A DNA stretch of 64,000 nt, taken from contig NZ_SNUS01000001.1 of assembly GCF_012027635.1 (NCBI RefSeq), positions 62,001-126,000 on the forward strand, in the 5' to 3' direction. Made by a program: the position numbers and the translations under genes. Each line of letters opens with the position of its first letter. The first letter of the stretch is position 1. A model generated the notes under the pieces. It made no database searches, had not been told where the DNA came from, and saw nothing but the letters and a program-made list of their open reading frames with translations. The stretch is from Thermococcus sp. 21S9. GTDB taxonomy: Archaea > Methanobacteriota_B > Thermococci > Thermococcales > Thermococcaceae. This document shows positions 1 to 64,000 of the stretch, one piece after another.

Positions 1-106
1 GGCCGAAGGTGACCGTTACGAGCTCAACCTCGTAGCCGAGCTGGCTTAGAATCCACGCCGACAGACTTGAATCCTTCCCGCCGGAGTAGAGGTGGTGAAC
101 CTTCAT
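1..106 (-). CDS. PP-loop ATPase family protein (5' part only)
   Basis: The gene reads leftward and runs off the window after 35 codons. Residues 8-13 read SGGKDS, the PP-loop that binds ATP in N-type ATP pyrophosphatases (tRNA-modifying and NAD/asparagine-synthase-like enzymes). The start at 106 is preceded by GGTGATG; an in-frame ATG at 112 sits too close to it to be favoured. Only the nucleotide-binding end is visible, so the substrate cannot be told. It is divergent from the VapBC pair that follows. Confidence 0.75.
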
Positions 107-183
107 CGTCATCACCGTCCCGGGCTTATTAGCGACCGCAGGGGTTATTAAGGGTTGAGTGTAATACCATATCGGTGAAGGTA

Positions 184-432
184 ATGCCAGTCGTCACGAA
201 GAAATACCAGGTCACGATACCCAAGGAGGTTCGGGAGGCGCTTGGAATAAAGGCAGGAGATGAGGTGGTTTTCGTTAGGGAGGGAAATCGTTACGTTTTG
301 ATGAAGCTTACTGACCTCCTCAAGGAGCTTAGCGAGATAACAAGCGACATAGACGAGACAGTTGAAGAAGTTAGGCAGGGACTGGCGAGGGGTATAGAAC
401 GCTCTCTGCGCGAGCTGGAGGGAGAGGAATGA
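184..432 (+). CDS. vapB: AbrB/MazE-type antitoxin (VapB)
   Basis: Short DNA-binding antitoxin. The N-terminal half (residues about 3-45) has the swapped-hairpin AbrB pattern: [13 protein letters not shown], then [10 protein letters not shown]. The C-terminal half is acidic and helical, as expected for the part that wraps the toxin. An in-frame GTG lies at 175, but GGTG at 174-177 is better read as the ribosome-binding site for ATG 184. The stop overlaps the start of the PIN toxin by 4 nt, so the pair is translationally coupled. Such complexes normally repress their own promoter. Confidence 0.85.
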
Positions 433-824
433 ACGTTGTGCTTGATACCAACGTCTTCAACAACAGGACCTTTCTCGAATGGTTGAGGCACTCAGACCTT
501 GAGCCAGTAACGAGTTCGGTGGTTTATATGGAACTGCTCTACAAATATGCCAGACGAAAGGGTCTCGCCGAAGCTAGGAGCAAGTTAATGGCCGTTTTCA
601 ACTCGCTGGCAATTGAGGTTATGGACTTTGATTGGGAATGTGCAGAGCTTGCGGTGGAATCTGCCCTCGGTCGCTGGGACTTCTCGAAGAACGCGAGGGA
701 CTACATGATAGGCTCATTGGCTCTGAAGCTCAACGCTCCGCTGGTTACCTACAACAAGAAGCACTTCAGCTGGCTTCCCGAGGTTCTAACGCCTGAGGAT
801 GTCATGGAGAGGTTCGGCAAATAG
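429..824 (+). CDS. vapC: PIN-domain toxin ribonuclease (VapC)
   Basis: 131 aa, the usual VapC length. Acidic residues expected for the Mg-dependent RNase site are visible: D6 in LDTNVF, the Glu of the VVYMELL segment, the Asp of the RDYMIGSLAL segment, and the terminal VTYNKKHF block typical of PIN domains. VapC toxins cleave tRNA or rRNA when the antitoxin is lost. It overlaps vapB by 4 nt and is followed by an inverted repeat that may end the transcript. The target RNA is unknown. Confidence 0.88.
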   Translation: MNVVLDTNVFNNRTFLEWLRHSDLEPVTSSVVYMELLYKYARRKGLAEARSKLMAVFNSLAIEVMDFDWECAELAVESALGRWDFSKNARDYMIGSLALKLNAPLVTYNKKHFSWLPEVLTPEDVMERFGK

Positions 825-850
825 CCTTAAAAGGCCAACCTTTTTAAGGC
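824..850 (+). terminator. Inverted repeat serving as vapC terminator and TATA region of the next operon
   Basis: GCCTTAAAAGG (824-834) and CCTTTTTAAGGC (839-850) form a hairpin with a 4-nt loop and one bulged T, directly at the vapC stop codon. The right arm also contains a good TATA element (CTTTTTAAGG) about 33 nt before the start of the YhbY gene. One sequence therefore looks able both to end the toxin-antitoxin transcript and to start the next one. This is inference from sequence only. Confidence 0.45.
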
Positions 851-882
851 CCTTCCGGGCGAGAGGTTAAGAGGTGAGAGAG

Positions 883-1293
883 ATGGAGAAACGCTTACCC
901 GGTAAAGTGAGGAGAGCTCTGCGCGCGAGATACTACGACATCGAACCGCGAGCGTGGATTGGTAAGAAGGGTCTCGCCGAGAGCGTGATTGAGGAGATTG
1001 AGACACAGCTTGAGAAGGACGGTGTCCTTAAGGTCGAGATAAGGAAGGGAGCGCTCATCTCGACCGGAATGGACAGGAAGGCCATAGCGGAGAAGGTAGC
1101 TGAGCTCACCGACAGCGAGCTGATAGACGTCAGGGGCAAAAGGTTTATATTGTTCAAACCGAGGGAAGGCTGGGAAAGGTATTTAAGGCGCCTTGAAAGA
1201 AAGGCGTCGGCTGAGAGGCGGGAGAAGCCCGTCCGTAAAGTCAGGCTCGACATCGCTAACTTCAGGAAGAAGTTTAGAAAGGGGAGGGATTGA
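883..1293 (+). CDS. YhbY/CRM-domain RNA-binding protein
   Basis: 136 aa. Residues about 5-95 match the CRM/YhbY fold: L-ARYYDIEPRAWIGKKGL, then EIETQLEKDGVLKVEI, then ELTDSELIDVRGKRFILFKP. Family members bind pre-ribosomal RNA in bacteria and group II introns in chloroplasts; in archaea a ribosome-linked role is presumed. The basic tail (about 100-136) is rich in Arg and Lys. GTG 874 is an alternative start, but AGGTGA at 871-876 is better placed as the ribosome-binding site of ATG 883. It leads an operon with S19e and the PDCD5-type protein, which fits a translation role. Confidence 0.85.
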   Translation: MEKRLPGKVRRALRARYYDIEPRAWIGKKGLAESVIEEIETQLEKDGVLKVEIRKGALISTGMDRKAIAEKVAELTDSELIDVRGKRFILFKPREGWERYLRRLERKASAERREKPVRKVRLDIANFRKKFRKGRD

Positions 1294-1296
1294 AAG

Positions 1297-1749
1297 ATGG
1301 CGACTGTCTATGACGTTCCCGGTGACCTGCTCGTCGAGAGGGTCGCGCAGGCACTCAAAGAGGTTGAGGAGATAAAGCCCCCCGAGTGGGCGCCCTTCGT
1401 TAAGACCGGAAGGCACAAGGAGAGACTTCCAGAGCAGGACGACTGGTGGTACTACCGCGTTGCCAGCATACTCAGAAAGGTCTACATCGACGGCCCCGTC
1501 GGAATCGAGAGGCTCAGGACCTGGTACGGGGGCAGGAAGAACCGCGGACACGCCCCGGAGCACTTCTACAAGGCCGGAGGAAGCATAATCAGGAAGGCCC
1601 TCCAGCAGCTTGAAGCGGCCGGTTTCGTCCAGAAGGTTCCAGGAGAGGGAAGGGTCATAACCCCGAAGGGCCAGAGCTTCCTTGACAAGATTGCCACCGA
1701 GCTCAAGAAGGAGCTTGAGGAGCAGATTCCGGAGCTCAAGAAGTACTGA
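1297..1749 (+). CDS. rps19e: 30S ribosomal protein S19e
   Basis: 150 aa, the normal length of archaeal S19e. Recognised by the N-terminal [17 protein letters not shown], the central [17 protein letters not shown], the [31 protein letters not shown] block and the C-terminal winged-helix end. S19e is a small-subunit protein found only in archaea and eukaryotes and needed for 18S/16S maturation in eukaryotes. It starts 3 nt after the YhbY gene stop, so both are probably cotranscribed. Confidence 0.96.
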
Positions 1750-1822
1750 GCTCCCCTTTTCTCACATCCCACCCAATACCTTTTTAACTCCCGCTTCTGA
1801 GCCTGAACCGGAGGTGAGGGGC

Positions 1823-2161
1823 ATGGCCGAGGACATTGAGGAGATTAGGAAGCGCAAGCTCATGGAGCTTCAGAAGAAGTACCTCGAACAGCAGAAGGCC
1901 CAGGAGGAGGCAATAAAGCAGGAGATGGAACTCCAGGCCCAGATTGACGCGATAATGAGGAAAATCCTGACGCCGGACGCGAGGGAGAGGCTCGGTCGCG
2001 TTAAGCTCGTCAAGCCGGAACTCGCGAGACAGGTTGAGCTCGTCCTCGTTCAGCTCTATCAGGCAGGCCAGATAAGGGAGCCGATAGACGACGCCAAGCT
2101 GAAGAAAATACTGGCCCAAATTGACGCGAGGACGAGAAGGGAGTTCAGGATTAAGTGGTAG
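1823..2161 (+). CDS. PDCD5-family DNA-binding protein
   Basis: 112 aa, highly charged and helical. The pattern MAEDIEEIRKRKLMELQKKYLEQQ, a glutamate/glutamine-rich helix, ILTPDARERLGRVKLVKPELARQVE and the end TRREFRIKW are diagnostic of the archaeal PDCD5/TFAR19 family. Structures are known from Sulfolobus and Methanothermobacter but the cell role is not settled; DNA binding is the usual annotation. It is preceded by GGAGGTGAGG and follows S19e in the same orientation. Confidence 0.93.
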   Translation: MAEDIEEIRKRKLMELQKKYLEQQKAQEEAIKQEMELQAQIDAIMRKILTPDARERLGRVKLVKPELARQVELVLVQLYQAGQIREPIDDAKLKKILAQIDARTRREFRIKW

Positions 2162-2175
2162 CGGACGGTGCATTA

Positions 2176-2469
2176 ATGGACGCGCGGGAGATAGTGAAGA
2201 TTCTCGACGAAAAGGGAGAGGTCAGTCTCGACACCTGGAAGGTTGTCTCCGTGAGGAAGAACGAGGACGGCACGGCTGACGTCCTCTACAAGAACCGGCA
2301 CGTGGGTAGTGAGGAGAACCCCGTTTTCCTCTGGATTTACGCCAACATAGTTGAAGACGACTGGGACGTTCGGGTTTTGGAGAGGATAACCTTCCAGAAG
2401 GAGGACCTGCTCTGGCTGTTGAAGTTCGTCTTTCCGAAAGTTAAGGTTTATAAGGGGCTTGCAAAATAG
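2176..2469 (+). CDS. Conserved hypothetical small protein
   Basis: 97 aa, not recognised. Starts at ATG 2176 after GGTG at 2167; the upstream GTG 2155 overlaps the preceding gene. It begins MDAREIVKILDEKGEVSLDTWKVV, followed by beta-strand-like segments (VSVRKNEDGTADVLYKNRHVG) and a hydrophobic/aromatic end (DLLWLLKFVFPKVKVY). No metal ligands, signal peptide or membrane segment. It lies between the PDCD5 gene and TFB in one run of plus-strand genes, so it may share their transcript. Confidence 0.75.
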   Translation: MDAREIVKILDEKGEVSLDTWKVVSVRKNEDGTADVLYKNRHVGSEENPVFLWIYANIVEDDWDVRVLERITFQKEDLLWLLKFVFPKVKVYKGLAK

Positions 2470-2491
2470 CCCGCCGGCCGGGGGTGTTTGA

Positions 2492-3391
2492 GTGAGCGGG
2501 AAGAGAGTGTGTCCCGTCTGTGGCTCTACCGAGTTCATTTACGACCCCAGCAGGGGTGAAATAGTCTGTAAGGTTTGCGGTTACGTCATCGAGGAGAACG
2601 TCGTCGATGAGGGGCCGGAGTGGAGAGCCTTCGACCCCAGCCAGAGGGAGAAGAGGGCGCGCGTTGGAGCGCCGGAGAGCATACTCCTCCACGATAAGGG
2701 TCTCTCGACCGACATAGGGATAGACCGCTCCCTCACCGGCCTGATGAGGGAGAAGATGTACCGCCTCAGGAAGTGGCAGAGCCGTTTGAGGGTCAGCGAT
2801 GCCGCTGAGAGGAATCTGGCGTTCGCGCTCAGTGAGCTCGACAGGATAGCGAGCCAGCTCAAGCTCCCGAGGCACGTTGAGGAGGAGGCAGCAAGGCTCT
2901 ACAGGGAGGCGGTCAGAAAGGGCCTCATAAGGGGTCGCTCAATTGAAGCGGTTATAGCGGCCTGCGTTTATGCAGCCTGCCGGCTTTTGAAGGTCCCCAG
3001 AACGCTCGACGAGATAGCCGACATCTCGCGCGTTGATAAAAAGGAAATCGGAAGGAGCTTTCGCTTCATAGCGAGGCACCTCAACCTCACCCCGAAGAAG
3101 CTCTTCGTTAAACCGACGGACTACGTGAACAAGTTCGCCGACGAGCTCGGCCTGAGCGAGAAGGTGCGGAGAAGGGCAATCCAGATACTTGAGGAAGCCT
3201 ACGAGAAGGGCCTCACGAGCGGAAAGAGCCCGGCCGGTCTGGTTGCGGCGGCGCTCTACATAGCGGGACTGCTCGAGGGAGAGAAAAGAACGCAGAGGGA
3301 AGTGGCCGAGGTCGCGCGCGTCACTGAGGTCACAGTTCGGAACCGCTACAAGGAGCTCGTTGACAAGCTGAACCTCAAGATACCGCTTTAG
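2492..3391 (+). CDS. tfb: Transcription initiation factor IIB (TFB)
   Basis: 299 aa. Zinc ribbon at the N-terminus with C7, C10, C26 and C29, then the B-reader/linker (around EWRAFD) and two cyclin-like repeats: about 110-195 (ending near RFIARHLNL) and about 205-299 ([10 protein letters not shown]...[17 protein letters not shown]). The last helices form the HTH that reads the BRE. TFB recruits RNA polymerase to the TBP-TATA complex. GTG start with GGGGTG eight bases upstream. It overlaps the convergent FEN-1 gene by 4 nt. The TFB/FEN-1 pairing matches, from memory, the tfb1 locus of Thermococcus kodakarensis. Confidence 0.96.
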
Positions 3392-4407
3392 CGGAACCAG
3401 CTCTCGAGCGTTCTCTGTTTTCCCGCCTTCACTGCTTTCTTTAGCCTCTCAAGGCCGTTCTTAACGCGCTCCTCGCTGAAGTCGTGCTCATCGCAGAGGA
3501 ACCTGAGGATTCCCTCCTCGTCGGGCTCGCGCCACTTGAGCTCGTAGTCGTCCGTGACTGGCGGGTTTAGGAAGAATTCCTTTATCGCGTACAAATCAAC
3601 GTCGCTCATCTTCTGGTACTTCGCCAGCGGGTCCTTCGAGCGCTTGACTATCGTCAGGGCCTTCTTGGGCCCGATTCCCTTGATTCCACCGGGGTTGTAG
3701 TCCGTCCCGACGAGAATGGCCAGCTCGATTAGCTTCTCCCTGTCTATGCCGAGCTCCTTGAGAACCTCCTCAAGGATTATGAGCTCGGGCTTAACCTCGA
3801 CGTAGACGTTCTTCCCGGGGAGCTTTCTCCTCCCGGTTATCGTGAGGTTCCTGACGAGTCTCGGCGCCCCGAAGAGGAGGCTGTCGTAGTCCTGGCTCGC
3901 GGAGGCGTAGACGTCCTTCTTTGAGGCCATATAGGCGGCTTGAGCCTCACCCTCGCTCGGGGCCTGAACCACCGGAACACCCATTAACTGGAGCAGTTTC
4001 TTGGCGTCCTCTATGAGGGTCTCGTTTAGTTTAGTCGCCCTCATCGCGTACTTCTTGGCCTCCTCTATGTCACCCCTCTCAAGGGCCTCGTGCCACTTTT
4101 CCTCGGCTTCCTCTCTGGCTTCACGCCTCTTCTCAAGCTCCCGCCTCTTGAACGCCGGTGGTTCGCCGTCGAAAACATAGGCGGGCTTTATGCCAGCCTC
4201 CATCAGGTTAATCGTCCTGTAGAAGAACCCGCTCAGGTGAGAGGTTATCCTGCCCTTCGAATCCATGAGGGGGGTCCCATCGCGCTGTCTTATGGTCGAG
4301 AGGAACTGGTACATGGCGTTGAAGGCATCAATCGCCACTTTCTTTCCATAAAGCCTCTCCAGCTCGATTTCCTTCCGCGGAATCAGCTCGCCGATTTGGA
4401 CTCCCAT
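3388..4407 (-). CDS. fen: Flap structure-specific endonuclease FEN-1
   Basis: 339 aa. Metal-binding carboxylates are in place: D27 (AIDAFNAMY), the Asp of [11 protein letters not shown] in [12 protein letters not shown], the two Asp of [10 protein letters not shown], and [17 protein letters not shown] with the helix-hairpin-helix-like motif. The C-terminus, [10 protein letters not shown], is a PIP box that docks on PCNA. The enzyme removes 5' flaps during Okazaki-fragment maturation. The start at 4407 follows GGGTGGTG; the longer frame at 4416 adds only three residues. Full length and intact. Confidence 0.97.
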
Positions 4408-4450
4408 CTTCACCACCCAAGAAAAGTAGGGAAAGGAGTATTTAGGGTTT

Positions 4451-4507
4451 GCCTCGGCCTACCGGGTTGCTCATCACCGTTCAGGGAGGGGAAGGGTCGT
4501 CATCGGC
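4451..4507 (-). ncRNA. Candidate C/D-box guide sRNA
   Basis: Read on the minus strand: terminal stem GCC, C box GATGA, 15-nt guide, D' box CTGA, 5-nt spacer ACGGT, C' box GATGA, 13-nt guide, D-box-like CCGA, terminal stem GGC. Total 57 nt, the same length and order as the candidate at 37654-37710, with a different but still paired terminal stem. It sits just after the PsiE-like stop codon and ahead of FEN-1 on the same strand, so it could be processed from that transcript. Targets were not identified. The D box is CCGA rather than CUGA. Confidence 0.55.
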
Positions 4508-4962
4508 TAAAGCTTCTTGATGCCGTGCGTTAGGAGGAACTCCTCGTGCTTCGTCCTCCTCTGCCTCTCCTGCACGTAAATCCAGCCCATAACGAAGATG
4601 AGCGATGCCATGCCAATGAGGGTCTGCCAGCCGAGCTGGTTGTAGTCAAGGGTGATTATAATCTTCCTCACCATCGCCAGAACGCCGAGCTCGACGACGT
4701 TCCTCATGCTGACGTGGTGCTCCTTGACGTACATGGTGAGCAGTTCAAAGATTTCGAGGAAGATTATGACGAGGACTATCTGGTGCAGGACCTCCTCGAT
4801 GTTGAAGGCGTGGAAGCTCTCGGTGATTAGGTTGAACATCAGGTAAACGACGTAGCCCATAGTTATCGTGGCGAGGCCTATGACAACTATGTCGAAGAGC
4901 AAGCTGAGCCACTTCAGGAGGAGGTTCTCAATGATTCCAACGTCATGGTGCTTCCTTCCCAT
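4507..4962 (-). CDS. PsiE-like membrane protein
   Basis: 151 aa with about four membrane segments (near residues 13-35, 42-52, 63-80 and 118-130). Segments HQIVLVIIFLEIFELL and the conserved VSMRNVVELGVLAMVRKIIITL match the phosphate-starvation-inducible PsiE family. The function of PsiE proteins is not known. A short cytoplasmic tail (ERQRRTKHEEFL) ends the protein. GGGTGTG precedes the ATG. It stands alone on the minus strand between the divergent ACD gene and FEN-1. Confidence 0.75.
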   Translation of the reverse strand: MGRKHHDVGIIENLLLKWLSLLFDIVVIGLATITMGYVVYLMFNLITESFHAFNIEEVLHQIVLVIIFLEIFELLTMYVKEHHVSMRNVVELGVLAMVRKIIITLDYNQLGWQTLIGMASLIFVMGWIYVQERQRRTKHEEFLLTHGIKKL

Positions 4963-5128
4963 TTACACACCCAACCAATCCTTGGCCCATTCGCTAAAAA
5001 CTTTTCGGCAAACCTAAGGGTTCTTCGAAAGCCTAAGAAATCCTCGCTGAGAATTTTGAAACATCAGTTGGGAACTTCAGGTGTTTTAACGTCCGTCGAG
5101 TCCGATATCGGCAAAAAGAGAAGGGAAA

Positions 5129-5136
5129 GGTTTTAA
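5129..5136 (+). promoter_or_regulatory. BRE/TATA promoter of the ACD alpha gene
   Basis: GGAAAGG followed by TTTTAAC, about 30 nt before the ATG at 5164 and 55 nt before the preferred ATG at 5185. The purine-rich element and TATA are in the usual archaeal order. Confidence 0.5.
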
Positions 5137-5184
5137 CTGGCTTTTACAGACGTAAAAGTGTAAATGTCATCCGAGGTGATAAAA

Positions 5185-6576
5185 ATGGTTGACCCGAACA
5201 TCGAAGCCCTTTTCAGGCCGAAGAGCATCGCCGTGATAGGTGCCTCCGAGAAGCCGGGCAAGATAGGGTACGCGATTATGAAGAACCTCGTGGAGTACGG
5301 CTACGAGGGCAAAATATACCCCGTCAACATCAAGGGCGTTGAGATTAAGATTGGCAACCGCGTTTTCAAGTCCTACAAGAGCATTCTTGAGGTTCCCGAT
5401 GAGGTCGACATGGCCGTCATCGTTGTTCCCGCCAAGTTCGTCCCGCAGGTCGTCGAGGACTGCGGAAAGAAGGGCGTTAAGGTTCTCCCGATTATCAGCT
5501 CAGGTTTCGGTGAGCTCGGTCCAGAAGGCAAGAAGGTCGAGGAACAGCTCGTTGAGACCGCCAGAAAGTACGGCATGAGAATCCTCGGCCCGAACATCTT
5601 CGGTGTCGTTTACACTCCAGACAAGCTCAACGCCACCTTCGGCCCGACCGACGTCCTTCCGGGTCCGCTCGCGCTCATCAGCCAGAGCGGTGCACTTGGA
5701 ATAGCCCTCATGGGCTGGACTATCCTCGAGAAGGTCGGCCTCTCAGCGGTCGTCAGCGTTGGAAACAAGAGCGACATAGACGACGCTGACCTGCTCGAGT
5801 TCTTCAAGGAGGACGAGAACACCAAGGCCATACTCATCTACATGGAGGGAGTTAAGGACGGAAGGCGCTTCATGGAGACCGCGAAGGACGTCAGCAAGGT
5901 CAAGCCGATAGTCGTCATAAAAGCCGGAAGGAGCGAGCGCGGTGCCAAGGCCGCCGCTTCCCACACAGGCTCTCTCGCGGGAAGCGACAAGATTTACGAT
6001 GCGGCGTTCAAGCAGGCGGGAATAATAAGGGCCTACACCATCGGCGAGGCCTTCGACTACGCGAGGACCCTCAGCAACCTCCCCGAGCCCCCTGGAGAGA
6101 ACCTCGTCATAATCACCAACGGCGGTGGAATAGGCGTCATGGCCACAGATGCGGCCGAGGAAGCCGGCCTGCACCTCTACGACGACCTCGAACAGCTCAA
6201 GGTCTTCGCCAACTACATGCCACCCTTCGGTTCCTACAAGAACCCCGTTGACCTGACCGGTATGGCCGGCGCCGAGGGCTACGAGGGAGCCATCAAGGCC
6301 GCCCTTGAGCACCCGGAGATGCACAGCATAGCGGTTCTCTACTGTCAGACCGCTGTACTTGACCCGAGGGATTTGGCCGACATAGTCATCCGCGAGTACA
6401 ACGCCAGCGGAAGAAAGAAGCCCCTCGTCGTTGCCATCGTCGGCGGAATCGAGGCCAAGGAAGCCATCGACAGGCTCAACGAGGAGGGAATCCCAGCCTA
6501 TCCGGAGCCCGAGCGCGCTATCAAGGCCCTCGCGGCGCTTTACCGCTGGAGCAGGTGGAAGGCCAAGCAGGAGTGA
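5185..6576 (+). CDS. acdA: Acetyl-CoA synthetase (ADP-forming), alpha subunit
   Basis: 463 aa. Converts acyl-CoA, ADP and phosphate to acid, CoA and ATP, the main substrate-level phosphorylation of peptide and sugar fermentation in Thermococcales. N-terminal CoA-binding Rossmann domain (FRPKSIAVIGASEKPGKIG), then two ligase-CoA domains. His260 in AASHTGSLAG matches the phosphorylated His257 of the Pyrococcus furiosus alpha subunit. The C-terminus ends before any ATP-grasp domain, so the beta subunit must be encoded elsewhere. ATG 5185 follows GAGGTGAT at 5173-5180; ATG 5164 is the longer alternative. The isoform closely resembles ACD I. Confidence 0.93.
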   Translation: MVDPNIEALFRPKSIAVIGASEKPGKIGYAIMKNLVEYGYEGKIYPVNIKGVEIKIGNRVFKSYKSILEVPDEVDMAVIVVPAKFVPQVVEDCGKKGVKVLPIISSGFGELGPEGKKVEEQLVETARKYGMRILGPNIFGVVYTPDKLNATFGPTDVLPGPLALISQSGALGIALMGWTILEKVGLSAVVSVGNKSDIDDADLLEFFKEDENTKAILIYMEGVKDGRRFMETAKDVSKVKPIVVIKAGRSERGAKAAASHTGSLAGSDKIYDAAFKQAGIIRAYTIGEAFDYARTLSNLPEPPGENLVIITNGGGIGVMATDAAEEAGLHLYDDLEQLKVFANYMPPFGSYKNPVDLTGMAGAEGYEGAIKAALEHPEMHSIAVLYCQTAVLDPRDLADIVIREYNASGRKKPLVVAIVGGIEAKEAIDRLNEEGIPAYPEPERAIKALAALYRWSRWKAKQE

Positions 6577-6627
6577 AGCCTTCCCAAACTCTTTTATACT
6601 TTTACTGCGTAATTCGACCGGGGCGGT

Positions 6628-7413
6628 ATGAAGCTCTGGTTGAGAATTTTAGGGGTCGTTCTCCTTGTCACAGGTCTCGTTCTCACTGCAACGTACAACC
6701 GGCCGGACTGCTCCGGAATAGCCTGTCCTGTGGTATTCCCTGCCCTCGAACTCTCGAGTGTCCACATTGAAAACGGGGGAAACGTAAACGCCTACGTTCT
6801 CGCCTTCGAGGGGAACTGTAGCGATGAGTCCTACGAGGTAATCTCCGATAACGGCCACATCTGGTTCCAAAGGAGGGGCTACCTCTACGCAACGGATGAA
6901 ATCCGCCACTTCGAGGTCTTCTACGTTCCTGGATGCAGGGGAAACCTGACGCTCTACGCGGTCAGCACGTACTTCTCAGGTCTGGCTCCCCCAAACGTTA
7001 CCTATGATGGCCACTTCGTCTTCCGCTCCGATTACCGGCTGAACCTGAGCGAGTTCTACGTGACCGCGTCCGGGCTCATCGGCTTCAAAGTCGGTGATCG
7101 GTTCAGCATTTTCTACAGCCCCGATTTCCACCGGCTGAAGGCCATTTACGAGAACGGGACCCTCCGCGTGGGCGACGTCCTCTACGAAAGGAACCTTTCG
7201 GGGATTGAGATACGCCGGGGGACCCGGGTCTCGGAACTCGTGGTTTACGACAACCCACGGGAGTACCTCCGGGCAAGAAACTGCACCGAGCACTACAGGG
7301 AGATTGTTGAGGCCTGCCGGGCCAGCGGTTCTCCAGAATACCAGTTCCCCATTGGAATCGTCATGGCCTTCGCCGGTCTCGTCCTGCTCCTGCTGGGATT
7401 GAAAGGGAGGTGA
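6628..7413 (+). CDS. Membrane-anchored extracellular protein, paralogue of the next gene
   Basis: 261 aa, not recognised. One hydrophobic segment at residues 5-21 and one at about 240-258, with a beta-rich extracytoplasmic region between them carrying several N-glycosylation-type NxS/T sites. Residues about 45-120 align with the following protein: NGGNVNAYVLAF against NGGSVDAHILAV, then RRGYLY against RRGDLY, then LTLYAVSTYFSG against VTVYYASGDYAG. Cysteines come in pairs (DCSGIACP, NCTEHYREIVEAC), which may form disulfides. It has its own TATA (CTTTTATAC near 6590), and the next gene starts 4 nt after its stop. Confidence 0.75.
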   Translation: MKLWLRILGVVLLVTGLVLTATYNRPDCSGIACPVVFPALELSSVHIENGGNVNAYVLAFEGNCSDESYEVISDNGHIWFQRRGYLYATDEIRHFEVFYVPGCRGNLTLYAVSTYFSGLAPPNVTYDGHFVFRSDYRLNLSEFYVTASGLIGFKVGDRFSIFYSPDFHRLKAIYENGTLRVGDVLYERNLSGIEIRRGTRVSELVVYDNPREYLRARNCTEHYREIVEACRASGSPEYQFPIGIVMAFAGLVLLLLGLKGR

Positions 7414-7417
7414 AACC

Positions 7418-8287
7418 ATGAAAAAGAAGCTTGCAGTACTCGGAGTTGCCCTGATACTTGTGGGGGCGGTTCTCTTCGTTTATTCCAGCTCTGGAAATTC
7501 GGGCTCCGTGAACAGTGCGGATATTCACTTCTCGTGGGCTGGAATCAGGGTTGTTCAGAACGGTGGTTCCGTCGATGCCCACATCCTGGCAGTTCGCGTG
7601 CCCGTGAACTGGAGCTCCATCACCGTTGTAAACAACCCCGACGGGGGAAGGTACGTTTTCGTCAGGCGCGGTGACCTCTACTATCCGGAACAACCGGTTT
7701 ACTTCAAGAACATCTACGTGGAGAACCTCCCCCCACGGGAGAACGTCACGGTCTACTATGCGTCGGGAGATTATGCAGGCATTCTACGGGTTGAAGCAGA
7801 CCACATCACTGTGAGCCCCGGGTCAGGAGGAATTCACCTGCTCCTCGACTCCGACGGCTTCAAGGTCAACGTCACCGAACCCAGAGGGGCCATTTACGTT
7901 GGCAGTACGCCTGCCATGGTTTTCTCAAACGACTCCTTCCGGGTCGGAAACAGAACGTTCCCCGGAACACCCGTTCAGCTCCTCCTTTCGTATGCCCCCT
8001 GCGCTGGTAAGGGAATTGGCTACATCGTAATGGTATCCACTCCCGGTGGCTCAAATGTGTACAACGGCATCATTAAAACCCCCGAAACGACAACCCCAAC
8101 CAAAGTAACCTTTGCCCCCGGTTTCAGGTTCACAACCCTTCTGGTGCTCCACAATTACACCACGTATATGAAAGCGTATTTCGGGATTTCCTGCCCATCC
8201 AACAGCTCCAGGGGAGGCCTCAGCTGGCCCTTAATTCTGGCGATTTCAGGTTCTGTCCTCGTGCTCGTGGCACTGTTCAAGAGATAA
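7418..8287 (+). CDS. Membrane-anchored extracellular protein, tandem paralogue
   Basis: 289 aa. Same layout as the preceding gene: N-terminal hydrophobic segment (residues 4-22), beta-rich outer region with many NxS/T sites, and a C-terminal membrane helix (about 268-286) followed by FKR. The outer region is longer, with a Gly/Ser/Pro-rich stretch and a Thr-rich linker (PETTTPTKVTF). AGGGAGGTG precedes the ATG. The pair probably arose by tandem duplication and may form a heteromeric surface structure; no function can be assigned. Confidence 0.75.
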   Translation: MKKKLAVLGVALILVGAVLFVYSSSGNSGSVNSADIHFSWAGIRVVQNGGSVDAHILAVRVPVNWSSITVVNNPDGGRYVFVRRGDLYYPEQPVYFKNIYVENLPPRENVTVYYASGDYAGILRVEADHITVSPGSGGIHLLLDSDGFKVNVTEPRGAIYVGSTPAMVFSNDSFRVGNRTFPGTPVQLLLSYAPCAGKGIGYIVMVSTPGGSNVYNGIIKTPETTTPTKVTFAPGFRFTTLLVLHNYTTYMKAYFGISCPSNSSRGGLSWPLILAISGSVLVLVALFKR

Positions 8288-8299
8288 GGGGGTGTAAGC

Positions 8300-8998
8300 G
8301 TGCTCATAGCACTCATAAGCGATATTCATTCGAACCTTGAGGCCCTTGAAGCCGTGTGGGACGAGATTAAGGAAGCAGACACTTTCCTCTGCATGGGTGA
8401 CCTCGTTGGCTACGGCGCTTCCCCGAACGAGGTCGTTGAATTTGTGCGGAAGCAAATGGAGAGGAGAACCTTTCTCTGCATCCGCGGGAACCACGACAAC
8501 GCCATAGCCTTCGGCGCGGACTGGAGCTTCAACCCCTACGCGAGGCAGGCTGTAAGGTGGCACCAGCGCGTCATTACTGTCGAGAACCTTGAGTTCCTCA
8601 GACGACTTCCGGTAAGGCAACTCTTCACGGACGACACGGGCAGAAGCTACCTTCTCATCCACGGCTCGCCGAGGGCCCCCCTCGACGAGTACCTCTTCCC
8701 CTGGCTTCCCGAGAGCGAGTTTAGAGCGGTTCTGAGCTACGTCCGCCAGGACGACCTGCTTCTCGGCCACACACACGTGCCGATGCTGAAGGTGATTGAG
8801 GGGAGACGGATAATAAACCCGGGCTCGGTGGGCCAGCCAAGGGACGGGGACTGGAGGGCGAGCTACGCGCTGATAGACACGGAAACGGGAGAAGTGACCT
8901 TCCATCGCGTCGAATACGACGTTGAAGAGAGCGCGAGGAAGATAATAGAGGCAGGATTGCCAAGGTTTTTAGCGGACAGGCTCTTCGAGGGCCTTTAG
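8300..8998 (+). CDS. Metallophosphoesterase (YfcE/MJ0936-like)
   Basis: 232 aa. Calcineurin-like metal site: D8 and H10 in LISDIHSNLEALE, CMGDLVGYG, RGNHDNA, LIHGSPRAP, and the GHTHVPM block, ending with NPGSVGQPRDGD, which is typical of the YfcE/MJ0936 phosphodiesterase group. Predicted cytoplasmic, two metal ions, substrate not known. GTG start at 8300 after GGGGGTG. It is the last gene of the run that starts with the two membrane proteins; its stop overlaps the convergent PRC-barrel gene by 4 nt. Confidence 0.9.
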   Translation: MLIALISDIHSNLEALEAVWDEIKEADTFLCMGDLVGYGASPNEVVEFVRKQMERRTFLCIRGNHDNAIAFGADWSFNPYARQAVRWHQRVITVENLEFLRRLPVRQLFTDDTGRSYLLIHGSPRAPLDEYLFPWLPESEFRAVLSYVRQDDLLLGHTHVPMLKVIEGRRIINPGSVGQPRDGDWRASYALIDTETGEVTFHRVEYDVEESARKIIEAGLPRFLADRLFEGL

Positions 8999-9330
8999 TC
9001 CTTTTTCTTCAGACCGCCTTCGAGTGTTCCCCTCGGTCTCGGGGAGGTTGCCTTCGGAAGGCGTTTGAGCTTGGAGCGGACGGCGAGCTTGTTGGTGTCT
9101 ATTATTATGACCTCGCCTATGCTCTTCACCGCGCTCACGGGGATGAGGAGAAGCCCCTCGTGGTCTGTAACGAACTCGCTCGTGTCGAGGTCCTCGTCGG
9201 GCTCGGCGACGATTACAAGGATTTCACCGGTCTCCTCGTCGAAACTGAGGTCGTAGACCCACCCGAGTCTTATTCCAGTGTCAGTTATGAGCTCAACATC
9301 CCTAAGCTTGGATGCCATTATCTTGACCAT
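8995..9330 (-). CDS. PRC-barrel domain protein
   Basis: 111 aa. A beta-rich PRC-barrel: KLRDVELITDTGIRLGWVYDLSFDEETGEILVIV, then GLLLIPVSAVKSIGEVIIID. PRC-barrels occur in RimM and photosynthetic reaction centre H subunits; free-standing archaeal forms have an unknown, probably RNA- or protein-binding, role. The start at 9330 follows GAGGTGG; ATG 9318 is possible. The basic tail (LKRLPKATSPRPRG) could contact nucleic acid. TATA on the minus strand near 9378-9388. Confidence 0.8.
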   Translation of the reverse strand: MVKIMASKLRDVELITDTGIRLGWVYDLSFDEETGEILVIVAEPDEDLDTSEFVTDHEGLLLIPVSAVKSIGEVIIIDTNKLAVRSKLKRLPKATSPRPRGTLEGGLKKKD

Positions 9331-9418
9331 CTCCGCCACCTCTGGGATTAATCGTGTAACCCCTTGGGGATTAACGTATAAAACCTTTTTCCAAAGGAAT
9401 CCAAAAACGGGAAGGGAA

Positions 9419-9832
9419 TCAAGCCTTCTTGGCCTGCAACTCCTGCGCCCTCTTAGCCAGCTCCCCGAGCTGGGCCTCAAGCTTCTTAAGCGCTTCCTGG
9501 GTCTTCGCGATTGCCTCATCGTACTCCTTTATGCGCTCCTCGAGGTATTCGATGGCGCTATCGAGGTTCTTCTCGACGGCGTAGCCGGCGCCAACGCTCA
9601 CAATCGCGTTCTCCTTGTCGGTTATCCTGCCCTTGAGGAAGGAACCGGCCCCAATCGGAACGAGGATTTCAACCTCTCCCTCGGTCTTCTTGAGCTCCTC
9701 CAGCGTCTCCTTGACGGCCTTGAACTCGTCCCTTCCAAGGGTGAGGAGCTCAAGGTTCTGGGCCAGCAACTGAGCCTGCGCCTGCAGGAGCTGATACTCG
9801 TAAGCGAGCTTCTCCATCTCCTTCTCAACCAT
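9419..9832 (-). CDS. pfdA: Prefoldin subunit alpha
   Basis: 137 aa. Two long coiled coils (about 1-45 and 95-137) joined by a beta-hairpin region, including [34 protein letters not shown] and [23 protein letters not shown], all diagnostic of archaeal prefoldin alpha. Prefoldin is an alpha2-beta4 jellyfish-shaped holdase that hands unfolded proteins to the thermosome. ATG 9832 is preceded by GGTGGT; the GTG at 9841 lies in that ribosome-binding site. The beta subunit is not in the window. Confidence 0.93.
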
Positions 9833-9894
9833 CGCTACCACCGGAGAAACTACGGAGGGAGGCTTTTAAGGTTTGGGTTAAAAGAAAAGGGGAA

Positions 9895-10785
9895 TCAACC
9901 GAGGATTTCCTCAGCGATTCTCTCGGCAATCTCCTTGAGCGCTTTGCTCGCCGGGCTGTCGGGGAAGGCCTCGACAACCGGCTTAAGCATCGCCATGCTC
10001 TTTGGAATGGCCCTGTCGTAGGGGACCTCGCCGATAATGGGAATCCCCTCGGCCTCGGCCCACTCCCTAAGGGCGGTAAAGCCCGGGTTCAGGTCGGCCT
10101 TGTTGACTATCAGGTAAGCAGGTTGCCTGAAGTGCTGGACGACCTTGTAAGCCCTCTGAACGTCGCTGAGCGAGGCGGGAGTAGGCTCAGCAATCAGTAT
10201 CGTCAAATCGGCCCCGCCTATGCTCGCTATCACCTGACAGCCAATTCCAGCAGCGGAGTCAACTATCATGTGCTCCAGGTTGAGCTCGTCCATCAGCTTC
10301 TTTGCCCACTCCTTCTCCTCGGTGACGAGCTTACCGCTCTCGGGCCTGCCGACGTCGAGCTGGGCCGAGATTATCGGGAATCCGTACTTGGTGGTTGCCT
10401 TTCTGATGACGCCGGAGCGGGCCTGCTCAAGGGTTATAGTGCCCGGAACTGGGCAGACAAGGCCACAGACGTTGCAACCCTCGCAGGTGAGCTCGTTGAC
10501 GACGTAGTTGCCGTCCTCGTCGATGTAGATGCTCTCGTATGGACATCTTTCATAGCAGATTCCACAGCGGACGCAGGTCTCGGTGTTTATCCTAGCAACC
10601 TTAGCCCCGATGTGCTCGCGCTCCTTATCCCATTCCTCAACGCCGAGGAGAAGGCCGAGGTTCGGCGCTTCGGCATCCGCATCAACCGCTATGAGCCTGT
10701 ATTTATCCTTCAGGAAGTAGAGGAGCGAGGCCGTTATCGTGCTCTTCCCGACGCCACCCTTACCGCTCGCAATCGCTACCTGCAT
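9895..10785 (-). CDS. MinD/Mrp-type ATPase with inserted ferredoxin domain
   Basis: 296 aa. Deviant Walker A GKGGVGKST (residues 8-16), DADAEAPNLG switch, and an inserted 2x[4Fe-4S] ferredoxin domain at about 68-115 with the pattern CVRCGICYERCP and CEGCNVCGLVCPVPG. Such ATPases occur beside NifX/MTH1175 proteins and in ORP operons, where they are thought to handle metal-cluster assembly. The ATG overlaps the TGA of the upstream ATPase. The two proteins are paralogues and probably act as a pair. The tail (SKALKEIAERIAEEILG) is complete. Confidence 0.92.
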   Translation of the reverse strand: MQVAIASGKGGVGKSTITASLLYFLKDKYRLIAVDADAEAPNLGLLLGVEEWDKEREHIGAKVARINTETCVRCGICYERCPYESIYIDEDGNYVVNELTCEGCNVCGLVCPVPGTITLEQARSGVIRKATTKYGFPIISAQLDVGRPESGKLVTEEKEWAKKLMDELNLEHMIVDSAAGIGCQVIASIGGADLTILIAEPTPASLSDVQRAYKVVQHFRQPAYLIVNKADLNPGFTALREWAEAEGIPIIGEVPYDRAIPKSMAMLKPVVEAFPDSPASKALKEIAERIAEEILG

Positions 10786-11654
10786 CACTCATCACCTCCA
10801 AGGAAGTCGGCAACCTTCTCGGCCAGCTCGCGGAAGATTTTCGCCTCGGGAACGTCCTCAAGGACGATAGGCCTTCCGCTTACGTAGCTCCTCACGATGT
10901 TTTCGCTGTAGGGGATTTCAGCGACGACCTCAGCGCCGTACTTCTCCGTTATCTCCCTGACCTTCTCAACGTCGCCGAGGTCCGAGCGGTTGACCACGAC
11001 CCATGTCTTGAGGCCCATCAGCTTTCCGAGCTTTAGAATCAGCTCGGTGTCGTGGATTCCGAGCGGGGTCGGTTCGGTGACCGCTATGAGGAGCCTTGAC
11101 CCCTCAATCGCCTTCGAGACTGTGTTGCCGGTTCCAGCGGCGGTATCAACCATCAGGAGCTCGTAGTTGAGGTTTCTGGCCCTCTTCTTGGCCTCAACGA
11201 CGAGGGGCATCGAGCGCTCCTCGCCTTCCCTAAGCTTCCCGGTGACGAGGGTGAAGCCGTAGGGCGTTTCCGTTACGTAGGTGTGCCCGATGACGCGGAA
11301 GGCTTCCTGAATAGCGCCGGGAACGGGGCAGACTATCTCACAGGCCCGACAGCCGGAACAGAGGTTCGGCATGAGGAAGGGCGTTCCGTCCTTGAGGGTG
11401 ATTATCGCGTGCTCCTCGCAGACTTCCGCACACTTCCTGCACTTGGTGCACTTCGAGTAGTCAAACTTCGGCATGAACTGGTTCACCGGCTCTTCCCCGG
11501 CCAGCTCAACGCCGAGGAGCAGGTGGTCGTTCGGCGCCTCTACGTCCAAATCCGCCAGGACGAGTTTGAAGCGCCTCGCAAGCTCGACCGCAAGGTTAAT
11601 CGCGACGGTTGACTTTCCAGTTCCTCCCTTTCCACCGCTCACGGCTATCTGCAA
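10785..11654 (-). CDS. MinD/Mrp-type ATPase with inserted ferredoxin domain
   Basis: 289 aa, paralogue of the downstream gene. P-loop GGKGGTGKST (7-16), ADLDVEAPNDHLLLG, and a ferredoxin insert with CTKCRKCAEVCEEHA and CSGCRACEIVCPVPG. TTG start preceded by GGAGGTGAGAGC. It is the first gene of a two-gene minus-strand operon; its promoter (TATA at 11689-11697) lies next to the TTTGTGCATA-type motif shared with the NifX-type operon at 14.99 kb. Likely an iron-sulfur or Mo-Cu cluster assembly ATPase; the substrate is inferred from context only. Confidence 0.92.
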   Translation of the reverse strand: MQIAVSGGKGGTGKSTVAINLAVELARRFKLVLADLDVEAPNDHLLLGVELAGEEPVNQFMPKFDYSKCTKCRKCAEVCEEHAIITLKDGTPFLMPNLCSGCRACEIVCPVPGAIQEAFRVIGHTYVTETPYGFTLVTGKLREGEERSMPLVVEAKKRARNLNYELLMVDTAAGTGNTVSKAIEGSRLLIAVTEPTPLGIHDTELILKLGKLMGLKTWVVVNRSDLGDVEKVREITEKYGAEVVAEIPYSENIVRSYVSGRPIVLEDVPEAKIFRELAEKVADFLGGDE

Positions 11655-11697
11655 GCTCTCACCTCCAGGAATTAGGGGAGCCGAATTCCTTTTAAGC

Positions 11698-11716
11698 TTT
11701 GTGCATAATCACGAAA
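11698..11716. promoter_or_regulatory. Degenerate copy of the TTTGTGCATA operator between divergent promoters
   Basis: TTTGTGCATAATCACGAAA shares its left arm exactly with the perfect palindrome at 14990-15007 and has a degenerate right arm. It lies upstream of the minus-strand TATA of the ATPase operon (11689-11697) and upstream of the plus-strand TATA (GGTTTTTATT, near 11727-11736) of the ferritin-like gene. A shared regulator is inferred. Confidence 0.4.
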
Positions 11717-11767
11717 AGTCGCGAAAGGTTTTTATTCACAAAGCGTTATTAAAACCCGGTGATGCGA

Positions 11768-12244
11768 ATGGAGAGCGTCGTTAGGATAGAGAAGAAGAAG
11801 GCCGAAGTTTACAGGGCATTGATTCCGCTCGTCCCGAGGGACTTCAAGGATGACCTTAAACTGCTCGCGAGCCACGCCGAGAGGAACGCGAAGCTCCTCG
11901 AGGGCGTTGAGGTACCTGCTGACACGAAGGGCCTACGGGAGGTCGAGGTTGCCCTCGAGTTCCTCGAGAAGGCACTCGCCGACCCAGAAGCGACCGTTGA
12001 GGACTACTACCGCTACGCCATCGACGCCGAGGAAGCGACGGCAAGGCTTTACTCGGAGCTGAGCATGAGGGCTAAATCAGAAAAGACAAGGAGGCTCTTC
12101 CGCTGGCTGGCGGAGATAAGCAGGGAGCACGCCGAAATCCTCAGGAGACACCTCGAGATGTGGGAGTTCATGCAGGAGAACGTTGAAGAGGAGGAGATTC
12201 CAGAGGATTTAATCGAGCAGTGGTTCGAGGACATCGACCTGTGA
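11768..12244 (+). CDS. Ferritin-like helical protein
   Basis: 158 aa, all-helical, with the look of a four-helix ferritin/rubrerythrin-like bundle: FKDDLKLLASHAERNAKLLE, then DYYRYAIDAEEATARLYSELSMRA, then LFRWLAEISREHAEILRRHLEMW. The usual ExxH metal pairs are not clear in all positions (SREH in place of ExxH), so iron binding is uncertain. Several Met/GTG starts are in frame (11759, 11762); GGTGATG favours ATG 11768. Its promoter is shared back-to-back with the ferredoxin-ATPase operon, suggesting a role in the same metal or redox process. Confidence 0.7.
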   Translation: MESVVRIEKKKAEVYRALIPLVPRDFKDDLKLLASHAERNAKLLEGVEVPADTKGLREVEVALEFLEKALADPEATVEDYYRYAIDAEEATARLYSELSMRAKSEKTRRLFRWLAEISREHAEILRRHLEMWEFMQENVEEEEIPEDLIEQWFEDIDL

Positions 12245-12299
12245 TTAGGCTCCCCTAAATCTTTTTAAAGGGCCTTTCGAGCTTTCACTGGTGATGCTC

Positions 12300-12710
12300 A
12301 TGAGGTGCCTCAAGGTCGCGTTCGGAATGGAGGATGATGAACACCTTATTGATGCCCACTACGGAGATTCAGAGTTCTTCGCAATCTATGAGGTTTGCGA
12401 AGACGGAAGCGTGAGGCTCATCGAGAAGAGGCCGAACAAAGCTAAAGATTTTGAAGAGGAGCACGACGAAGGCCACGGCGACCCGAGGAAGTTTAAAGCA
12501 GTGGTGAGCCAGCTCCTCGATGTTGACGTCTTAGCTGCCTTCAGAATGGGGCCGAACTTCCTGAGGATTCGCGACAAGACCAACAAGGTTGCATTTTTCA
12601 CGAGGACGAGGGATTTGAAGCTCGCCCTGCAGAGGCTCATTGAGAACTTCAACGACCTCTGGGAGCAGGTGCAGGCGAAGAAGGCCGAAAAGCCACCCAT
12701 CGAGGAGTGA
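12300..12710 (+). CDS. NifX/MTH1175-like domain protein
   Basis: 136 aa. The start CLKVAFGMEDDEHLIDAHYGDSEFFAIYEV matches the dinitrogenase iron-molybdenum cofactor-binding (NifX/NafY) domain, in which small proteins bind Mo/Fe cluster precursors. There are two Cys (CLKVAF and EVCED). The second half is more divergent than in the two copies at 15.0 and 16.0 kb and lacks their Gly/Arg tail. ATG 12300 follows GGTGATG. The next gene starts 3 nt after its stop. Confidence 0.78.
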   Translation: MRCLKVAFGMEDDEHLIDAHYGDSEFFAIYEVCEDGSVRLIEKRPNKAKDFEEEHDEGHGDPRKFKAVVSQLLDVDVLAAFRMGPNFLRIRDKTNKVAFFTRTRDLKLALQRLIENFNDLWEQVQAKKAEKPPIEE

Positions 12711-12713
12711 ACC

Positions 12714-13145
12714 ATGCGCTTCTGGGGCATAGAGCCCAAAGTGGCGCTTTTCACTTTTCCCTACGCGCTCCTCGCCCTCTACCTGAACTCCGCCCTCGGA
12801 CTCCGAACTCCGAGATTCCTGGAAGTCGGAGCGATTTTCGTCATCGTCGGAGTTGCACTGTGGCTCATCTGCTACCTCCAGGTTTCAAAAGCTTACAGGG
12901 AAGGAAAACTGCTGACGGACGGCTGTTACTCCCGCGTCAGGCACCCGATATACTCAATCTGGGGCCTCCTGATAATTTCCGGCTTCTCCCTTGTCGTCGG
13001 GGGCTTCATGCTCGGCCTGCCCCTGGTTTACTGGCTCGCCGTGGTGAAGTTTATAGGCGAGGAAGAGAAGGCTTTGGAGGAGCGGTTCGGCGATGGGTGG
13101 CGGGAATATGCAGAGAGAACGCCCCGGTTCCTACCGAGGCTTTGA
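12714..13145 (+). CDS. ICMT/PEMT-like membrane methyltransferase family protein
   Basis: 143 aa with about four membrane helices. The C-terminal half carries the signature of the isoprenylcysteine/phospholipid methyltransferase fold: YSRVRHPIYSIWGLL (SAM-binding RHP) and GEEEKALEERFGDGWREYAERTPRFLP. Members methylate lipids or prenylated cysteines; archaeal substrates are unknown. It is directly behind the NifX-like gene and overlaps the next reading frame by 38 nt. Confidence 0.82.
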   Translation: MRFWGIEPKVALFTFPYALLALYLNSALGLRTPRFLEVGAIFVIVGVALWLICYLQVSKAYREGKLLTDGCYSRVRHPIYSIWGLLIISGFSLVVGGFMLGLPLVYWLAVVKFIGEEEKALEERFGDGWREYAERTPRFLPRL

Positions 13146-13623
13146 GCTCCTGCCGGTTCACCTCTACGTTCTGGTCCACCTCAGGAAGGCCGGTGTTGAC
13201 TACGCCAAGATGATGGCGAAGGTGAGCGGTCTACCCCTTGCGCTCATCGAAGATGCGATAAACGACCTCCTCGAGCTTCGCTTGATTGAACGCGACTCAG
13301 GGAGCGCGATAAAGAGGAGCAGGGCGCGCTTCAAGAAGGCCTTCGAGGTTCACAAGCACCACACCTACTACCGCCTCTCCCGCGAGGGCGAGCTCTTCGT
13401 CCGCTCGATTGACGAAAGGTGGCTTAAGCGGTATTTCAACGGCCTCTTTCCCGATGGCTGGAAGGTTGCTAATGCCCTTGCAGAAAGCAGGGACGTGAGG
13501 GAAGCGGGTGGAAGAGTTCAAATCAGCGAAGAAACCATCGAGGAACTCAAAATCCTGCGCTTCGTTACGGAAAAGGGCAGAAAAACGGAGTTCTTCAAGA
13601 GGCTGTGGGAGTTCCTCCAATAA
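13108..13623 (+). CDS. DUF2250-type winged-helix protein
   Basis: 171 aa. The N-terminal part (ELLPVHLYVLVHLRKAGVDYAKMMAKVSGLPLALIEDAINDLLELRLIERDSG) reads as a winged helix-turn-helix with the layout of DUF2250 proteins; the basic KRSRARFKKAFEVHKHHTYYRLSREGE looks like the wing and a linker. The start at 13108 follows GGTGGCGGG, inside the end of the methyltransferase gene; ATG 13093 is an alternative. Possibly a local transcription regulator. No metal ligand cluster is apparent. Confidence 0.72.
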   Translation: MQRERPGSYRGFELLPVHLYVLVHLRKAGVDYAKMMAKVSGLPLALIEDAINDLLELRLIERDSGSAIKRSRARFKKAFEVHKHHTYYRLSREGELFVRSIDERWLKRYFNGLFPDGWKVANALAESRDVREAGGRVQISEETIEELKILRFVTEKGRKTEFFKRLWEFLQ

Positions 13624-13636
13624 AAGGGAACAGACA

Positions 13637-14059
13637 TCAGGAGCGGGTAACGTTCGCAACGGTGACGTTCTGAATCGCAGTGGTGAGGACTTCGTAGGCG
13701 TCCCTGAGAGTGAAATAAGCGTTCCTGACGAGTATCATGACGCGATAGCTTCCAAGGCTCGCAAGGATATTGCCCCCTGCAGAAATCTGGGTAGCCTTCT
13801 GCATAAGCACGGTCGCGTTGTTGTAGAGAGCCAGTGCCTCAGAGAGCGTGGCGTTGTCCACTCCAAGCTCAACAGCCTTCTGGTAGGTGGCGTTGAACTC
13901 AGGAAGGAGGGCGTTGTAGTTCCTGTAGTAGAAGTACGTCAGCATCATTATTGTCGTTGGGGAAACCCCGCTCGTCGTCGTCAATGAAACCGCACCGGCC
14001 TGTGGTACTGCCATTCCGAGGAGGAGCACTCCGAGTATTGCAAGGGCTACCTTTCTCAT
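13637..14059 (-). CDS. Small secreted protein of unknown function
   Basis: 140 aa. Signal peptide at 1-23 (MRKVALAILGVLLLGMAVPQAGA) with an A-x-A cleavage site; the mature part is Ser/Thr-rich then helical, with NxT/S sites (NATYQ, NATLS, NATVL, NVTVANVTRS). No family recognised. ATG 14059 is preceded by GGTGAGACC. A strong minus-strand TATA (TTTATATTTT) lies near 14090-14101. It is the only exported product inside the ORP-like cluster and may not belong to it functionally. Confidence 0.7.
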   Translation of the reverse strand: MRKVALAILGVLLLGMAVPQAGAVSLTTTSGVSPTTIMMLTYFYYRNYNALLPEFNATYQKAVELGVDNATLSEALALYNNATVLMQKATQISAGGNILASLGSYRVMILVRNAYFTLRDAYEVLTTAIQNVTVANVTRS

Positions 14060-14176
14060 GGTCTCACCCCAAAATGTATACATTCACCCGAAAATATAAA
14101 TCTAACGGGCACGGTTCAGGCAAATAATGAACAGCGGAGTTCCCAACGGCACAGGACCATGAGGGCATCAACGCAC

Positions 14177-14917
14177 TCACGGCACTGGAATCACGTACTT
14201 TTGGTTCCCCTTTTCAAAGCCCCTGAAGGAACCGAGCTTGAGGCCGAGGAGTGCCTTTTCAATATCGACCACCTTCATCGAGGCCAGATGGGTAACGCGC
14301 GTTCCGCTGAGGAACTCCGGCAAAAGCTGTCCCGTCGGTCCTGTCAGGACGAAGAGTTCCGCATTCTCAGCCCTGTCGATGAGCATGTCCACCGTCCCGT
14401 TTACGAGACAGCTCGCGCTCGCTATCACAATGTCCATCTCCGGGAGCAGATGGTACTCGAGGGTGTCGCTAAGCGTCTCCCTGTCCCACAGCTTGGGGTT
14501 TCTCTCGAAGACGTAGAGTGCATAACCCCTCTCACGGAGTTCACGGGCGAGAGGGGGCATGTTGCCGATTAGCGCAACTTTCCCGGCCTTCTCAGGCAGG
14601 AGCTCCAGAACGTCAACGTTGGTGGCGTCGCTTAGGTCTATGTAGTACTGCGAAACCGCGTTTATCGTCGCGAGTCCGAGGGTTCTTTCAATGACGTTCA
14701 AACTGTCGGCCTTTTCGATGAAAGCCTCAAGCGACGGTTCACTTATCGAGTTCGTGTAGCGCTGGACCTCCTCGGGAAGGGTCATCGCTACTCCAAGGGC
14801 CTTTCCGTTTTCTCCTCCAACGAGAACCCACGTGTATGGCAGAGCGAAGCCGAAATCAACCAGCTCAAGCCCATCAACGAGCTTCAACGCCTCCCGCTTA
14901 ATCCTCCTCAACAGCAT
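14177..14917 (-). CDS. DUF364-type putative heavy-metal chelatase
   Basis: 246 aa. The C-terminal half (about 120-225) fits the DUF364 Rossmann-like fold: KAGKVALIGNMPPLARELRERGYALYVFERNP, then DIVIASASCLVNGTVDMLIDRAENAELFVLTGPTGQLLPEF. The N-terminal half resembles DUF4213. Proteins with both domains occur next to metal-uptake and Mo/W genes and have been proposed to handle metals. ATG 14917 follows AGGTGGTTGC; the longer frame to 15004 would run across the divergent promoter. Its position back-to-back with the NifX-type operon supports a metal role; this is inference. Confidence 0.72.
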   Translation of the reverse strand: MLLRRIKREALKLVDGLELVDFGFALPYTWVLVGGENGKALGVAMTLPEEVQRYTNSISEPSLEAFIEKADSLNVIERTLGLATINAVSQYYIDLSDATNVDVLELLPEKAGKVALIGNMPPLARELRERGYALYVFERNPKLWDRETLSDTLEYHLLPEMDIVIASASCLVNGTVDMLIDRAENAELFVLTGPTGQLLPEFLSGTRVTHLASMKVVDIEKALLGLKLGSFRGFEKGNQKYVIPVP

Positions 14918-14980
14918 GCAACCACCTAACCCATTCATATGGCCCGGCCTTATTAACCAATCCGTTAGGGGAACCGAAAA

Positions 14981-15007
14981 GTTTATAAGTTTGTGCATAT
15001 GCACAAA
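14981..15007 (+). promoter_or_regulatory. TATA box plus perfect 18-bp palindrome (operator) of the NifX-type operon
   Basis: TATA-like GTTTATAAG at 14981-14989 is followed at once by TTTGTGCATATGCACAAA (14990-15007), a perfect 18-bp inverted repeat. It lies between TATA and the predicted transcript start near 15011, a classic repressor position. A related motif is at 11698-11716. Confidence 0.65.
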
Positions 15008-15033
15008 ATAACAGGACGAAGGAGGTGGTGTGA

Positions 15034-15648
15034 ATGAAGATTGCGATACCTACCAACGGAGGAGGACTGAACGATACCGTTGCTCCCGTCTTCGCGAGGG
15101 CACCCGCGTTCCTTATAGTTGACATTGACGAGAACGGAAACGTCGTGAACGAGAAGGTCATTCAGAACCCTGCAATGAACGCTACCGGCGGTGCGGGACC
15201 GCTCGCTGTTCAGACCCTCATCAACGAGGGTGTTGAGGCGATAGTTGCACCTCAGGTCGGCCCGAACGCCCTTGGAGCCATCCAGGCCGCGGGCATAAGG
15301 CTCTACCAGGTTGCCCCGGGAACCCCGGTCGAGGAGGCCATCAGGGCCGTAACCAGCGGAAGCGCCCCGAGTGCGAGCACTACAGTTCCAGCGCCGGCCT
15401 ACGGACCGTATCCGGTCGCGCCCGCGACTCCGGCGACCCCGACCGCTCCAGCGTACCCGGCCTACCCGCCCTACGGCTACGGCTTCGGCCCGGGAAGGGG
15501 CTGGGGAAGAGGCTGGGGACGCGGTAGAGGCTTCGGACGCGGTTTCGGAAGGGGTAGAGGAAGAGGCTGGGGCGCGAGGCTCGGCTACTGCCCCTGGACC
15601 GGACAGCCAAGCAGAAGGGCCCTCCGCTGGCTCTACGGCTGGTGGTGA
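15034..15648 (+). CDS. NifX/MTH1175-like protein with long Gly/Arg/Trp-rich tail
   Basis: 204 aa. Residues 1-110 are a clear NifX/MTH1175 domain: MKIAIPTNGGGLNDTVAPVFARAPAF and IVAPQVGPNALGAIQAAGIRLY. The rest is unusual: a Pro/Ala/Thr/Tyr linker (about 115-150), then repeated GWGRG/GFGRG units (about 153-185), then an end containing one Cys (GYCPWTG) and several Trp. The domain family binds Mo-containing clusters (ORP binds a Mo-Cu cluster); the tail is not part of that family. GGAGGTGGTGTGA precedes the ATG. It leads an operon with the two genes that follow. Confidence 0.88.
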   Translation: MKIAIPTNGGGLNDTVAPVFARAPAFLIVDIDENGNVVNEKVIQNPAMNATGGAGPLAVQTLINEGVEAIVAPQVGPNALGAIQAAGIRLYQVAPGTPVEEAIRAVTSGSAPSASTTVPAPAYGPYPVAPATPATPTAPAYPAYPPYGYGFGPGRGWGRGWGRGRGFGRGFGRGRGRGWGARLGYCPWTGQPSRRALRWLYGWW

Positions 15649-15682
15649 GCCCTTTCTTTCTTAACCCTTTGGAGGCCAGACG

Positions 15683-15910
15683 ATGCCACGCGGTATGGGC
15701 AGGGGCTACGGGAGGAGAGGCAACGGCGGAGCATTTTACCCGTTTGGGGGCTTCTACGGAATCCTTGACCTTCTAATCCTGCTCGGAATACTCTACTTCC
15801 TGTTCAAGCTCTTCATAGTAGCTCTCCCGTACGCCCTCGGACTCGTCGTGTTGTTGCTCCTCCGCTCGTTCCTGAGGGGAAATCGCTTCTGGTTCTACGG
15901 GCCTTTTTGA
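15683..15910 (+). CDS. Small membrane protein with Gly/Arg N-terminus
   Basis: 75 aa. The N-terminus MPRGMGRGYGRRGNGG resembles the Gly/Arg tails of its neighbours; then come two membrane helices (about residues 24-45 and 48-64) and a basic end (RSFLRGNRFWFYGPF). No known family, though short Met/Gly/Arg-rich proteins (for example DUF5320 types) commonly accompany MTH1175 proteins. GGAGGCC precedes the ATG. Lying between two NifX-type genes, it may tie the complex to the membrane. Confidence 0.72.
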   Translation: MPRGMGRGYGRRGNGGAFYPFGGFYGILDLLILLGILYFLFKLFIVALPYALGLVVLLLLRSFLRGNRFWFYGPF

Positions 15911-15965
15911 GCCTATGCAAAATTTTTTAAATTCGGGTTACCTAAATCAATCGGAGGTGATGTGA

Positions 15966-16421
15966 ATGAGGATTATCGTGTCCACGATAAACGGCGGACT
16001 CGACGACCGCGTTAACCAGGCCTTTGGAAGGACCCCAACCTTCACGATTGTTGATATCGAGAACGGGGAGATAGTCAACGTCCAGGTCGTCCCGAACCCA
16101 GGCTATTCCCAGCCGAGGGGAGCAGGAGTTACCGCGGCGCAGTTCGCCATTGACCAGGGAGCTGATGCAGTAATAGCGGGCCAGTTCGGTCCGAACTCCT
16201 ACGGTGTCCTCCAGGCCGCTGGCATAAGGATGTACTCAGCTCCCCCGACCATGACCGTCAGAGAGGCCGTTGAGGCGCTCCTCCGCGGTGAACTCCAGCC
16301 CGGAATCCAGGGAGGAGCAGGAATGGGTCCGGGCGGTGGCATGGGTAGGGGCATGGGTCGCGGTGGAGGAATGGGAAGAGGTCGCGGTATGGGTCGCGGA
16401 CGTGGCGGAGGCTGGTACTGA
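15966..16421 (+). CDS. NifX/MTH1175-like protein with Gly/Met/Arg-rich tail
   Basis: 151 aa. Residues 1-105 form the NifX/MTH1175 domain (STINGGLDDRVNQAFGRTPTFTIVDIENGE, then VIAGQFGPNSYGVLQAAGIRMY). The tail from about 112 to 151 is composed of GGGMGRG/GRGMGRG units ending in GGGWY. It is paralogous to the gene at 15034 but has Met in place of Trp in its repeats. GGAGGTGATGTGA precedes the ATG, and its own TATA (AATTTTTTAAATT) lies near 15921-15933, so it can be expressed separately. Confidence 0.88.
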   Translation: MRIIVSTINGGLDDRVNQAFGRTPTFTIVDIENGEIVNVQVVPNPGYSQPRGAGVTAAQFAIDQGADAVIAGQFGPNSYGVLQAAGIRMYSAPPTMTVREAVEALLRGELQPGIQGGAGMGPGGGMGRGMGRGGGMGRGRGMGRGRGGGWY

Positions 16422-16463
16422 ACCCTTTTATATCCCTTTCTCTTATGTATTCCGTGATTGCTT

Positions 16464-16772
16464 ATGGCGATTGTCAGACTCTGGCACGGGAAGGTCCCGA
16501 TTGAGAAGGCCGATGAGTACGAGAAGTTTCTCATCGAGAGGGCGGTTCCGGACTACGGCTCCGTTGAGGGTCTTTTGAAACTCTACTTCACGAGAAAAGA
16601 TGAAGGAGACGTTGCCCACTTTCTCCTCATAACGGTCTGGGACTCGATGAAGGCCATAAAGCGCTTCGCCGGCGAAAACCCCGAGCGGGCAAAGTATTAC
16701 CCCGAAGACGACGAATTCTTTCTTGAAAAAGAAAAATACGTCCAGCACTACCGGGTTTTCTACGAGAAATAA
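16464..16772 (+). CDS. Small alpha/beta-barrel (ABM-like) protein
   Basis: 102 aa. The sequence MAIVRLWHGKVPIEKADEYEKFLIERAVPDYGSVEGLLKLYFTRK, then HFLLITVWDSMKAIKRFAGE, then YYPEDDEFFLEKEKYVQHYRVF has the layout of antibiotic-biosynthesis-monooxygenase-like ferredoxin-fold proteins. Members range from heme-degrading enzymes to stress proteins, so function is open. A good TATA (CTTTTATATCC) is at 16425-16435. TTG 16458 is the alternative start. Confidence 0.7.
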   Translation: MAIVRLWHGKVPIEKADEYEKFLIERAVPDYGSVEGLLKLYFTRKDEGDVAHFLLITVWDSMKAIKRFAGENPERAKYYPEDDEFFLEKEKYVQHYRVFYEK

Positions 16773-16820
16773 TCGACACAACCCTTTTCTATTCTTTCAC
16801 CCTATGTTGATGTGGTGGCG

Positions 16821-17399
16821 ATGAAAAAGATTCAGCTCCTCGCCGGGATTCTTGCCCCCATAGTGGCCCTCACAGGCATAGGAACGGCAATTCTCATAAA
16901 CCGCTCGTGGTGGAGGCTCACCGACAACGCGATAAGCGACCTCGGAAGGCTCGGCTTACCCCACAACTGGGTCCTCAACGTCTCGCTCATTGTCTCTGCA
17001 GTCCTGGCGATTTACTACGTTATTGGACTCATCGGAGAAGTCGAAAACACCATAGAAAAGCTTGGGATTGGAGTTTTCATCGTTGGGCTGACCTTCCTCG
17101 CATTAATCGGCCTCTTCCCCGAAGGAACAAGTCCCCACTACTACGTCAGCTGGGGCTTTTTCATCTTTGCGAGTCTCGGTTTCCTGATTACAGGTATTGG
17201 AATGGGTCTCTCAGGAGAGAAGGGGCTGGCGGTCTTCAGCATGGCCCTCTTTGCAGTCGGCTGGGCGCTGGCCCTCTGGGCGAAGAGCCACTTCTCAGGA
17301 ATAGCTCCTGCGGAGTTCGTCGGCGTCTTCGGAGTGATTGCGTGGCACTACACGATAATATGGAAAAAGTTCAGAGGGGCTCCTCGTCCCAGAGGCTGA
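16821..17399 (+). CDS. DUF998-type membrane protein
   Basis: 192 aa, six predicted membrane helices. NAISDLGRLGLPHNWVLN after helix 1, and LIGLFPEGTSPHYYVSWGFFIFASLGFL, fit the DUF998 family of uncharacterised integral membrane proteins, which contain a conserved ISDLG motif. GGTGGCG precedes ATG 16821. Its 3' end overlaps the convergent PPC-domain gene by 29 nt. Function unknown. Confidence 0.8.
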   Translation: MKKIQLLAGILAPIVALTGIGTAILINRSWWRLTDNAISDLGRLGLPHNWVLNVSLIVSAVLAIYYVIGLIGEVENTIEKLGIGVFIVGLTFLALIGLFPEGTSPHYYVSWGFFIFASLGFLITGIGMGLSGEKGLAVFSMALFAVGWALALWAKSHFSGIAPAEFVGVFGVIAWHYTIIWKKFRGAPRPRG

Positions 17400-17793
17400 G
17401 GTTGTTTCCCCTCTCTTTTCTCACCAGCGGTTCTCCCAGGAGTTCCTGCACATACAGCTCTGCGACGAAAACCTCCCCCTTCATCAGATGACCGCCGAAG
17501 ACGTCGCCGTTGGCGTTGCCCAGCGTGACGTGAAGGTGCGCGAAGGGCTTTCCATCTTTAAGGCTAACGTTACCGAGCAGGGTTAGCATCTCAAACGTCC
17601 CGAGGAGCTCAATCCTCTTGTAGTTCTTAATCTCCTCTGAGTAATAGCCCACAACAGGATTCCTGAGCGAACCTATGCCCTTGACAATCGCCGTCTTTAT
17701 CCCCTTCTCCTCTGCGAATCTGTTAACGAACTCAAGGAGGTCCTCTCCCTCGGGAACCCTAAGCAGGAAAATTCGCCCCGGCTTGAACTCCAT
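17371..17793 (-). CDS. PPC/DUF296-domain protein
   Basis: 140 aa. A PCC/PPC domain covers nearly all of it: RIFLLRVPEGEDLLEFVNRFAEEKGIKTAIVKGIGSLRNPVVGYY, then the signature PFAHLHVTLGNANGDVFGGHLMKGEVFVAELYV with three His that can hold a metal. In plants this domain sits in AT-hook proteins; free prokaryotic forms are of unknown function. Convergent with the DUF998 gene. Confidence 0.85.
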   Translation of the reverse strand: MEFKPGRIFLLRVPEGEDLLEFVNRFAEEKGIKTAIVKGIGSLRNPVVGYYSEEIKNYKRIELLGTFEMLTLLGNVSLKDGKPFAHLHVTLGNANGDVFGGHLMKGEVFVAELYVQELLGEPLVRKERGNNLSLWDEEPL

Positions 17794-17847
17794 GCTCTCA
17801 CCTCAAAACTAATAAGACCGCCACGCTTTAACGCTTTGGGTGATTCG

Positions 17848-18372
17848 ATGAAAACCAAGGAAGCACTTCTCGCAATCCTGCCGGAGCTTGAGGAGCTGAA
17901 GGCGGTTGACTTCAGCCAGTACGCGCCACCTTATCCAAACTTACTCACAGCTTTCCTCGAGAGTGGAGAGAAAGGCCTTCCCGCCTTTCAGCGGTTTGCG
18001 GAAAGAGCCGTCGGCAAGGAAGCCGTTGGTCAGGTGCTCCTCTCACTCCTCCAGTACCTGCTCATACGCTACCGCCGTTTCAACGAGTACGCCGTTGTTA
18101 AACCTGCGGTAAAGGTGTTCCTGACGCTCAAGGGCTGGCTCAACGAGAACGGCTTCAGGGAAGACTGGAACAGGGTTCTCAGCTCGTTCATAGGCTACCT
18201 CGTGAGTATGGTGCCCATGATAGTAGAGCACGAAGATAAGGAAACCGCTCTGGCGTATGCAAAGCTTATCGAAGACCTCGCAAGGGAAGCTTCCGAAAAG
18301 TTCAACGACGAGTACTACGATGAGCTTCTTGAGCGGGCCGTGGAGCTGAGGAAAAAGGTTGAGGAAAGCTAA
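17848..18372 (+). CDS. Hypothetical helical protein
   Basis: 174 aa, almost entirely helical, not recognised. Starts MKTKEALLAILPELEELKAVDFSQYAPPYPNLLTAFLE; later NEYAVVKPAVKVFLTLKGWLNENGFREDW and a charged C-terminal helix (EYYDELLERAVELRKKVEES). No signal peptide, metal motif or membrane segment beyond a mildly hydrophobic SSFIGYLVSMVPMIVE. GGGTGAT precedes ATG 17848. It overlaps the convergent QueD-like gene by 4 nt. Confidence 0.68.
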   Translation: MKTKEALLAILPELEELKAVDFSQYAPPYPNLLTAFLESGEKGLPAFQRFAERAVGKEAVGQVLLSLLQYLLIRYRRFNEYAVVKPAVKVFLTLKGWLNENGFREDWNRVLSSFIGYLVSMVPMIVEHEDKETALAYAKLIEDLAREASEKFNDEYYDELLERAVELRKKVEES

Positions 18373-18824
18373 CGCTCGAGGAGTACCTGCGCGTAGCTCC
18401 TCGGGTCCTCCCAGACTTTAACGAGGATTCGCTTCACGTTCTCCCCGGCCTTCTCCGCTATTCTCTCCGCGAACCACTCGGCTATGTACTCGGCGGTGAC
18501 GTTGGGCTTGTCGAGGATTACCACCTCGTCCTCGGGCAGTTCGAGCCTCTTGCCGTTCTTCTCGACCACGACTCTACTGTCCTCCCTCTCGAGGACCCAA
18601 TCCTCGCTGACGAGAATCCTGTGGTCGAGCCTTTTTATGAGGTTGCTGAGGTGGTTAAAGTCGAAAATCATGCCGTTCTCGTTCAGCTCGCCCCATATCT
18701 CCACGTCCACGTTGTAGGTGTGTCCGTGAATCCTGAGGCACTTGCTGTCGTAGGGCAATGCGAGGAAATGCGAGCTGTCGAAATCCTTATGCCAGCCAAT
18801 TTTTCTCTCCACGAGCCTGAACAT
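18369..18824 (-). CDS. 6-pyruvoyltetrahydropterin synthase/QueD family protein
   Basis: 151 aa. Zinc ligands H19 (FDSSHFL), H33 and H35 (RIHGHTY), with Cys29 placed as in the active-site Cys of the family; DVEIWGELNENGMIFDFNHL, LDHR and PNVTAEYIAEWFAER complete the fold. Enzymes of this group convert 7,8-dihydroneopterin triphosphate to carboxytetrahydropterin (queuosine/archaeosine route) or related pterins. The Cys suggests the QueD-type reaction, hence tRNA archaeosine synthesis, but a pterin role cannot be excluded. The promoter is divergent with the DUF134 gene. Confidence 0.88.
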   Translation of the reverse strand: MFRLVERKIGWHKDFDSSHFLALPYDSKCLRIHGHTYNVDVEIWGELNENGMIFDFNHLSNLIKRLDHRILVSEDWVLEREDSRVVVEKNGKRLELPEDEVVILDKPNVTAEYIAEWFAERIAEKAGENVKRILVKVWEDPRSYAQVLLER

Positions 18825-18853
18825 GCTCCCACCGATTGGGCTTCCCCGTTAAG

Positions 18854-18861
18854 GTTATAAC
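18854..18861. promoter_or_regulatory. Symmetrical TATA element between queD-like and DUF134 genes
   Basis: GTTATAAC is a perfect palindrome midway between the two divergent starts (18824 and 18898), about 30-37 nt from each. It could serve both genes, with purine-rich BRE-like sequence AAG to its left and, on the other strand, AGAG to its right. Confidence 0.4.
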
Positions 18862-18897
18862 TCTAACTGGACAAACCTGAGGGGAGGAGGCCGGAGA

Positions 18898-19248
18898 ATG
18901 CCAATGAGAGGACCTGGATGGGGACGCGGTAGGGGAAGAAGACGGAAGATGAGGATGATTGGGTTCATTCCCCAGGTTAGGCACTTCTATCCTGCGTTGC
19001 CCCCGGTCAGCCAGCCGAAACCGCCGATTTTCATGACATATGAGGAGTTCGAAGCCCTCAGGCTGGTGGATTACGAGGGGCTAACTCAGGAGGAGGCAGG
19101 AAAGAGAATGGGCGTCTCCCGTGGCACCGTCTGGAGGGCGCTAAACTCCGCCCGAAAGAAGGTTGCCCAGATGCTCGTTGAGGGAAGGGAGCTCATAATT
19201 CTGCCCCAAGGGAACGAAGTGCCCAAGGGTATGGAAGAGGACCTCTGA
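18898..19248 (+). CDS. DUF134 helix-turn-helix regulator with Gly/Arg/Trp N-terminus
   Basis: 116 aa. Core at about 42-95: MTYEEFEALRLVDYEGLTQEEAGKRMGVSRGTVWRALNSARKKVAQML, the sigma-70-region-4-like HTH of DUF134 proteins. The first 17 residues, MPMRGPGWGRGRGRRRK, are unlike the short N-terminus usual in the family and match the tails of the nearby NifX-type proteins. DUF134 genes often accompany NifX/MTH1175 genes, so this is the best candidate regulator for the TTTGTGCATA operators. GGAGGAGG precedes the ATG. Confidence 0.88.
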   Translation: MPMRGPGWGRGRGRRRKMRMIGFIPQVRHFYPALPPVSQPKPPIFMTYEEFEALRLVDYEGLTQEEAGKRMGVSRGTVWRALNSARKKVAQMLVEGRELIILPQGNEVPKGMEEDL

Positions 19249-20568
19249 GGCGTTATTTTCCGAAATCTTTTCTAACCTCAAAATTTATTAGGATATCCTA
19301 ATTCTCATGTCCTGCCAAATTTTTTCAGAGTGTCTTTACTTTATATAAGCTATATAAAATTATTGAATTTAATAGTACTATATTAAAATTTTAAATAAGA
19401 TTTTAAGTATTAATTATAAAGTAAAAGTTTAACTGATATTAATAAAAATTAGTTAAATAACAAAAAGAAAAATTAAGATACGCAAAAAATTGTAAATTTT
19501 CTCCAAAGTTTACCATAGTTTAGCATAAACAAAAATACATATGCGAAAGAGAGATACAAAGAACTCAGCAGATGACAGATAAAAGGGTATGAGAGTCGAT
19601 TAATCCAAAGAGACATACTATCACACGAGCGGTAGATGCGAAAAATGAACATACACCACGCGGGTTTGTAGCAAACTTAGAATAAAACAGGCACAAGTTT
19701 AACATGTGTAACTACAAGGAAAAAGGAATGTGTTTTCGTTTATTCTCAGTAGTGAAAACATTAGCACCTTTAGAGCTTCTGGGAATCTATCTACAGAATC
19801 CATTCATTTAGAAGGTACTGGCTCCACTGCACAAGCCAGAAACTGCAAAACATTATATCACCACTACATTTATTCAGCACACCACTGGCAAAGAAGACCC
19901 ACCACAAAGTAGTGCGCATATAAGTGGCATAACAGGATATCCCTTAATGTCTACCAAAGAGGTCCTCGTTTGGTGGCCGATGGGCTAATATCTATCGTTC
20001 CGAGGCCTACCCCCATAATGTAACTATTGGAACTGCCATTTGGATTTGAATTGATGGGTACTCCCATAATAATGAACATGTCTGCCCATAAGTTTGGGAT
20101 ATAATGTATCTTATATCCAAAATTTATGCACACACAAATACATTAAGAGAAGGGAATATCTGAAGAAAACTTCCACAACACGCGTACCCCCACTATAGAG
20201 CGCCGGGAGATATACTTGTAGTATTTATAACCACAGTGAATTGTAAGCAAAAAAATAGTGCTGGATGCTGGGGCTTCCATGGCAAATTTTGCTCTGTGGA
20301 TAACACCATGAAGACAGATACATCTCAAGTGTGCTGGAGAATCCAGTTATTACTATTAAAAACAGTATATTTTCTGGAAAATTTAACATTAGTTATTATA
20401 ATTTAAACACTAATTAAAAACATGATATTAAGCTTAAATTCTTAGTTATTAATAACTTTAATATTATGTTAAGATATTAATTTAAATCGAAAGAGAATAA
20501 AAAGACTAAATTAAGAAGTAAATTCACACCCAAAAATCCAGAGAGTTAGTGGTAAGGTAAAAGAAAAA
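19249..20568. other. AT-rich gene desert
   Basis: About 1.3 kb without a convincing gene. The flanks (about 19300-19500 and 20330-20520) are extremely AT-rich, the middle less so, all far below the GC of the neighbours. Frames of about 60 codons exist but have neither ribosome-binding sites nor family motifs. I see no tRNA ends, transposase remnants, CRISPR repeats or origin-type repeats. It could be decayed foreign DNA, a lost gene's site, or an untranslated RNA. Confidence 0.75.
19281..19302 (+). promoter_or_regulatory. Orphan promoter: TATA with 16-bp perfect palindrome
   Basis: AAATTTATTAGG (TATA) overlaps ATTAGGATATCCTAAT (19287-19302), a perfect 16-bp palindrome similar in style to DtxR-type metal-repressor operators. 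Eight nucleotides of downstream sequence lead to an ATG (19308) that opens only a 13-codon frame, so no gene of normal size follows. GGATATCC recurs at 19935-19942. Confidence 0.45.
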
Positions 20569-21912
20569 TTAAAGGGAATGCTCACGGACGTAGCGAAGCA
20601 CGTTGTCAACTATCTGGGGAGCAATCCCAATGTAGTTCTCAGGCTTCAGCGAGGCCAAATCCTCATCGGTTAGATACTCCCTAACTTCCCCACTCTCCTT
20701 CACGACCTCAAGGAAGTCCCTTCCTTCCTCAAAAGCCTTCATGGCCAATTGCCTGACGAGCTCGTGCGCCTCCTGTCTGCCCATGCCTTTCTCGGCGAGC
20801 TTGAGCATCAGCGGTTCGGCCATGATGAGGTTCTTCGTCAGGTAGAGGTTGCGCTCGATGTTCTTGGGGAAGAACTCAAGGCCCTTGAGAACGCGGATTG
20901 TGACGCGGAGCATCTCGTCGAGGAGAACGAAGCTCTCGGGCAGAATAACGCGCTCGACGGAGGAATTCGTAAGGTCTCTCTCGTGCCACAGCGGGTTGTT
21001 GAGAAGCGCGGGGATAACGTTTGAGTAGAGAACCCTCGCCAGACCGCAGACCTTCTCTGTCCTTATGGGGTTCCTCTTGTGGGGCATCGTCGAAGAACCA
21101 ACCTGCTTCTTTCCAAAGGGCTCGCTGACCTCAAGGATTTCCGTCCTCTGGAGGTTCCTAATCTCAAGGCCTATTTTGTCAAGAGTAGAAGCAACCAGGG
21201 CCAGAAACATCATCAGCTCGGCGTATAAGTCCCTCGGAACGAGCTGGTTGGTTATCAGCGCGGGCTTAAGGTCAAGGTCCTCCATGACGAGCCTCTCAAT
21301 CTCAAGGGCCCTCTCCCCAAATGAAGCGGCGGTTCCAACGGCACCGCGCATCTTGCCAACGAGAACGCGCTTCTTGAGCTCCCCAAGCCTCTCAAGGTGT
21401 CTCTGAACCTCGTCGAGCCAGAGGGCGAACTTCATGCCGTAGGTCGTTGGAACCGCGTGCTGTCCGTGGGTTCTGCCGATACAGACGGTGTACTTGTGCT
21501 CCTCGGCGAGCTTTGCCAGAACGTCGCGGAGCTCCCTAAGGTAGCGCTCGATGAGCTCGAGGCTCTCCTTTATGAGGAGCGCGTTGGCGGTGTCGATTAT
21601 GTCGTTGGAGGTCGCGCCGAGATGGACGTACTTCCCGTGCTCCCCGCAGACCTCGCTCAAGGCCTTGACGACGGCCATTATATCGTGGTGTATCTCCGCT
21701 TCTATCTCCTTGACGCGCTCAAGTTTCACCCACTCCGTGCTGGCCCTCTCGGAAATCACGCGGGCGCTTTCCTCGGGAATGTTGCCGAGCTTCGCGTGGG
21801 CCCTCGCCAGAGCGGCCTCAACGTCGAGAAGCTTTTGAAGCTTGTTCTCCTCGTCCCAGATGCGCCTCATTTCCTCGCTCCCGTAGCGGTAGTCTATGGG
21901 GTGAACAGCCAT
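20569..21912 (-). CDS. purB: Adenylosuccinate lyase
   Basis: 447 aa. Fumarase/aspartase fold with the signature GSSTMPHKRNPIRTE (about residues 260-275), the N-terminal HPIDYRYGSEEMRRIWDEENK, and the catalytic His regions VHLGATSNDIIDTA and RTHGQHAVPTT. It makes AMP from adenylosuccinate and AICAR from SAICAR in purine synthesis. ATG 21912 follows GGTGATTG; the frame continues to 21966 without support. It stands alone, with a minus-strand TATA near 21943-21955. Confidence 0.96.
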   Translation of the reverse strand: MAVHPIDYRYGSEEMRRIWDEENKLQKLLDVEAALARAHAKLGNIPEESARVISERASTEWVKLERVKEIEAEIHHDIMAVVKALSEVCGEHGKYVHLGATSNDIIDTANALLIKESLELIERYLRELRDVLAKLAEEHKYTVCIGRTHGQHAVPTTYGMKFALWLDEVQRHLERLGELKKRVLVGKMRGAVGTAASFGERALEIERLVMEDLDLKPALITNQLVPRDLYAELMMFLALVASTLDKIGLEIRNLQRTEILEVSEPFGKKQVGSSTMPHKRNPIRTEKVCGLARVLYSNVIPALLNNPLWHERDLTNSSVERVILPESFVLLDEMLRVTIRVLKGLEFFPKNIERNLYLTKNLIMAEPLMLKLAEKGMGRQEAHELVRQLAMKAFEEGRDFLEVVKESGEVREYLTDEDLASLKPENYIGIAPQIVDNVLRYVREHSL

Positions 21913-22051
21913 TTCAATCACCATTCTCGTGATTATTTTGGATGTTAAAACGTTTTCTTTTGACAACCATACGTCAATATCAGCCGGGCAAATGAGCGTT
22001 TTTGAGATGCGCTCGCAACTTAAAAAGCTCTTCCCACAGATAGAACCGAAA

Positions 22052-22060
22052 AGTATTTAA
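22052..22060 (+). promoter_or_regulatory. Promoter of alba
   Basis: CCGAAA followed by AGTATTTAA, a strong BRE/TATA pair about 50 nt before the alba start, consistent with high expression of a chromatin protein. Confidence 0.55.
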
Positions 22061-22108
22061 CCCTATGCCCGCGATAGCCTAACGACAAAACTTCCGGAGG
22101 TGCCAGAA

Positions 22109-22384
22109 ATGGCTGAGGAGCACGTCGTCTACATCGGAAAGAAGCCGGTTATGAACTACGTCCTCGCCGTGATAACCCAGTTCAACGAGGGTGCTAAGGA
22201 GGTCAGCATCAAGGCTCGCGGTAGGGCTATCAGCAGGGCCGTTGACGTCGCCGAGATTGTCAGGAACAGGTTCCTCCCCGAGGTCAGGGTCAAGGAAATC
22301 AAGATAGGCACTGAGGAGCTCCCGACTGCCGACGGCAGGACCGCCAACACCTCGACCATCGAGATTATCCTCGAAAAGCCGTGA
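22109..22384 (+). CDS. albA: DNA/RNA-binding chromatin protein Alba
   Basis: 91 aa, the standard Alba length. [52 protein letters not shown] is diagnostic, with the basic GKKPVMNY loop that contacts nucleic acid and an [17 protein letters not shown] strand pair. Alba coats and compacts DNA and binds RNA; acetylation of the corresponding Lys is known in Sulfolobus. The start follows GGAGGTG at 22095-22101. Confidence 0.97.
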
Positions 22385-22454
22385 ATTTGACCCCTTTCCT
22401 TTTCCTTCGGGTTTCTTCGGCAAAGTTTAATAGTCCCAGGGTGCACTTCTTCTG

Positions 22455-23018
22455 GTGGGCCCGTTGGAGTACGAGACCATAGACGTTACCGATGAGCGGG
22501 TTCGAGAACTCGCCCAGGTTCTCGCCAGCGAGAGGTCGATGGCCATTCTGAGGCTTCTCCGCGAGCGTGAGCTCTCGATGAGCGAGATTGCGAAGGAGCT
22601 CGACATGCCCATATCAACGGTCTCCTACCATCTCGATAAACTTCTCCGAGTGGGCCTCGTTGAGGTGGCCGGGAAAAAGTACGGCAAAAGGTTGCAGGAG
22701 GTAAAGCTCTACCGGGCATCGAGCCGGCCGATTCTTCTGCTCCCACGCCCAACCGAGCGGAGAACGTCACCGTTGGACAAACTGCGCGTCATAACCCTTT
22801 CAGTTGCAACGGGGCTTTCCGCACTCGTTTACTGGGTGGCGGGCAGGTACTACGAAAACTCAGGCTCAACAGCATCACAGACGGAAACGATACGTGTGTT
22901 GTCCGCGGAGACGGGCAAACAGGCCGGGTCATCGGGGAGTTACATTCCCGTACTCCTCGCGATAATGACGTTTGTCATCGTAATTTCCGCAGGGTGGTTT
23001 CTTAAGAAACGTTTTTAA
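22455..23018 (+). CDS. ArsR-type HTH protein with membrane helices
   Basis: 187 aa. Residues about 20-85 are an ArsR/HTH_20 winged helix (RSMAILRLLRERELSMSEIAKELDMPISTVSYHLDKLLRVGLVEV). Two hydrophobic segments follow (about 112-130 and 160-182), with a Ser/Thr-rich stretch between them and KKRF at the end, so it is probably a membrane-bound regulator. The TATA at 22425-22433 predicts a transcript start at about 22455, so a leaderless GTG start is plausible; TTG 22464 after GGTGGG is the alternative. Confidence 0.78.
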   Translation: MGPLEYETIDVTDERVRELAQVLASERSMAILRLLRERELSMSEIAKELDMPISTVSYHLDKLLRVGLVEVAGKKYGKRLQEVKLYRASSRPILLLPRPTERRTSPLDKLRVITLSVATGLSALVYWVAGRYYENSGSTASQTETIRVLSAETGKQAGSSGSYIPVLLAIMTFVIVISAGWFLKKRF

Positions 23019-23057
23019 GAAACTCAAATCAACCCCAACTCGTGGGGTGAGATTCCA

Positions 23058-23582
23058 ATGATGACCGTGGGACAGGTAGTCAAGAGAAAAGCAGTGATTG
23101 TGAAGCCCGACGACACCATAGAGAGGGTTGCAAGGATACTATCAAGACACAAGGTTGGGAGCGCCGTTGTCGTGGACGACGATGAGATAGTTGGGGTCAT
23201 CACCGACCGCGACATCCTCGACAAGGTAGTTGCGAAGGGACGCGACCCGAAGACCGTCAGGGTTCGCGAAGTCATGACGAGGAACCCGATAACGATTGAG
23301 GACGACTACGACATAAGCGATGCAATAGACAAGATGATGGAGAAAGGTATAAGGAGGCTCCTCGTAACGCGCCTTGGAAAGCCCCTCGGTTTCGTCACCG
23401 CGGCCGACCTGCTCGCCGCGCTCAACAGCATGAACAGCGAGGAGGAAGAGGAAACCGTTGAGGAGACCGAGGTTTATGGAATCTGCGAGCTCTGCGGTCA
23501 GTACGGCCCGCTCTACAAGGTCTACATAGAGGGCCAGGAAAGGTGGATTTGCGAGAGCTGTAAGGACAGCCTCAACCTTTAG
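23058..23582 (+). CDS. Tandem CBS-domain protein with C-terminal zinc ribbon
   Basis: 174 aa. Two CBS domains (about 2-58 and 65-122; VGQVVKRKAVIVKPDDTIERVARIL and VREVMTRNPITIEDDYDISDAI) that usually sense AMP/ATP/SAM. After an acidic linker (EEEEETVEE) come CELCGQYG and ICESCKDSL, two CxxC pairs about 21 residues apart that would hold a zinc. The combination suggests an energy-sensing adaptor. Stop overlaps convergent THEP1 by 4 nt. GGGGTGAG precedes the paired ATG codons at 23058/23061. Confidence 0.88.
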   Translation: MMTVGQVVKRKAVIVKPDDTIERVARILSRHKVGSAVVVDDDEIVGVITDRDILDKVVAKGRDPKTVRVREVMTRNPITIEDDYDISDAIDKMMEKGIRRLLVTRLGKPLGFVTAADLLAALNSMNSEEEEETVEETEVYGICELCGQYGPLYKVYIEGQERWICESCKDSLNL

Positions 23583-24109
23583 CCCCTCAGCTCTCTCATT
23601 ATCTCATCCAATATTATTCCGAACTCCCTGTTCCTGTTCTTAACGCTTAGAACGTGGGTCTTTCCGAGGGGCCTGAACTTGTCAATCATCCTCCTGTGGA
23701 CGACCGCCAGAAGGGGTTTGTCCGAGTTCAGCACCTCGCCAATAGCTTTTACGAACTCGTCGCTCTTGTACTCCATCGGGCCGATTTCGTCTATTACAAC
23801 CAAATCCGCCTCAATTAGGGCCCGCCTTATCGCCGAAACTCCGACCCGCTCAAGCTCGTCAACGTGAACGACGTACTTCCCGAAGGGAACCCCGGGCAAG
23901 TGAGACGTTCCGCGCAGGCTCGCGAGCGTTCCTTCCTCACCGGTGTCGAGGGCGATTATTTTGAAGCCTATTCTCCTTCCGTTTCGCCTGACTTCCTTCG
24001 TTATCATGCCCCCAACGATGTAGCCCCATCTCTCAACTTCCCTTGCGACCCTCTCTACGAGCGTCGTCTTCCCAACCCCTGCCGGGCCGGTCACGAAAAC
24101 CCTGACCAT
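23579..24109 (-). CDS. THEP1-type nucleoside-triphosphatase
   Basis: 176 aa. Walker A GPAGVGKTT at 8-16, GGMITKEVRRNGRRIGFKI, Walker B-like LVVIDEIGPMEYKS and a final NREFGIILDEIMREL match THEP1 (the Thermotoga/Aquifex NTPase family related to human NTPCR). Reported activity is slow hydrolysis of all NTPs; the cell role is unknown. Convergent with the CBS protein. Monocistronic. Confidence 0.92.
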   Translation of the reverse strand: MVRVFVTGPAGVGKTTLVERVAREVERWGYIVGGMITKEVRRNGRRIGFKIIALDTGEEGTLASLRGTSHLPGVPFGKYVVHVDELERVGVSAIRRALIEADLVVIDEIGPMEYKSDEFVKAIGEVLNSDKPLLAVVHRRMIDKFRPLGKTHVLSVKNRNREFGIILDEIMRELRG

Positions 24110-24165
24110 TTTTCATCACCGAAGGAGCTTTAAGTTCCTCCCTTAAACCCTTTGGGGTGGTCGCG

Positions 24166-25239
24166 GTGGAGATAAGGTATAAGCCTGAAGAACTCACGAG
24201 GCTCCCGAGGAGCGTTCGCTACGAGACCGGAAAGGTCATCATGATTGACCAGACGCTTTTGCCGAGGGAGTTCAAGACCATCGAGCTGAGAACTGTTGAT
24301 GAGGTCGCCGAGGCAATCATCACGATGAAGGTCCGCGGTGCCCCGGCCATTGGAGCGGCTGCTGCTTTTGGTCTGGCCCTCTACGCGGACACGAGTAAAG
24401 CGAAGACCAAAGACGAGTTCATGGACGGCTTTTACAGGGCCTACGACAGGCTGAGGAACACGCGCCCCACAGCTGTAAACCTCTTCTGGGCGCTCAACAG
24501 GATTAAGAAGCTCGTCGAGGAGAACGCCGAGAGCCCGCTGGAGGAAATCAGGAAGCTCATAGTTGCGGAAGCGCAGAGGATAGCGGACGAGGACGTTGAG
24601 GCGAACCTCAGGATGGGCCACTACGGGGCGGAGGCCTTACCCGAGGGCAACGTTTTAACGCACTGCAACGCCGGAAGCTTGGCAACGGTCCAGCTCGGAA
24701 CCGTTGGAGCCGTTCTGCGCGTGATGAACAAGGACGGAACGCTGAAGCTCCTCTGGGTGGACGAGACGAGGCCAGTCCTTCAGGGAGCTCGCTTGAGCGC
24801 GTGGGAGTACAACTACGACGGCATTCCGCTCAAGCTGATAACCGACAACATGGCCGGCTTCGTGATGCAGCAGGGAAAGGTTGACGCGATAATAGTCGGC
24901 GCCGACAGGATAGTGGCCAACGGCGACTTCGCCAACAAGATAGGCACCTACACCCTGGCGGTTCTCGCGAAGGAGCACGGGATACCTTTCTTCACGGTTG
25001 CACCGCTCTCGACGATTGACATGAGCCTGAAGAGCGGGAAGGAGATACCGATTGAGGAGCGGAAGCCGGAGGAAGTTCTGACCTGCGGCGGCTGCAGAAT
25101 CGCCCCCGATGTGGACGTCTACAATCCGGCCTTCGACGTCACACCGCACAGGTACCTCACAGGAATAATAACCGACAGGGGCGTCGTCTACCCGCCGTTT
25201 GAGAGGAACCTGAAGAAGTTGTTCAAGGGGCAGGAATGA
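24166..25239 (+). CDS. mtnA: S-methyl-5-thioribose-1-phosphate isomerase
   Basis: 357 aa of the eIF2B-alpha/MtnA family. MKVRGAPAIGAAAAFGLALYA, LTHCNAGSLATVQLGT (catalytic Cys), GADRIVANGDFANKIGTYTLAVLAKEH (catalytic Asp) and the C-terminal NPAFDVTPHRYLTGIITDRG are diagnostic of MtnA rather than ribose-1,5-bisphosphate isomerase. It isomerises methylthioribose-1-P to methylthioribulose-1-P in methionine salvage. The best start is GTG 24166 after GGGGTGG; GTG 24157 is three codons longer. Confidence 0.92.
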   Translation: MEIRYKPEELTRLPRSVRYETGKVIMIDQTLLPREFKTIELRTVDEVAEAIITMKVRGAPAIGAAAAFGLALYADTSKAKTKDEFMDGFYRAYDRLRNTRPTAVNLFWALNRIKKLVEENAESPLEEIRKLIVAEAQRIADEDVEANLRMGHYGAEALPEGNVLTHCNAGSLATVQLGTVGAVLRVMNKDGTLKLLWVDETRPVLQGARLSAWEYNYDGIPLKLITDNMAGFVMQQGKVDAIIVGADRIVANGDFANKIGTYTLAVLAKEHGIPFFTVAPLSTIDMSLKSGKEIPIEERKPEEVLTCGGCRIAPDVDVYNPAFDVTPHRYLTGIITDRGVVYPPFERNLKKLFKGQE

Positions 25240-25240
25240 G

Positions 25241-25531
25241 TTATTTCTTTCCCTTTATCTTCCCAAGCAACTCCCTAATCCTCCCCAGAACAGACCTTTT
25301 CCCCTCGACCACCTCTTCTACAAAAACACCCTCTATCTCGCCGAGGCGCTCCTCGAAGGCCGGCAGGAGAAGGCCAACCAGCTCGATGGGTTCGAGACAG
25401 GGGCAGTCAACGGAGTAGTCGAGCGGTTCTCCGTCAGGAAACTCCGCCCTGAGCGTTAGACCCCCTTTCGCCTTCTTGACCTCAAAGCGGACGATGCCTT
25501 TCTTTCCGACAACCTTTCCCCTGACAAACAT
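25241..25531 (-). CDS. Hypothetical small protein
   Basis: 96 aa, not recognised. MFVRGKVVGKKGIVRFEVKKAKGGLTLRAEFPDGEPLDYSVDCPCLEPIELVGLLLPAFEERL looks like a beta-sandwich half followed by helices, with a single CPC motif; the C-terminus is basic (GRIRELLGKIKGKK). It is convergent with mtnA, the stops being a base apart. Real-gene support: full-length frame of high coding quality in a compact region. No function proposed. Confidence 0.65.
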   Translation of the reverse strand: MFVRGKVVGKKGIVRFEVKKAKGGLTLRAEFPDGEPLDYSVDCPCLEPIELVGLLLPAFEERLGEIEGVFVEEVVEGKRSVLGRIRELLGKIKGKK

Positions 25532-25641
25532 CGGGGGTAGTGCAGACGAGGAATTTAAAGGCCTTTTTTGAACGGAGGGTTGAAAACCTTGGGAGAGTGA
25601 AGCGTTTAAAGGTTTGAGTCTATTTCAAACCGGTGGTGGCG

Positions 25642-26778
25642 ATGTTCTGGCTCAAGACGAGAATCATCGAGGGCAAAGGTTCCCTTGAGAAGCTCAGGAA
25701 AGAGGTGAGCGGGCATGAGAGGGTTCTTATCCTGGCCAGCAACTCGATGAAAAAGCACGGCTTCCTGAGCGAGGCTGAGGATTACGTTAGGGAAGCGGGA
25801 GCGGAGGTTCTGTCCATAGCCGGCCTCCCGGCGGAGCCAAGCGTGGAGACGATAGAAGAGTTCCTGCCGAAGGTGAGGGAGTTTAAGCCGGACCTGCTGA
25901 TAGCGCTCGGCGGTGGAAGCGTGATAGACACGACGAAAGCGCTGAAGGTCTTCTACGATGCTCCAGAGCTGAACTTCGAGGAGATAGCCTTCATAGACCG
26001 CTTTTCAAAGCCCAAACCTGTCCCAAAGCTGAAGACGAAGCTCATAGCGATTCCCTCAACGAGCGGTGCAGGAAGCGAGGTCTCCGGAGCGAGCGTTCTG
26101 AAGAAGGGCGGAATCAAGTACAACATCGTTACGCCGGAGATAGCGCCCGAGGTTGCGATACTTGACCCTCGCCTGCCGATGACGATGCCGAGGGAAGTGG
26201 CGCGAAACTCCGGGTTGGATGTGCTCGTCCACGGAATAGAGGCTTACACAACCAAAGTCGCCAACGACTTCAGCGACGCGATGGCGATTAGGGCAATAAA
26301 GACCGTCTTCGGCTACCTTGAGAAGAGCCTTGAAGGCGACGAGGAAGCGCGCGAAAAGATGCACTACGCTTCGACGATAGCTGGGATAGCCTTCCTCAAC
26401 GCGCGCCTCGGCCTCTGCCACGCGATGAGCCACAAGGCCGCTTGGCTCGGTCCGCACGGACTTCTCAATGCTATATTCCTGCCCTACGTCATGGAGTTCA
26501 ATGCCGAGAGAAGCGACTACGCGAGGAGGCGCTACGACGAGATAGCGAGGGAACTTGGACTTAGAGACTGGAGGGCGCTGGTTGATGCCGTTAGAGAGCT
26601 CAACGAGCGGACGGGCGTTCCAAAGCTGAGCGAGCTCGTCGATGAAGAAACATTCATGGCGAGGCTCGACGAGATGGCCGAGAAGGCCTACCGGGACGGC
26701 CTCTTGGCCTTCAATCCGGTCGAGGCAAAGCCCGAGGAGATAAGAGAGCTGTATTTAACGGTCTTCAGGGGAGAGTAA
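25642..26778 (+). CDS. Iron-containing alcohol dehydrogenase
   Basis: 378 aa, group III ADH. NAD(P) motif GGGSVIDTTKAL (about 94-105), IPSTSGAGSEVSGASVL, and metal ligands in GLDVLVHGIEAY and GLCHAMSHKAAWLGPHG (His residues). C-terminal half helical. Thermococcales use such enzymes to reduce aldehydes with NADPH. ATG 25642 has the typical GGTGGTGGCG leader; the GTG at 25633 lies in it. TATA GTTTAAAGG at about 25603-25612. Confidence 0.93.
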   Translation: MFWLKTRIIEGKGSLEKLRKEVSGHERVLILASNSMKKHGFLSEAEDYVREAGAEVLSIAGLPAEPSVETIEEFLPKVREFKPDLLIALGGGSVIDTTKALKVFYDAPELNFEEIAFIDRFSKPKPVPKLKTKLIAIPSTSGAGSEVSGASVLKKGGIKYNIVTPEIAPEVAILDPRLPMTMPREVARNSGLDVLVHGIEAYTTKVANDFSDAMAIRAIKTVFGYLEKSLEGDEEAREKMHYASTIAGIAFLNARLGLCHAMSHKAAWLGPHGLLNAIFLPYVMEFNAERSDYARRRYDEIARELGLRDWRALVDAVRELNERTGVPKLSELVDEETFMARLDEMAEKAYRDGLLAFNPVEAKPEEIRELYLTVFRGE

Positions 26779-26799
26779 AAGGGGAAGAAAAGCTGGGTT

Positions 26800-28293
26800 T
26801 CAGCCAACCTCTACTTCCTTTTCTCCCCCGTTCTCGGTTCCGCGAATCTTTCCGCCCTTCATGACCTCGACGATGGCCAGGCTTAGTATCGCCAGAAAGA
26901 GGTAGATTCCGGCGGAGGTTCCAAAGAGCACCTCGTAGGCCTTCGTCGTAGGTATCTTTATCTTGACCCACGAAGGGGCACCGGGCGGATGGAAGAGGGT
27001 GTAGTAGGTGCTCATGACGGTTCCTGCGATAGCTGGCCCCCACGTCGAGCCGAAGTTCCTGAAGAGGCTGTTGGCACCGGTCGCGACGCCCATGACCCTC
27101 TGCGGGACGCTGAAGACGAGAACGTTGATGAAGGAGATGTTCATCAGCGTTATTCCCGCGCCAACGTAGGTTATCATCGCCACGAAAGCCCAGAGGTGGT
27201 TCGGCGGGAATTCGGGGGCGTACTTCGCCAGAATGGCGAGGCCCGAGCTCGCGATGAGCGCTCCTGTTATCGCGAGGGGCTTGGCGCCGATTTTGGGCAT
27301 CAGCTTACCTGCCAGGGGAGCTATTACGAGCATGACGCCCGCCATTGGAGTCATTAGCAGACCGCTCTCGAGTATGCTCTTGCCGAAGCCGTACGGTGGC
27401 TTCATCTGGAAGATGTAGGTGTTCGCCTGGCTCATCATCGAGATTCCAAAGGCCGCGAACATGATTCCGAGGTTCACTATGGCAGGATTGCGAGATGCCA
27501 CGATGTCGAGGGGAATTATCGGGTTCTCCGCGCGTTTTTCCCAGAGGACGAGCAGGACCGCGCCGACTATCGAGACAGCGAAGAGGACGAGGGTTTCCCT
27601 TGCGGTCCAGCCGACGTTCGGGGCGCGCGTTACCGCGACGAGTGCCGGAACGACGGCCCAGACGAGGAGCAACGCTCCCTGCCAGTCGAGCTTTCCAGGG
27701 TTGATGTAGCGACTCTCACGGAGTATCTTCCACGCGAGGATGAACATCAGAACCGCGAAGGGAGCGGCGGTGTGGTAGGTCCAGCGCCAGCCCCAGTGCT
27801 GGGTAACGTAAGCTCCGAGCGGTAGCGCGATAACCATACCGACGCCGAACATCGCGCTTATCATTCCCTGAACCTGCGGGACCATCTCGGGCGGGAACTC
27901 CTCACGGACGAGGCTGAAGGCGAGCGGGAATATGGCCATTCCAAAGCCCTGGATTGCCCTGCTGAAGAGCAACCAGCGGAAACTTGGCGCAAAGCCGTTG
28001 AGTATGACGCCGAGGGTGTAGAAGCCGAGGGCAACGAGGAACATCTTCTTCTTGCCGTACATATCGCCGAGCTTTCCGAAGAGCGCGACGCTGACCGTTC
28101 CGACGAGGAGATAAATCGTGAGAACCCAGCTGACGTCGTTGGGGTTTATCGCGAACTCTTTCTGAATCGTTGGCAACGCTGGAGTTAGCATCGCCTCAGT
28201 GTACATGACGAGGAGCGGAAGGAGAACCACGACGAGCGTGGCCTTCTTCGCATAGCTGAGGTCGTACGTTTCACCGTTCCTCGTGACGTTCAT
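26800..28293 (-). CDS. MFS drug-efflux-type transporter
   Basis: 497 aa, about 14 membrane segments, DHA2 layout. Motif A-like GKLGDMYGKKKMFL after helix 2, motif C-like GMVIALPLGAYV, and the first segment VVVLLPLLVMYTEAMLTPALPTIQKEF. Proton-coupled export of a hydrophobic compound is likely; substrate unknown. The promoter at 28327-28335 is followed by two CGATAT-type palindromic sites before the start codon, so the gene is probably repressed until an inducer binds a local regulator. The C-terminal tail is charged. GGTGAAGAG precedes the ATG. Confidence 0.9.
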   Translation of the reverse strand: MNVTRNGETYDLSYAKKATLVVVLLPLLVMYTEAMLTPALPTIQKEFAINPNDVSWVLTIYLLVGTVSVALFGKLGDMYGKKKMFLVALGFYTLGVILNGFAPSFRWLLFSRAIQGFGMAIFPLAFSLVREEFPPEMVPQVQGMISAMFGVGMVIALPLGAYVTQHWGWRWTYHTAAPFAVLMFILAWKILRESRYINPGKLDWQGALLLVWAVVPALVAVTRAPNVGWTARETLVLFAVSIVGAVLLVLWEKRAENPIIPLDIVASRNPAIVNLGIMFAAFGISMMSQANTYIFQMKPPYGFGKSILESGLLMTPMAGVMLVIAPLAGKLMPKIGAKPLAITGALIASSGLAILAKYAPEFPPNHLWAFVAMITYVGAGITLMNISFINVLVFSVPQRVMGVATGANSLFRNFGSTWGPAIAGTVMSTYYTLFHPPGAPSWVKIKIPTTKAYEVLFGTSAGIYLFLAILSLAIVEVMKGGKIRGTENGGEKEVEVG

Positions 28294-28303
28294 ATCTCTT
28301 CAC

Positions 28304-28335
28304 CGATATGTCGAACGATATATCGTCTTATAAAG
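28304..28335 (-). promoter_or_regulatory. MFS gene promoter with two tandem CGATAT operators
   Basis: On the minus strand: TATA CTTTATAAG (28327-28335), then CGATATATCG (perfect palindrome, 28316-28325; 12 bp with flanks), then a related CGACATATCG (28304-28313). The sites are 12 bp apart, about one helical turn, between TATA and start codon, as expected for cooperative binding of a repressor. Confidence 0.6.
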
Positions 28336-28387
28336 TTAGCGGTAGGGGTTATAAAGCATCACCGACAATAAGTGTCTGGTGGGAGTA

Positions 28388-28591
28388 GTGTCAGAAGTCA
28401 TCTCCGGAGTCTATAGAAAGGGGGGGCTAATCCTCCTCGACGACAAAAAACCACGAGAGGGCGAAACAGTAACAGTAAAGATACTCACGAGAAAAGAGCT
28501 AGTAAAAAAGCTGGCGGGGATTCTTGGGGAAGGAAAAAGCACAGAGGTAGAGAAATACCTGGAGGAGCTCCACGATGAGGGTGCTCCTTGA
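28388..28591 (+). CDS. DUF104-type antitoxin (VapB-like)
   Basis: 67 aa. SEVISGVYRKGGLILLDDKKPREGETVTVKIL is the pattern of the DUF104/AF2212 antitoxin family, which pairs with PIN toxins in archaea; the C-terminus is an acidic helix (STEVEKYLEELHDEGAP). GTG 28388 follows GGTGGG; GTG 28379 is three codons longer. Overlaps the toxin gene by 17 nt. A TATA (GGTTATAAAG) sits near 28347-28356. Confidence 0.82.
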   Translation: MSEVISGVYRKGGLILLDDKKPREGETVTVKILTRKELVKKLAGILGEGKSTEVEKYLEELHDEGAP

Positions 28592-29024
28592 CACCAACGT
28601 TCTCTACAACTACCTGTACCGGACGGAGTTGACACCAAAGGCAGAGGCTATTCTCTCGGAGGAGTGTCAGTTCTACATCAGCAACCTGATTCTTAACGAG
28701 CTAACTTATGCAGTTATTCGAAAAACCGCGGAGTTAAAGTTCGGGGCTCGCTCCTACCATAAGGTCAAAGAGATACTGAAGAAGGAGGGTTACAAACCAT
28801 TTGAAGAGCCTCTTAAGAGGATGGAGCTTGTTTTAGAGGCCCTAGGCATCGAGAGAATTCCCGATTCAACCGATTGGGAGGCTATTAAGTCCCTGATGTT
28901 CAAGTATTCATTGTTACCAAACGACGGCACAATTCTCGCAACAGCTCTTGAAAGGAGAATGGACGCAATTGCCACATTCGACGGGGACTACAGTAAAGTT
29001 CAAGAACTAAAGGTTCTCCCTTGA
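28575..29024 (+). CDS. PIN-domain toxin ribonuclease (VapC-like)
   Basis: 149 aa. D6 in LLDTNVLYNYLY, E at SNLILNELTYAVI, and the C-terminal acidic set in SLLPNDGTILATALERRMDAIATFDGDYSKV give a full PIN active site. Probable RNase toxin held by the DUF104 partner. It ends only 3 nt before the Lhr-type helicase, so the three genes look like one operon, an unusual setting for a toxin-antitoxin pair. Confidence 0.87.
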   Translation: MRVLLDTNVLYNYLYRTELTPKAEAILSEECQFYISNLILNELTYAVIRKTAELKFGARSYHKVKEILKKEGYKPFEEPLKRMELVLEALGIERIPDSTDWEAIKSLMFKYSLLPNDGTILATALERRMDAIATFDGDYSKVQELKVLP

Positions 29025-29027
29025 ATC

Positions 29028-31799
29028 ATGCACCCACTCCTCAGAAAGGCCATCAGGGAGCGCTTTGGGAAGCTCAACCGGCTCCAGCAGGACTCATTCA
29101 GGGAGGTTAGCTCGGGGAAGAGCGTTCTAATCATTGCCCCAACCGGCTCGGGGAAGACGGAAGCCGCTGTTCTGCCGGTTTTCAACAAAATCCTTGAGGA
29201 AGGACTAAAACCCATCTCAGCTCTCTACATAGCCCCGCTCAAGGCCCTCAACAGGGATTTGCTCGAGAGGCTCGAATGGTGGGGGAGGAAGCTCGGAATA
29301 ACCGTCGAGGTCAGGCACGGTGATACGTCAGCCTACAGGAAGGCGAAGCAGACTAAGAACCCGCCTCAAATGTTAATCATCACCCCCGAAACCCTCGGCG
29401 TGATTTTGACGGTCAAATCACTTCGAAAACATCTTGAAAACGTGAAGTTCGTCATCGTTGACGAGATAGCCGAGCTCGTAGATAATAAGCGCGGTTCTCA
29501 GCTCCTTCTGAACCTTGAGAGACTCGCCGAGATTGCCGAGTTCAAGCGGATAGGCATGACGGCGACGGTTGGCAACGAGGAAGAGGTGAGGGACTGGCTC
29601 AGGGCCGAGGCGATAGTAAAGCCGAACTGGAGGAAAGCCTACCGCTTCCACGTGCTCTACCCGAAGCCGAAAGAGGAAGACATGAAGCTTGCTGAGAAGC
29701 TGAGCGTCTCGTCGGAGATAGCGTCGAGGCTTAGGACGCTGTGGGAAATCGTTGAGAGGCACGGAAAGGCCCTCATCTTTACCAACACCCGCCAGTTCGC
29801 CGAGGTCCTCGCGCACCGCCTCAAGGCCTGGGGGAAGCCCGTCGAGGTTCACCACGGCTCGCTCTCGAAGGAGGCGCGCGTTAGGGCTGAGAAGGCCCTC
29901 AAGGAGGGGAAAATCAGGGCCCTAATCTGCACCTCCTCAATGGAGCTCGGCATAGACATCGGCGACGTTGACGTTGTAATACAGTATATGAGTCCGAGGC
30001 AGGTCAACAGGCTGGTTCAGCGCGTCGGCAGGGCGAAGCACAGGATTGGAGAAGTGAGCGAAGGTTACGTAATAGCCACGAACGTCGAGGACTACCTCCA
30101 GAGCCTCGTCATAGCGAAGAGGGCCTTAGAGGGGCGCTTCGAGGCGGTCGAGCCGATAGGCGGGCTGGACGTTCTGGCTCACTTCGTTGTCGGTCTGCTG
30201 ATTGAATACAAGAAGCTCCCCCGTGAGAGACCCTACGAGATAGCGAAAAGGGCTTACGTTTACCGCGATTTGAGCTGGAGCGATTACCTCGACGTTCTCC
30301 GCGTTTTAGAAGACGCTCGCCTTGTCGGCTACGATGAGGAGAGCAACCTCCTCTACCTCAGGCGAGGAGCGTTCCAGTACTACTACGAGAACCTCTCAAC
30401 TATTCCGGACGAGGTCTCGTGGCGCGTTTTTGACGCCAAAAGCGGGCACGTCATAGGAAGACTTGACGAGAGCTTCGTTATGGACCTTGAGGAGGGCATG
30501 GAGTTCGTCATGAACGGGCGGAGCTGGATAGTGCTCAAGATAGACGACGAGGCAAGGCTTTTGAAGGTTCGCGAGAGCAAGAGCCTCGAGAGCGCGATAC
30601 CGAGCTGGGAGGGTGAGATGATTCCGGTTCCGTTCGGGGTTGCCTTCGACGTCGGCAGGCTGAGGAGGGAGTTAGCCTTCGACTTCAGAAAGGCGTTGAA
30701 CCTTCTGGAGGGCGTCGAGTTCAGTGAAGAGGAACTCAGGAGGGCCTTCGAGGAAATCAGGGACGAGCCGTTTCCAACGGATAGAGATATTATCGTCGAG
30801 AGCACGCCGAAGGCAACCATAATCCACGCCGATTTCGGAAGCAGGGCGAACGAAGCGATAGGGAGGATAGTTCACTCGCTTCTAATCCTCCGCTACGGCC
30901 GGGTCTTCTCGGTAAGGAGCCAGGGGCACGCGATAGTCTTCAAGACCCCGTTCCAGCTCAATCCGGAGGAGGTCAAGCGCTACCTCTACCAGGAACCCGA
31001 GAGCGTCGAGTTCATAGTTTCCCGCGCTCTAAGGGACTCCCACGCCTACCGCTGGAGAATGCTGAACGTGGCCAAGCGGTTCGGTGCCTTGAGGCGGGAT
31101 GCAAAGATACGGAGAATCGAGAGGCTCTTCGAGGGGACGGTGATTGAGAAGGAAACGCTCAACGAGCTCTACCACGACAAGGTTGACGTCAGGAAGGCCG
31201 AGCTAATAATGGAGTTGCTCAAGGCCGGTTCGCTGAGGGTGAAGACTGTCCTGAGGAAGGAGCCTTCAACCCTGGCGAGGCTCAACATGACGGTGAGCGG
31301 GGAGTTCCTGCTGTCGGGCGTTCTGGAGAGGGACGAGCTGATTGAGCTGTTCAGGAAGAGGTTGCTTGAGCACGAAGTTGTTTTAGTCTGCACCAACTGC
31401 GGGTGGCACTCGAAGACGAAGGTAGCGAGACTTCAAAACATCAAGCTGAGGCAGTGCCCTCGCTGTGGCTCGAAGATGTTAGCGGTGGCGCACCCGATTG
31501 ACGCCGAGGAGTTTCTCGCGGTGCTTGAGAAAGTGAGGTACGGAAAACTGCTGGAGAAAAAGGAGGAGAGAGCCTATAGGAAGCTGTTAAAGGCGTCTGA
31601 TTTGGTCGATACCTACGGCTTCGAGGCTGTCTTAGCGCTGGCGAGCTACGGAACTGGACCGGATACCGCCTCACGGTTGCTCGCGCAGTACAAAGGGGAC
31701 GCACTAATCCTCGCGCTCATGGAAAGGGAAAGGCAGTTCATAAGGACGAGGCGATTCTGGGTCGATAGGAAAGAGAAGGAAAAGACTGAAGGGAACTGA
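29028..31799 (+). CDS. Lhr-type superfamily 2 helicase
   Basis: 923 aa. Walker A APTGSGKTEAAVLP (about residues 35-48), motif II read as VDEIAEL instead of DEIH/DEAH, motif III MTATVG, helicase C with LIFTNTRQFAEVLAHRL, ICTSSMELGIDIGDVDVVIQ and QRVGRAKHR, then a winged-helix/domain-4 region typical of Lhr proteins. Near 788-822 CTNCGW and CPRCGSK would bind zinc. Lhr proteins unwind DNA and RNA-DNA hybrids; archaeal relatives also work with the RNA decay machinery. Starts 3 nt after the PIN toxin. Confidence 0.9.
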   Translation: MHPLLRKAIRERFGKLNRLQQDSFREVSSGKSVLIIAPTGSGKTEAAVLPVFNKILEEGLKPISALYIAPLKALNRDLLERLEWWGRKLGITVEVRHGDTSAYRKAKQTKNPPQMLIITPETLGVILTVKSLRKHLENVKFVIVDEIAELVDNKRGSQLLLNLERLAEIAEFKRIGMTATVGNEEEVRDWLRAEAIVKPNWRKAYRFHVLYPKPKEEDMKLAEKLSVSSEIASRLRTLWEIVERHGKALIFTNTRQFAEVLAHRLKAWGKPVEVHHGSLSKEARVRAEKALKEGKIRALICTSSMELGIDIGDVDVVIQYMSPRQVNRLVQRVGRAKHRIGEVSEGYVIATNVEDYLQSLVIAKRALEGRFEAVEPIGGLDVLAHFVVGLLIEYKKLPRERPYEIAKRAYVYRDLSWSDYLDVLRVLEDARLVGYDEESNLLYLRRGAFQYYYENLSTIPDEVSWRVFDAKSGHVIGRLDESFVMDLEEGMEFVMNGRSWIVLKIDDEARLLKVRESKSLESAIPSWEGEMIPVPFGVAFDVGRLRRELAFDFRKALNLLEGVEFSEEELRRAFEEIRDEPFPTDRDIIVESTPKATIIHADFGSRANEAIGRIVHSLLILRYGRVFSVRSQGHAIVFKTPFQLNPEEVKRYLYQEPESVEFIVSRALRDSHAYRWRMLNVAKRFGALRRDAKIRRIERLFEGTVIEKETLNELYHDKVDVRKAELIMELLKAGSLRVKTVLRKEPSTLARLNMTVSGEFLLSGVLERDELIELFRKRLLEHEVVLVCTNCGWHSKTKVARLQNIKLRQCPRCGSKMLAVAHPIDAEEFLAVLEKVRYGKLLEKKEERAYRKLLKASDLVDTYGFEAVLALASYGTGPDTASRLLAQYKGDALILALMERERQFIRTRRFWVDRKEKEKTEGN

Positions 31800-31816
31800 C
31801 ACACTGTTGTGAGGGC

Positions 31817-32881
31817 TCACTCCTTCGGCTCGTTCCCGCCGTAAATCTCGTTGAGGGCCTTCAAAAACTCGCTGGCGGTAACCACGTCCCTGACGTCTAT
31901 GCGCTCGAACCTGGTGTGAGAGATGTCGAGGTTGCCGGGGCCGAAGACTATCGTCCTCGTTCCGTTGTACATGAAGTTTATCGCGTCCGTCCAGCTCCTC
32001 ATCCCGCCGAACTCGTCGAGGCCCGTCCTGTCCATCGCCTTTTTGGCCAGCTGGACTATCTCCTCGTCTGGCTCAAGTCTGTAGCCGTCCCATATCTCGG
32101 TGTACTCGTAGCTCTTGGTGTACTCGTCGAGTATCGGGTCCATTAAATCCAGAACGTCCTCAACCTCCTGCTCAGGCAGGAGCCTCGCCTCGAGCCTTCC
32201 CTTGCACAGGGCCGGGATTAAGTAGACCGGATTCTCGCAGACGAGCTCCTGAACCCCTATGTGCGGGTCGAAGAACTCGCCCTTGGCCTTGAAGGGTTCG
32301 AGCTTCTTGAGTTCTTCCAGCATTTTGTAGGTTTCCTCTATGGCATTTACACCGCTCTCGGGGCAGGCACCGTGAGCCTCTTTGCCGTCCACCTCAAAGT
32401 AGGCCTCGATGTTGCCTGCGTGGGCGATGTGAACCTCAAGGTCAGTCGGCTCAAGGACAACGGCCATCTTGGGTCTATACCTCTCCATGAAGAGCGCGCT
32501 TCCGCGACCGCCGAGCTCCTCGTCGCTGACGAAGACGATACCGACGTTGAGGTCTTTGCCCTCTTTCCTAAGCTCCTCGAGCATGAGAAGAATCGCGGCG
32601 GCTCCGCCCTTGATGTCGCTCGCTCCTGTGCCGTAGATTATGTTGCCCCTGACGAAGGGCTCTGCGCGAATCGGTATGGTATCGACGTGGACTTCGTAGA
32701 AGAGCTCCGCCTCGGGGTTCACGACGAGGTCTATTATCTCGCCATCGCTCTCTATCTTGACGTCGTAGTCGAGCCTGTGCAGGAACTCCATGATGTGGAG
32801 CATGAGCCTGTCTTCCTGGCCCGAAGGCGAGGGTATCTTCAAAAGCTGGAGGAGTATCTCCTTCGCTCTCTCGGTCTTCAT
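31817..32881 (-). CDS. M20-family deacylase/aminoacylase
   Basis: 354 aa. Binuclear zinc site: YEVHVDTIPI (H and catalytic D), YGTGASDIKGGAAAILLMLEEL (D), FVSDEELGGRG (EE), VLEPTD, and a late His in ISHTRFERI. Dimerisation domain at about 165-275. The sequence is closest in style to ArgE/DapE/LysK enzymes that remove acyl or LysW-linked groups from amino acids, but no biosynthetic neighbours are present, so the substrate is open. The start follows AGGTGAACC at 32881. Confidence 0.88.
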   Translation of the reverse strand: MKTERAKEILLQLLKIPSPSGQEDRLMLHIMEFLHRLDYDVKIESDGEIIDLVVNPEAELFYEVHVDTIPIRAEPFVRGNIIYGTGASDIKGGAAAILLMLEELRKEGKDLNVGIVFVSDEELGGRGSALFMERYRPKMAVVLEPTDLEVHIAHAGNIEAYFEVDGKEAHGACPESGVNAIEETYKMLEELKKLEPFKAKGEFFDPHIGVQELVCENPVYLIPALCKGRLEARLLPEQEVEDVLDLMDPILDEYTKSYEYTEIWDGYRLEPDEEIVQLAKKAMDRTGLDEFGGMRSWTDAINFMYNGTRTIVFGPGNLDISHTRFERIDVRDVVTASEFLKALNEIYGGNEPKE

Positions 32882-32944
32882 TTGGTTCACCTAATGGGTT
32901 TTGGATTGGGAGCTTATAAAACCCTCACCCCCTCATACCAATAC

Positions 32945-32952
32945 CTTATAAA
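32945..32952 (+). promoter_or_regulatory. TATA box of the sRNA/MBL transcript
   Basis: CTTATAAA lies 28 nt before the GGGC that opens the C/D-like RNA, matching the archaeal TATA-to-start distance. Confidence 0.5.
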
Positions 32953-32972
32953 CCACCGCCCTAAACTACCCC

Positions 32973-33048
32973 GGGCGATGAAGAGATTCATCCCTCCTGA
33001 CGGGGACTCGCTCCCCCCGAGATGAAGACGCGGTCCCCCCTCGAGCCC
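32973..33048 (+). ncRNA. Candidate C/D-box-like sRNA or structured leader
   Basis: Order: terminal stem GGGC, C box GATGA (32977-32981), 15-nt guide, D' CTGA (32997-33000), a stem CGGGG/CCCCG enclosing a short loop, C' GATGA (33021-33025), 15-nt guide, D-like TCGA (33041-33044), terminal stem GCCC. The stem between D' and C' would make a full kink-turn instead of the usual K-loop. It starts where the TATA predicts. It ends 17 nt before the TTG of the MBL gene, so it may also act as that mRNA's leader. A competing hairpin, GATGAA/TTCATC, covers the C box. Confidence 0.45.
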
Positions 33049-33064
33049 TTTTGGAGGTGGGAGC

Positions 33065-33775
33065 TTGGAGAACCTTGAGGTAATCTATCCGGACCTGTTC
33101 CCAATCGAGATTCCGCCCAACACGGTGATGCTGAAGGGACTTAACTGGGACTCTAACGTCTACCTCTTCCGCTCCGGAAAAGAAGCTTTAATCATCGACA
33201 CGGGCACGGGCGAGAACGCCGAGCGCTACTTCTCACTCTGGCTCGGTGAGGGCTATCTTGACGGCCTGAAGAAGGTCGTGATATTCAACACACACGAGCA
33301 CTTCGACCACGTCGGTGGGAACCTCGCGATGAAGGAGCTCTTCGAGAGGCTCGGCGTCGAGGTTCTCTTCGCTTCGCACAGGAAAACCGCCGAAGTCCTT
33401 GAGCGCGCCGATGGAAGGATAATCCTCGACTACGCCTACGGGAAGAGGTTTCCGGGGCATAATGTTGACATCAAGCTCGATGACGGCGACTACCTAAGGG
33501 TTGGCAGGAGAAAACTACTCCTCCTCCACACACCGGGCCACACCGCTGGGAGCTCCTGCCTCTACCTCGACGGCGAAGTTAAGTTAATATTCACCGGCGA
33601 CACTATATTCAACGGAACCGTCGGGAGAACGGATTTGCCAACCGGGAACCGGGAGGAGCTGAGGAATAGCATTGAGAAACTGGCGGAGCTTGATGTTGAC
33701 TTCGGCCTGCCCGGGCACGGCTGGCTCATAAAGGACTGGCGCGGGAACATTAAAGCTGTGAGGAGGTTCCTATGA
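33065..33775 (+). CDS. MBL-fold metallo-hydrolase
   Basis: 236 aa. Metal ligands in FNTHEHFDHVGG (HxHxDH), LLHTPGHTAGSSCLY (H), FTGDTIF (D) and LPGHGW (H): the glyoxalase II-like beta-lactamase fold. GRTDLPTGN resembles glyoxalase/sulfur-dioxygenase-type members. Substrate unknown. TTG start at 33065 with GGAGGTGGG ten bases upstream. The next gene overlaps its stop by 4 nt. Confidence 0.9.
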   Translation: MENLEVIYPDLFPIEIPPNTVMLKGLNWDSNVYLFRSGKEALIIDTGTGENAERYFSLWLGEGYLDGLKKVVIFNTHEHFDHVGGNLAMKELFERLGVEVLFASHRKTAEVLERADGRIILDYAYGKRFPGHNVDIKLDDGDYLRVGRRKLLLLHTPGHTAGSSCLYLDGEVKLIFTGDTIFNGTVGRTDLPTGNREELRNSIEKLAELDVDFGLPGHGWLIKDWRGNIKAVRRFL

Positions 33776-34020
33776 GGAAGGGTTCGCTGAAGGAAGTTCT
33801 GGCGAAGATTAAGCACGACCCGAGGGAGGACGAGCGGGACTACTATATCGTCATAGAGCACAGGGGAGCTTACGGGAACGAGAAGAGAATCCCCGTCGAG
33901 ATGATTGAGCTGGGTTACGGTTATTTCTTCATCGGAGAGACGCAGATTCCGTATCACAGAATAATCCAGGTGGTCAGAAAAGACGGAAAGGTGGTGTGGG
34001 AAAGGCGCTCAAGAGATTAG
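33772..34020 (+). CDS. UPF0248/DUF504 family protein
   Basis: 82 aa. MRKGSLKEVLAKIKHDPREDERDYYIVIEHRGAYGNEKRIPV, then YFFIGETQIPYHRIIQVVRKDGKVVWER fits the UPF0248 (DUF504, MJ1316-like) family of small archaeal proteins, a domain also found attached to RNA-processing enzymes in eukaryotes. It is translationally coupled to the MBL hydrolase (ATGA overlap). Function not established. Its end overlaps the convergent ferritin-like/DUF835 gene by 12 nt. Confidence 0.85.
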   Translation: MRKGSLKEVLAKIKHDPREDERDYYIVIEHRGAYGNEKRIPVEMIELGYGYFFIGETQIPYHRIIQVVRKDGKVVWERRSRD

Positions 34021-34974
34021 CTCGAGCTCCGACGTGAGAATCGCCCACTCCTTCTTCTCGAAGGCCTCAGGAACTGCCGTCACTATGAGATAACCGTCGT
34101 TAACTATCGCAAGGTCCTTGAGGTAGAGGACAAAGTCGAGGGTCTCTCTAAAGCCGAGCTGGCTCACGAGGTAACTCAGGTTCTGGAGGAAAACTGCACC
34201 CCGCTGGCCCTTAGCAGTACTGTCGCGGAAGAATCTGGACAGTTCGTTCCGCATATCAGGTAGGAGTTCCGGCGGGATTGCGCCCTCGACGTCGGTTTTG
34301 GTGACCCATATTACCTTTCCGTGCCCCTCTATGAACTCGGAAAACTTGCGCGGGTTTTCGCGGACGAGTGCAAGGAGGGTCTTGGGTTCATCAAGGAAGT
34401 CCAGAAGGAAGTATCTCGCCTTCACGTCGTCCGTGAGCAGGTATGCCCCCGAATCAAGCTCCCAGGGAGAAGCGTGCCTCCGCTCGAGGGCCTTCATAAG
34501 GTCATAGACCCGTTTTATCTCCTCGTAGTGCCCCTGCTCCATCGCCGCGAGGTCGAGGGCAAGCTTTCGCACTTCATCGTCTCTCGTCACGCTGGCGAGC
34601 AGTTCATAGGTCTGTTTTGCAAAAAGTTCACTCTCCATGCAGTACTTAAGGGCCGAGGTATAATCCCCCGCGTCATCAAAATTGGGGTAAAAGGGATACA
34701 CCTCAACGGGTGGGGCGTCAACTTCAACGGGCTCCTCCCCTGGGAAGAGCCGTTCGAACAGCTCCATTAGTATCTTCTCATGGTTCTTGCTCTCCTCGCT
34801 CATCTTCCGGAATAAGACCTTAACACTCTTTCTCTTCGCCTTTTCTGCCAGTTCAGCGTAGTATTTGGCCTCGTCCCTTTCGCTGAAAATCGCATAGCTC
34901 AGCAACTCCTTGACTGAAAGATTTTTCAAGCGATTGACGATTTCCTTCATTATCTCACTCGGGTCCCTATTCAT
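34009..34974 (-). CDS. Ferritin-like domain fused to DUF835
   Basis: 321 aa. Residues about 10-165 form a ferritin/rubrerythrin-like four-helix bundle (SERDEAKYYAELAEKAKRKSVKVLFRKMSEESKNHEKILMELFE, then YCMESELFAKQTYELL, then LAAMEQGHYEEIKRVYDLM); residues about 185-321 are a DUF835 domain (WELDSGAYLLTDDVKARYFLLDFL... DFVLYLKDLAIVNDGYLIVTAVPEAF). The second EQGH looks like an ExxH ligand, but the first site has SKNH, so the di-iron centre may be incomplete. ATG 34950 after GTGAGAT is an alternative start. Confidence 0.8.
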   Translation of the reverse strand: MNRDPSEIMKEIVNRLKNLSVKELLSYAIFSERDEAKYYAELAEKAKRKSVKVLFRKMSEESKNHEKILMELFERLFPGEEPVEVDAPPVEVYPFYPNFDDAGDYTSALKYCMESELFAKQTYELLASVTRDDEVRKLALDLAAMEQGHYEEIKRVYDLMKALERRHASPWELDSGAYLLTDDVKARYFLLDFLDEPKTLLALVRENPRKFSEFIEGHGKVIWVTKTDVEGAIPPELLPDMRNELSRFFRDSTAKGQRGAVFLQNLSYLVSQLGFRETLDFVLYLKDLAIVNDGYLIVTAVPEAFEKKEWAILTSELELIS

Positions 34975-35044
34975 TGCCAACGCCCGGGAAGTACTAAGAT
35001 AGTTACACGAAAAAGCTTTTCTACTCCCAAATGAAGCCCAACCC

Positions 35045-35809
35045 ATGATTGACGCGCACGCTCACTTCGAGTTCTACAAGAGGGAAGCGCCCAAGATAAT
35101 AGAGGAGTGCAGGGGAGAGCTCAGGGCAGTGGTCGATTCAATCACCGAGTACAGGAAGGCCCACGTCTGGAAGAGCTGGGAGCTACTCAGGCCGTACTTC
35201 GGCTTCATCTTCCCGACCCTCGGCTACCACCCCAACGAGGCCAGGAGGGGCAACTGGGAGAAGGTGAGGAAGGTCGAGGACTTCATACGCGAGCACTCGG
35301 GGGAGATAGTCGCCATCGGGGAGATAGGCCTCGACTACCACTACGCCGAGAACGAAAGGCAGAGGGAGAACCAGCGCGAAATCTTCAGGCACTTCCTTGA
35401 GCTGGCCGTTGAGCTCGACCTTCCGGTGGTTATTCACGCGAGGGAAGCCGAGGGAGAAGCCTACAAGCTGGTTCAGAGGGCAGGCGTCAGGGCTTACTTC
35501 CACTCCTACGCCGGGAGCGTTGAGCTTGCAAAAGAGATAGTCGAGAACGGCCACGTCATAGGGATAAACACCGGAATAGTCTTCATTCCGGAGGTTACGG
35601 CGGTTGCGGAAGCAATCGATGTGGATTACCTTTTGGCCGAGACGGACAGTCCATACATGAGCCCCTTCAAGGGACAGCGCAATGTCCCGTGCAACGTCCG
35701 CGTTGCGGTTGAGTGGATAGCCAAGCTTCAGGGGCTGGAGTTTGAAGATGTCGAGAGGAAAACTGAGAAAAACACAGTCGAGTTCTTTGCTCTGGAGGTG
35801 AAAGCATGA
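35045..35809 (+). CDS. TatD-family metal-dependent hydrolase
   Basis: 254 aa. TIM-barrel amidohydrolase ligands: DAHAHFEF (HxH), GEIGLDYHY (E), VIHAREAEGEAY (H), YFHSYAG (H) and AETDSPYMSP (D). TatD proteins are 3'-5' exonucleases of DNA/RNA in bacteria; archaeal members are assumed similar. The start is close to its own transcript start, with little leader. The next gene's ATG overlaps its stop by 4 nt. Confidence 0.9.
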   Translation: MIDAHAHFEFYKREAPKIIEECRGELRAVVDSITEYRKAHVWKSWELLRPYFGFIFPTLGYHPNEARRGNWEKVRKVEDFIREHSGEIVAIGEIGLDYHYAENERQRENQREIFRHFLELAVELDLPVVIHAREAEGEAYKLVQRAGVRAYFHSYAGSVELAKEIVENGHVIGINTGIVFIPEVTAVAEAIDVDYLLAETDSPYMSPFKGQRNVPCNVRVAVEWIAKLQGLEFEDVERKTEKNTVEFFALEVKA

Positions 35810-36096
35810 AGGTCGAAGAGGCCGAAAGGGTGAGGGAACTCTTGAAGGAGCTCGGTGAAGAGGCCTTAATCGCGAGGCTGGACTCGTTCATCGCTTTAAA
35901 CGAGGGGCTTGAAACCAAGAAGGGCGAGGACTACATAAGGCTCTCGATTCTGGGCTTCCTTGAGGGACTCCTGATGACGCTGAAGATGAAGTACCCGGAA
36001 AACGGGGAGGTTGTAGAGCTTTACGAGGAAATCAGGGCCAAGAGGTCGGAGCTTGATAAACTCTTCAGGAAGCCGGCGATGCAGAACCTTCAGTGA
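35806..36096 (+). CDS. Hypothetical helical protein
   Basis: 96 aa. Three or four helices: VEEAERVRELLKELGEEALIARLDSFIALNEGLETKKGEDYIRLSILGFLEGLLMTLKMKYPENGEVVELYEEI. Not recognised. Translational coupling to TatD (GGAGGTGAAAGC ATGA) argues that it is a real partner gene. Overlaps the convergent DHPS-like gene by 7 nt. Confidence 0.72.
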   Translation: MKVEEAERVRELLKELGEEALIARLDSFIALNEGLETKKGEDYIRLSILGFLEGLLMTLKMKYPENGEVVELYEEIRAKRSELDKLFRKPAMQNLQ

Positions 36097-37625
36097 GAAC
36101 CCTGAGAATAAAACTCCGGAAACAGCTCAACCTCCTGAACGTAGCTCCTCCTCAATTTTAAGGCCGTGTAAGCCCTCTCCAGCTCACGGCCGAGGTAGAA
36201 GGCGTGTCTCGGACTTATCCCGAAGCGCTCAAGAATCGTGTCTATTATCGCGTTTGGGTCGTCGCCGACGACAGTTAGAACGACCTCCGTTCCCCGGTGG
36301 GCGTTCACCCAGATTCTTCCGCCTTCAACCCAGATGCGGAAGTAAACCGGCTCGAGCTGGACCGGCTTTTCTTCAGCCTCGATTATTTCTTCCGCCGGCT
36401 CGAAGCGCCACTCCTTGGCTCTCTTCTCCTTCAGGATGAGCAGGTCGAAGCCCAAATCCTTGGGCATGTCGAAGAGGTTCATGTCTACTGCCCTCCTCAG
36501 CTCCCTGACGGAACCCCTGGCTTTTGCGCTCGTCTCCGTCGTGAGGAGAAGGCTTATCGAAAGCTCCTTCGCGATTCCGGCCAGTAGGGCGTTCATCCCC
36601 ACGCTGTCGGCGTCGCAGAGCTCAACCACGTTGCCGACTCCAGCGAGGAGAACGTCGTCCGGGTTCCTCTCGCGGTAGAGCTGGAAGGCCGTTATCGAGC
36701 GCGCCAGGTGGGGAACGTGCTCAAGGATTAAATCCGGGATTAGGGTTTTGTAACCAAGCTCAAGGGCTCTCTCCTTGAGATTCTCGAGAAACTCTATCCT
36801 CTCCGCGGGTTTAGCCGGGAAAAAGCCCTTCCTCTGGTTCGTCGGGATTAGAACGACGGGCTTTTCAGTAACGAGTTCCTCAAGGTTGCCCTCGTCGACG
36901 CTCAGGAAGAGGTCTGCGTAGTCCAAAGCTTTCTCGATTTCAACCGCATTAAGGGAGTCGAAGCTAATCGGAACGTCGAAGCCCCTCTCTTTGAGCCTCT
37001 CGCGGATTTCGGGAATCAGCTCAACGAAATCGAGGTTCGTTTCTCCAGCAACCATCCCGATGTCGATTATATCTGCCCCCTCGCGGAGGTAGTAGAGGGC
37101 CTTCTCAACGGTCCCATCTACGCCGAGTTTCGGGGCGTCAACGACCTCGCCAAGAATCCTCGTCGGGAAGTCCCTTCCCGCGGGAAGGTTGCCGATGAGG
37201 ACGTTCCAGGGCTTCTTAAGGGCGTTCTCGATGTAGTGTCTGTCCTTGGTCTTGTTCCTGATGTCCTCGACTTTCTTCAACCCGTCGAGGGAGAAGAGCT
37301 CGTCCGCGGGCTTTTCTTTGCTCAGTCTGAAACCCTTTTCCAATGCCCCCAACACGGCAGGTAAATCCATCGCGTTCCTCGGCCCCTTAAAGGTTGGAAT
37401 CCCTATTTCATCCTCGATGGGTTGAGCGGAACCCCTGACGAGGCCGGGAATCAGAATTAAATCGTAGTCCTCACTCCTCACACCGGCCCTCCTCAGGTAG
37501 TGGACTATCAGTTCGGGAGTTAAGAACGCCGCGACGCTGACCGGCGTAACGAGAACGTCACAGCCTTTCCCGTACTTCCTCACGAGCGGTTCGGCGAGTT
37601 TACCGGTGACGAGGAGGATTCTCAT
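36090..37625 (-). CDS. Dihydropteroate synthase-related protein
   Basis: 511 aa. Central TIM-barrel resembling DHPS: EGADIIDIGMVAGETNLDFVELIPEIRERL, then VPISFDSLNAVEIEKALDYADLFLSVDEGN and LIPTNQRKGFF, flanked by an N-terminal about 150-residue domain (MRILLVTGKLAEPLVRKYGKGCDVLVTPVSVAAFLTP) and a C-terminal domain of about 110 residues. This architecture is found in archaea that lack classical DHPS and has been linked to methanopterin/modified-folate synthesis. TATA CCTTAAAAG at 37646-37654 places the transcript start at or next to the ATG, so it is probably leaderless. Confidence 0.85.
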   Translation of the reverse strand: MRILLVTGKLAEPLVRKYGKGCDVLVTPVSVAAFLTPELIVHYLRRAGVRSEDYDLILIPGLVRGSAQPIEDEIGIPTFKGPRNAMDLPAVLGALEKGFRLSKEKPADELFSLDGLKKVEDIRNKTKDRHYIENALKKPWNVLIGNLPAGRDFPTRILGEVVDAPKLGVDGTVEKALYYLREGADIIDIGMVAGETNLDFVELIPEIRERLKERGFDVPISFDSLNAVEIEKALDYADLFLSVDEGNLEELVTEKPVVLIPTNQRKGFFPAKPAERIEFLENLKERALELGYKTLIPDLILEHVPHLARSITAFQLYRERNPDDVLLAGVGNVVELCDADSVGMNALLAGIAKELSISLLLTTETSAKARGSVRELRRAVDMNLFDMPKDLGFDLLILKEKRAKEWRFEPAEEIIEAEEKPVQLEPVYFRIWVEGGRIWVNAHRGTEVVLTVVGDDPNAIIDTILERFGISPRHAFYLGRELERAYTALKLRRSYVQEVELFPEFYSQGSH

Positions 37626-37653
37626 GGTTGAAACTTCGGGGTTGGCCTTAAAA

Positions 37654-37710
37654 GCCCTCGGCCGGTAGGTGGCTCATCACCGCTCAGCCGGGAGTAGCTC
37701 GTCATCGGGC
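37654..37710 (-). ncRNA. Candidate C/D-box guide sRNA
   Basis: Minus strand: terminal stem GCCC, C box GATGA (37702-37706), 14-nt guide, D' CTGA, spacer GCGGT, C' GATGA (37674-37678), 12-nt guide, D-like CCGA, terminal stem GGGC; 57 nt. A TATA box (TTTATATA, 37731-37738) lies about 25 nt upstream of its first base, strong support for an independent transcript. Boxes and length match the candidate at 4451-4507, while the guides differ. Targets unknown. Confidence 0.65.
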
Positions 37711-37730
37711 AGAGGGGGTAAGAAAGGGAG

Positions 37731-37738
37731 TATATAAA
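37731..37738 (-). promoter_or_regulatory. TATA box of the C/D-like sRNA
   Basis: TTTATATA on the minus strand, centred about 25 nt before the GCCC that opens the sRNA at 37710. Confidence 0.55.
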
Positions 37739-37799
37739 GCCTTGGAATCCTCCCAGGCTCTCACCAATCGGTCCGCTGGGCTCTCCCCATTGGCCGAAA

Positions 37800-38447
37800 T
37801 CACAGGTAGGGAGCAAAGAGCAAATCCTCAATCTCTCCGCCGGCTTTTCGGAAGACCGCCACGCTCCAGCCGACGTTCCCAACCTTCTCCGGCCGGTGGG
37901 CGTCGCTGGCGAAGGTCAGCTTAACCCCCCTCCTTATACACTCCCTCACGAACTCCAAATCCGGAACGCGGTAGCGGGAGCTTATCTCGAATGCCTTCCC
38001 TGTCTCCTCGGCGAGGGCAATGAGTTCGAGGAGGTCCCCCCATGGGGGGTAGCCAATGTAGGGAAAGCTCGCGCCGAAGTGGCCGATGACGTCGACGTTC
38101 TCATCGAGGAGAGCTGTCTTCACGAGCTCGACGTACTGCTCCGGCCGGTCAACCCACTCGTGAACGCTCGCTATCACGAAGTCGAGCTTTTTAGCCATCC
38201 AGTCCGGCACGTCAACGCCGTTGGGAGTTATGTTGCCCTCGATTCCCGCTAAAACCGTTATCTCGCTATCCTCGCCCCAGCGCCTTATCTCGCTCAGGTA
38301 AGCGTTGAAGTTGCCCCTCAGGAGGTAGTGGCTGTGGTCCGTTATCGCAACGAGCGAGAGACCCTTCCGCTCGGCCTCCGCGATGTTCTCGAAGACCTCT
38401 CCGAGGCCGTCAGAGTGGAGCGTGTGGGTGTGCGAATCGTGGAGCAT
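37800..38447 (-). CDS. PHP-domain phosphoesterase
   Basis: 215 aa. Metal ligands: DSHTHTLHSDG (HTH...H), AITDHSHY (DH), GIEGNI (E), ASVHEW (H), VIGHFG (H), TFASDAHRPE (D-H). PHP proteins hydrolyse phosphoesters such as histidinol-P or act as exonucleases; the substrate cannot be deduced here. TATA CTTTTTTAAAG at about 38465-38475 predicts a leaderless mRNA starting near 38446. Confidence 0.88.
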   Translation of the reverse strand: MLHDSHTHTLHSDGLGEVFENIAEAERKGLSLVAITDHSHYLLRGNFNAYLSEIRRWGEDSEITVLAGIEGNITPNGVDVPDWMAKKLDFVIASVHEWVDRPEQYVELVKTALLDENVDVIGHFGASFPYIGYPPWGDLLELIALAEETGKAFEISSRYRVPDLEFVRECIRRGVKLTFASDAHRPEKVGNVGWSVAVFRKAGGEIEDLLFAPYL

Positions 38448-38526
38448 GTTCAGGGCTATTCTGGGGCTTTAAAAAAGCTTGTGGACAAAAAATCCAACGT
38501 AAAGCTAAACCTTGAGTTTTGACAAC

Positions 38527-38535
38527 CTTTAAATA
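38527..38535 (+). promoter_or_regulatory. Promoter of the methylmalonyl-CoA operon
   Basis: CTTTAAATA about 40 nt before ATG 38568, with purine-rich sequence upstream; the predicted start near 38556 leaves a short leader containing GGTGGTG. Confidence 0.5.
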
Positions 38536-38567
38536 CGACAAGAAAGAAACCTTAGCCGGTGGTGTCA

Positions 38568-38996
38568 ATGGTCGAGCGCTCAAAGGTTCGCGTCGTCATA
38601 GCGAAGCCCGGACTTGACGGTCACGACAGGGGAGCCAAGGTTGTGGCGAGAGCCCTGAAGGAGGCTGGCTATGAAGTCATCTACACGGGAATCAGGCAAA
38701 CCCCGGAGCAGATAGTCGAGACGGTGATTCAGGAAGATGCCGCCGTCCTGGGGATAAGCATTCTCTCCGGTGCCCACATGGTCCTTATTCCGAAGATTAT
38801 CAAGCTCCTTGAGGAGAGGGGCATAAAGCCGAACGAGGACATCGTAATCTTCGCCGGCGGAATAATCCCGCCCGACGACGCGGAGGAGCTGAAGAAGATG
38901 GGCGTCGCCGAGGTCTTCGGCCCGGGAACGCCCCTGAGAACGGTGATAGAGTTCGTTGACAGGGCCGTCGAGAACCTCAAGAGGTTTAGGGCTTAA
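38568..38996 (+). CDS. mcmB: Methylmalonyl-CoA mutase, B12-binding (small) subunit
   Basis: 142 aa. B12-binding Rossmann domain with DxHxxG as DGHDRG (KPGLDGHDRGAKVVARAL), then GISILSGAHMVLIPKI and FAGGIIPPDDAEELKKMGVAEVFGPGT. Only the cobalamin domain is present, so the catalytic large subunit is encoded elsewhere, as usual in archaea. It leads an operon with MeaB and the epimerase, together converting succinyl-CoA and propionyl-CoA derivatives. ATG 38568 follows GGTGGTG. Confidence 0.93.
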   Translation: MVERSKVRVVIAKPGLDGHDRGAKVVARALKEAGYEVIYTGIRQTPEQIVETVIQEDAAVLGISILSGAHMVLIPKIIKLLEERGIKPNEDIVIFAGGIIPPDDAEELKKMGVAEVFGPGTPLRTVIEFVDRAVENLKRFRA

Positions 38997-39036
38997 CTTT
39001 ATATTCCCCCTCTGGATAATTTCTCCAGTGATGAAA

Positions 39037-40002
39037 ATGACGCTCGAGCCTCTCATTCAGTCGGCACTATCGGGCGATAAAAAGGCCATAGCAAGGTTGA
39101 TAACCCTCGTTGAAAACGACGAGGAAAAAGCCAGGGAGATAATTCGGAGGATTTATCCCCACACGGGGAAGGCCTACGTCGTTGGTATAACCGGACCCCC
39201 TGGCTCGGGAAAGTCAACCCTTCTCGACAAGCTCATCAAGCTTGCCAGGGACGAGGGGCATAGGGTCGGGGTCATAGCGATAGACCCGACGTCGCCATTC
39301 ACTGGAGGCGCACTGCTCGGCGACAGGCTGAGGATGCAGAGGCACTCGACCGACCCCGGGGTCTTCATCAGGAGCATGGCGACGCGCGGTTCCCTCGGCG
39401 GTCTGGCGAAAGCTACTAACGACGCGGTTAAGGTTCTGGACGCTTCAGGCTACGACCTGATATTCGTCGAGACCGTTGGAGTCGGCCAGATTGAGGTTGA
39501 CATCGTCAAAACTGCGGATACCGTCGTTCTCGTAACCGTTCCGGGCCTCGGCGACGAGGTTCAGGCCATCAAGGCAGGACTCATGGAAGTGGCAGACATC
39601 TTCGCCATCAACAAGGCGGACAGGGAAGGAACGGAGATGGTGTACCTCGAGCTCAAGATGGCCCTCGAGTTCGAGAGGGACAAGTGGAGGCAAATCGGCT
39701 GGGAGCCTCCGATAGTCGAGACCACAGCTTTCACCCTCAAGGGCGTCAGGCCCCTCTGGGAGGCGATAAAGAGGCACAGGAAGCACATGGAGGAGAGCGG
39801 AAGGTTGAGGGAGAGGAGGGCCTTCCGCGCGAGGGAGGAAGTGAAGACCATCATCGCCTCAACGATAGCGAGCAAGGTGGAGGAGAGGCTTGCGAAGGGA
39901 GAGGCGAAGGAGCTCATCGAGGAAGTCGTTGAGAGGAAGCTTGACCCATATTCGGCATCTCAAATCGTGATGGAGAAGCTTAAGGAGGACCTCTGGAGGT
40001 GA
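39037..40002 (+). CDS. meaB: Methylmalonyl-CoA mutase-associated GTPase MeaB
   Basis: 321 aa. P-loop [47 protein letters not shown] (G3 region), NKAD (G4 base specificity) and the C-terminal dimerisation helices. MeaB protects and reloads the B12 cofactor of the mutase. An AT-rich TATA (CTTTATATT, about 38997-39005) lies in the end of the preceding gene's intergenic, so it may also have its own promoter. Start chosen at ATG 39037 after GTGATG; ATG 39031 is possible. Confidence 0.94.
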
Positions 40003-40006
40003 TTGC

Positions 40007-40408
40007 ATGTTCAAGAAGATAGACCACGTTGGTATAGCCGTTAAGAACCTTGAGGAGGCCATAAAGGTCTGGGAGGGCCTCGGCCTGAAAGTTGAGGAAA
40101 TCGAGGAAGTGCCGGACCAGAAGGTTAGAACCGCGATAATCCACATCGGCGAGAGCAGGATTGAGCTCCTTGAGCCGACGGCCGAGGACTCGCCGATAGC
40201 GAAGTTCATAGCCAAGCGCGGTGAGGGAATACACCACATCGCCCTCGGCGTTACGAACATCGAAGAGCACCTGAAGGAGCTCAAGGAGAAGGGCTACAGA
40301 CTCATAGACGAAGAGCCGAGGATTGGAGCCGGCGGGGCCAAGATAGCCTTCGTCCACCCGAAGGCCGTAACCGGTGTGCTTCTCGAACTCTGCGAGCGGA
40401 AAGAGTGA
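40007..40408 (+). CDS. mce: Methylmalonyl-CoA epimerase
   Basis: 133 aa, one VOC/glyoxalase-fold pair. Metal ligands expected at H7 (IDHVGIAV), IHHIALGV and the final LLELCE. Interconverts the (R)- and (S)-methylmalonyl-CoA epimers. GGAGGTGATTGC precedes the ATG and overlaps the meaB stop, showing translational coupling. Third gene of the mcmB-meaB-mce operon. Confidence 0.95.
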
Positions 40409-40575
40409 AGTTTTACAATTTTTCGAAAGTGCCCAATTGCACCTTTTTTCCTCTCATTTAAAACTTAAAGCTTATTTGAGTTATCAGTAAAATTTATAAG
40501 GAGACCGTCATAAGTGCCATTGAATCAACCTAACTGTTCCAATGTGTTCCATTGTTCACAGAGAAGTGATGACAT

Positions 40576-40998
40576 ATGCTCCTGAAGGGGAAGATTCGCA
40601 GGGGACCGCAGAAGGTTTTGGATTACCGAGTGCTTCCCTCCGTGTTAAAGGCGCTTCCAGACAGGAAAGTTTTGATAACCAGAAAAATGCCGGAGGAGGT
40701 TCCAGATTCAAACATAATCCACATCTGGGTCACCCGGGTTAGGCATCCCCAGGCGGTTGACCCCACCAACCTTTACGTCATCGAGCAAAGGGTCTGGGAT
40801 TCTCTCTCCAAGGGTGCCAAGAACGTAATTCTCGATGCTTTCGAGTACCTTCTACTCGAAAACGGACTTGAGAGAACCCTTCGCTTCGTCGGCAAGCTCC
40901 GGGACATGGCGTTGCTTTCGGACTCAAACTTCTACGTTACCGTCAGTGATGGCGTTGATGAACGGGTTCTCGCGATGCTGAAGAGAATCGTTGAGTGA
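40576..40998 (+). CDS. DUF835 protein (single domain)
   Basis: 140 aa. RKVLITRKMPEEVPDSNIIHIWVTRVRHPQAVDPTNLYVIEQRVWDSLSKGAKNVILDAFEYLLLENGLERTLRFVGKLRDMALLSDSNFYVTVSDG is a complete DUF835 domain: it looks like the second half of a RecA/KaiC fold with a Walker-B-like VILDAFEYL but no Walker A. Function unknown. A long leader (about 55 nt) precedes it: TATA AAAATTTATAAGG near 40488-40500, ribosome site GTGATGAC. Confidence 0.85.
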   Translation: MLLKGKIRRGPQKVLDYRVLPSVLKALPDRKVLITRKMPEEVPDSNIIHIWVTRVRHPQAVDPTNLYVIEQRVWDSLSKGAKNVILDAFEYLLLENGLERTLRFVGKLRDMALLSDSNFYVTVSDGVDERVLAMLKRIVE

Positions 40999-41000
40999 GG

Positions 41001-41009
41001 TTTATATAT
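41001..41009 (+). promoter_or_regulatory. Promoter of smc-scpA
   Basis: GAGG followed by TTTATATAT about 36 nt before the smc ATG. Confidence 0.55.
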
Positions 41010-41042
41010 CACCCGTTCCTCTTCTCCACTTAGGTGTGAGCT

Positions 41043-44000
41043 ATGCCTTACATTGAGAAGATAGAAATGAAGGGCTTCAAATCCTACGGTAACAAAAAAG
41101 TCGTCGTTCCGCTCGCAAGGGGGTTTACCGCCATAGTCGGTGCCAACGGTTCTGGAAAGAGCAACATCGGTGACGCGGTTCTCTTCGTTCTCGGCGGTCT
41201 CTCGGCCAAGGCAATGCGAGCCAGCAGGATAAGCGACCTAATCTTCGCAGGCTCGAAGGGCGAACCTCCTGCAAAATACGCAGAGGTCGCCATGTACTTC
41301 AACAACCAGGACAGGGGCTTTCCAATTGATGAAGATGAAGTTGTAATAAAGAGGCGTGTCTACAAGGACGGCAGGAGCACCTACTGGCTCAACGGAAAGA
41401 GGGCAACGAGGAGCGAGATAATAGACCTCCTGAGCGCGGCGATGATTTCGCCCGAGGGCTACAACATCGTCCTCCAGGGAGACATTACGAAGTTCATCAA
41501 GATGTCTCCCACCGAGAGGAGGCTCATCATAGACGACATCTCAGGCATAGCGGAGTACGACGCCAAGAAGGAGAGGGCCCTGAAGGAGCTCAAACAGGCC
41601 GAAGAAAACCTCGCACGCGTTGATTTGCTCATAAGGGAAGTTAAGGCCCAGCTTGACAAACTCGAAAAGGAGAGAAACGACGCTCTGAGGTACCTCGACC
41701 TGAAGGAACGCGTTGAGAGGGCCAGGGTCACGCTCCTCCTCGGCGAGATAAAGAAGCTTGAACGGCTTATAGAGGACGAGAGCGCGAGAGATAAGGAGAT
41801 AGAGGCCGAGGTAAATGCCCTCAACGCGAAGCTGAAGGAAATCGCCAAGGAGATAGTCGCAAAGGAGAAAGAGCTCGCCGAAGTCGAAAGGGAACTCGAG
41901 GAGAAGAGTGAGGACGGAATCCTCGAGGTCACGAGGCGGATAAGCGAGGTAAAGTCGAAGATTGAGATGGCGAGGAGGAACATCGAGAACGCCAACCGGG
42001 AAATCGAGGAGAGCCAGCGGAGGCTGAAGAAGGCCAAGGACGAACTCAAGAGAATCGGCGAGGAAATAGAAAAGAGCAGGAACGCGATAAAGCGCTGGTC
42101 CAAGAGGAGAGAGAAGCTCCTGGCTGATATAAAAACCCTCGAGGCGAGCAGGAACGAGCTCGTCGTGAAGCTCGGCGAGATTGACAGGCGCTATTCTTTA
42201 GCCAGGGAGGAGTTTGACAAGGTCGTTGAGGAGCTCGAGGAGGCTAAGAAAGGCCTCTACATGAAGGAGAGCGAGATTGAGAAGTTCACAGAGGAAATCG
42301 AAAGGGCGAAAGCAAGGATAACGCAGGCCAACCTTAAGAGAAACGCCCTCCGCGAGAGGATTGAAGAAACGAAGAAGGCCCTCGAAGAGAAACGCTCCGA
42401 GCTCTCGGAAGTCGAAGGAAAGCTCTCGAAGGCGGAAGCGAGGCTCAGGAAGCTTGAGAAGGAGCTCGAGGATAAGACAAAGAAGCTCAGGAAGCTCGAG
42501 CCCGAGCTTGCAAAGGCCAAGGAGGAGCTCATAAAGGCGGAGGCGCAGAGGGAAGTCCGTGGAAACCGCGCCGTGGAGTTCCTAAAAAGGAGCAACATTC
42601 CCGGTTTGTACGGCACGCTCGGCGAGCTGATAACCGTTAAGGACGGAAGATACGCGTTAGCCGTCGAGGTGGCCCTCGGAGGGAACTACGATAACGTGGT
42701 TGTGGAGGACGACCGCGTTGCTGAAAAGGCCATAAAGCTCCTCAAGGAGAAAAAGCTCGGAAGGCTAACCTTCCTCCCGCTCAACAAGATAAAGCCCCGC
42801 TCGATGCGTGAGAGGCCGTCCCTCGGAATCCTCGCCATGGACGTCGTGAGCTACGACCCGCGCTTCAGGAACGCGGTAGCTTACGCCCTCGGAGATACTC
42901 TCATCGTTGAGGACATGGACGAGGCGAGGAGCGTCGGCATAGGAAAGGTCAGGATGGTAACCCTTGGCGGTGAGTTGCTCGAGAGGAGCGGTGCAATAAC
43001 CGGAGGTCACTACAGGCCGAGGGGCAGGCTCGGGGTTAACGTTGACGAGATTAAGGCGAAGGTCGAGAGGCTTGAGCGCGAGAAGGAGGCACTTGAGGCG
43101 GAGGTAAACTCGCTGAAGGCCGAGAGGAAAGGCATCGAGAACACACTCTTCGAGCTCCGCATGAGGAAGAGCGAGCTGTCGAAGGACCTTCAGGTTCTCC
43201 AGCGCGACCTTGAGAGGCTTTTGGCCGAGGACAAATCGCTCAGGGAGGAAATCGAGGAGAGCGAGAAGCTCATAGAGACCCTCACCGCGAAAATCGAAGA
43301 GGCAAAGGGCGAGATGGCGAAGCTCCGCGGAAGGATTGAGAGGCTCGAGCGGAAGAGGGAGAAGCTCAGGAAGGCCCTCGACAACCCCGAGGCGAGGGAG
43401 CTGAACGCGCGGATTAGAGAAGTGGAAGGGCAGATTGCGAAGCTCAAAGAGGAGCTCAGCAGGGTCGAGAGCAAGCTCGAAAGCCTTGAGAGTAGGATAA
43501 ACGAGGAACTCCTCCCGAGGAAGGCAGACCTCGAGGAGGAAATCGATGGCTTAATCAACAGGATAAACGCCCTCCAGGCCAACATAAAGGAGAATGAGGA
43601 GGCCATAAAGAAGTTCGAGGCCGAGCTCGAGGAGCTGAAGAAGGCCGAGGAGAACGTAAAGGACGAACTAAAGGAGCTCCGCGAGAGGCGCGAGAGGCTG
43701 AAGAAGGAGATAGCCGAGCTGAGGAAGGAGAAGGACGAGCTGAGCTCGAAGCTCCAGGAGCTTCGCATAGAGGCCAATACCCTCAAGATAAAGCTCGCGC
43801 AGGCCGAAACAACGCTCAAGGAAAAGAAAGCCGAGCTCAAGCACTTCGACGCGAAGCTGATTAAGTCGATAAAGGAAATCCCGCTGGAGCTTGAGGCCCT
43901 GAGGGAAGAGATTGAGCGCATGGAGGAGGAGATACGCGCCCTCGAGCCGGTCAACATGAAGGCCATCGAGGACTTCGAGGTCGTTGAGCGTCGCTACCTC

Positions 44001-44609
44001 GAGCTCAAGAGCAAGCGCGAGCAGGTTCTGGCCGAGAAGGAGAGTATAGAGGAGTTCATCGAGGAGATAGAAGGCCAGAAGAAGCAGGTGTTCCTCCAGA
44101 CTCTTGAAGCCATAGCGAAGAACTTCTCGGAGCTCTTCGCCAAGCTCTCTCCGGGAGGAGAGGCCAAGCTAATCCTCGAGAATCCAGAAGACCCGTTCGC
44201 GGGTGGTCTTGAGATTGAGGCGAAGCCGGCCGGCAAGGACGTGAAGAGGATTGAGGCAATGAGTGGTGGCGAGAAGGCGATAATAGCGCTCGCCTTCGTC
44301 TTCGCGATACAGCGCTACAAGCCAGCTCCATTCTACCTCCTCGACGAGATAGATGCTCACCTCGACGACGCCAACGTCAAGCGCGTCGCTGATTTGATTA
44401 AGGAAGCCTCACAGGAGAGCCAGTTCATAGTCATTACCCACCGCGACGTCATGATGGCCAACGCGGACAGGATTATCGGCGTAACGATGAGGAACGGCGT
44501 ATCAAAGGTCGTCTCGCTCAGCCTCGAGAAGGCCAGGAAAATCCTTGAAGAAATCAGGCGGAGAAGCGACGAGGAGCACAGGGAGATGTTTGGCCGTCTG
44601 GAGGGCTGA
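41043..44609 (+). CDS. smc: Chromosome segregation ATPase SMC
   Basis: 1188 aa, full length. Walker A GANGSGKS at 33-40; two very long coiled coils (about 165-510 and 680-1020) around a hinge near 515-660 (IPGLYGTLGELITVKDGRYALAVEVALGG... AITGGHYRPRG); C-terminal signature MSGGEKA near 1073 and Walker B YLLDEIDAHLDDANV near 1100. It forms the condensin ring together with ScpA, encoded directly downstream with a 2-nt gap. Confidence 0.97.
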   Translation: MPYIEKIEMKGFKSYGNKKVVVPLARGFTAIVGANGSGKSNIGDAVLFVLGGLSAKAMRASRISDLIFAGSKGEPPAKYAEVAMYFNNQDRGFPIDEDEVVIKRRVYKDGRSTYWLNGKRATRSEIIDLLSAAMISPEGYNIVLQGDITKFIKMSPTERRLIIDDISGIAEYDAKKERALKELKQAEENLARVDLLIREVKAQLDKLEKERNDALRYLDLKERVERARVTLLLGEIKKLERLIEDESARDKEIEAEVNALNAKLKEIAKEIVAKEKELAEVERELEEKSEDGILEVTRRISEVKSKIEMARRNIENANREIEESQRRLKKAKDELKRIGEEIEKSRNAIKRWSKRREKLLADIKTLEASRNELVVKLGEIDRRYSLAREEFDKVVEELEEAKKGLYMKESEIEKFTEEIERAKARITQANLKRNALRERIEETKKALEEKRSELSEVEGKLSKAEARLRKLEKELEDKTKKLRKLEPELAKAKEELIKAEAQREVRGNRAVEFLKRSNIPGLYGTLGELITVKDGRYALAVEVALGGNYDNVVVEDDRVAEKAIKLLKEKKLGRLTFLPLNKIKPRSMRERPSLGILAMDVVSYDPRFRNAVAYALGDTLIVEDMDEARSVGIGKVRMVTLGGELLERSGAITGGHYRPRGRLGVNVDEIKAKVERLEREKEALEAEVNSLKAERKGIENTLFELRMRKSELSKDLQVLQRDLERLLAEDKSLREEIEESEKLIETLTAKIEEAKGEMAKLRGRIERLERKREKLRKALDNPEARELNARIREVEGQIAKLKEELSRVESKLESLESRINEELLPRKADLEEEIDGLINRINALQANIKENEEAIKKFEAELEELKKAEENVKDELKELRERRERLKKEIAELRKEKDELSSKLQELRIEANTLKIKLAQAETTLKEKKAELKHFDAKLIKSIKEIPLELEALREEIERMEEEIRALEPVNMKAIEDFEVVERRYLELKSKREQVLAEKESIEEFIEEIEGQKKQVFLQTLEAIAKNFSELFAKLSPGGEAKLILENPEDPFAGGLEIEAKPAGKDVKRIEAMSGGEKAIIALAFVFAIQRYKPAPFYLLDEIDAHLDDANVKRVADLIKEASQESQFIVITHRDVMMANADRIIGVTMRNGVSKVVSLSLEKARKILEEIRRRSDEEHREMFGRLEG

Positions 44610-44611
44610 CG

Positions 44612-45277
44612 ATGGAATCGAGAAGAGAAGAGGAAATCACCCCGATTGACATACTGCTCCAGCTCGTCCAGATGGGGCGCGTTGACCCCTGGAACATCGA
44701 CATCGTTGATTTGACCGAGAAGTACATTCAAAGGCTCAGGGAGATGAAGGAGCTCGACCTCCGCGTTTCGGCGAGGGCAATCTTGGCGGCTTCAATCCTC
44801 GTCAGAATGAAGAGCGAGGCTCTGCTCTACGAGGAAGAGGAGAGCGAGGAGGAAGAGAAGGAAGAAAGGATTCGCGTCGAGGTCGAGCCCTTAGCGCCTC
44901 CACTCAGGAGGGTGGAACGCTACTACACCTTCGATGACCTCCTTGAGGCGCTGATGGACGCGCTTGAGGAAGCCGAGCGGAGGAAGCCGAGGAAGAGAAA
45001 GCGCGAGGAAATTGATGAGGAAGTCTTCGTAGTTGACGACTTCCGCGTTGACATCGAGAAGCACGTCAACAGGCTCTACGAGATAGTCAGAAAGCTCTAC
45101 GAGGAGACAAAGAAGCCCATAAAGTTCTGGGATTTGGTCTTCGACAACACGCCCAAGGTCATCGCGAGGACCTTCCTCTACTTACTCTTCCTGGCGAACA
45201 TGGGCAAGGTCGACCTCGTTCAGGAGGAGCCCTTCGGGGAGATACTGGTCGTGCCGATGGTTGATGAGGCCAATTAG
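44612..45277 (+). CDS. scpA: Segregation and condensation protein ScpA
   Basis: 221 aa kleisin. N-terminal [35 protein letters not shown] binds the SMC neck; [27 protein letters not shown] follows; an acidic/basic linker; C-terminal winged helix ([42 protein letters not shown]) binds the other SMC head. Begins 2 nt after smc. No ScpB is in the window. The final 4 nt overlap the convergent gene. Confidence 0.95.
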
Positions 45278-45711
45278 GTTTCTCCAATATTTTCCCGCTC
45301 CCGCCTTTTCGCCGGCCTCAGAGTTATCGCGAGTAAAGGCTCCTCGCTCCCTATGTAGAGGCTTCGCTTTTCCCTGTTGAGGTAGAAGCAGTAAACGCCG
45401 TCAGGAATCTCAGAAAGGAACTTGACCGGGGACGTTTCCCTCGCGAGCTTCTTATCCGGAAAGATGCACCTGTACGTCCCTTTCAGGCCCTCAACGCGCT
45501 CTTTAATCTCCTCCAGCGAAAGCCTCTCACAGTCGAGCCTGGCACAGACGAGGCTCTTCCTCCCGTCGGTGAAGATTACAACGCGTTCGTTGACGTCAAT
45601 TCTCCGCGAGCGGTCGAAGAACGCCCAGAGCTCTGAATAGACCCGCCCAAGCTTCCTTCTCTTTGCCAGCCTCTTCACGAGCCTTTCCTCGGCGTGCCTC
45701 GTCAGGAGCAT
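45274..45711 (-). CDS. Hypothetical protein
   Basis: 145 aa, not recognised. [64 protein letters not shown] suggests an RNase-toxin-like or BrnT-like fold (RHAEERL, as in DUF4258-type proteins), but key residues cannot be judged; the second half carries [23 protein letters not shown]. Very basic overall. Convergent with scpA. Little leader before the ATG. Confidence 0.62.
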
Positions 45712-45835
45712 GTTGGCTCATCCCCCGGAGCCTTGAAAAATTCTTCCCTGCACCTACACATGCACATACATATGCAGGTTCGAACCATTGAAAAAGGTAT
45801 TTAAGTATTGGAACCAAGTTATCAACGATGGCGTT

Positions 45836-46195
45836 ATGAAAAGCAAATTTTACGTAATCATGTTCGTGCTCTTTGCGATAGCTGACGCACTTACAACGTG
45901 GTTTGGGGTTAAAATGGGCTTTGAAGAGTCGAATCCCCTTCTTGCGGGCAGGATATCCAGCGGGACGGGATTCTTTGGGAGCTACGGCCTGTATACTGCG
46001 GTTGGCGCTGGCGTTATCGCCGTCTCACTCCGGCTGGAGAAGTTCAGCCCCGCGTTCAGGGCCGTGGCAATTGGAATGGTAATCCTCAAGGCGATTCCTG
46101 CCGTCAATAACATCCTTCTTCTCGCAGGTATCCCGGTTTCAGGAATCATCAATTCCACCGTGGGAGCGGTGTTGGAGAACCTTTTTATTGGATGA
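45836..46195 (+). CDS. Small DUF5658-like membrane protein
   Basis: 119 aa, four membrane segments. FVLFAIADALTTWFGVKMGFEESNPLLAGRISSG matches the DUF5658 pattern (D-x-T-T near the first helix, E-x-NP). The longer frame from TTG 45788 is rejected because a strong BRE/TATA, AAAGGTATTTAAG (45791-45803), lies inside it; the predicted start near 45827 fits ATG 45836. Function unknown. Hef starts 15 nt after its stop. Confidence 0.8.
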   Translation: MKSKFYVIMFVLFAIADALTTWFGVKMGFEESNPLLAGRISSGTGFFGSYGLYTAVGAGVIAVSLRLEKFSPAFRAVAIGMVILKAIPAVNNILLLAGIPVSGIINSTVGAVLENLFIG

Positions 46196-46210
46196 TGCGA
46201 GCTGTGAAAT

Positions 46211-48598
46211 ATGCAGTACCTTCGCAGGGATTTAATCGAGCCCCGCGTTTACCAGGAGGTCATCTACGCCCGCTGTAAGGAGCGGAACTGCCTCGTCGTC
46301 CTGCCGACGGGCTTAGGGAAGACGCTCATAGCGATGCTCATAGCGGATTACAGGCTCTCGAAGTACGGGGGGAAGGTCCTCTTTTTGGCCCCGACAAAAC
46401 CGCTGGCGATGCAACACACGGAGAGCTTTAGAAAACTCTTCAACCTTCCGCCTGAGAAGATTAACGTCCTCACGGGCGAGCTTTCCCCGGAGAAGCGTGC
46501 CGAGCTGTGGAGGAAGAGTGTCGTCATTACCGCGACACCCCAGACCGTTGAAAACGACATTCTAACGGGCAGGATTTCGCTGGAAGACGTTGTCCTGCTC
46601 GTCGTTGATGAGGCCCACAGGGCGGTTGGCAACTATGCCTATGTCTTCATAGCGAAGGAATATCTCAAAACTGCAAAGCACCCGCTCGTTCTCGGATTAA
46701 CTGCATCGCCCGGTAGCGACGAGGAGAAGATTCGCGAGATAGTGGAGAACCTCGGGATAGAGCGCATAGAGATTAGAACCGAGAGCTCTCCGGACGTCAA
46801 GCCCTACGTCCAGAGGATAGCCTTCGACTGGGTTAAGGTCGAACTGCCGGGAATCTACAAGGACGTTAGGAAAATCCTGCGCGAGATGCTCAAAGACTCA
46901 TTGAAGCCCCTTGCCGATGCCGGGCTCGTGAGCTCTTCTTCGCCGGACATCTCGAAGAGGGAGGTCCTTCAGGCGGGCTCAAAGATAAACCAGGCGATGG
47001 CCAAGGGAGACTACTCCATCGGCTACCTCAAGAAGCATCAGGCGAAGGCTATGAAGCTCCACCACGCGATTGAGCTCCTCGAAACTCAGGGGCTAACTGC
47101 CCTCAGGAGCTATCTCAAGAAGCTCCGCGAGGACCGCTCAAAGTCCGGTAGAGAGCTCATGGAAGACCCGCGTATGAGGAAGGTCACCTACCTCCTCGTT
47201 CAGGCGAAGGAACTTGGTCTCGACCACCCGAAGATGGAGAAGCTGAAGGAGCTTATCCGGAAACAGCTTCAGAAAAAGCCGGACTCGAAGATAATCGTTT
47301 TCACGAACTACCGCGACACGGGCAGGAAGATAGTCGAGGAGCTCAGGGAAATGGGCATCTCGGCGGAGCGCTTCATAGGGCAGGCGAGCAGGGGAAGAGA
47401 TAGGGGAATGACCCAGAGGGAGCAGAAGGAAGTCCTGGACAGGTTCTCGCGAGGTGAGTTCAACGTTTTGGTGGCAACGAGCGTCGGTGAGGAGGGCCTT
47501 GACGTTCCCGAGGTTGATTTGGTCGTCTTCTATGAGCCCGTGCCCTCAGCCATAAGGAGCATACAGCGTCGTGGCAGGACCGGAAGACACAGGCCCGGAA
47601 AGGTAGTAATCCTCATGGCCAAGGGGACGCGCGACGAGGCCTACTACTGGAGCTCCCGGAGGAAGGAAAAGGGCATGTTCGAGGCGATAAGGAAAGTCGC
47701 GAGGGAGCTTGAATCAAAGCTTGAGAGGGAATCAAAAGGCCGGGAGAGGGTAGAGGTGGGGAAGGGTAGAATAACTTCCCTTGATGCGTTCCTGAAGGTT
47801 GGTAAGAGCAAGAAGGCCGGAAGAGAGGAGAAGGCAAAAGAATCGGAGAAAAAGGCCGAATCAAAAGCTCCGCGGGTTCAAGAGGAGAGAAAAGCGGAAA
47901 GCCAGAGCGGGGAAATTCCGGTTAAGCCGATATTCGTTAGGAAGCCAAAGGGGATAGTCGTCTACGTTGACTCGCGCGAGCTCAGGAGCGGAGTGCCGAA
48001 GATTCTGAAGGAGCTTGGGGCCGAGATTGAGGTTAGAACCCTTGACGTCGCCGATTACGTCGTCAGCGAGGAGGTTGGAATCGAGAGAAAGAGCGCCAAC
48101 GACTTCATACAGTCAATCATAGATGGTCGCCTTTTTGACCAGGTTGAGAGGCTTAAGAGGGCCTACGAGAAGCCTGTGATAATCATCGAGGGCGAGCTCT
48201 ACGGCATCAGGAACGTCCACCCCAACGCGATTAGGGGAGCAATAGCCTCTGTAACCGTTGACTGGGGTGTTCCGGTACTCTTCTCCTCAGGGAAGGAGGA
48301 AACGGCCCAGTTCATTTACCTCTTAGCTAAACGCGAGCAGGAGGAGCGGAAGAAGGAGGTAAGGCTGAGGAGCGAGAAGAAGGCCTTAACCTTAGCTGAG
48401 AGACAGCGCCTAATCGTTGAGGGCCTTCCAAACGTCTCCTCGACCCTTGCCAAGCGCCTGCTCAAACATTTTGGCAACGTCGAGCGGGTCTTTACTGCAA
48501 CGGAAGAGGAGCTCAAGGAGGTCGAGGGGATAGGGCCAAAGAAGGCGCGCGAGATAAGGAAAGTCATAACTGCTCCCTACGTGGAGGACGAGGGGTGA
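46211..48598 (+). CDS. hef: Hef helicase-nuclease (FANCM/XPF family)
   Basis: 795 aa, both halves present. SF2 helicase: LPTGLGKTLIAMLIA, VVDEAHRA (DEAH), LTASPGS, and the C-terminal half with IQRRGRTGRHRPG. A basic, low-complexity linker (about 510-580) follows. XPF/MUS81 nuclease at about 585-710 with VDSRELRSG, DVADYVVS and GIERKSANDF (the ERK motif), then a tandem HhH (LPNVSSTLAKRLLKHFG, VEGIGPKKAREIRKV). Hef processes stalled replication forks and is central to repair in Thermococcales. Its 3' end overlaps the GH5-like gene by 22 nt. Confidence 0.96.
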   Translation: MQYLRRDLIEPRVYQEVIYARCKERNCLVVLPTGLGKTLIAMLIADYRLSKYGGKVLFLAPTKPLAMQHTESFRKLFNLPPEKINVLTGELSPEKRAELWRKSVVITATPQTVENDILTGRISLEDVVLLVVDEAHRAVGNYAYVFIAKEYLKTAKHPLVLGLTASPGSDEEKIREIVENLGIERIEIRTESSPDVKPYVQRIAFDWVKVELPGIYKDVRKILREMLKDSLKPLADAGLVSSSSPDISKREVLQAGSKINQAMAKGDYSIGYLKKHQAKAMKLHHAIELLETQGLTALRSYLKKLREDRSKSGRELMEDPRMRKVTYLLVQAKELGLDHPKMEKLKELIRKQLQKKPDSKIIVFTNYRDTGRKIVEELREMGISAERFIGQASRGRDRGMTQREQKEVLDRFSRGEFNVLVATSVGEEGLDVPEVDLVVFYEPVPSAIRSIQRRGRTGRHRPGKVVILMAKGTRDEAYYWSSRRKEKGMFEAIRKVARELESKLERESKGRERVEVGKGRITSLDAFLKVGKSKKAGREEKAKESEKKAESKAPRVQEERKAESQSGEIPVKPIFVRKPKGIVVYVDSRELRSGVPKILKELGAEIEVRTLDVADYVVSEEVGIERKSANDFIQSIIDGRLFDQVERLKRAYEKPVIIIEGELYGIRNVHPNAIRGAIASVTVDWGVPVLFSSGKEETAQFIYLLAKREQEERKKEVRLRSEKKALTLAERQRLIVEGLPNVSSTLAKRLLKHFGNVERVFTATEEELKEVEGIGPKKAREIRKVITAPYVEDEG

Positions 48599-49626
48599 AG
48601 GACGGCCTTCAGAACCGGGAGCCTGTCCTGATACCACGTCAGGTTCTCGATGTTGAAGAACCAGACGTCAGCGTTGATGTCATAGGGGATTCCGGCGTTC
48701 CAGAGGGCCGAGGCCATGACCTTTCCAAAATCAACGTCGGCCTGAAGCGGGCACTGAACGCTTTTATCCTTCTTTGAAAACCAGAAGGGCCTCCACGCAC
48801 CGACCCACGTGGGAATTCCGGTCTCCTTTGACCAGGCAAGAGAAGCGTTTATCGCGCTCTCTATTAAGGTCATGTTGTGGGTGCAGTGCTTAGGACCACC
48901 TGCGTAGATGTGCCACTCGGCGAGGATGTAGCCGTCGTTGGTAACGTTGAGGTACGTGAGGTAGAAGGGACTTGAAACCCGCGCAGGGGTCACGAAGACG
49001 AGCCGGGGGGAGTCAATTTTTCTGATTTCGGCTATCGTCTGACCGTAGACCTTGTTAAGAACGTCGGGGTATGCTTTAATCGGCCCGCTCGACTCGATGA
49101 GTAGGTCGTAGGAGAGGAGGTATGAGGTCCCCTTGAAGTACTCGGCGACGGTCTTCCACCAGAGGACGAAATGCTCCTGGGCTTTCTCGCTCGTCGGGTC
49201 GTTCCTCAGCTTCGGTGCCGTGTATGTGATAATTGGGATAAGGCCGGCTTTGAGTGTGTCGTTGACTATCTCGCCGAGCTGAATTAGCGCGGTCATATTG
49301 TTCACGACGTCTGCTCCTACCCTTATCCTGACGTTGGAGAAACCGGCTTTCTTGAAGTATTCTGGCACGTTCACACCCTTCGAGCGCCAGTAGAAGTAGT
49401 AGCGGTGAACCCGAGGGAAGCTCATCCAGTCAACGTCGATTCCAACGCCGAGGAGCTTCTCGTACTGCCGGGCCGTTATGGGTTCTTTTCCAGGGGATTG
49501 GAGGGACGGGTTAGTAGCAGGGGTAATAGTGTGAGTATGAGTCCGGTTCTCGACGACCCGGGCGTGTATGCTCCACAAGAACGCGAGGAGGATAAGAAGT
49601 ATGAACGCAACGCCGAGCTTCTTCAT
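48577..49626 (-). CDS. Secreted GH5-like glycoside hydrolase family protein
   Basis: 349 aa. Signal/anchor helix at 4-20, Thr-rich linker, then a TIM-barrel of cellulase (GH5) style: GVGIDVDWMSFP, FKKAGFSNVRIRV, LLSYDLLIESSGP at the acid/base strand, LAEWHIYAGG, and TGIPTWVGAWRPFW where GH5 enzymes usually have the nucleophile in a GExG block. The Glu there is replaced by Ala, so activity or family placement is doubtful. Four Cys could form disulfides. Convergent with hef. Confidence 0.72.
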   Translation of the reverse strand: MKKLGVAFILLILLAFLWSIHARVVENRTHTHTITPATNPSLQSPGKEPITARQYEKLLGVGIDVDWMSFPRVHRYYFYWRSKGVNVPEYFKKAGFSNVRIRVGADVVNNMTALIQLGEIVNDTLKAGLIPIITYTAPKLRNDPTSEKAQEHFVLWWKTVAEYFKGTSYLLSYDLLIESSGPIKAYPDVLNKVYGQTIAEIRKIDSPRLVFVTPARVSSPFYLTYLNVTNDGYILAEWHIYAGGPKHCTHNMTLIESAINASLAWSKETGIPTWVGAWRPFWFSKKDKSVQCPLQADVDFGKVMASALWNAGIPYDINADVWFFNIENLTWYQDRLPVLKAVLHPSSST

Positions 49627-49745
49627 GGAGGCAGGAATTCCTTTTAGAACGTTAAGCCTTTTGGTTCAACGTTCTCAGCAAGCATGGGAAGCCTGGCCAA
49701 AAGTTAAACCTCTAACCAAAATGGTTTGGGTCTAAATCCATGACG

Positions 49746-49765
49746 CTTTGATGAGACTTTTCACC
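49746..49765. repeat. Direct repeat, left copy
   Basis: CTTTGATGAGACTTTTCACC, 19 of 20 identical to the copy at 50291-50310. It is followed directly by a hairpin (CCAGCC...GGCTGG, 49765-49785), as the right copy also is. Confidence 0.7.
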
Positions 49766-49906
49766 CAGCCGTTAAGAAAGGCTGGCGAAAGGAACGCCCT
49801 TCTTACCAAAGAGCAAGAAGTTAACCGTGCACTAATAGAAAAGCAAGTTCATACAGGGTTTACCACTACGACAAAACCCCTTTGAGATAGTTTCGATTTC
49901 AATATC

Positions 49907-49923
49907 GGCGCCCTTCGGGCGCC
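49907..49923. repeat. Perfect 7-bp hairpin
   Basis: GGCGCCC, loop TTC, GGGCGCC. Strong GC hairpin inside an otherwise AT-rich segment. Confidence 0.75.
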
Positions 49924-50023
49924 TTCTCCAAATGAAACACTTACAGATGGAGTGAATCCAATAGAAACCCACCTTCTAAAACCTGCAATTTTTAGAAAGG
50001 CACATTATCTTCCGCCAGCGCTG

Positions 50024-50054
50024 AAGCTTTTGGAAAAAGCTTCACCAAAAGCTT
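50024..50054. repeat. Perfect 10-bp inverted repeat
   Basis: AAGCTTTTGG at 50024-50033 and CCAAAAGCTT at 50045-50054, with a further AAGCTT in the loop. Confidence 0.75.
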
Positions 50055-50163
50055 GTGATTCCTATTTAATGCCTCTTCATCAAGGGATTTTAAATTCTAA
50101 ACCGGCTCTTAAAGGTTGAATTTTTTAAAATACACCCCCTTTCACGCTGGTTCTACTAAAACC

Positions 50164-50180
50164 GCGCTCCAAAGGAGCGC
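50164..50180. repeat. Perfect 7-bp hairpin
   Basis: GCGCTCC, loop AAA, GGAGCGC; built like the hairpin at 49907-49923 (3-nt loop) but of different sequence. Confidence 0.75.
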
Positions 50181-50290
50181 AAAAACACTTGAACCCCTTT
50201 AAAAGGTGCTTTTAAATGAATTCACTCTCCAAAAAGAGCAACTCAAAAAGAAATCCACTTAAAAACTGTTCCTCAAAAGGGAATCACAAA

Positions 50291-50310
50291 CTTTGATGAA
50301 ACTTTTCACC
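50291..50310. repeat. Direct repeat, right copy
   Basis: CTTTGATGAAACTTTTCACC, followed by ACCAGAAA/TTTCTGGT (50308-50325), which takes in the tRNA-Leu CCA end on the other strand. Confidence 0.7.
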
Positions 50311-50321
50311 AGAAAAGTTTC

Positions 50322-50409
50322 TGGTGCGGGGGCGGGGATTTGAACCCCGGAACCCCTACGGGACGGGACCCTCAATCCCGCGCCTTTGACCAGGCTCGGC
50401 AACCCCCGC
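50322..50409 (-). tRNA. tRNA-Leu (GAG)
   Basis: Minus strand. Acceptor GCGGGGG pairs with CCCCCGC, discriminator A, CCA encoded (50322-50324). Anticodon stem CGGGA/TCCCG with loop TTGAGGG gives anticodon GAG. A long variable arm (TCCCGTAGGG) marks a class II tRNA. T arm CGGGG-TTCAAAT-CCCCG. No intron. TATA TTTATAAA at 50437-50444 on the minus strand, just past the end of the DUF835 gene. Confidence 0.97.
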
Positions 50410-50436
50410 GTTGCCAGATATAAGGGCGTTGGGGCC

Positions 50437-50444
50437 TTTATAAA
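50437..50444 (-). promoter_or_regulatory. TATA box of tRNA-Leu
   Basis: TTTATAAA on the minus strand about 31 nt before the tRNA 5' end, within a strong AAATTTATAAAGG context. Confidence 0.6.
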
Positions 50445-50446
50445 TT

Positions 50447-51217
50447 TTACGGTTTCTGGAGAGGTAACCTCTCGAACTCCCTCATCAGCATGTTCATCTG
50501 CCGGCCATCGAGGGTCTTTGGGTCAACTATTACCACCATTCCGGCGTTCCTTGTAAGGAGGTTATCCTTCAGGTTCATGAGAAACTTCATAACCGGCTCA
50601 AAGCCGTTGTTTAGGATTAAATACTCGAGTCCATCCACGATTATGAATGTGTTGTCATCAACGTTTGAGAGAACCTTGTGAAGGAGCTGGGCCAAACCAG
50701 TGGGCCTCACAGTGTTTTCAGAAGGGACGTTGCTAATCCATATGTAGGGGATGCCGTGTTCCTCATAGGGTTGAGGATGCCTCGTGATTGCAAGAAGCTG
50801 ACGCCCTTGTAATAGTGGCAATATCACTGATGGGGACACGTTATAAGTTATATACGCCCCAGGTTCCAGAAAAGTTGGCCCCTTTGTCACAACCTTTGGC
50901 TTAACTGCGCGAATTTCCCTCTTCATCTGAAAGCCGGTTATTACGATGATTGTCATCCCTATCGCCACAAGAACGTCATCAAGCACCTTCGTCAGCTCGG
51001 TCTTATACAACTCGTTGAAGACGTTCTCAAGGTACCCGAGCCAGAATATGAACACGCCCAAAAAAACGCCCCGGAGGGTTCGTTTATCAACGTACCCAGC
51101 AAGAACGTCACGAAGTGAATACGCCACCACAAACGCAGAAGTTAGGGTGGCGAACGCAATTATCTCCGCAAGAAGCTTTATCGTCTGAAACTCTCCGGCC
51201 AACTCCCGCGCCCCCAT
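50447..51217 (-). CDS. DUF835 protein with N-terminal membrane helices
   Basis: 256 aa. Three membrane segments in the first 110 residues (about 15-32, 45-62 and 85-98), then a DUF835 domain: LEPGAYITYNVSPSVILPLLQGRQLLAITRHP, then NTFIIVDGLEYLILNNGFEPVMKFLMNLKDNLLTRNAGMVVIVDP. As in the other DUF835 proteins here, a Walker-B-like IIVDGLEYL is present without a Walker A. Probably a membrane-bound sensor or adaptor. Very short or no leader. Confidence 0.85.
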   Translation of the reverse strand: MGARELAGEFQTIKLLAEIIAFATLTSAFVVAYSLRDVLAGYVDKRTLRGVFLGVFIFWLGYLENVFNELYKTELTKVLDDVLVAIGMTIIVITGFQMKREIRAVKPKVVTKGPTFLEPGAYITYNVSPSVILPLLQGRQLLAITRHPQPYEEHGIPYIWISNVPSENTVRPTGLAQLLHKVLSNVDDNTFIIVDGLEYLILNNGFEPVMKFLMNLKDNLLTRNAGMVVIVDPKTLDGRQMNMLMREFERLPLQKP

Positions 51218-51270
51218 AGTATTTTGGTTCTCGGGCCTAATAACAGTTGCGAAGGGTCAAACCGAAAAAT

Positions 51271-51278
51271 TTATAAAT
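51271..51278 (+). promoter_or_regulatory. Promoter of tRNA-Lys
   Basis: CCGAAAAA (BRE) then TTATAAAT, about 33 nt before the tRNA 5' end: a textbook strong archaeal promoter. Confidence 0.65.
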
Positions 51279-51306
51279 ACACTTCCCCTCTATGGTTTCG
51301 GGTCGT

Positions 51307-51384
51307 GGGCCGGTAGCTTAGCCTGGTTAGAGCGGCGGACTCTTAATCCGCAGGTCGGGGGTTCGAATCCCCCCCGGCCCGCCA
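51307..51384 (+). tRNA. tRNA-Lys (CTT)
   Basis: Acceptor GGGCCGG/CCGGCCC, discriminator G, CCA encoded (51382-51384). Anticodon stem GCGGA/TCCGC with loop CTCTTAA gives CTT, which reads AAG (Lys). T arm GGGGG-TTCGAAT-CCCCC. No intron. Confidence 0.97.
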
Positions 51385-51455
51385 AAACGCGTTTCTCCTC
51401 GGCGCGTTCTGAGAGGGAGCGCGTTTGAGACTTCAGTGTTAAGGAGACTTGAAAA

Positions 51456-52664
51456 ATGAGTTTTAAGGAGCTTGGCTTATCGAAGGCCTCCGTTGAGGCC
51501 GTTGAGAGAAAGGGTTTCTCGGAACCCACTGACGTTCAGAGGGAAGTTATACCGCTCATCCTCGATGGAAAGAGCGATGTCGTTGGTCAGTCAAAGACCG
51601 GGAGTGGAAAAACGGCGGCATTTGGCCTTCCAATTCTCGACCTGATAGATGAGGGCAGGAAGGAAGTCCAGGCGCTCATTCTAACGCCGACGAGAGAGCT
51701 GGCAATACAGGTGAGTGAGGAGCTTCGCTCGCTACGCGGGAAGCGGAAGATAGACATTTACGCCGTCTATGGAGGCCAGCCGATAGGGCCCCAGATAAGG
51801 GCCCTTGAGAGGGCTCAAATCGTCGTTGGAACGCCCGGCAGGGTGCTCGACCACATAAGGCGCGGAACGCTCAGGCTCGACTCGCTCCGCTTCTTCGTCC
51901 TCGACGAGGCAGACAGAATGCTTGACATGGGCTTTCAGGAGGACATTGAAGCAATCCTCCGAGCCACCCCAAGGGAAAAGCGCGTCATGATGTTCTCGGC
52001 GACGATGCCGATGGACGTTCTGTTGCTCGCCAAGAAGTATATGAAGAACCCCGAGGTTGTCATCGTGAGCAGGGACGAACTGGTTCCCGGCGAGGTCGAG
52101 CAGGAGTTCATAGAGGCCGTCCCGGCGAGGCGCTACGGAATCCTCAAGAAAATCCTGAGCGAGGACTTCTACGGCATAATCTTCTGCCAGACGAAGGTGG
52201 AAACGCGGGAGCTGGCGGAGAGGCTCAGGAGGGACGGGTTTAAGGCAGAGGCCCTCAACGGGGACATGAGTCAGCCCTCAAGGGAGAGAACCTTCGGAAG
52301 GTTCAAGCGCGGGAAGACCGAGATTCTTGTGGCGACGGACGTTGCCGCGAGGGGGCTTGACGTTCCTGAAATTACTCACGTCGTCAATTACTCAATCCCC
52401 ATGAACGCCGAGCAGTACATCCACAGGATTGGCAGAACCGGCAGAATGGGGAAGAAAGGAAAAGCCATAACCTTCATTGCGCCCGGTGAGCTCAGGAGAC
52501 TCAGGTACATAGCGAGACAGGCAGGGGTTGACGTCAGGAAGTCGGAGCTGAGCGAGGAACTTCCGAAGGGGTACAGGGAAATGGTTCGGCGCGACGAGCT
52601 TGAGAACGAGTACAGGCACAGGTGGGGCAAGAAGAGGCCGAGGCAGAGGAGAAGACGCTACTGA
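51456..52664 (+). CDS. DEAD-box RNA helicase
   Basis: 402 aa. F-GF-EPTDVQREVIP (Q motif), SKTGSGKT (46-53), PTRELAIQ, TPGRVLDHI, VLDEADRMLDMGF (DEAD, near 150), FSATMP, VATDVAARGLDVPEI, HRIGRTGRMGKKGKA, and a very basic tail (GKKRPRQRRRRY). Unwinds RNA duplexes; the T. kodakarensis gene next to S10/EF-1A is, from memory, cold-inducible. It starts 72 nt after tRNA-Lys with GGAGACTTG as a weak ribosome site and may share that transcript. Confidence 0.95.
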   Translation: MSFKELGLSKASVEAVERKGFSEPTDVQREVIPLILDGKSDVVGQSKTGSGKTAAFGLPILDLIDEGRKEVQALILTPTRELAIQVSEELRSLRGKRKIDIYAVYGGQPIGPQIRALERAQIVVGTPGRVLDHIRRGTLRLDSLRFFVLDEADRMLDMGFQEDIEAILRATPREKRVMMFSATMPMDVLLLAKKYMKNPEVVIVSRDELVPGEVEQEFIEAVPARRYGILKKILSEDFYGIIFCQTKVETRELAERLRRDGFKAEALNGDMSQPSRERTFGRFKRGKTEILVATDVAARGLDVPEITHVVNYSIPMNAEQYIHRIGRTGRMGKKGKAITFIAPGELRRLRYIARQAGVDVRKSELSEELPKGYREMVRRDELENEYRHRWGKKRPRQRRRRY

Positions 52665-52670
52665 GCCTCT

Positions 52671-52690
52671 GGTTTTGTTCTTTTATATTC
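52671..52690 (+). terminator. T-rich end after the DEAD helicase
   Basis: GGTTTTGTTCTTTTATATTC just past the stop codon; T-rich runs are the usual archaeal intrinsic terminators. A weak CCTTCT/AGAAGG hairpin (52703-52726) follows. Confidence 0.35.
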
Positions 52691-52814
52691 CTACCTGTTA
52701 AACCTTCTGGGGAATGTTTTAGAAGGTTGAATCCGAGAACGTGCTTTTCTGTGTTTGGTTTGCCCAAAACTATTGCACGAGAGTTCCAAGGAGAATGAGA
52801 TGACAAAAGGAGTT

Positions 52815-52901
52815 TGGCGCCGGGGCAGGGATTTGAACCCTGGCGGGCATGCGCCCACGGACTCTCCAGGCCCGCGCCTTCCCAGGCTAGGCTACCCCGG
52901 C
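52815..52901 (-). tRNA. tRNA-Ser (GGA)
   Basis: Minus strand. Acceptor GCCGGGG/CCCCGGC, discriminator G, CCA encoded (52815-52817). Anticodon stem CGGGC/GTCCG (one G-T pair) with loop CTGGAGA gives GGA. Long variable arm TGGGCGCATGCCCG marks class II. T arm CAGGG-TTCAAAT-CCCTG. Its 5' end is only 12 nt after the S10 stop codon and no TATA lies between them, so it is probably cut from the EF-1A/S10 transcript. Confidence 0.97.
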
Positions 52902-52913
52902 GCATAAAGGAAA

Positions 52914-53222
52914 TCAGGAGATGAGCTCAATCTCGATGGTGACGTCCTCAGGAACGCGGATGCGCATAATCTGGCGCATGGCCCTTTCGTCGGCCTCGAT
53001 GTCGACGAGCCTCTTGTGAACGCGAAGCTCGAAGCGGTCGAAGGTGGCGGTACCCTCTCCGTCGGGGCTCTTCCTGGTGGTAATCCTTATCCTCTTGGTC
53101 GGGAGCGGTATGGGACCGCTCATTCTGACACCGGTCCTCTCGGCAATCTGCTTAATCTGGTCGGTGACCTCGTTGAGGGCCTTGATGTTCGTACTTGCAA
53201 GCTTAATCCTCGCCTTCTGCAT
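52914..53222 (-). CDS. rps10: 30S ribosomal protein S10
   Basis: 102 aa. [100 protein letters not shown] is plainly S10 of archaeal type. Binds 16S rRNA in the 30S head. GGAGGGACG precedes the ATG. Lies downstream of EF-1A with a 46-nt gap, same strand, then tRNA-Ser. Confidence 0.98.
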
Positions 53223-53268
53223 TTCCGTCCCTCCTAAAGTTTAGGAAGTAAAGGAAAGGCCGAAGAAA

Positions 53269-54555
53269 TCACTCGGCCTTCTGGATGGAGATAACCATAC
53301 CTGCAGCGACGGTCTGGCCCATGTCACGGATGGCGAACCTGCCGAGCTGCGGTATCTCCTTGACCGGCTCGATGACCATGGCCTTGGTCGGCCTGAGGAT
53401 GACGATGGCGGAGTCACCGGTCTTGATGAACTGCGGGTTCTCCTCGAGGACGTTACCGGTCCTCGGGTCGAGCTTGGCGAGGAGCTGCTCGAACCTAACG
53501 GCGACCTGGGTGGTGTGGGCGTGGAGGACCGGGGTGTATCCGACGGTGATGGCGGTCGGGTGGTTGAGGACGATTATCTGGGCCTTGAAGGTGTCCTTCG
53601 GCCTGACGACAGTCGGCGGGTTGTTGGTGTGTCCGGCAACGTCACCGCGCTTTATGTCGTTCTTACCAACGCCACGGACGTTGAATCCGATGTTGTCACC
53701 CGGGTAAGCTTCCTGCATGGGCTCGTGGTGCATCTCGATGGACTTAACCTCACCCTGGATGGGCTTGTGGAAGATGGTGCTGGCCGGCTCGAAGATGACG
53801 ACGTCGCCAACGCGGAGGATACCGGTCTCGACACGGCCGACCGGAACGGTACCGACACCCTTGATGGAGTAGACGTCCTGAATCGGAATGCGGAGCGGCT
53901 TGTCGGTCGGCTTCGGCGGCTCGGGTATCTGGTCAAGGGCCTCGATGAGGGTCGGACCGTTGTACCAGGGCATCTTGTCGCTCTTCTTGACGACGTTGTC
54001 GCCCTCCCAGGCGCTAATCGGGATGACCGGGAAGTCCTTGTAGCCGAGCATCTTGAGGAGCTTCTCGACCTGGGCCTTGACCTTCTCGAAGGCCTTCTGG
54101 TCGTAGTTGACCATGTCCATCTTGTTGATGGCGACTATGATGTGGCCGATACCAAGGGTCCTGGCAAGGAAGGCGTGCTCCTTGGTCTGGGGCATGACAC
54201 CGTCGGTGGCGGCGACGATGAGAACGGCGGCGTCAGCCTGGCTGGCACCGGTAATCATGTTCTTAACGAAGTCCCTGTGGCCCGGAGCGTCGATGATGGT
54301 GATGTACCTGTGCGGGGTCTCGAACTTGGTGTGGGCGACGTCGATGGTGATACCCCTCTCGCGCTCCTCCTTGAGCCTGTCCATGACCCAAGCGAACTTG
54401 AAGGACTTACCCTTCTCACCCATCTCCTCGAACTTCTTGATGATGTTCTCCGGTATGTTGGCGGTGTCAAAGAGCAGCCTTCCGATGGTGGTGCTCTTTC
54501 CGTGGTCTACGTGGCCTATAAAGACGATGTTAACGTGCGGCTTCTCCTTCGGCAT
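53269..54555 (-). CDS. tuf: Translation elongation factor 1-alpha (EF-1A)
   Basis: 428 aa. GHVDHGKST (about 14-22), [16 protein letters not shown] and ISAWEGD give the complete GTPase; domains 2 and 3 follow ([19 protein letters not shown] and the C-terminal [17 protein letters not shown]). Delivers aminoacyl-tRNA to the ribosome. ATG 54555 follows GGAGGTG; two more codons are open upstream. Strong promoter at 54602-54612 with an inverted repeat at the transcript start. Confidence 0.98.
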
Positions 54556-54579
54556 TTTCAAACACCTCCAGTTTTTGGT

Positions 54580-54612
54580 CTAGTCTCGTTGACTAGGACG
54601 GCTTTTTAAATC
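54580..54612 (-). promoter_or_regulatory. EF-1A promoter with CTAGTC/GACTAG inverted repeat
   Basis: Minus strand: BRE CGAAA, TATA GATTTAAAAAG (54602-54612), then CTAGTC-AACGA-GACTAG (54580-54596), a 17-bp inverted repeat ending at the predicted transcript start, 25 nt upstream of the ATG. Confidence 0.55.
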
Positions 54613-54623
54613 TTTCGAACCTC

Positions 54624-54663
54624 GGCCCCCTCGGGCGGGGAACCCGCCGTTTACGGGGGGACC
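54624..54663. other. Nested GC-rich stem-loop upstream of EF-1A
   Basis: Outer arms GGCCCCC (54624-54630) and GGGGGGACC (54655-54663, one bulged A) enclose an inner GGCGGG-GAA-CCCGCC hairpin (54634-54648). A second minus-strand TATA-like CTTTTTAAAC lies at about 54697-54707, so a short RNA or extended leader could start near 54680 and contain this fold. Not matched to any RNA family. Confidence 0.5.
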
Positions 54664-54846
54664 TCATGAGTTCCGACCCTAACTTGAGGGGCGAGTTTAA
54701 AAAGTTAACTAATCGCCCTTAAACGCGTATCTGTCAAAATCAGGCCTCCTACTCTCGGAGCGAGAGGATTGGACTGAAGAACGAACCGAAATGTGAACCA
54801 AAGTCAAAATTCAAGAAAGGTGAAGAAACGGAAAGCCGGGACGGCT

Positions 54847-57045
54847 TCACTGCTGCGGGCAGACGTCCTTCTCGGTCGGCGGGTTCGGGTCGAGGCCCTT
54901 CCTCTGGCGTATCTGTCTGATGATGTTTACGGCGAGCTCGCTCGGAACGCGCTTGAATCCGGCGTGCTCGGTGCTCCAGAGGGCCCTTCCGCTGGTGGCT
55001 CCACGGATGGCTCCAGCGAATCCAAACATCTCCGCAACTGGAGCCTCGGCAATGATAATCATGACCTCGCCTTCCTGCCTCATGTCGATGAGCTGACCGC
55101 GCCTCTGGTTGATTTCCCTGCTGACGGCACCCATGTACTCGTAGGGAACGTTGATGATGACCTTCTGGTACGGCTCGTAGAGGACCGGACCGGCCTTCAT
55201 CATGGCGCAGTGGATTGCAGTCCTGATGGCCGGGTAAATCTGGGCCGGACCGCGGTGGACGTTGTCCTCGTGTATCTTGGCATCGTGGAGCCTGACGATG
55301 ACCTTCATGACCGGCTCCTTGGCGAGCGGTCCCTCGTCCATCGCCATGTGGAATCCGTCAACAAGGAGGTCCATGACCTCGTTGAGGTACTGAATACCCT
55401 TGGTGTTGTCGAAGAACATGTTGCCGTTGTAGACGTCGACGATGCCCTTGGCCATCTCGTAGTCCATGCCGAGCTCGGCGAGCTTCTTGGCGACCTCCTT
55501 CGGGTTCTTGGGCCTGCCCTCTGGGATTATGCCCTCCCTTATTGCCTCGTAAATCTCGTCGGGCATCGGCTCGACGGTGATGTAGAACCTGTTGTGCTTG
55601 TTCGGGGACTTTCCTTCGACTATCGGGCTCTTCTTGGTGACGCTCTCGCGGTAGACGACTATCGGCGGGGAAACGTCGACGTCAATCTTCCAGTCTTCCT
55701 TGAGCTTGACGAGCTTGACCTCAAGGTGGAGCTCACCCATACCGCTGAGGAGGTGCTGGCCGGTTTCTTCGTCAATCTTGACGTGAAGGGTCGGGTCCTC
55801 CTTGGCGAGCTGTCTAAGGGCCTCGATGAGCCTCGGGAGGTCCTTAACGTTCTTGGCCTCGATGGCGACGGTAACGACCGGCTCACTAACGTAGTGGAGG
55901 GCTTCGAACGGCTCAATCGGCTCCTCGGCGACGGTCTCACCGGCCATAGCGTCCCTCAGACCGGTAACGGCGACGATGTTTCCAGCGGGGACGGCCTCCA
56001 TGTTAATCCTCTCGGGACCCATGTAGATACCGACCTGCTGGATTCTGGCCTTTCTCTTGCTGTTGATGAGGTAGACTTCCTTACCGCTCTTAACCGTACC
56101 GCTCCAGACACGGCCGGTAGCAACCTCACCGGCGTGCTTGTCGATGATTATCTTGGTGACGACCATGACCATCTTGCCCTTCGGGTCGCACTTGAGCATG
56201 GCCTGGCCGACCTCGCTGTTTATGTCGCCCTGCCAGAGGTGCGGAATCCTGTACTTCTGGGCCTCAAGCGGGTTCGGGAGGTGCCTGACGACCATATCAA
56301 GGACGACGACGTGGAGCGGGGCCTTCTGCCTGAGGGTCTTGAGGTCACCGGCGTTGGTGAGCTCGACGATGTCCTTGAAGGAAACGCCAGTCTTCTTCAT
56401 GTACGGAACGCTGAGGGCCCAGTTGTAGTAAGCGCTTCCGAAGGCGACGCTACCGTCCTCGACCTTGACCATCCACTCGCTCTTGAACTCTTCAGGAGCG
56501 TAGCGCTTGATGAGTCTGTTGACGTCGGTGATTATCTTGGCGAAGCGGTTGAGTATCTCGTTCGGGCCGAGCTTGAGCTCCTTGATGAGACGGTCAACCT
56601 TGTTGATGAAGAGAACCGGCTTGACGTACTCGCGAAGGGCCTGCCTGAGAACGGTCTCGGTCTGGGGCATGACTCCCTCAACGGCGTCGACGACGATAAT
56701 CGCACCGTCTATGGCACGCATGGCCCTGGTAACGTCACCACCGAAGTCAACGTGACCCGGGGTGTCGATGAGGTTAATGAGGTAGTCCTGGCCTTCGTAG
56801 TTGTGAACCATCGAAACGTTGGCCGCGTTGATTGTAATACCCCTCGCCTGCTCCTGCTCGTCGAAATCGAGGACGAGCTGCTTTCCGGCGAGCTCCTCGC
56901 TTATCATTCCAGCACCGGCGAGCAGGTTATCGCTCAGCGTGGTCTTACCGTGGTCAATGTGAGCGGCGATACCCATGTTCCTGATTCTCTCAGGCTGGGT
57001 CATGAGTTCCTTAATCTTCGCAATCATCTCTTCCCTTCTTCCCAT
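54847..57045 (-). CDS. fusA: Translation elongation factor 2 (EF-2)
   Basis: 732 aa. [19 protein letters not shown] (about 25-43), [28 protein letters not shown]; domain IV carries [16 protein letters not shown] with the His that is modified to diphthamide in archaea and eukaryotes; ends [22 protein letters not shown]. Drives ribosomal translocation. Same strand as EF-1A but 290 nt upstream with its own regulatory region between. A long complementary frame on the plus strand is an artefact of codon usage. Confidence 0.98.
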
Positions 57046-57143
57046 AACGCACCACCTTTGGATGAGCTTGTCGGCTTAACTTAAAAGGCTCGGTTATAAA
57101 GCTTTTCCCGGTCGAGAACGGAGCCGGACTCTGGGCGGTCAAA

Positions 57144-58220
57144 CTACTTAAGCCTTTTGGAGATGAACTCCCGGACTTCCCCCACGAGGTCCTCCCTCGC
57201 GTAGATTCCCCAGCGCCAGTTGCTTTCCTTGGCCTCGACGAGCGCCCTGACGACCGGCGAGACCTCGCTCAGGCGTTTAATTTCTCCGTTGAACTCCACA
57301 AAGGCATTCCTCTCCTCGAACCTCGGTTTTGGTGGGTAATCAAGCAACGCCAGGTGGCCGAACTCGCTTTCCAGCTCCCGTTTTAGCTCCCTGATGGTTC
57401 CTTCATCAAGCTCCTCTCCGCTCCAGACGACGCGCTTGTAGAGTTTTCTATTCTCGATTGCACCGATGAGCTCGCGGACTTCTTTTCTCTCGCTCGCCCT
57501 CAGCCGAGCAACGAGGTCAACCTCGTCCATTTTCCGGAGCTCCTCAAGCTCAATCCCTTCGAGCTCAACGGCCTTGCACAGCATCGCGCCCGCTATCCTG
57601 ACCGTGTGGTGCTGGTAGACCGTTGGATACATCATGCTCCTCGATATCAGGAGATTCTGGCCGGCCATTATCCCCTTCTCTCCGAGGATTAGTCTCCCTC
57701 CGTCCCAGCGGAGGTTTCGTATGAGCCTCTCGAGGTCGACCAGCCCGTAGGCAACGCCGGTGTAGTACGCATCTCGCACGAGGTAGTCCATTCTATCGGC
57801 GTCTATGTCACCGCTCACGAGGGGGTGCTTGAGAAGGCCGAGGAACTCCCCGAGCGAGAACCGCTCCCGTAAAACGTCGCCGATTTCCCCGTGCTTTATC
57901 AGCCACCTCGTGTTGTCCTCGTGCCTCGGGAAGAGGCATTCAAGGGTGTGGCTGAAGGGGTAGTGCCCGAGGTCGTGGAGCAGGGCCGAGTAAACCGCTT
58001 CCTCGTCAATTTCCGGGTTTCTCTCCCGTATGAGCCTCGCTATGTGGAAGGTCCCGAGGGAGTGCTCGAAGCGCGTGTGTCTGGCAGAAGGGTAGACGAG
58101 GAAAGCCAGACCAAGCTGGGTAATCCTCCTGAGCCTCTGGAACTCAGGTGTGTCAACCAGCTTTACCGCGAAGTCGTCGAGCTCTATCCCGCCATGTATC
58201 GGGTCGTGGACGAGCTTCAT
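57144..58220 (-). CDS. HD-domain phosphohydrolase (dGTPase-like)
   Basis: 358 aa. HD-type metal ligands: TRFEHSLG (H), LLHDLGHYPFSH (HD), and the later DIDADRMDYLVRDAYYTG (D); KLVDTPEFQRLRRITQLG at the start is typical of the SAMHD1/dGTPase-like branch. The C-terminal about 150 residues are helical and basic. Probably hydrolyses a (d)NTP. ATG 58232 is an alternative start four codons upstream; the TATA near 58250-58259 allows either. Confidence 0.9.
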   Translation of the reverse strand: MKLVHDPIHGGIELDDFAVKLVDTPEFQRLRRITQLGLAFLVYPSARHTRFEHSLGTFHIARLIRERNPEIDEEAVYSALLHDLGHYPFSHTLECLFPRHEDNTRWLIKHGEIGDVLRERFSLGEFLGLLKHPLVSGDIDADRMDYLVRDAYYTGVAYGLVDLERLIRNLRWDGGRLILGEKGIMAGQNLLISRSMMYPTVYQHHTVRIAGAMLCKAVELEGIELEELRKMDEVDLVARLRASERKEVRELIGAIENRKLYKRVVWSGEELDEGTIRELKRELESEFGHLALLDYPPKPRFEERNAFVEFNGEIKRLSEVSPVVRALVEAKESNWRWGIYAREDLVGEVREFISKRLK

Positions 58221-58274
58221 GTCAATCGCCATGAGGGGGTAAGAAAAAAGCTAATAAACCTAACCGCCCGAGAC

Positions 58275-59024
58275 CTAACCGTTGGCAGGGTGTGGACCCT
58301 CCTGCCCGGGGGAGAGGGGGACGTCTTTGCCCCCTCTCTCCTTCCTTCTGATGCGTGGCTTGAACAGCTTCTCGACCTCTTCTTGAACTTCCTCGGCTTT
58401 TCCGCTCAGAACGAGCTTTCCGTTGCCTATCACGACGACCCAGTCAACGATGGGCATCAGAGGCTCCCAGATGTGGCTTATGATTACGAAGTTGGTTTTC
58501 CCCCTCATATCCTCGATGATTTCAATGACTTTCTCCATGCTGTCAAAGTCTATATTGGCGAGAGGCTCGTCGAGGAATATCAGCTCTGGACTTCCTATGA
58601 AGGCCTGCGCGAGGCTCAATCTCTTTAGCATTCCCGAAGAATAACCGCTTATGCGCTTATCAATGAAGGTCTTCACCTCAAAGAGCTCCGCTACACGCCC
58701 AACTTCATCTTCACATGCTCCTTTGCTCTCTGCAAAAAGAGTGAGCCATTCCCGTCCCGTTGTGAACTGTGGAAAGGCCGGCGGGTCGTAGGCGACGCCG
58801 AAGCGGGCCTTGACTTTCCAGTTGTTCCATGGGGTTTCGCCGAACACCCTAATTTCTCCGGAGGTCGGCCTGTAAACCCCTGTGGCGAGCTTTAGGAAAG
58901 TGCTCTTTCCGCCACCGTTGGGGCCGAGGATTAGCGTGACTCCCTCTGGAATGCTAACCGTGACTCCATCAAGGGCGTGAATGCTCCCGAAGTGTTTCTT
59001 AAGGTTTCTAGCTTCGATTATCAT
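58275..59024 (-). CDS. ABC transporter ATP-binding protein
   Basis: 249 aa. Walker A GPNGGGKST, signature ISGYSSGMLKRLSLAQAF (the degenerate SSGM form seen in DrrA/CcmA-type ATPases), Walker B LIFLDEPLANID, H-loop VIISHIWEP. The last 25 residues (ERGGKDVPLSPGQEGPHPANG) are an unusual polar tail. It is the last of five minus-strand genes; GGAGGTGG precedes ATG 59024, which overlaps the preceding stop by 4 nt. ABC-2 type exporter partner: the gene at 59479. Confidence 0.93.
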   Translation of the reverse strand: MIIEARNLKKHFGSIHALDGVTVSIPEGVTLILGPNGGGKSTFLKLATGVYRPTSGEIRVFGETPWNNWKVKARFGVAYDPPAFPQFTTGREWLTLFAESKGACEDEVGRVAELFEVKTFIDKRISGYSSGMLKRLSLAQAFIGSPELIFLDEPLANIDFDSMEKVIEIIEDMRGKTNFVIISHIWEPLMPIVDWVVVIGNGKLVLSGKAEEVQEEVEKLFKPRIRRKERGGKDVPLSPGQEGPHPANG

Positions 59025-59482
59025 CTCTTCCACCTCCAGACCACGAGTGCTAGAAGGAGTGCAAAGGCGGAGCCGCTGATGTATAGAGAGTTTTGAACCT
59101 CCTTGGTCGGGTAGTTTTTAATAAATCGGAGGGAGCAGGTTAGTTTGTCCGTGCCGTTGTTGATTATCAGATAGTCCCCCTCATGGGGGAGGACAAACTG
59201 ATATCCGGCATGACCGTAAACGGTATGTTTATCCACCAGCTCCCCGGTTATGATGTCGTAGACCTCAACGACCCCGTTACCACTGCAGGAAGCCCCGATG
59301 AGGGAGCTCGTTGGGGTGTGCACCGTTACGGTGCTGAGGCTGGTGACGTTTCCCTGGTGTCCCACCGGCTGGAGAAAGAGGGGACCTATTGAGCCGACCT
59401 CGTTCTCATAGGAATCATAGACCCACAGGGAACCGATGGTGAGCAGGAGCATCGCGGAGAGAAGGGCCGCCCAGAACCTCAT
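59021..59482 (-). CDS. Hypothetical membrane-anchored protein of the ABC operon
   Basis: 153 aa. Membrane helix at 3-20, outer beta-rich part with NxT/S sites, two Cys (SLIGASCSGNG and KLTCSLRF) that may pair, and a C-terminal helix (about 132-149) ending RWKR. GNGVVEVYDIITGELVDKHTV has a cohesive beta-domain look. No family recognised. Overlaps both neighbours by 4 nt, so it is surely part of the transporter operon. Confidence 0.75.
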   Translation of the reverse strand: MRFWAALLSAMLLLTIGSLWVYDSYENEVGSIGPLFLQPVGHQGNVTSLSTVTVHTPTSSLIGASCSGNGVVEVYDIITGELVDKHTVYGHAGYQFVLPHEGDYLIINNGTDKLTCSLRFIKNYPTKEVQNSLYISGSAFALLLALVVWRWKR

Positions 59483-60246
59483 ACCACATCCCTCCTTTTG
59501 ATGAGAACCCATGAGAGGGCAAAGAGGGCCAGCGGGACGAGAAGGCCCCAGCTGACGTACTGAGCCGTGAAAGGCGTGAAGTCAGTACTTCCGCTCCTGG
59601 AGATAGCGTTGATGAAGAGTTGAGGGGGCAGGTTAGAGACCCCGGTCACGCGGGGCGCGTATATCACCGCGAAGCCGACCATGAATGCGAGGAACGCGTT
59701 TGGAGAGATGAGAGAAGTCAGGGTGCCAACAGCTATTAGGTAGAGCACCATGAAGACCACTAGAACTAACGCGTCTCCAATGAAACTGGAGGTTATCGCG
59801 GGAAGATAACCGGCTATGCTTGCATATGTTGTTACAGTGATGTAAGTAAAGGGTAAAAGTATCATTATAAATCCGTAGATGAAGAGTGAGAGAAGTTTAA
59901 CTCCAAATATCTCCGTGTTTGAATATGGAAGCGAGTAAACTGAGAGTGCAATCCCACTGTCCCTGTCATAGCGGAAGGTCAAGGCCCCAAGAAGCAGGAT
60001 TAGGAAGCCCATCAGGGTCCAGACATCGTTGAGGGAGAGCAGACCCAGTATTGACGTCGAAACCCCGGAGGCCTTTGACGCGCCAAAGAGTTGAACATCC
60101 ATTCCCGATGCGAATCCAACGCTCGAGCTAACCCCCATCAGAAACCTCTTCATGGCCATTCCAACGAGGAGTATTCCAAAAAATAGAAGAACGTTCTTTA
60201 TTACGTCGTTCATTTCCCAGCGGAAGAGTTTGTAAAGCCTTCCCAT
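59479..60246 (-). CDS. ABC-2 type transporter permease
   Basis: 255 aa, six membrane helices. Begins MGRLYKLFRWEMNDVIKNVLLFFGILLVG and has TLMGFLILLLGALTFRYDRDSGIALSVYSLPYSNTEIFGVKLLSLFIYGF, the ABC-2 pattern (RD..G....LLS.P.S...I...K). With the ATPase at 58275 it would form an exporter. GGGAGGTAGTC precedes the ATG, 4 nt after the stop of the gene before it. Confidence 0.88.
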   Translation of the reverse strand: MGRLYKLFRWEMNDVIKNVLLFFGILLVGMAMKRFLMGVSSSVGFASGMDVQLFGASKASGVSTSILGLLSLNDVWTLMGFLILLLGALTFRYDRDSGIALSVYSLPYSNTEIFGVKLLSLFIYGFIMILLPFTYITVTTYASIAGYLPAITSSFIGDALVLVVFMVLYLIAVGTLTSLISPNAFLAFMVGFAVIYAPRVTGVSNLPPQLFINAISRSGSTDFTPFTAQYVSWGLLVPLALFALSWVLIKRRDVV

Positions 60247-60250
60247 ATGA

Positions 60251-61315
60251 CTACCTCCCCGGTTTCTTTACCTTGCTAATTCCAGCCGTTACCAAGAGAA
60301 CCACGAGGGCTCCGTAAAAGACGTAGGCCGTTTTAACGTCCGGTCTGTGAAAGCTGACGGTGTTGGATTTTTTAACGCCCGTTTTAAACGACTTCAGTAC
60401 AAGCCCCACCGCGTAGAAGTCATCGTGTTTAACTTCCACTTGATACAAGGCGTATTCATCGGAGAAGGACGTGCTTAGAACACCAACGGCCCAGAGGTCG
60501 GACCCGCCGTTCGGCGTGAACACGAGCTTTCCATCCGATGCGTCGAACGTGTAAATCAGGGTTGCCATCTGAACGATCTCGATGGGATACCCCTTCCCAA
60601 ACGGCTGGGTCAGGTTAAACGAGTACCTGTCGGTAACCACGGTCTTGAGGGGCGGATAATAGGTGATATTCTTCCATCTCTTCGGATTCTTGTTGTCTAC
60701 CATAACCCTGCCGACAACTGTGCTGAAAGGGTACTTGGAAAACGTACTGCCCTTTTCGAGCGGGTGCAACAGGTTGTCAAAGAGCATCGTGTGGCCGTAG
60801 GCTTTTCCGTTCTTTACAACCTGCATGTCGGCTTCTCTGATGAGATACGAGCCGGTTATCGTAACTTTCCGAAGTCTGAACACGTACCAGGTCCAGTCCT
60901 TGAAATCCGGGTCATGGCTCTTCTCGGTTTTCGCCGACAGAACTTCAGACTCATTCCAAAAGACTGGAGGACGAACTCCTTTAGGAAGAACCGTCATTAC
61001 AGTGACGTTGCTGAGCTCTATTTGAACGTGCGAAAGAATGTATCCATTGTTTTCATCGGAGAAGTTGAACCGTATCACGGTGTCGTTGTACGTTTTTATA
61101 ATGTAAAGAACCCCAGAGTAGTTGTAAATCATCAACGAAGTGGTTATCCAGTCAGGTTTGTCCCCGTGGGAGACGCGGTAGTGAATGTATGGGTTGTATC
61201 TTGAGGAAATATACGTTAGTGACACATAGCCCCCAACCCCTGACGAAGCGCTTGCAAAGGATGGAATTACTATTATCATTAACATGAGAGAACATATTAA
61301 TAAGTATCTCCTCAT
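60251..61315 (-). CDS. Large secreted, membrane-anchored protein of the ABC operon
   Basis: 354 aa. Signal peptide at 1-23 ending SFASA, a beta-rich extracellular part of about 300 residues with many Tyr and several NxT/S sites (NYSG, NDTV, NVTV, NITY, NLTQ), then a C-terminal helix (about 328-345) and KKPGR. Not recognised. GGAGGGGGC precedes the ATG. It sits between the small secreted protein and the permease, so it may bind or process the exported product. Confidence 0.78.
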   Translation of the reverse strand: MRRYLLICSLMLMIIVIPSFASASSGVGGYVSLTYISSRYNPYIHYRVSHGDKPDWITTSLMIYNYSGVLYIIKTYNDTVIRFNFSDENNGYILSHVQIELSNVTVMTVLPKGVRPPVFWNESEVLSAKTEKSHDPDFKDWTWYVFRLRKVTITGSYLIREADMQVVKNGKAYGHTMLFDNLLHPLEKGSTFSKYPFSTVVGRVMVDNKNPKRWKNITYYPPLKTVVTDRYSFNLTQPFGKGYPIEIVQMATLIYTFDASDGKLVFTPNGGSDLWAVGVLSTSFSDEYALYQVEVKHDDFYAVGLVLKSFKTGVKKSNTVSFHRPDVKTAYVFYGALVVLLVTAGISKVKKPGR

Positions 61316-61366
61316 ATTGCCCCCTCCAGAGATTAAAAAAGAAGTTTAAAAACAAGCAGATAGTGT

Positions 61367-61690
61367 TCAAACGTATGGCCACCCAGCAGATGAAACTACC
61401 TTGTGATACCCGTCTATGGTTACTATGGTCTCAGCCCCATTCGGATCAGGTATTATTGTAACTCCTGTAAGGACGTGAGCTCCGTAAGCACCCCCGCCTC
61501 CAGTCCTATACGTGATGTAGTAGTTTAGGTAGGGGTGCTGAACATCGTACTTGACTCCAATCTCCGTCCAAGAGTATCCATACGAGTCACTGTTGTATCT
61601 CCTAACTGAAGTAACAGCCCAAGTCGTCGCTGCCACGAGTCCAGTAGCTACTACCAAGAGTCCAAACAGCACGGCAACCAGCTTCTTCAT
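61367..61690 (-). CDS. Small secreted protein, possible export substrate
   Basis: 107 aa. N-terminal signal-like segment MKKLVAVLFGLLVVATGLVAATTWA; the mature part (about 80 aa) is rich in Tyr, Gly, Ser and Thr (YNSDSYGYSWTEIGV, YYITYRTGGGGAYGAHVLTG) and ends VVSSAGWPYV. No Cys, no known family. First gene of the operon; GGAGGGTCGGAACT precedes the ATG, and TATA-like elements lie at about 61760-61771 and 61783-61797. A bacteriocin-like, pilin-like or structural role is possible; none can be claimed. Confidence 0.72.
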   Translation of the reverse strand: MKKLVAVLFGLLVVATGLVAATTWAVTSVRRYNSDSYGYSWTEIGVKYDVQHPYLNYYITYRTGGGGAYGAHVLTGVTIIPDPNGAETIVTIDGYHKVVSSAGWPYV

Positions 61691-61976
61691 AGTTCCGACC
61701 CTCCTGCCCGGGGGCAATTAATACGCTCGACCGGGCGATTGATACTATCCTTGACTTGGTATTTAACTTTTACTTCGAAATTGAGATATAAATTCCAAAA
61801 AAAAAATCGACCATAATGGAGATGGAATGGACACAGTGCAAATAATGAAGCGAATTACTTCACGTTAATAACTGGATTATACCAAGATTGGCGAAGTTGT
61901 TTAACAAAAATGTTATACTCCTAACGGAAAAATTTCGAAGACTAAAAATGATGAACGAGTATCGAATTTCGAACCT

Positions 61977-62777
61977 TCAGCTCCACGTCTCGGCTATAAC
62001 ATCGTGCTTGTGGATGCTCTCGTTGCTGATGACTTTCACGTGGAGTTTGCCCCTAAACTTCTCTCGGGCCTTGACGAAAATCTCGCGCGCGACATCTTCA
62101 ACGAACTTCGGGTTCGCGAACATGCCCTGAACGACCGCGTTCTCGTCAACCGTCTTCAGGAGTGTATACGTCGGGTGGCTGAAGGAGCTCTCCACGACGT
62201 CAATCATGTCTTCGAGCGCTATCTCCTCGTCGAAGGCCGTCCTGACCTCGAGCTCGCCGATGGCCCTCTGTATGTGGGTCTTGCCGTTGTTGTTGGCCAT
62301 CGCGTGCGGGCAGGCGGTGTTGCCTATAACCCTGACGCGGAGAACCTTCTCGAATGTGCCGTCCTCGTTCTTGATGACGCCGACCTCGACGTCGTAGGGC
62401 TCGTAGCTCGTCTTCCCGCTCGCCGGCGTTTCCCTGGGGATTATGAGGTGGGTCTTAATCCAGACTTCCGCCCTTCTATGCGGATGCTTGCCCTCAAGGC
62501 GCCTTATGACAGCCCTTCCAAGCTCCTCAAGCGAGCTGTGGGCTTCCCTAACCTCTTCCTCCACGGCCTCGCTCATGGCCTCGGTTATGCTCTCCACGAG
62601 CCTGCTCATGTGGATTCCCTTTTTCTCGGCAGGGACGTCTATCGTGACCTCGAAGAGCGGGAGGAACGTGTAGACCTTTCCCTTCCAGTTAATCTTGGCG
62701 ACGCTCCTGAGGTTAGTTATGCCGACGCGCCTGAGGGGTTCTCTAATCTCCGGAACTTCTTCCTGAGTCTCAATCAC
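61977..62777 (-). CDS. mptA: GTP cyclohydrolase MptA (GTP cyclohydrolase IV)
   Basis: 266 aa. FolE2/MptA family: [45 protein letters not shown], and the [21 protein letters not shown] block with the Fe(II)-site residues, then [14 protein letters not shown]. Makes 7,8-dihydro-D-neopterin 2',3'-cyclic phosphate, the first step to the modified folate (methanopterin-type) cofactors. The best start is GTG 62777 after GGGTGAG; GTG 62786 is three codons longer. TATA near 62809-62820. Confidence 0.94.
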
Positions 62778-62818
62778 TTCTCTCACCCGGGGTTGGCTTG
62801 AGAAAAGGTCTTTTAAAG

Positions 62819-63211
62819 TTAAGCCCGGAGCTCGTTCACCATGTAGTAAACGGTCCTCAGGGGAATACCGAGGCGCTCGCTGATTTCCCGCATCGGAACG
62901 CCCTTCCTGGCCAGCTCGCGGACGAGCTTCACCGTTTTTTCGTCGTACTTCCTCGGCCTCCCTCTTGGCCTGTTCTCGGGGACGAGCTCTATACCGAGCT
63001 GGCTGAGGGCATAGATAACCCTCTTGGAGACCTTTGGATAGAGACTCGGCGGACAGCTTATCCTCTTCACGTTGGGCGCGTTCTCGAGGATTTTGACTAC
63101 GACCTCCTTGGTCGGCCTTAAACTAACGTAAACCTCGGTGACGTCCTCATTGAGCTCGGAAAGCTTCCGCAGGAGTTCATCGTAGGTTTTGGCGCTCACC
63201 CGAACCTTCAT
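62819..63211 (-). CDS. DUF1699-type HTH protein
   Basis: 130 aa. N-terminal alpha/beta domain ([73 protein letters not shown]), then a basic hinge RPRGRPRKY and a helix-turn-helix ([33 protein letters not shown]). The family is archaeal and uncharacterised; DNA binding is likely. Follows the next entry by 4 nt on the same strand, so they are cotranscribed. Confidence 0.85.
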
Positions 63212-63215
63212 GCCC

Positions 63216-64000
63216 TCACCCCTGCAGGAGGTCGAGGAAGCGCTTGGCCTTGTCGCTCTTCGGCATGAACTTCTCGAACTTCTTCAGCTCGCTCTCGCTG
63301 AACAGAACCTTGTGCAGGCCGGAAATCACGAACTTCTTTATGGCCTCCTCCAACTCGGCCTCGTCAATCCCGAGGACCTCTGCGACTTTTCCTTCGTCGT
63401 ATGGACTCATGCCGTAGAGCAGAACCCCTCCGAGGAGGTAGTTGGGAATCGTTGTTATGTCCTTCCTCTTCCCGGTCAGCTGTTCCTCCATCTCGCACTT
63501 CCTTATGACGTAGATGCTCCCCTGACCGGTCTTGAAGTCCTTCTCGTGCCTGAAGGGCAAATCAAGGATTGAGTAGTGGCAGTCGACGCAGAGCTTTATC
63601 CCGGGGAAGATACCCAGGGTCTCGCGCTCCGTCGAGGAGGTGAGGAAGTAGTAGCGGAAGATGTCCAGGCCGAGCTTTTCGGCGCCGTTCTCGGGGTCGA
63701 GGGAGGCGTAGGCAAGTGCGAGGTTGTCAACGGTGTAGTGGTTGTTTATGAGAACTCCCCTCGTCTTCACGAACGTCAGAACGCGCCAGCGGAACCTTCT
63801 CCCGAAGCGCTTCCTGAGCTCCATCTCGATGTCTGCATCGGCCGGAAGGTCGAGTCTTGCTTTCTTCAGCCTGTTGTTCTCGAAGTATTCAACCTCAATC
63901 CTTATGCTCTTCGTCCTGACGGTTCCCTTCTCGCGGAGCTTGCCCTTTATGAACTTGAAAGTCTCTCTGACCTCGATGCTCTCCTTGGCCAGAAGGCGCA
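63216..64000 (-). CDS. Hypothetical archaeal protein (5' end missing)
   Basis: 261 codons are visible and the frame stays open at the window edge, so the true start is beyond it; the internal ATG at 63824 is not a likely start. An early basic region (KFIKGKLREKGTVRTKSIRIEVEYFENNRLKKARLDLP) precedes VKTRGVLINNHYTVDNLALAYASLDPENGAE and CVDCHYSILDLPFRHEKDF (one CxxC). A helical C-terminus (EVLGIDEAELEEAIKKFVISGLH) resembles a small helical DNA/RNA-binding end. It may belong to an uncharacterised archaeal DUF family; I cannot name it firmly. Confidence 0.75.
   Translation of the reverse strand, partial: RLLAKESIEVRETFKFIKGKLREKGTVRTKSIRIEVEYFENNRLKKARLDLPADADIEMELRKRFGRRFRWRVLTFVKTRGVLINNHYTVDNLALAYASLDPENGAEKLGLDIFRYYFLTSSTERETLGIFPGIKLCVDCHYSILDLPFRHEKDFKTGQGSIYVIRKCEMEEQLTGKRKDITTIPNYLLGGVLLYGMSPYDEGKVAEVLGIDEAELEEAIKKFVISGLHKVLFSESELKKFEKFMPKSDKAKRFLDLLQG

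What the first reader, a model, noticed from the sequence alone, without database searches (positions are those of the whole stretch)
58275..61690. Five-gene exporter operon with a small secreted Gly/Tyr-rich protein
Order: small secreted protein, large anchored outer protein, ABC-2 permease, small anchored outer protein, ATPase; junctions overlap or are 4 nt for four of five. Three of five products are unknown membrane-surface proteins. This is the layout of a peptide or surface-polymer export and immunity system, but no known bacteriocin, pilus or S-layer marker is present. It may be an undescribed thermococcal secretion or antagonism system.
Basis: partly seen in the sequence, partly recalled or inferred. 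Interest (0 to 1): 0.65.

Follow-up and report, generated by a model that had tools for sequence, protein, structure and literature searches.

The report
Archaeal swappable secreted-protein/immunity gene cassette
In heat-loving archaea (Thermococcales), a small five-gene cassette makes a secreted protein whose variable end is always matched to the membrane-anchored protein encoded next to it, like a toxin with its antidote, and the pair is swapped between species while the transporter genes stay put; this points to an undescribed archaeal weapon-and-immunity system, although toxicity has not been shown.

Summary
The five-gene operon is real (- strand, 58275-61690). It is one copy of a patchily spread Thermococcales family: [small secreted protein, SSP]-[anchored ectodomain protein, LA]x1-4-permease-anchored protein-ATPase. 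At this site it occurs in 26 of 94 genomes; LA relatives are found in 61 of 94, and in none of the 21 other genomes of the phylum. The insert is window 58231-61973; ten genomes have the near-empty site.

Decisive evidence: across 20 SSP-LA pairs the SSP variable end tracks the LA immediately downstream (Mantel r=0.85, p=0.0002), but not the permease (r=-0.04). In multi-LA loci it tracks the first LA (0.94), not the last (-0.08). An independent paralogous cassette type repeats this (0.90 versus -0.19). Further LAs belong to other types, SSP is often lost while LA is kept, and one lone LA lies elsewhere. This is how effector-immunity loci with orphan-immunity arrays look.

New: a 15-25 bp direct repeat, both copies in 21/21 testable loci, bounds the cassette; two genomes carry single-repeat excision scars.

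Best reading: a secreted, probably antagonistic protein with cognate anchored immunity protein and a generic ABC module (export or efflux, undecided). SSP and LA match no family. Toxicity and neutralisation are untested.

The parts
61367..61690 (-). SSP: 107-aa small secreted protein; conserved leader (1-22), conserved core (23-60), type-specific end (61-107, ...SSAGWPYV)
   Evidence: no Pfam/NCBIfam family; model: leader helix plus five strands, pLDDT 65
60251..61315 (-). LA: 354-aa cognate anchored ectodomain protein (leader, beta-rich ectodomain, C-terminal TM); proposed immunity protein, type A
   Evidence: no family; confident model pLDDT 86.5 without PDB or viral fold match
59479..60246 (-). 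PERM: 255-aa ABC-2-like permease
   Evidence: weak ABC2_membrane Pfam matches; 64-87% identical orthologues in 25 other genomes
59021..59482 (-). SA: small protein anchored by N- and C-terminal hydrophobic segments (start 59482 overlaps PERM by 4 nt; 59512 also possible)
   Evidence: no family above cut-off
58275..59024 (-). ATP: ABC ATPase (ATG 59024, or GTG 59033)
   Evidence: PF00005 E=5e-21; nearest NCBIfam models drrA and galliderm_ABC, far below their cut-offs
61697..61713 (-). 5' copy of the terminal direct repeat CCCCGGGCAGGAGGGTC, contains the SD of SSP
58295..58311 (-). 3' copy of the terminal direct repeat, at the 3' end of the ATPase gene
61760..61775 (-). conserved TATA-like promoter element AAGTAAAAGTTAAATA upstream of SSP
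   Evidence: upstream regions of 22 related SSP genes listed together and compared by eye
58231..61973 (.). extent of the inserted cassette relative to the empty site in a close relative (G062)
   Evidence: flanks align at 92.5% and 88.5% and abut exactly

Best explanation
The cassette is a polymorphic effector-immunity locus. SSP is secreted and acts against other Thermococcales cells that lack the matching LA (inferred). Its variable C-terminal half sets its type. The LA gene directly downstream encodes the matching membrane-anchored, outward-facing protein, which protects the producer by binding or blocking SSP at the surface (pairing shown; protection inferred). Further LA genes behind it match other SSP types and give protection against rivals, as orphan-immunity arrays do in bacteria. 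PERM, SA and ATP form one type-independent ABC module, either exporting SSP or expelling it from the membrane (undecided). SSP-LA units are exchanged between species by recombination that uses the conserved promoter/repeat/leader arm and the permease side, and the whole cassette can be lost by recombination between its terminal repeats.
For: Order and site conserved in 26 Thermococcus genomes, patchy in the order. SSP variable region tracks the adjacent LA (r=0.85, p=0.0002), not the permease (r=-0.04), and its leader does not track LA. In 10 multi-LA loci: first LA 0.94, last LA -0.08; in 10 type II pairs: LA 0.90, permease -0.19. LA tree: SSP types sit in front of matching LA clades, and LAs of one genome fall in different clades, so arrays are not simple duplications. 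SSP-LA-SSP-LA in G025, G014 and G080. SSP truncated or missing with LA kept: G014, G032, G044, G015, G072; lone LA in G015. Near-identical flanks with a replaced SSP-LA in G025: MptA-like gene 94%, ATPase 86%, SSP variable part 51%, LA 52% DNA identity. Array logic as described for T6SS immunity arrays in PMC5361080.
Against: No toxicity, secretion or protection was shown. Matching of two neighbours would also be expected for ligand-receptor or subunit-anchor pairs. In G016 SSP is intact but its LA is frameshifted (draft genome; its second LA is broken too). SSP has no recognisable toxin family or fold, and its model is weak. Adjacent genes co-transfer, so some correlation arises from linkage alone; the permease and last-LA controls limit but do not remove this.
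Confidence: 0.68

Rival explanations
1. Self/non-self recognition or signalling: SSP is a ligand and LA its cognate surface receptor, with the ABC module as transducer or ligand exporter (kin recognition, quorum-like or mating-type-like).
For: Cognate pairing and polymorphism fit equally well; LA is a surface ectodomain with one C-terminal TM.
Against: No kinase, regulator or cytoplasmic signalling domain in the cassette; receptors retained without their ligand and arrays of up to four LA types are easier to explain as immunity.
Confidence: 0.16
2. Surface-assembly system: SSP is a secreted surface subunit or adhesin, LA its dedicated anchor or chaperone, and the ABC module an exporter; variation reflects escape from viruses.
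For: All products but the ATPase are membrane or surface proteins; the leader is more conserved than the mature part, as for a dedicated export leader; surface variation is plausible as virus escape (inference).
Against: Anchors without subunit are common (SSP lost, LA kept); several unrelated anchor types per locus; low synonymous divergence in the leader suggests recombination rather than selection on the peptide alone.
Confidence: 0.11
3. Ordinary ABC transporter for lipid, metabolite or drug with accessory surface proteins, unrelated to conflict.
For: ATPase and permease are of a generic ABC-2/drrA-like kind.
Against: Patchy presence, a fixed hot spot, a cognate polymorphic partner, the pseudogene pattern and excision scars are not expected.
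Confidence: 0.05

Closest known systems
Bacterial effector-immunity loci with orphan-immunity arrays (T6SS clusters of Vibrio cholerae, PMC5361080)
   Same: Effector followed by cognate immunity gene, then foreign-type immunity genes; pair replaced while shared machinery stays; immunity genes of one genome do not cluster together.
   Different: No T6SS, CDI, Rhs or T7SS parts found in the cassette; effector is about 85 aa with its own secretion leader; immunity candidate is an outward-facing anchored protein; a dedicated ABC module and terminal repeats are present.
Lactococcin 972-type bacteriocin operons
   Same: Small Sec-leader, Gly/aromatic-rich, beta-rich secreted protein followed by a large membrane protein and an ABC ATPase (recalled from knowledge).
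   Different: No match to any lactococcin 972 model; no fold match; ABC-2-like permease instead of the large 7-TM protein of that operon; found in Thermococcales only.
Lantibiotic self-protection transporters (LanFEG) with LanI
   Same: ABC-2-type efflux module plus surface immunity protein; the ATPase's second-best NCBIfam model is galliderm_ABC.
   Different: No modification enzyme in the cassette, no Cys in the window SSP, LA is not a lipoprotein by eye, and the score is far below the model's cut-off.
VARTIG modules of Thermococcales (PMC8416519)
   Same: Order-specific, hypervariable, shuffled surface-protein loci proposed for conflict or recognition.
   Different: VARTIG is built on large Ig-domain proteins (arCOG07710); none here; the phrase 'ABC transporter' does not occur in that paper's main text.
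TMcin bacteriocins (PMC12328743)
   Same: Small peptide with hydrophobic N-terminal helix and beta part, with ABC genes.
   Different: No TmcP-like protease, DsbA or Cys here; the SSP beta part is larger; no LA-like partner reported.

Membership tests
Polymorphic effector-immunity system (functional class) | effector and immunity genes adjacent and co-varying as a pair, independently of delivery genes | tested here: met
   r=0.85-0.94 with adjacent LA; -0.04 and -0.19 with permease; -0.08 with last LA
Polymorphic effector-immunity system (functional class) | orphan immunity genes of foreign types retained without their effector | tested here: met
   arrays of 2-4 LA types; SSP-less loci; lone LA in G015
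Polymorphic effector-immunity system (functional class) | effector is toxic to cells without the immunity protein, which neutralises it | not testable with these tools
   needs growth-inhibition and binding assays
Lactococcin 972 family | bacteriocin matches the family's sequence model | tested here: not met
   ten SSPs of different types, no such hit up to E=10
Lactococcin 972 family | fold of the bacteriocin (small beta sandwich) | tested here: inconclusive
   low-confidence model, no significant PDB match
LanFEG / lanthipeptide | Cys-bearing precursor with lanthionine synthetase in the cluster | tested here: not met
   no Cys in SSP; no modification enzyme in the cassette
VARTIG | large Ig-domain protein arCOG07710 at the 5' end of the operon | tested here: not met
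   no Ig-like or CARDB match; a 107-aa protein is at the 5' end
Known anti-phage defence system (PADLOC) | matches defence-specific models beyond a generic ATPase | tested here: not met
   only ATPase-domain hits for ATP; none for SSP, LA, PERM, SA
ABC transporter (ABC-2-like) | ABC ATPase with partner multi-TM permease | tested here: met
   PF00005; 5-6 TM permease with weak ABC2 match; substrate and direction unknown

The most novel reading that the evidence does not exclude
A repeat-bounded, excisable and exchangeable effector-immunity element unique to Thermococcales: the conserved direct repeat in front of every SSP and behind the ATPase is the working exchange site, so SSP-LA units enter at the front while older LA genes remain as an immunity array, and the encoded proteins (new folds) form the first such conflict system described in hyperthermophilic euryarchaea.
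Probability: 0.35. Interest if true: 0.87.

Novelty: new variant of a known kind. Interest (0 to 1): 0.78.

Why it matters
No such system in Thermococcales turned up in the papers searched. If the reading holds, this would be a widespread weapon-and-immunity family with no recognisable relatives, present in up to 13 LA copies per genome, in organisms that live at very high temperature. It is directly testable: SSP types predict which strains should inhibit which. The terminal repeats and excision scars make module exchange without an obvious integrase testable. SSP and LA could supply very heat-stable binding pairs.

Tried and rejected
Lactococcin 972 membership: tried by Pfam, NCBIfam (E up to 10) and fold search; no support. 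Homology of LA to a known fold: PDB and viral libraries gave no significant hit despite a confident model. Spread by viruses or plasmids: no LA in plasmids, no SSP or permease relative in viral contigs; Thermococcus plasmids may be under-represented. A first, broad permease alignment had no stretch usable for a contig scan. General terminal repeats in other cassette types: searched, none above shuffled background, so the repeats belong to this site's cassette type only. The first repeat-pair extraction picked wrong copies and was replaced. Gene-by-gene identities to G022 were not used because the alignment was poor in the flank; one search gives 94% there. Makarova et al., mBio 2019 (archaeal antimicrobial peptides) is not held, so prior mention of these genes there cannot be excluded.

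Full report
OBSERVATION. The window belongs to a Thermococcus-like genome (G000; window = C1:62001-126000). The operon on the - strand is as described: SSP (107 aa, leader MKKLVAVLFGLLVVATGLVAAT, no Cys), LA (354 aa, leader and C-terminal TM), PERM (255 aa), SA (163 or 153 aa) and ATP (252 or 249 aa). Three of four junctions are tight; SSP-LA is about 51 nt. Only ATP has a Pfam family above cut-off (PF00005); PERM matches ABC2 models weakly; SSP, LA and SA match nothing above cut-off, and PADLOC adds only ATPase-domain hits.

DISTRIBUTION AND SITE. In 94 Thermococcales genomes LA relatives found with the window protein are in 29, clear SSP matches in about 22, and a PERM orthologue (at least 64% identity) in 26, all of which also have LA. 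In most loci the cassette lies between the gene I call MptA-like (name recalled from family resemblance) and the HD-domain gene near EF-2 (G024 is rearranged). In ten genomes without the cassette these two genes are -1 to +31 bp apart. Compared with G062 the insert is window 58231-61973 exactly. The site looks like a hot spot: a RelE/ParE-like two-gene unit also sits there in several genomes (naming by sequence flavour only).

A WIDER FAMILY. PERM paralogues at about 30% identity lead to further cassettes with the same order, LA-PERM-SA-ATP, at other chromosomal sites, many with another small secreted protein in front. These SSPs have the same size and place but often no evident sequence similarity to the window SSP. 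An LA profile finds members in 61 of 94 Thermococcales genomes, up to 13 per genome, and none in the 21 other genomes held for the phylum. The window genome has two more LA-PERM-SA cassettes at 1.32 Mb, with a decayed SSP in front of one. Type II cassettes add a 530-580 aa surface protein; two members tested carry PEGA domains.

COGNATE PAIRS. SSPs of this site share leader and core, but fall into types by their last 45-60 residues. A tree of 45 LAs gives clades (here A to F and a singleton); SSP types sit in front of matching LA clades, while LAs further down are of other clades. In numbers: SSP variable region against first LA r=0.85 (p=0.0002, 20 pairs), against PERM r=-0.04, leader against LA r=-0.06. 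In ten multi-LA loci: first LA 0.94, last LA -0.08. In ten type II pairs: first LA 0.90, PERM -0.19. G025 is the clearest case: near-identical flanks (EF-2 99% protein, MptA-like gene 94% DNA), but SSP variable part 51% and LA 52% DNA identity, and two SSP-LA units in tandem. G014 and G080 have two SSP-LA units in their type II cassettes.

DECAY PATTERN. SSP is truncated or absent while LA is open in G014, G032, G044, G015 and G072; SSP-less type II loci also exist. A lone LA lies away from any cassette in G015. Exceptions: in G016 SSP is open and its LA frameshifted, and in G029 SSP is missing and LA broken. The bias fits immunity outliving its effector, as argued for Vibrio T6SS arrays (PMC5361080), but counts are small.

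TERMINAL REPEATS. The element GGGCAGGAGGGTC occurs exactly twice without mismatch in the window genome, at the two ends of the cassette. In 21 of 21 loci where both ends could be read, both copies are present, and G025 has one before each SSP and one at the end. The two copies of one locus resemble each other more than copies of different loci (0.43 against 1.19 mismatches per 15 nt; permutation p=1e-4). In G056 and G034 the cassette is gone and one hybrid copy remains, with the SSP promoter and leader side on the left and the ATP 3' side on the right: excision scars. The repeats are not found around other cassette types. The leader of SSP has low four-fold-site divergence (0.29 against 0.58 in the core and 0.54 in PERM and the MptA-like gene), which suggests that promoter, repeat and leader act as a homology arm in exchanges. 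Whether the repeat also serves as an RNA or protein binding site is open.

STRUCTURE. LA gives a confident model (pLDDT 86.5; ectodomain mostly above 90): a beta-rich ectodomain followed by a TM helix. Foldseek finds no significant relative in PDB or viral structures. SSP gives a weak model (pLDDT 65) of a leader helix and five strands, with no PDB match.

MECHANISM. Shown: order, site, co-variation, arrays, exchange, decay, repeats, scars. Inferred: secretion of SSP, toxicity, protection by LA, role of the ABC module. The ABC module does not co-vary with SSP type, so it must serve all types; both export (recognising the conserved leader) and membrane efflux (LanFEG-like) remain possible.

NOVELTY. 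No description turned up in the open-access papers searched; a survey of archaeal antimicrobial systems (Makarova et al., mBio 2019) is not held, so prior mention is possible. The logic (polymorphic effector, adjacent immunity, orphan arrays) is known from bacteria; the proteins, host group, ABC module and terminal repeats are not part of those systems. Hence 'new variant of a known kind'.

LIMITS. Only one genome per species was available; several are drafts. Mantel tests do not fully remove ancestry or linkage, though permease and last-LA controls from the same loci are flat. LA clade letters and SSP types were assigned by reading the tree and sequences.

Noticed in passing
61697-61713 and 58295-58311: Perfect 17-bp direct repeat at both ends of the cassette, conserved as a pair in 21 of 21 testable relatives, with concerted variation between the two copies.
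   Followed up: yes
L186:7829 (G056) and L194:7435 (G034): Single-copy hybrid repeats where the cassette is missing: promoter/leader side joined to the ATPase 3' side, i.e. excision scars.
   Followed up: yes
L121 (window genome C1:1316000-1331000), cassettes at about 4825-10166: Two further LA-PERM-SA cassettes in the same genome, with a frameshifted remnant of a different SSP type in front of the second.
   Followed up: partly
L162-L172, L176-L179: Type II cassettes with a Cys-bearing SSP family (STQSCWTPWDHNSDV...) and an extra 530-580 aa surface protein; two members tested carry PEGA domains. Some loci have two SSP-LA units or up to five LAs.
   Followed up: partly
L041, L043, L046, L047, L053, L054, L056, L193, L194: A two-gene unit (61 aa plus 87-91 aa, RelE/ParE-like by eye) sits at the same MptA-HD junction, suggesting a hot spot for small conflict systems.
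   Followed up: no
61697-61745, - strand: The SSP 5' leader carries a conserved dyad ATCGCCC-N4-GGGCGTAT downstream of the TATA box in most relatives (alignment A5), a possible operator or leader hairpin.
   Followed up: partly
L044, oriented 8744-9826 (G015): A lone LA gene, closest to the LA of the same genome's cassette, with no SSP or ABC genes of this family nearby.
   Followed up: no
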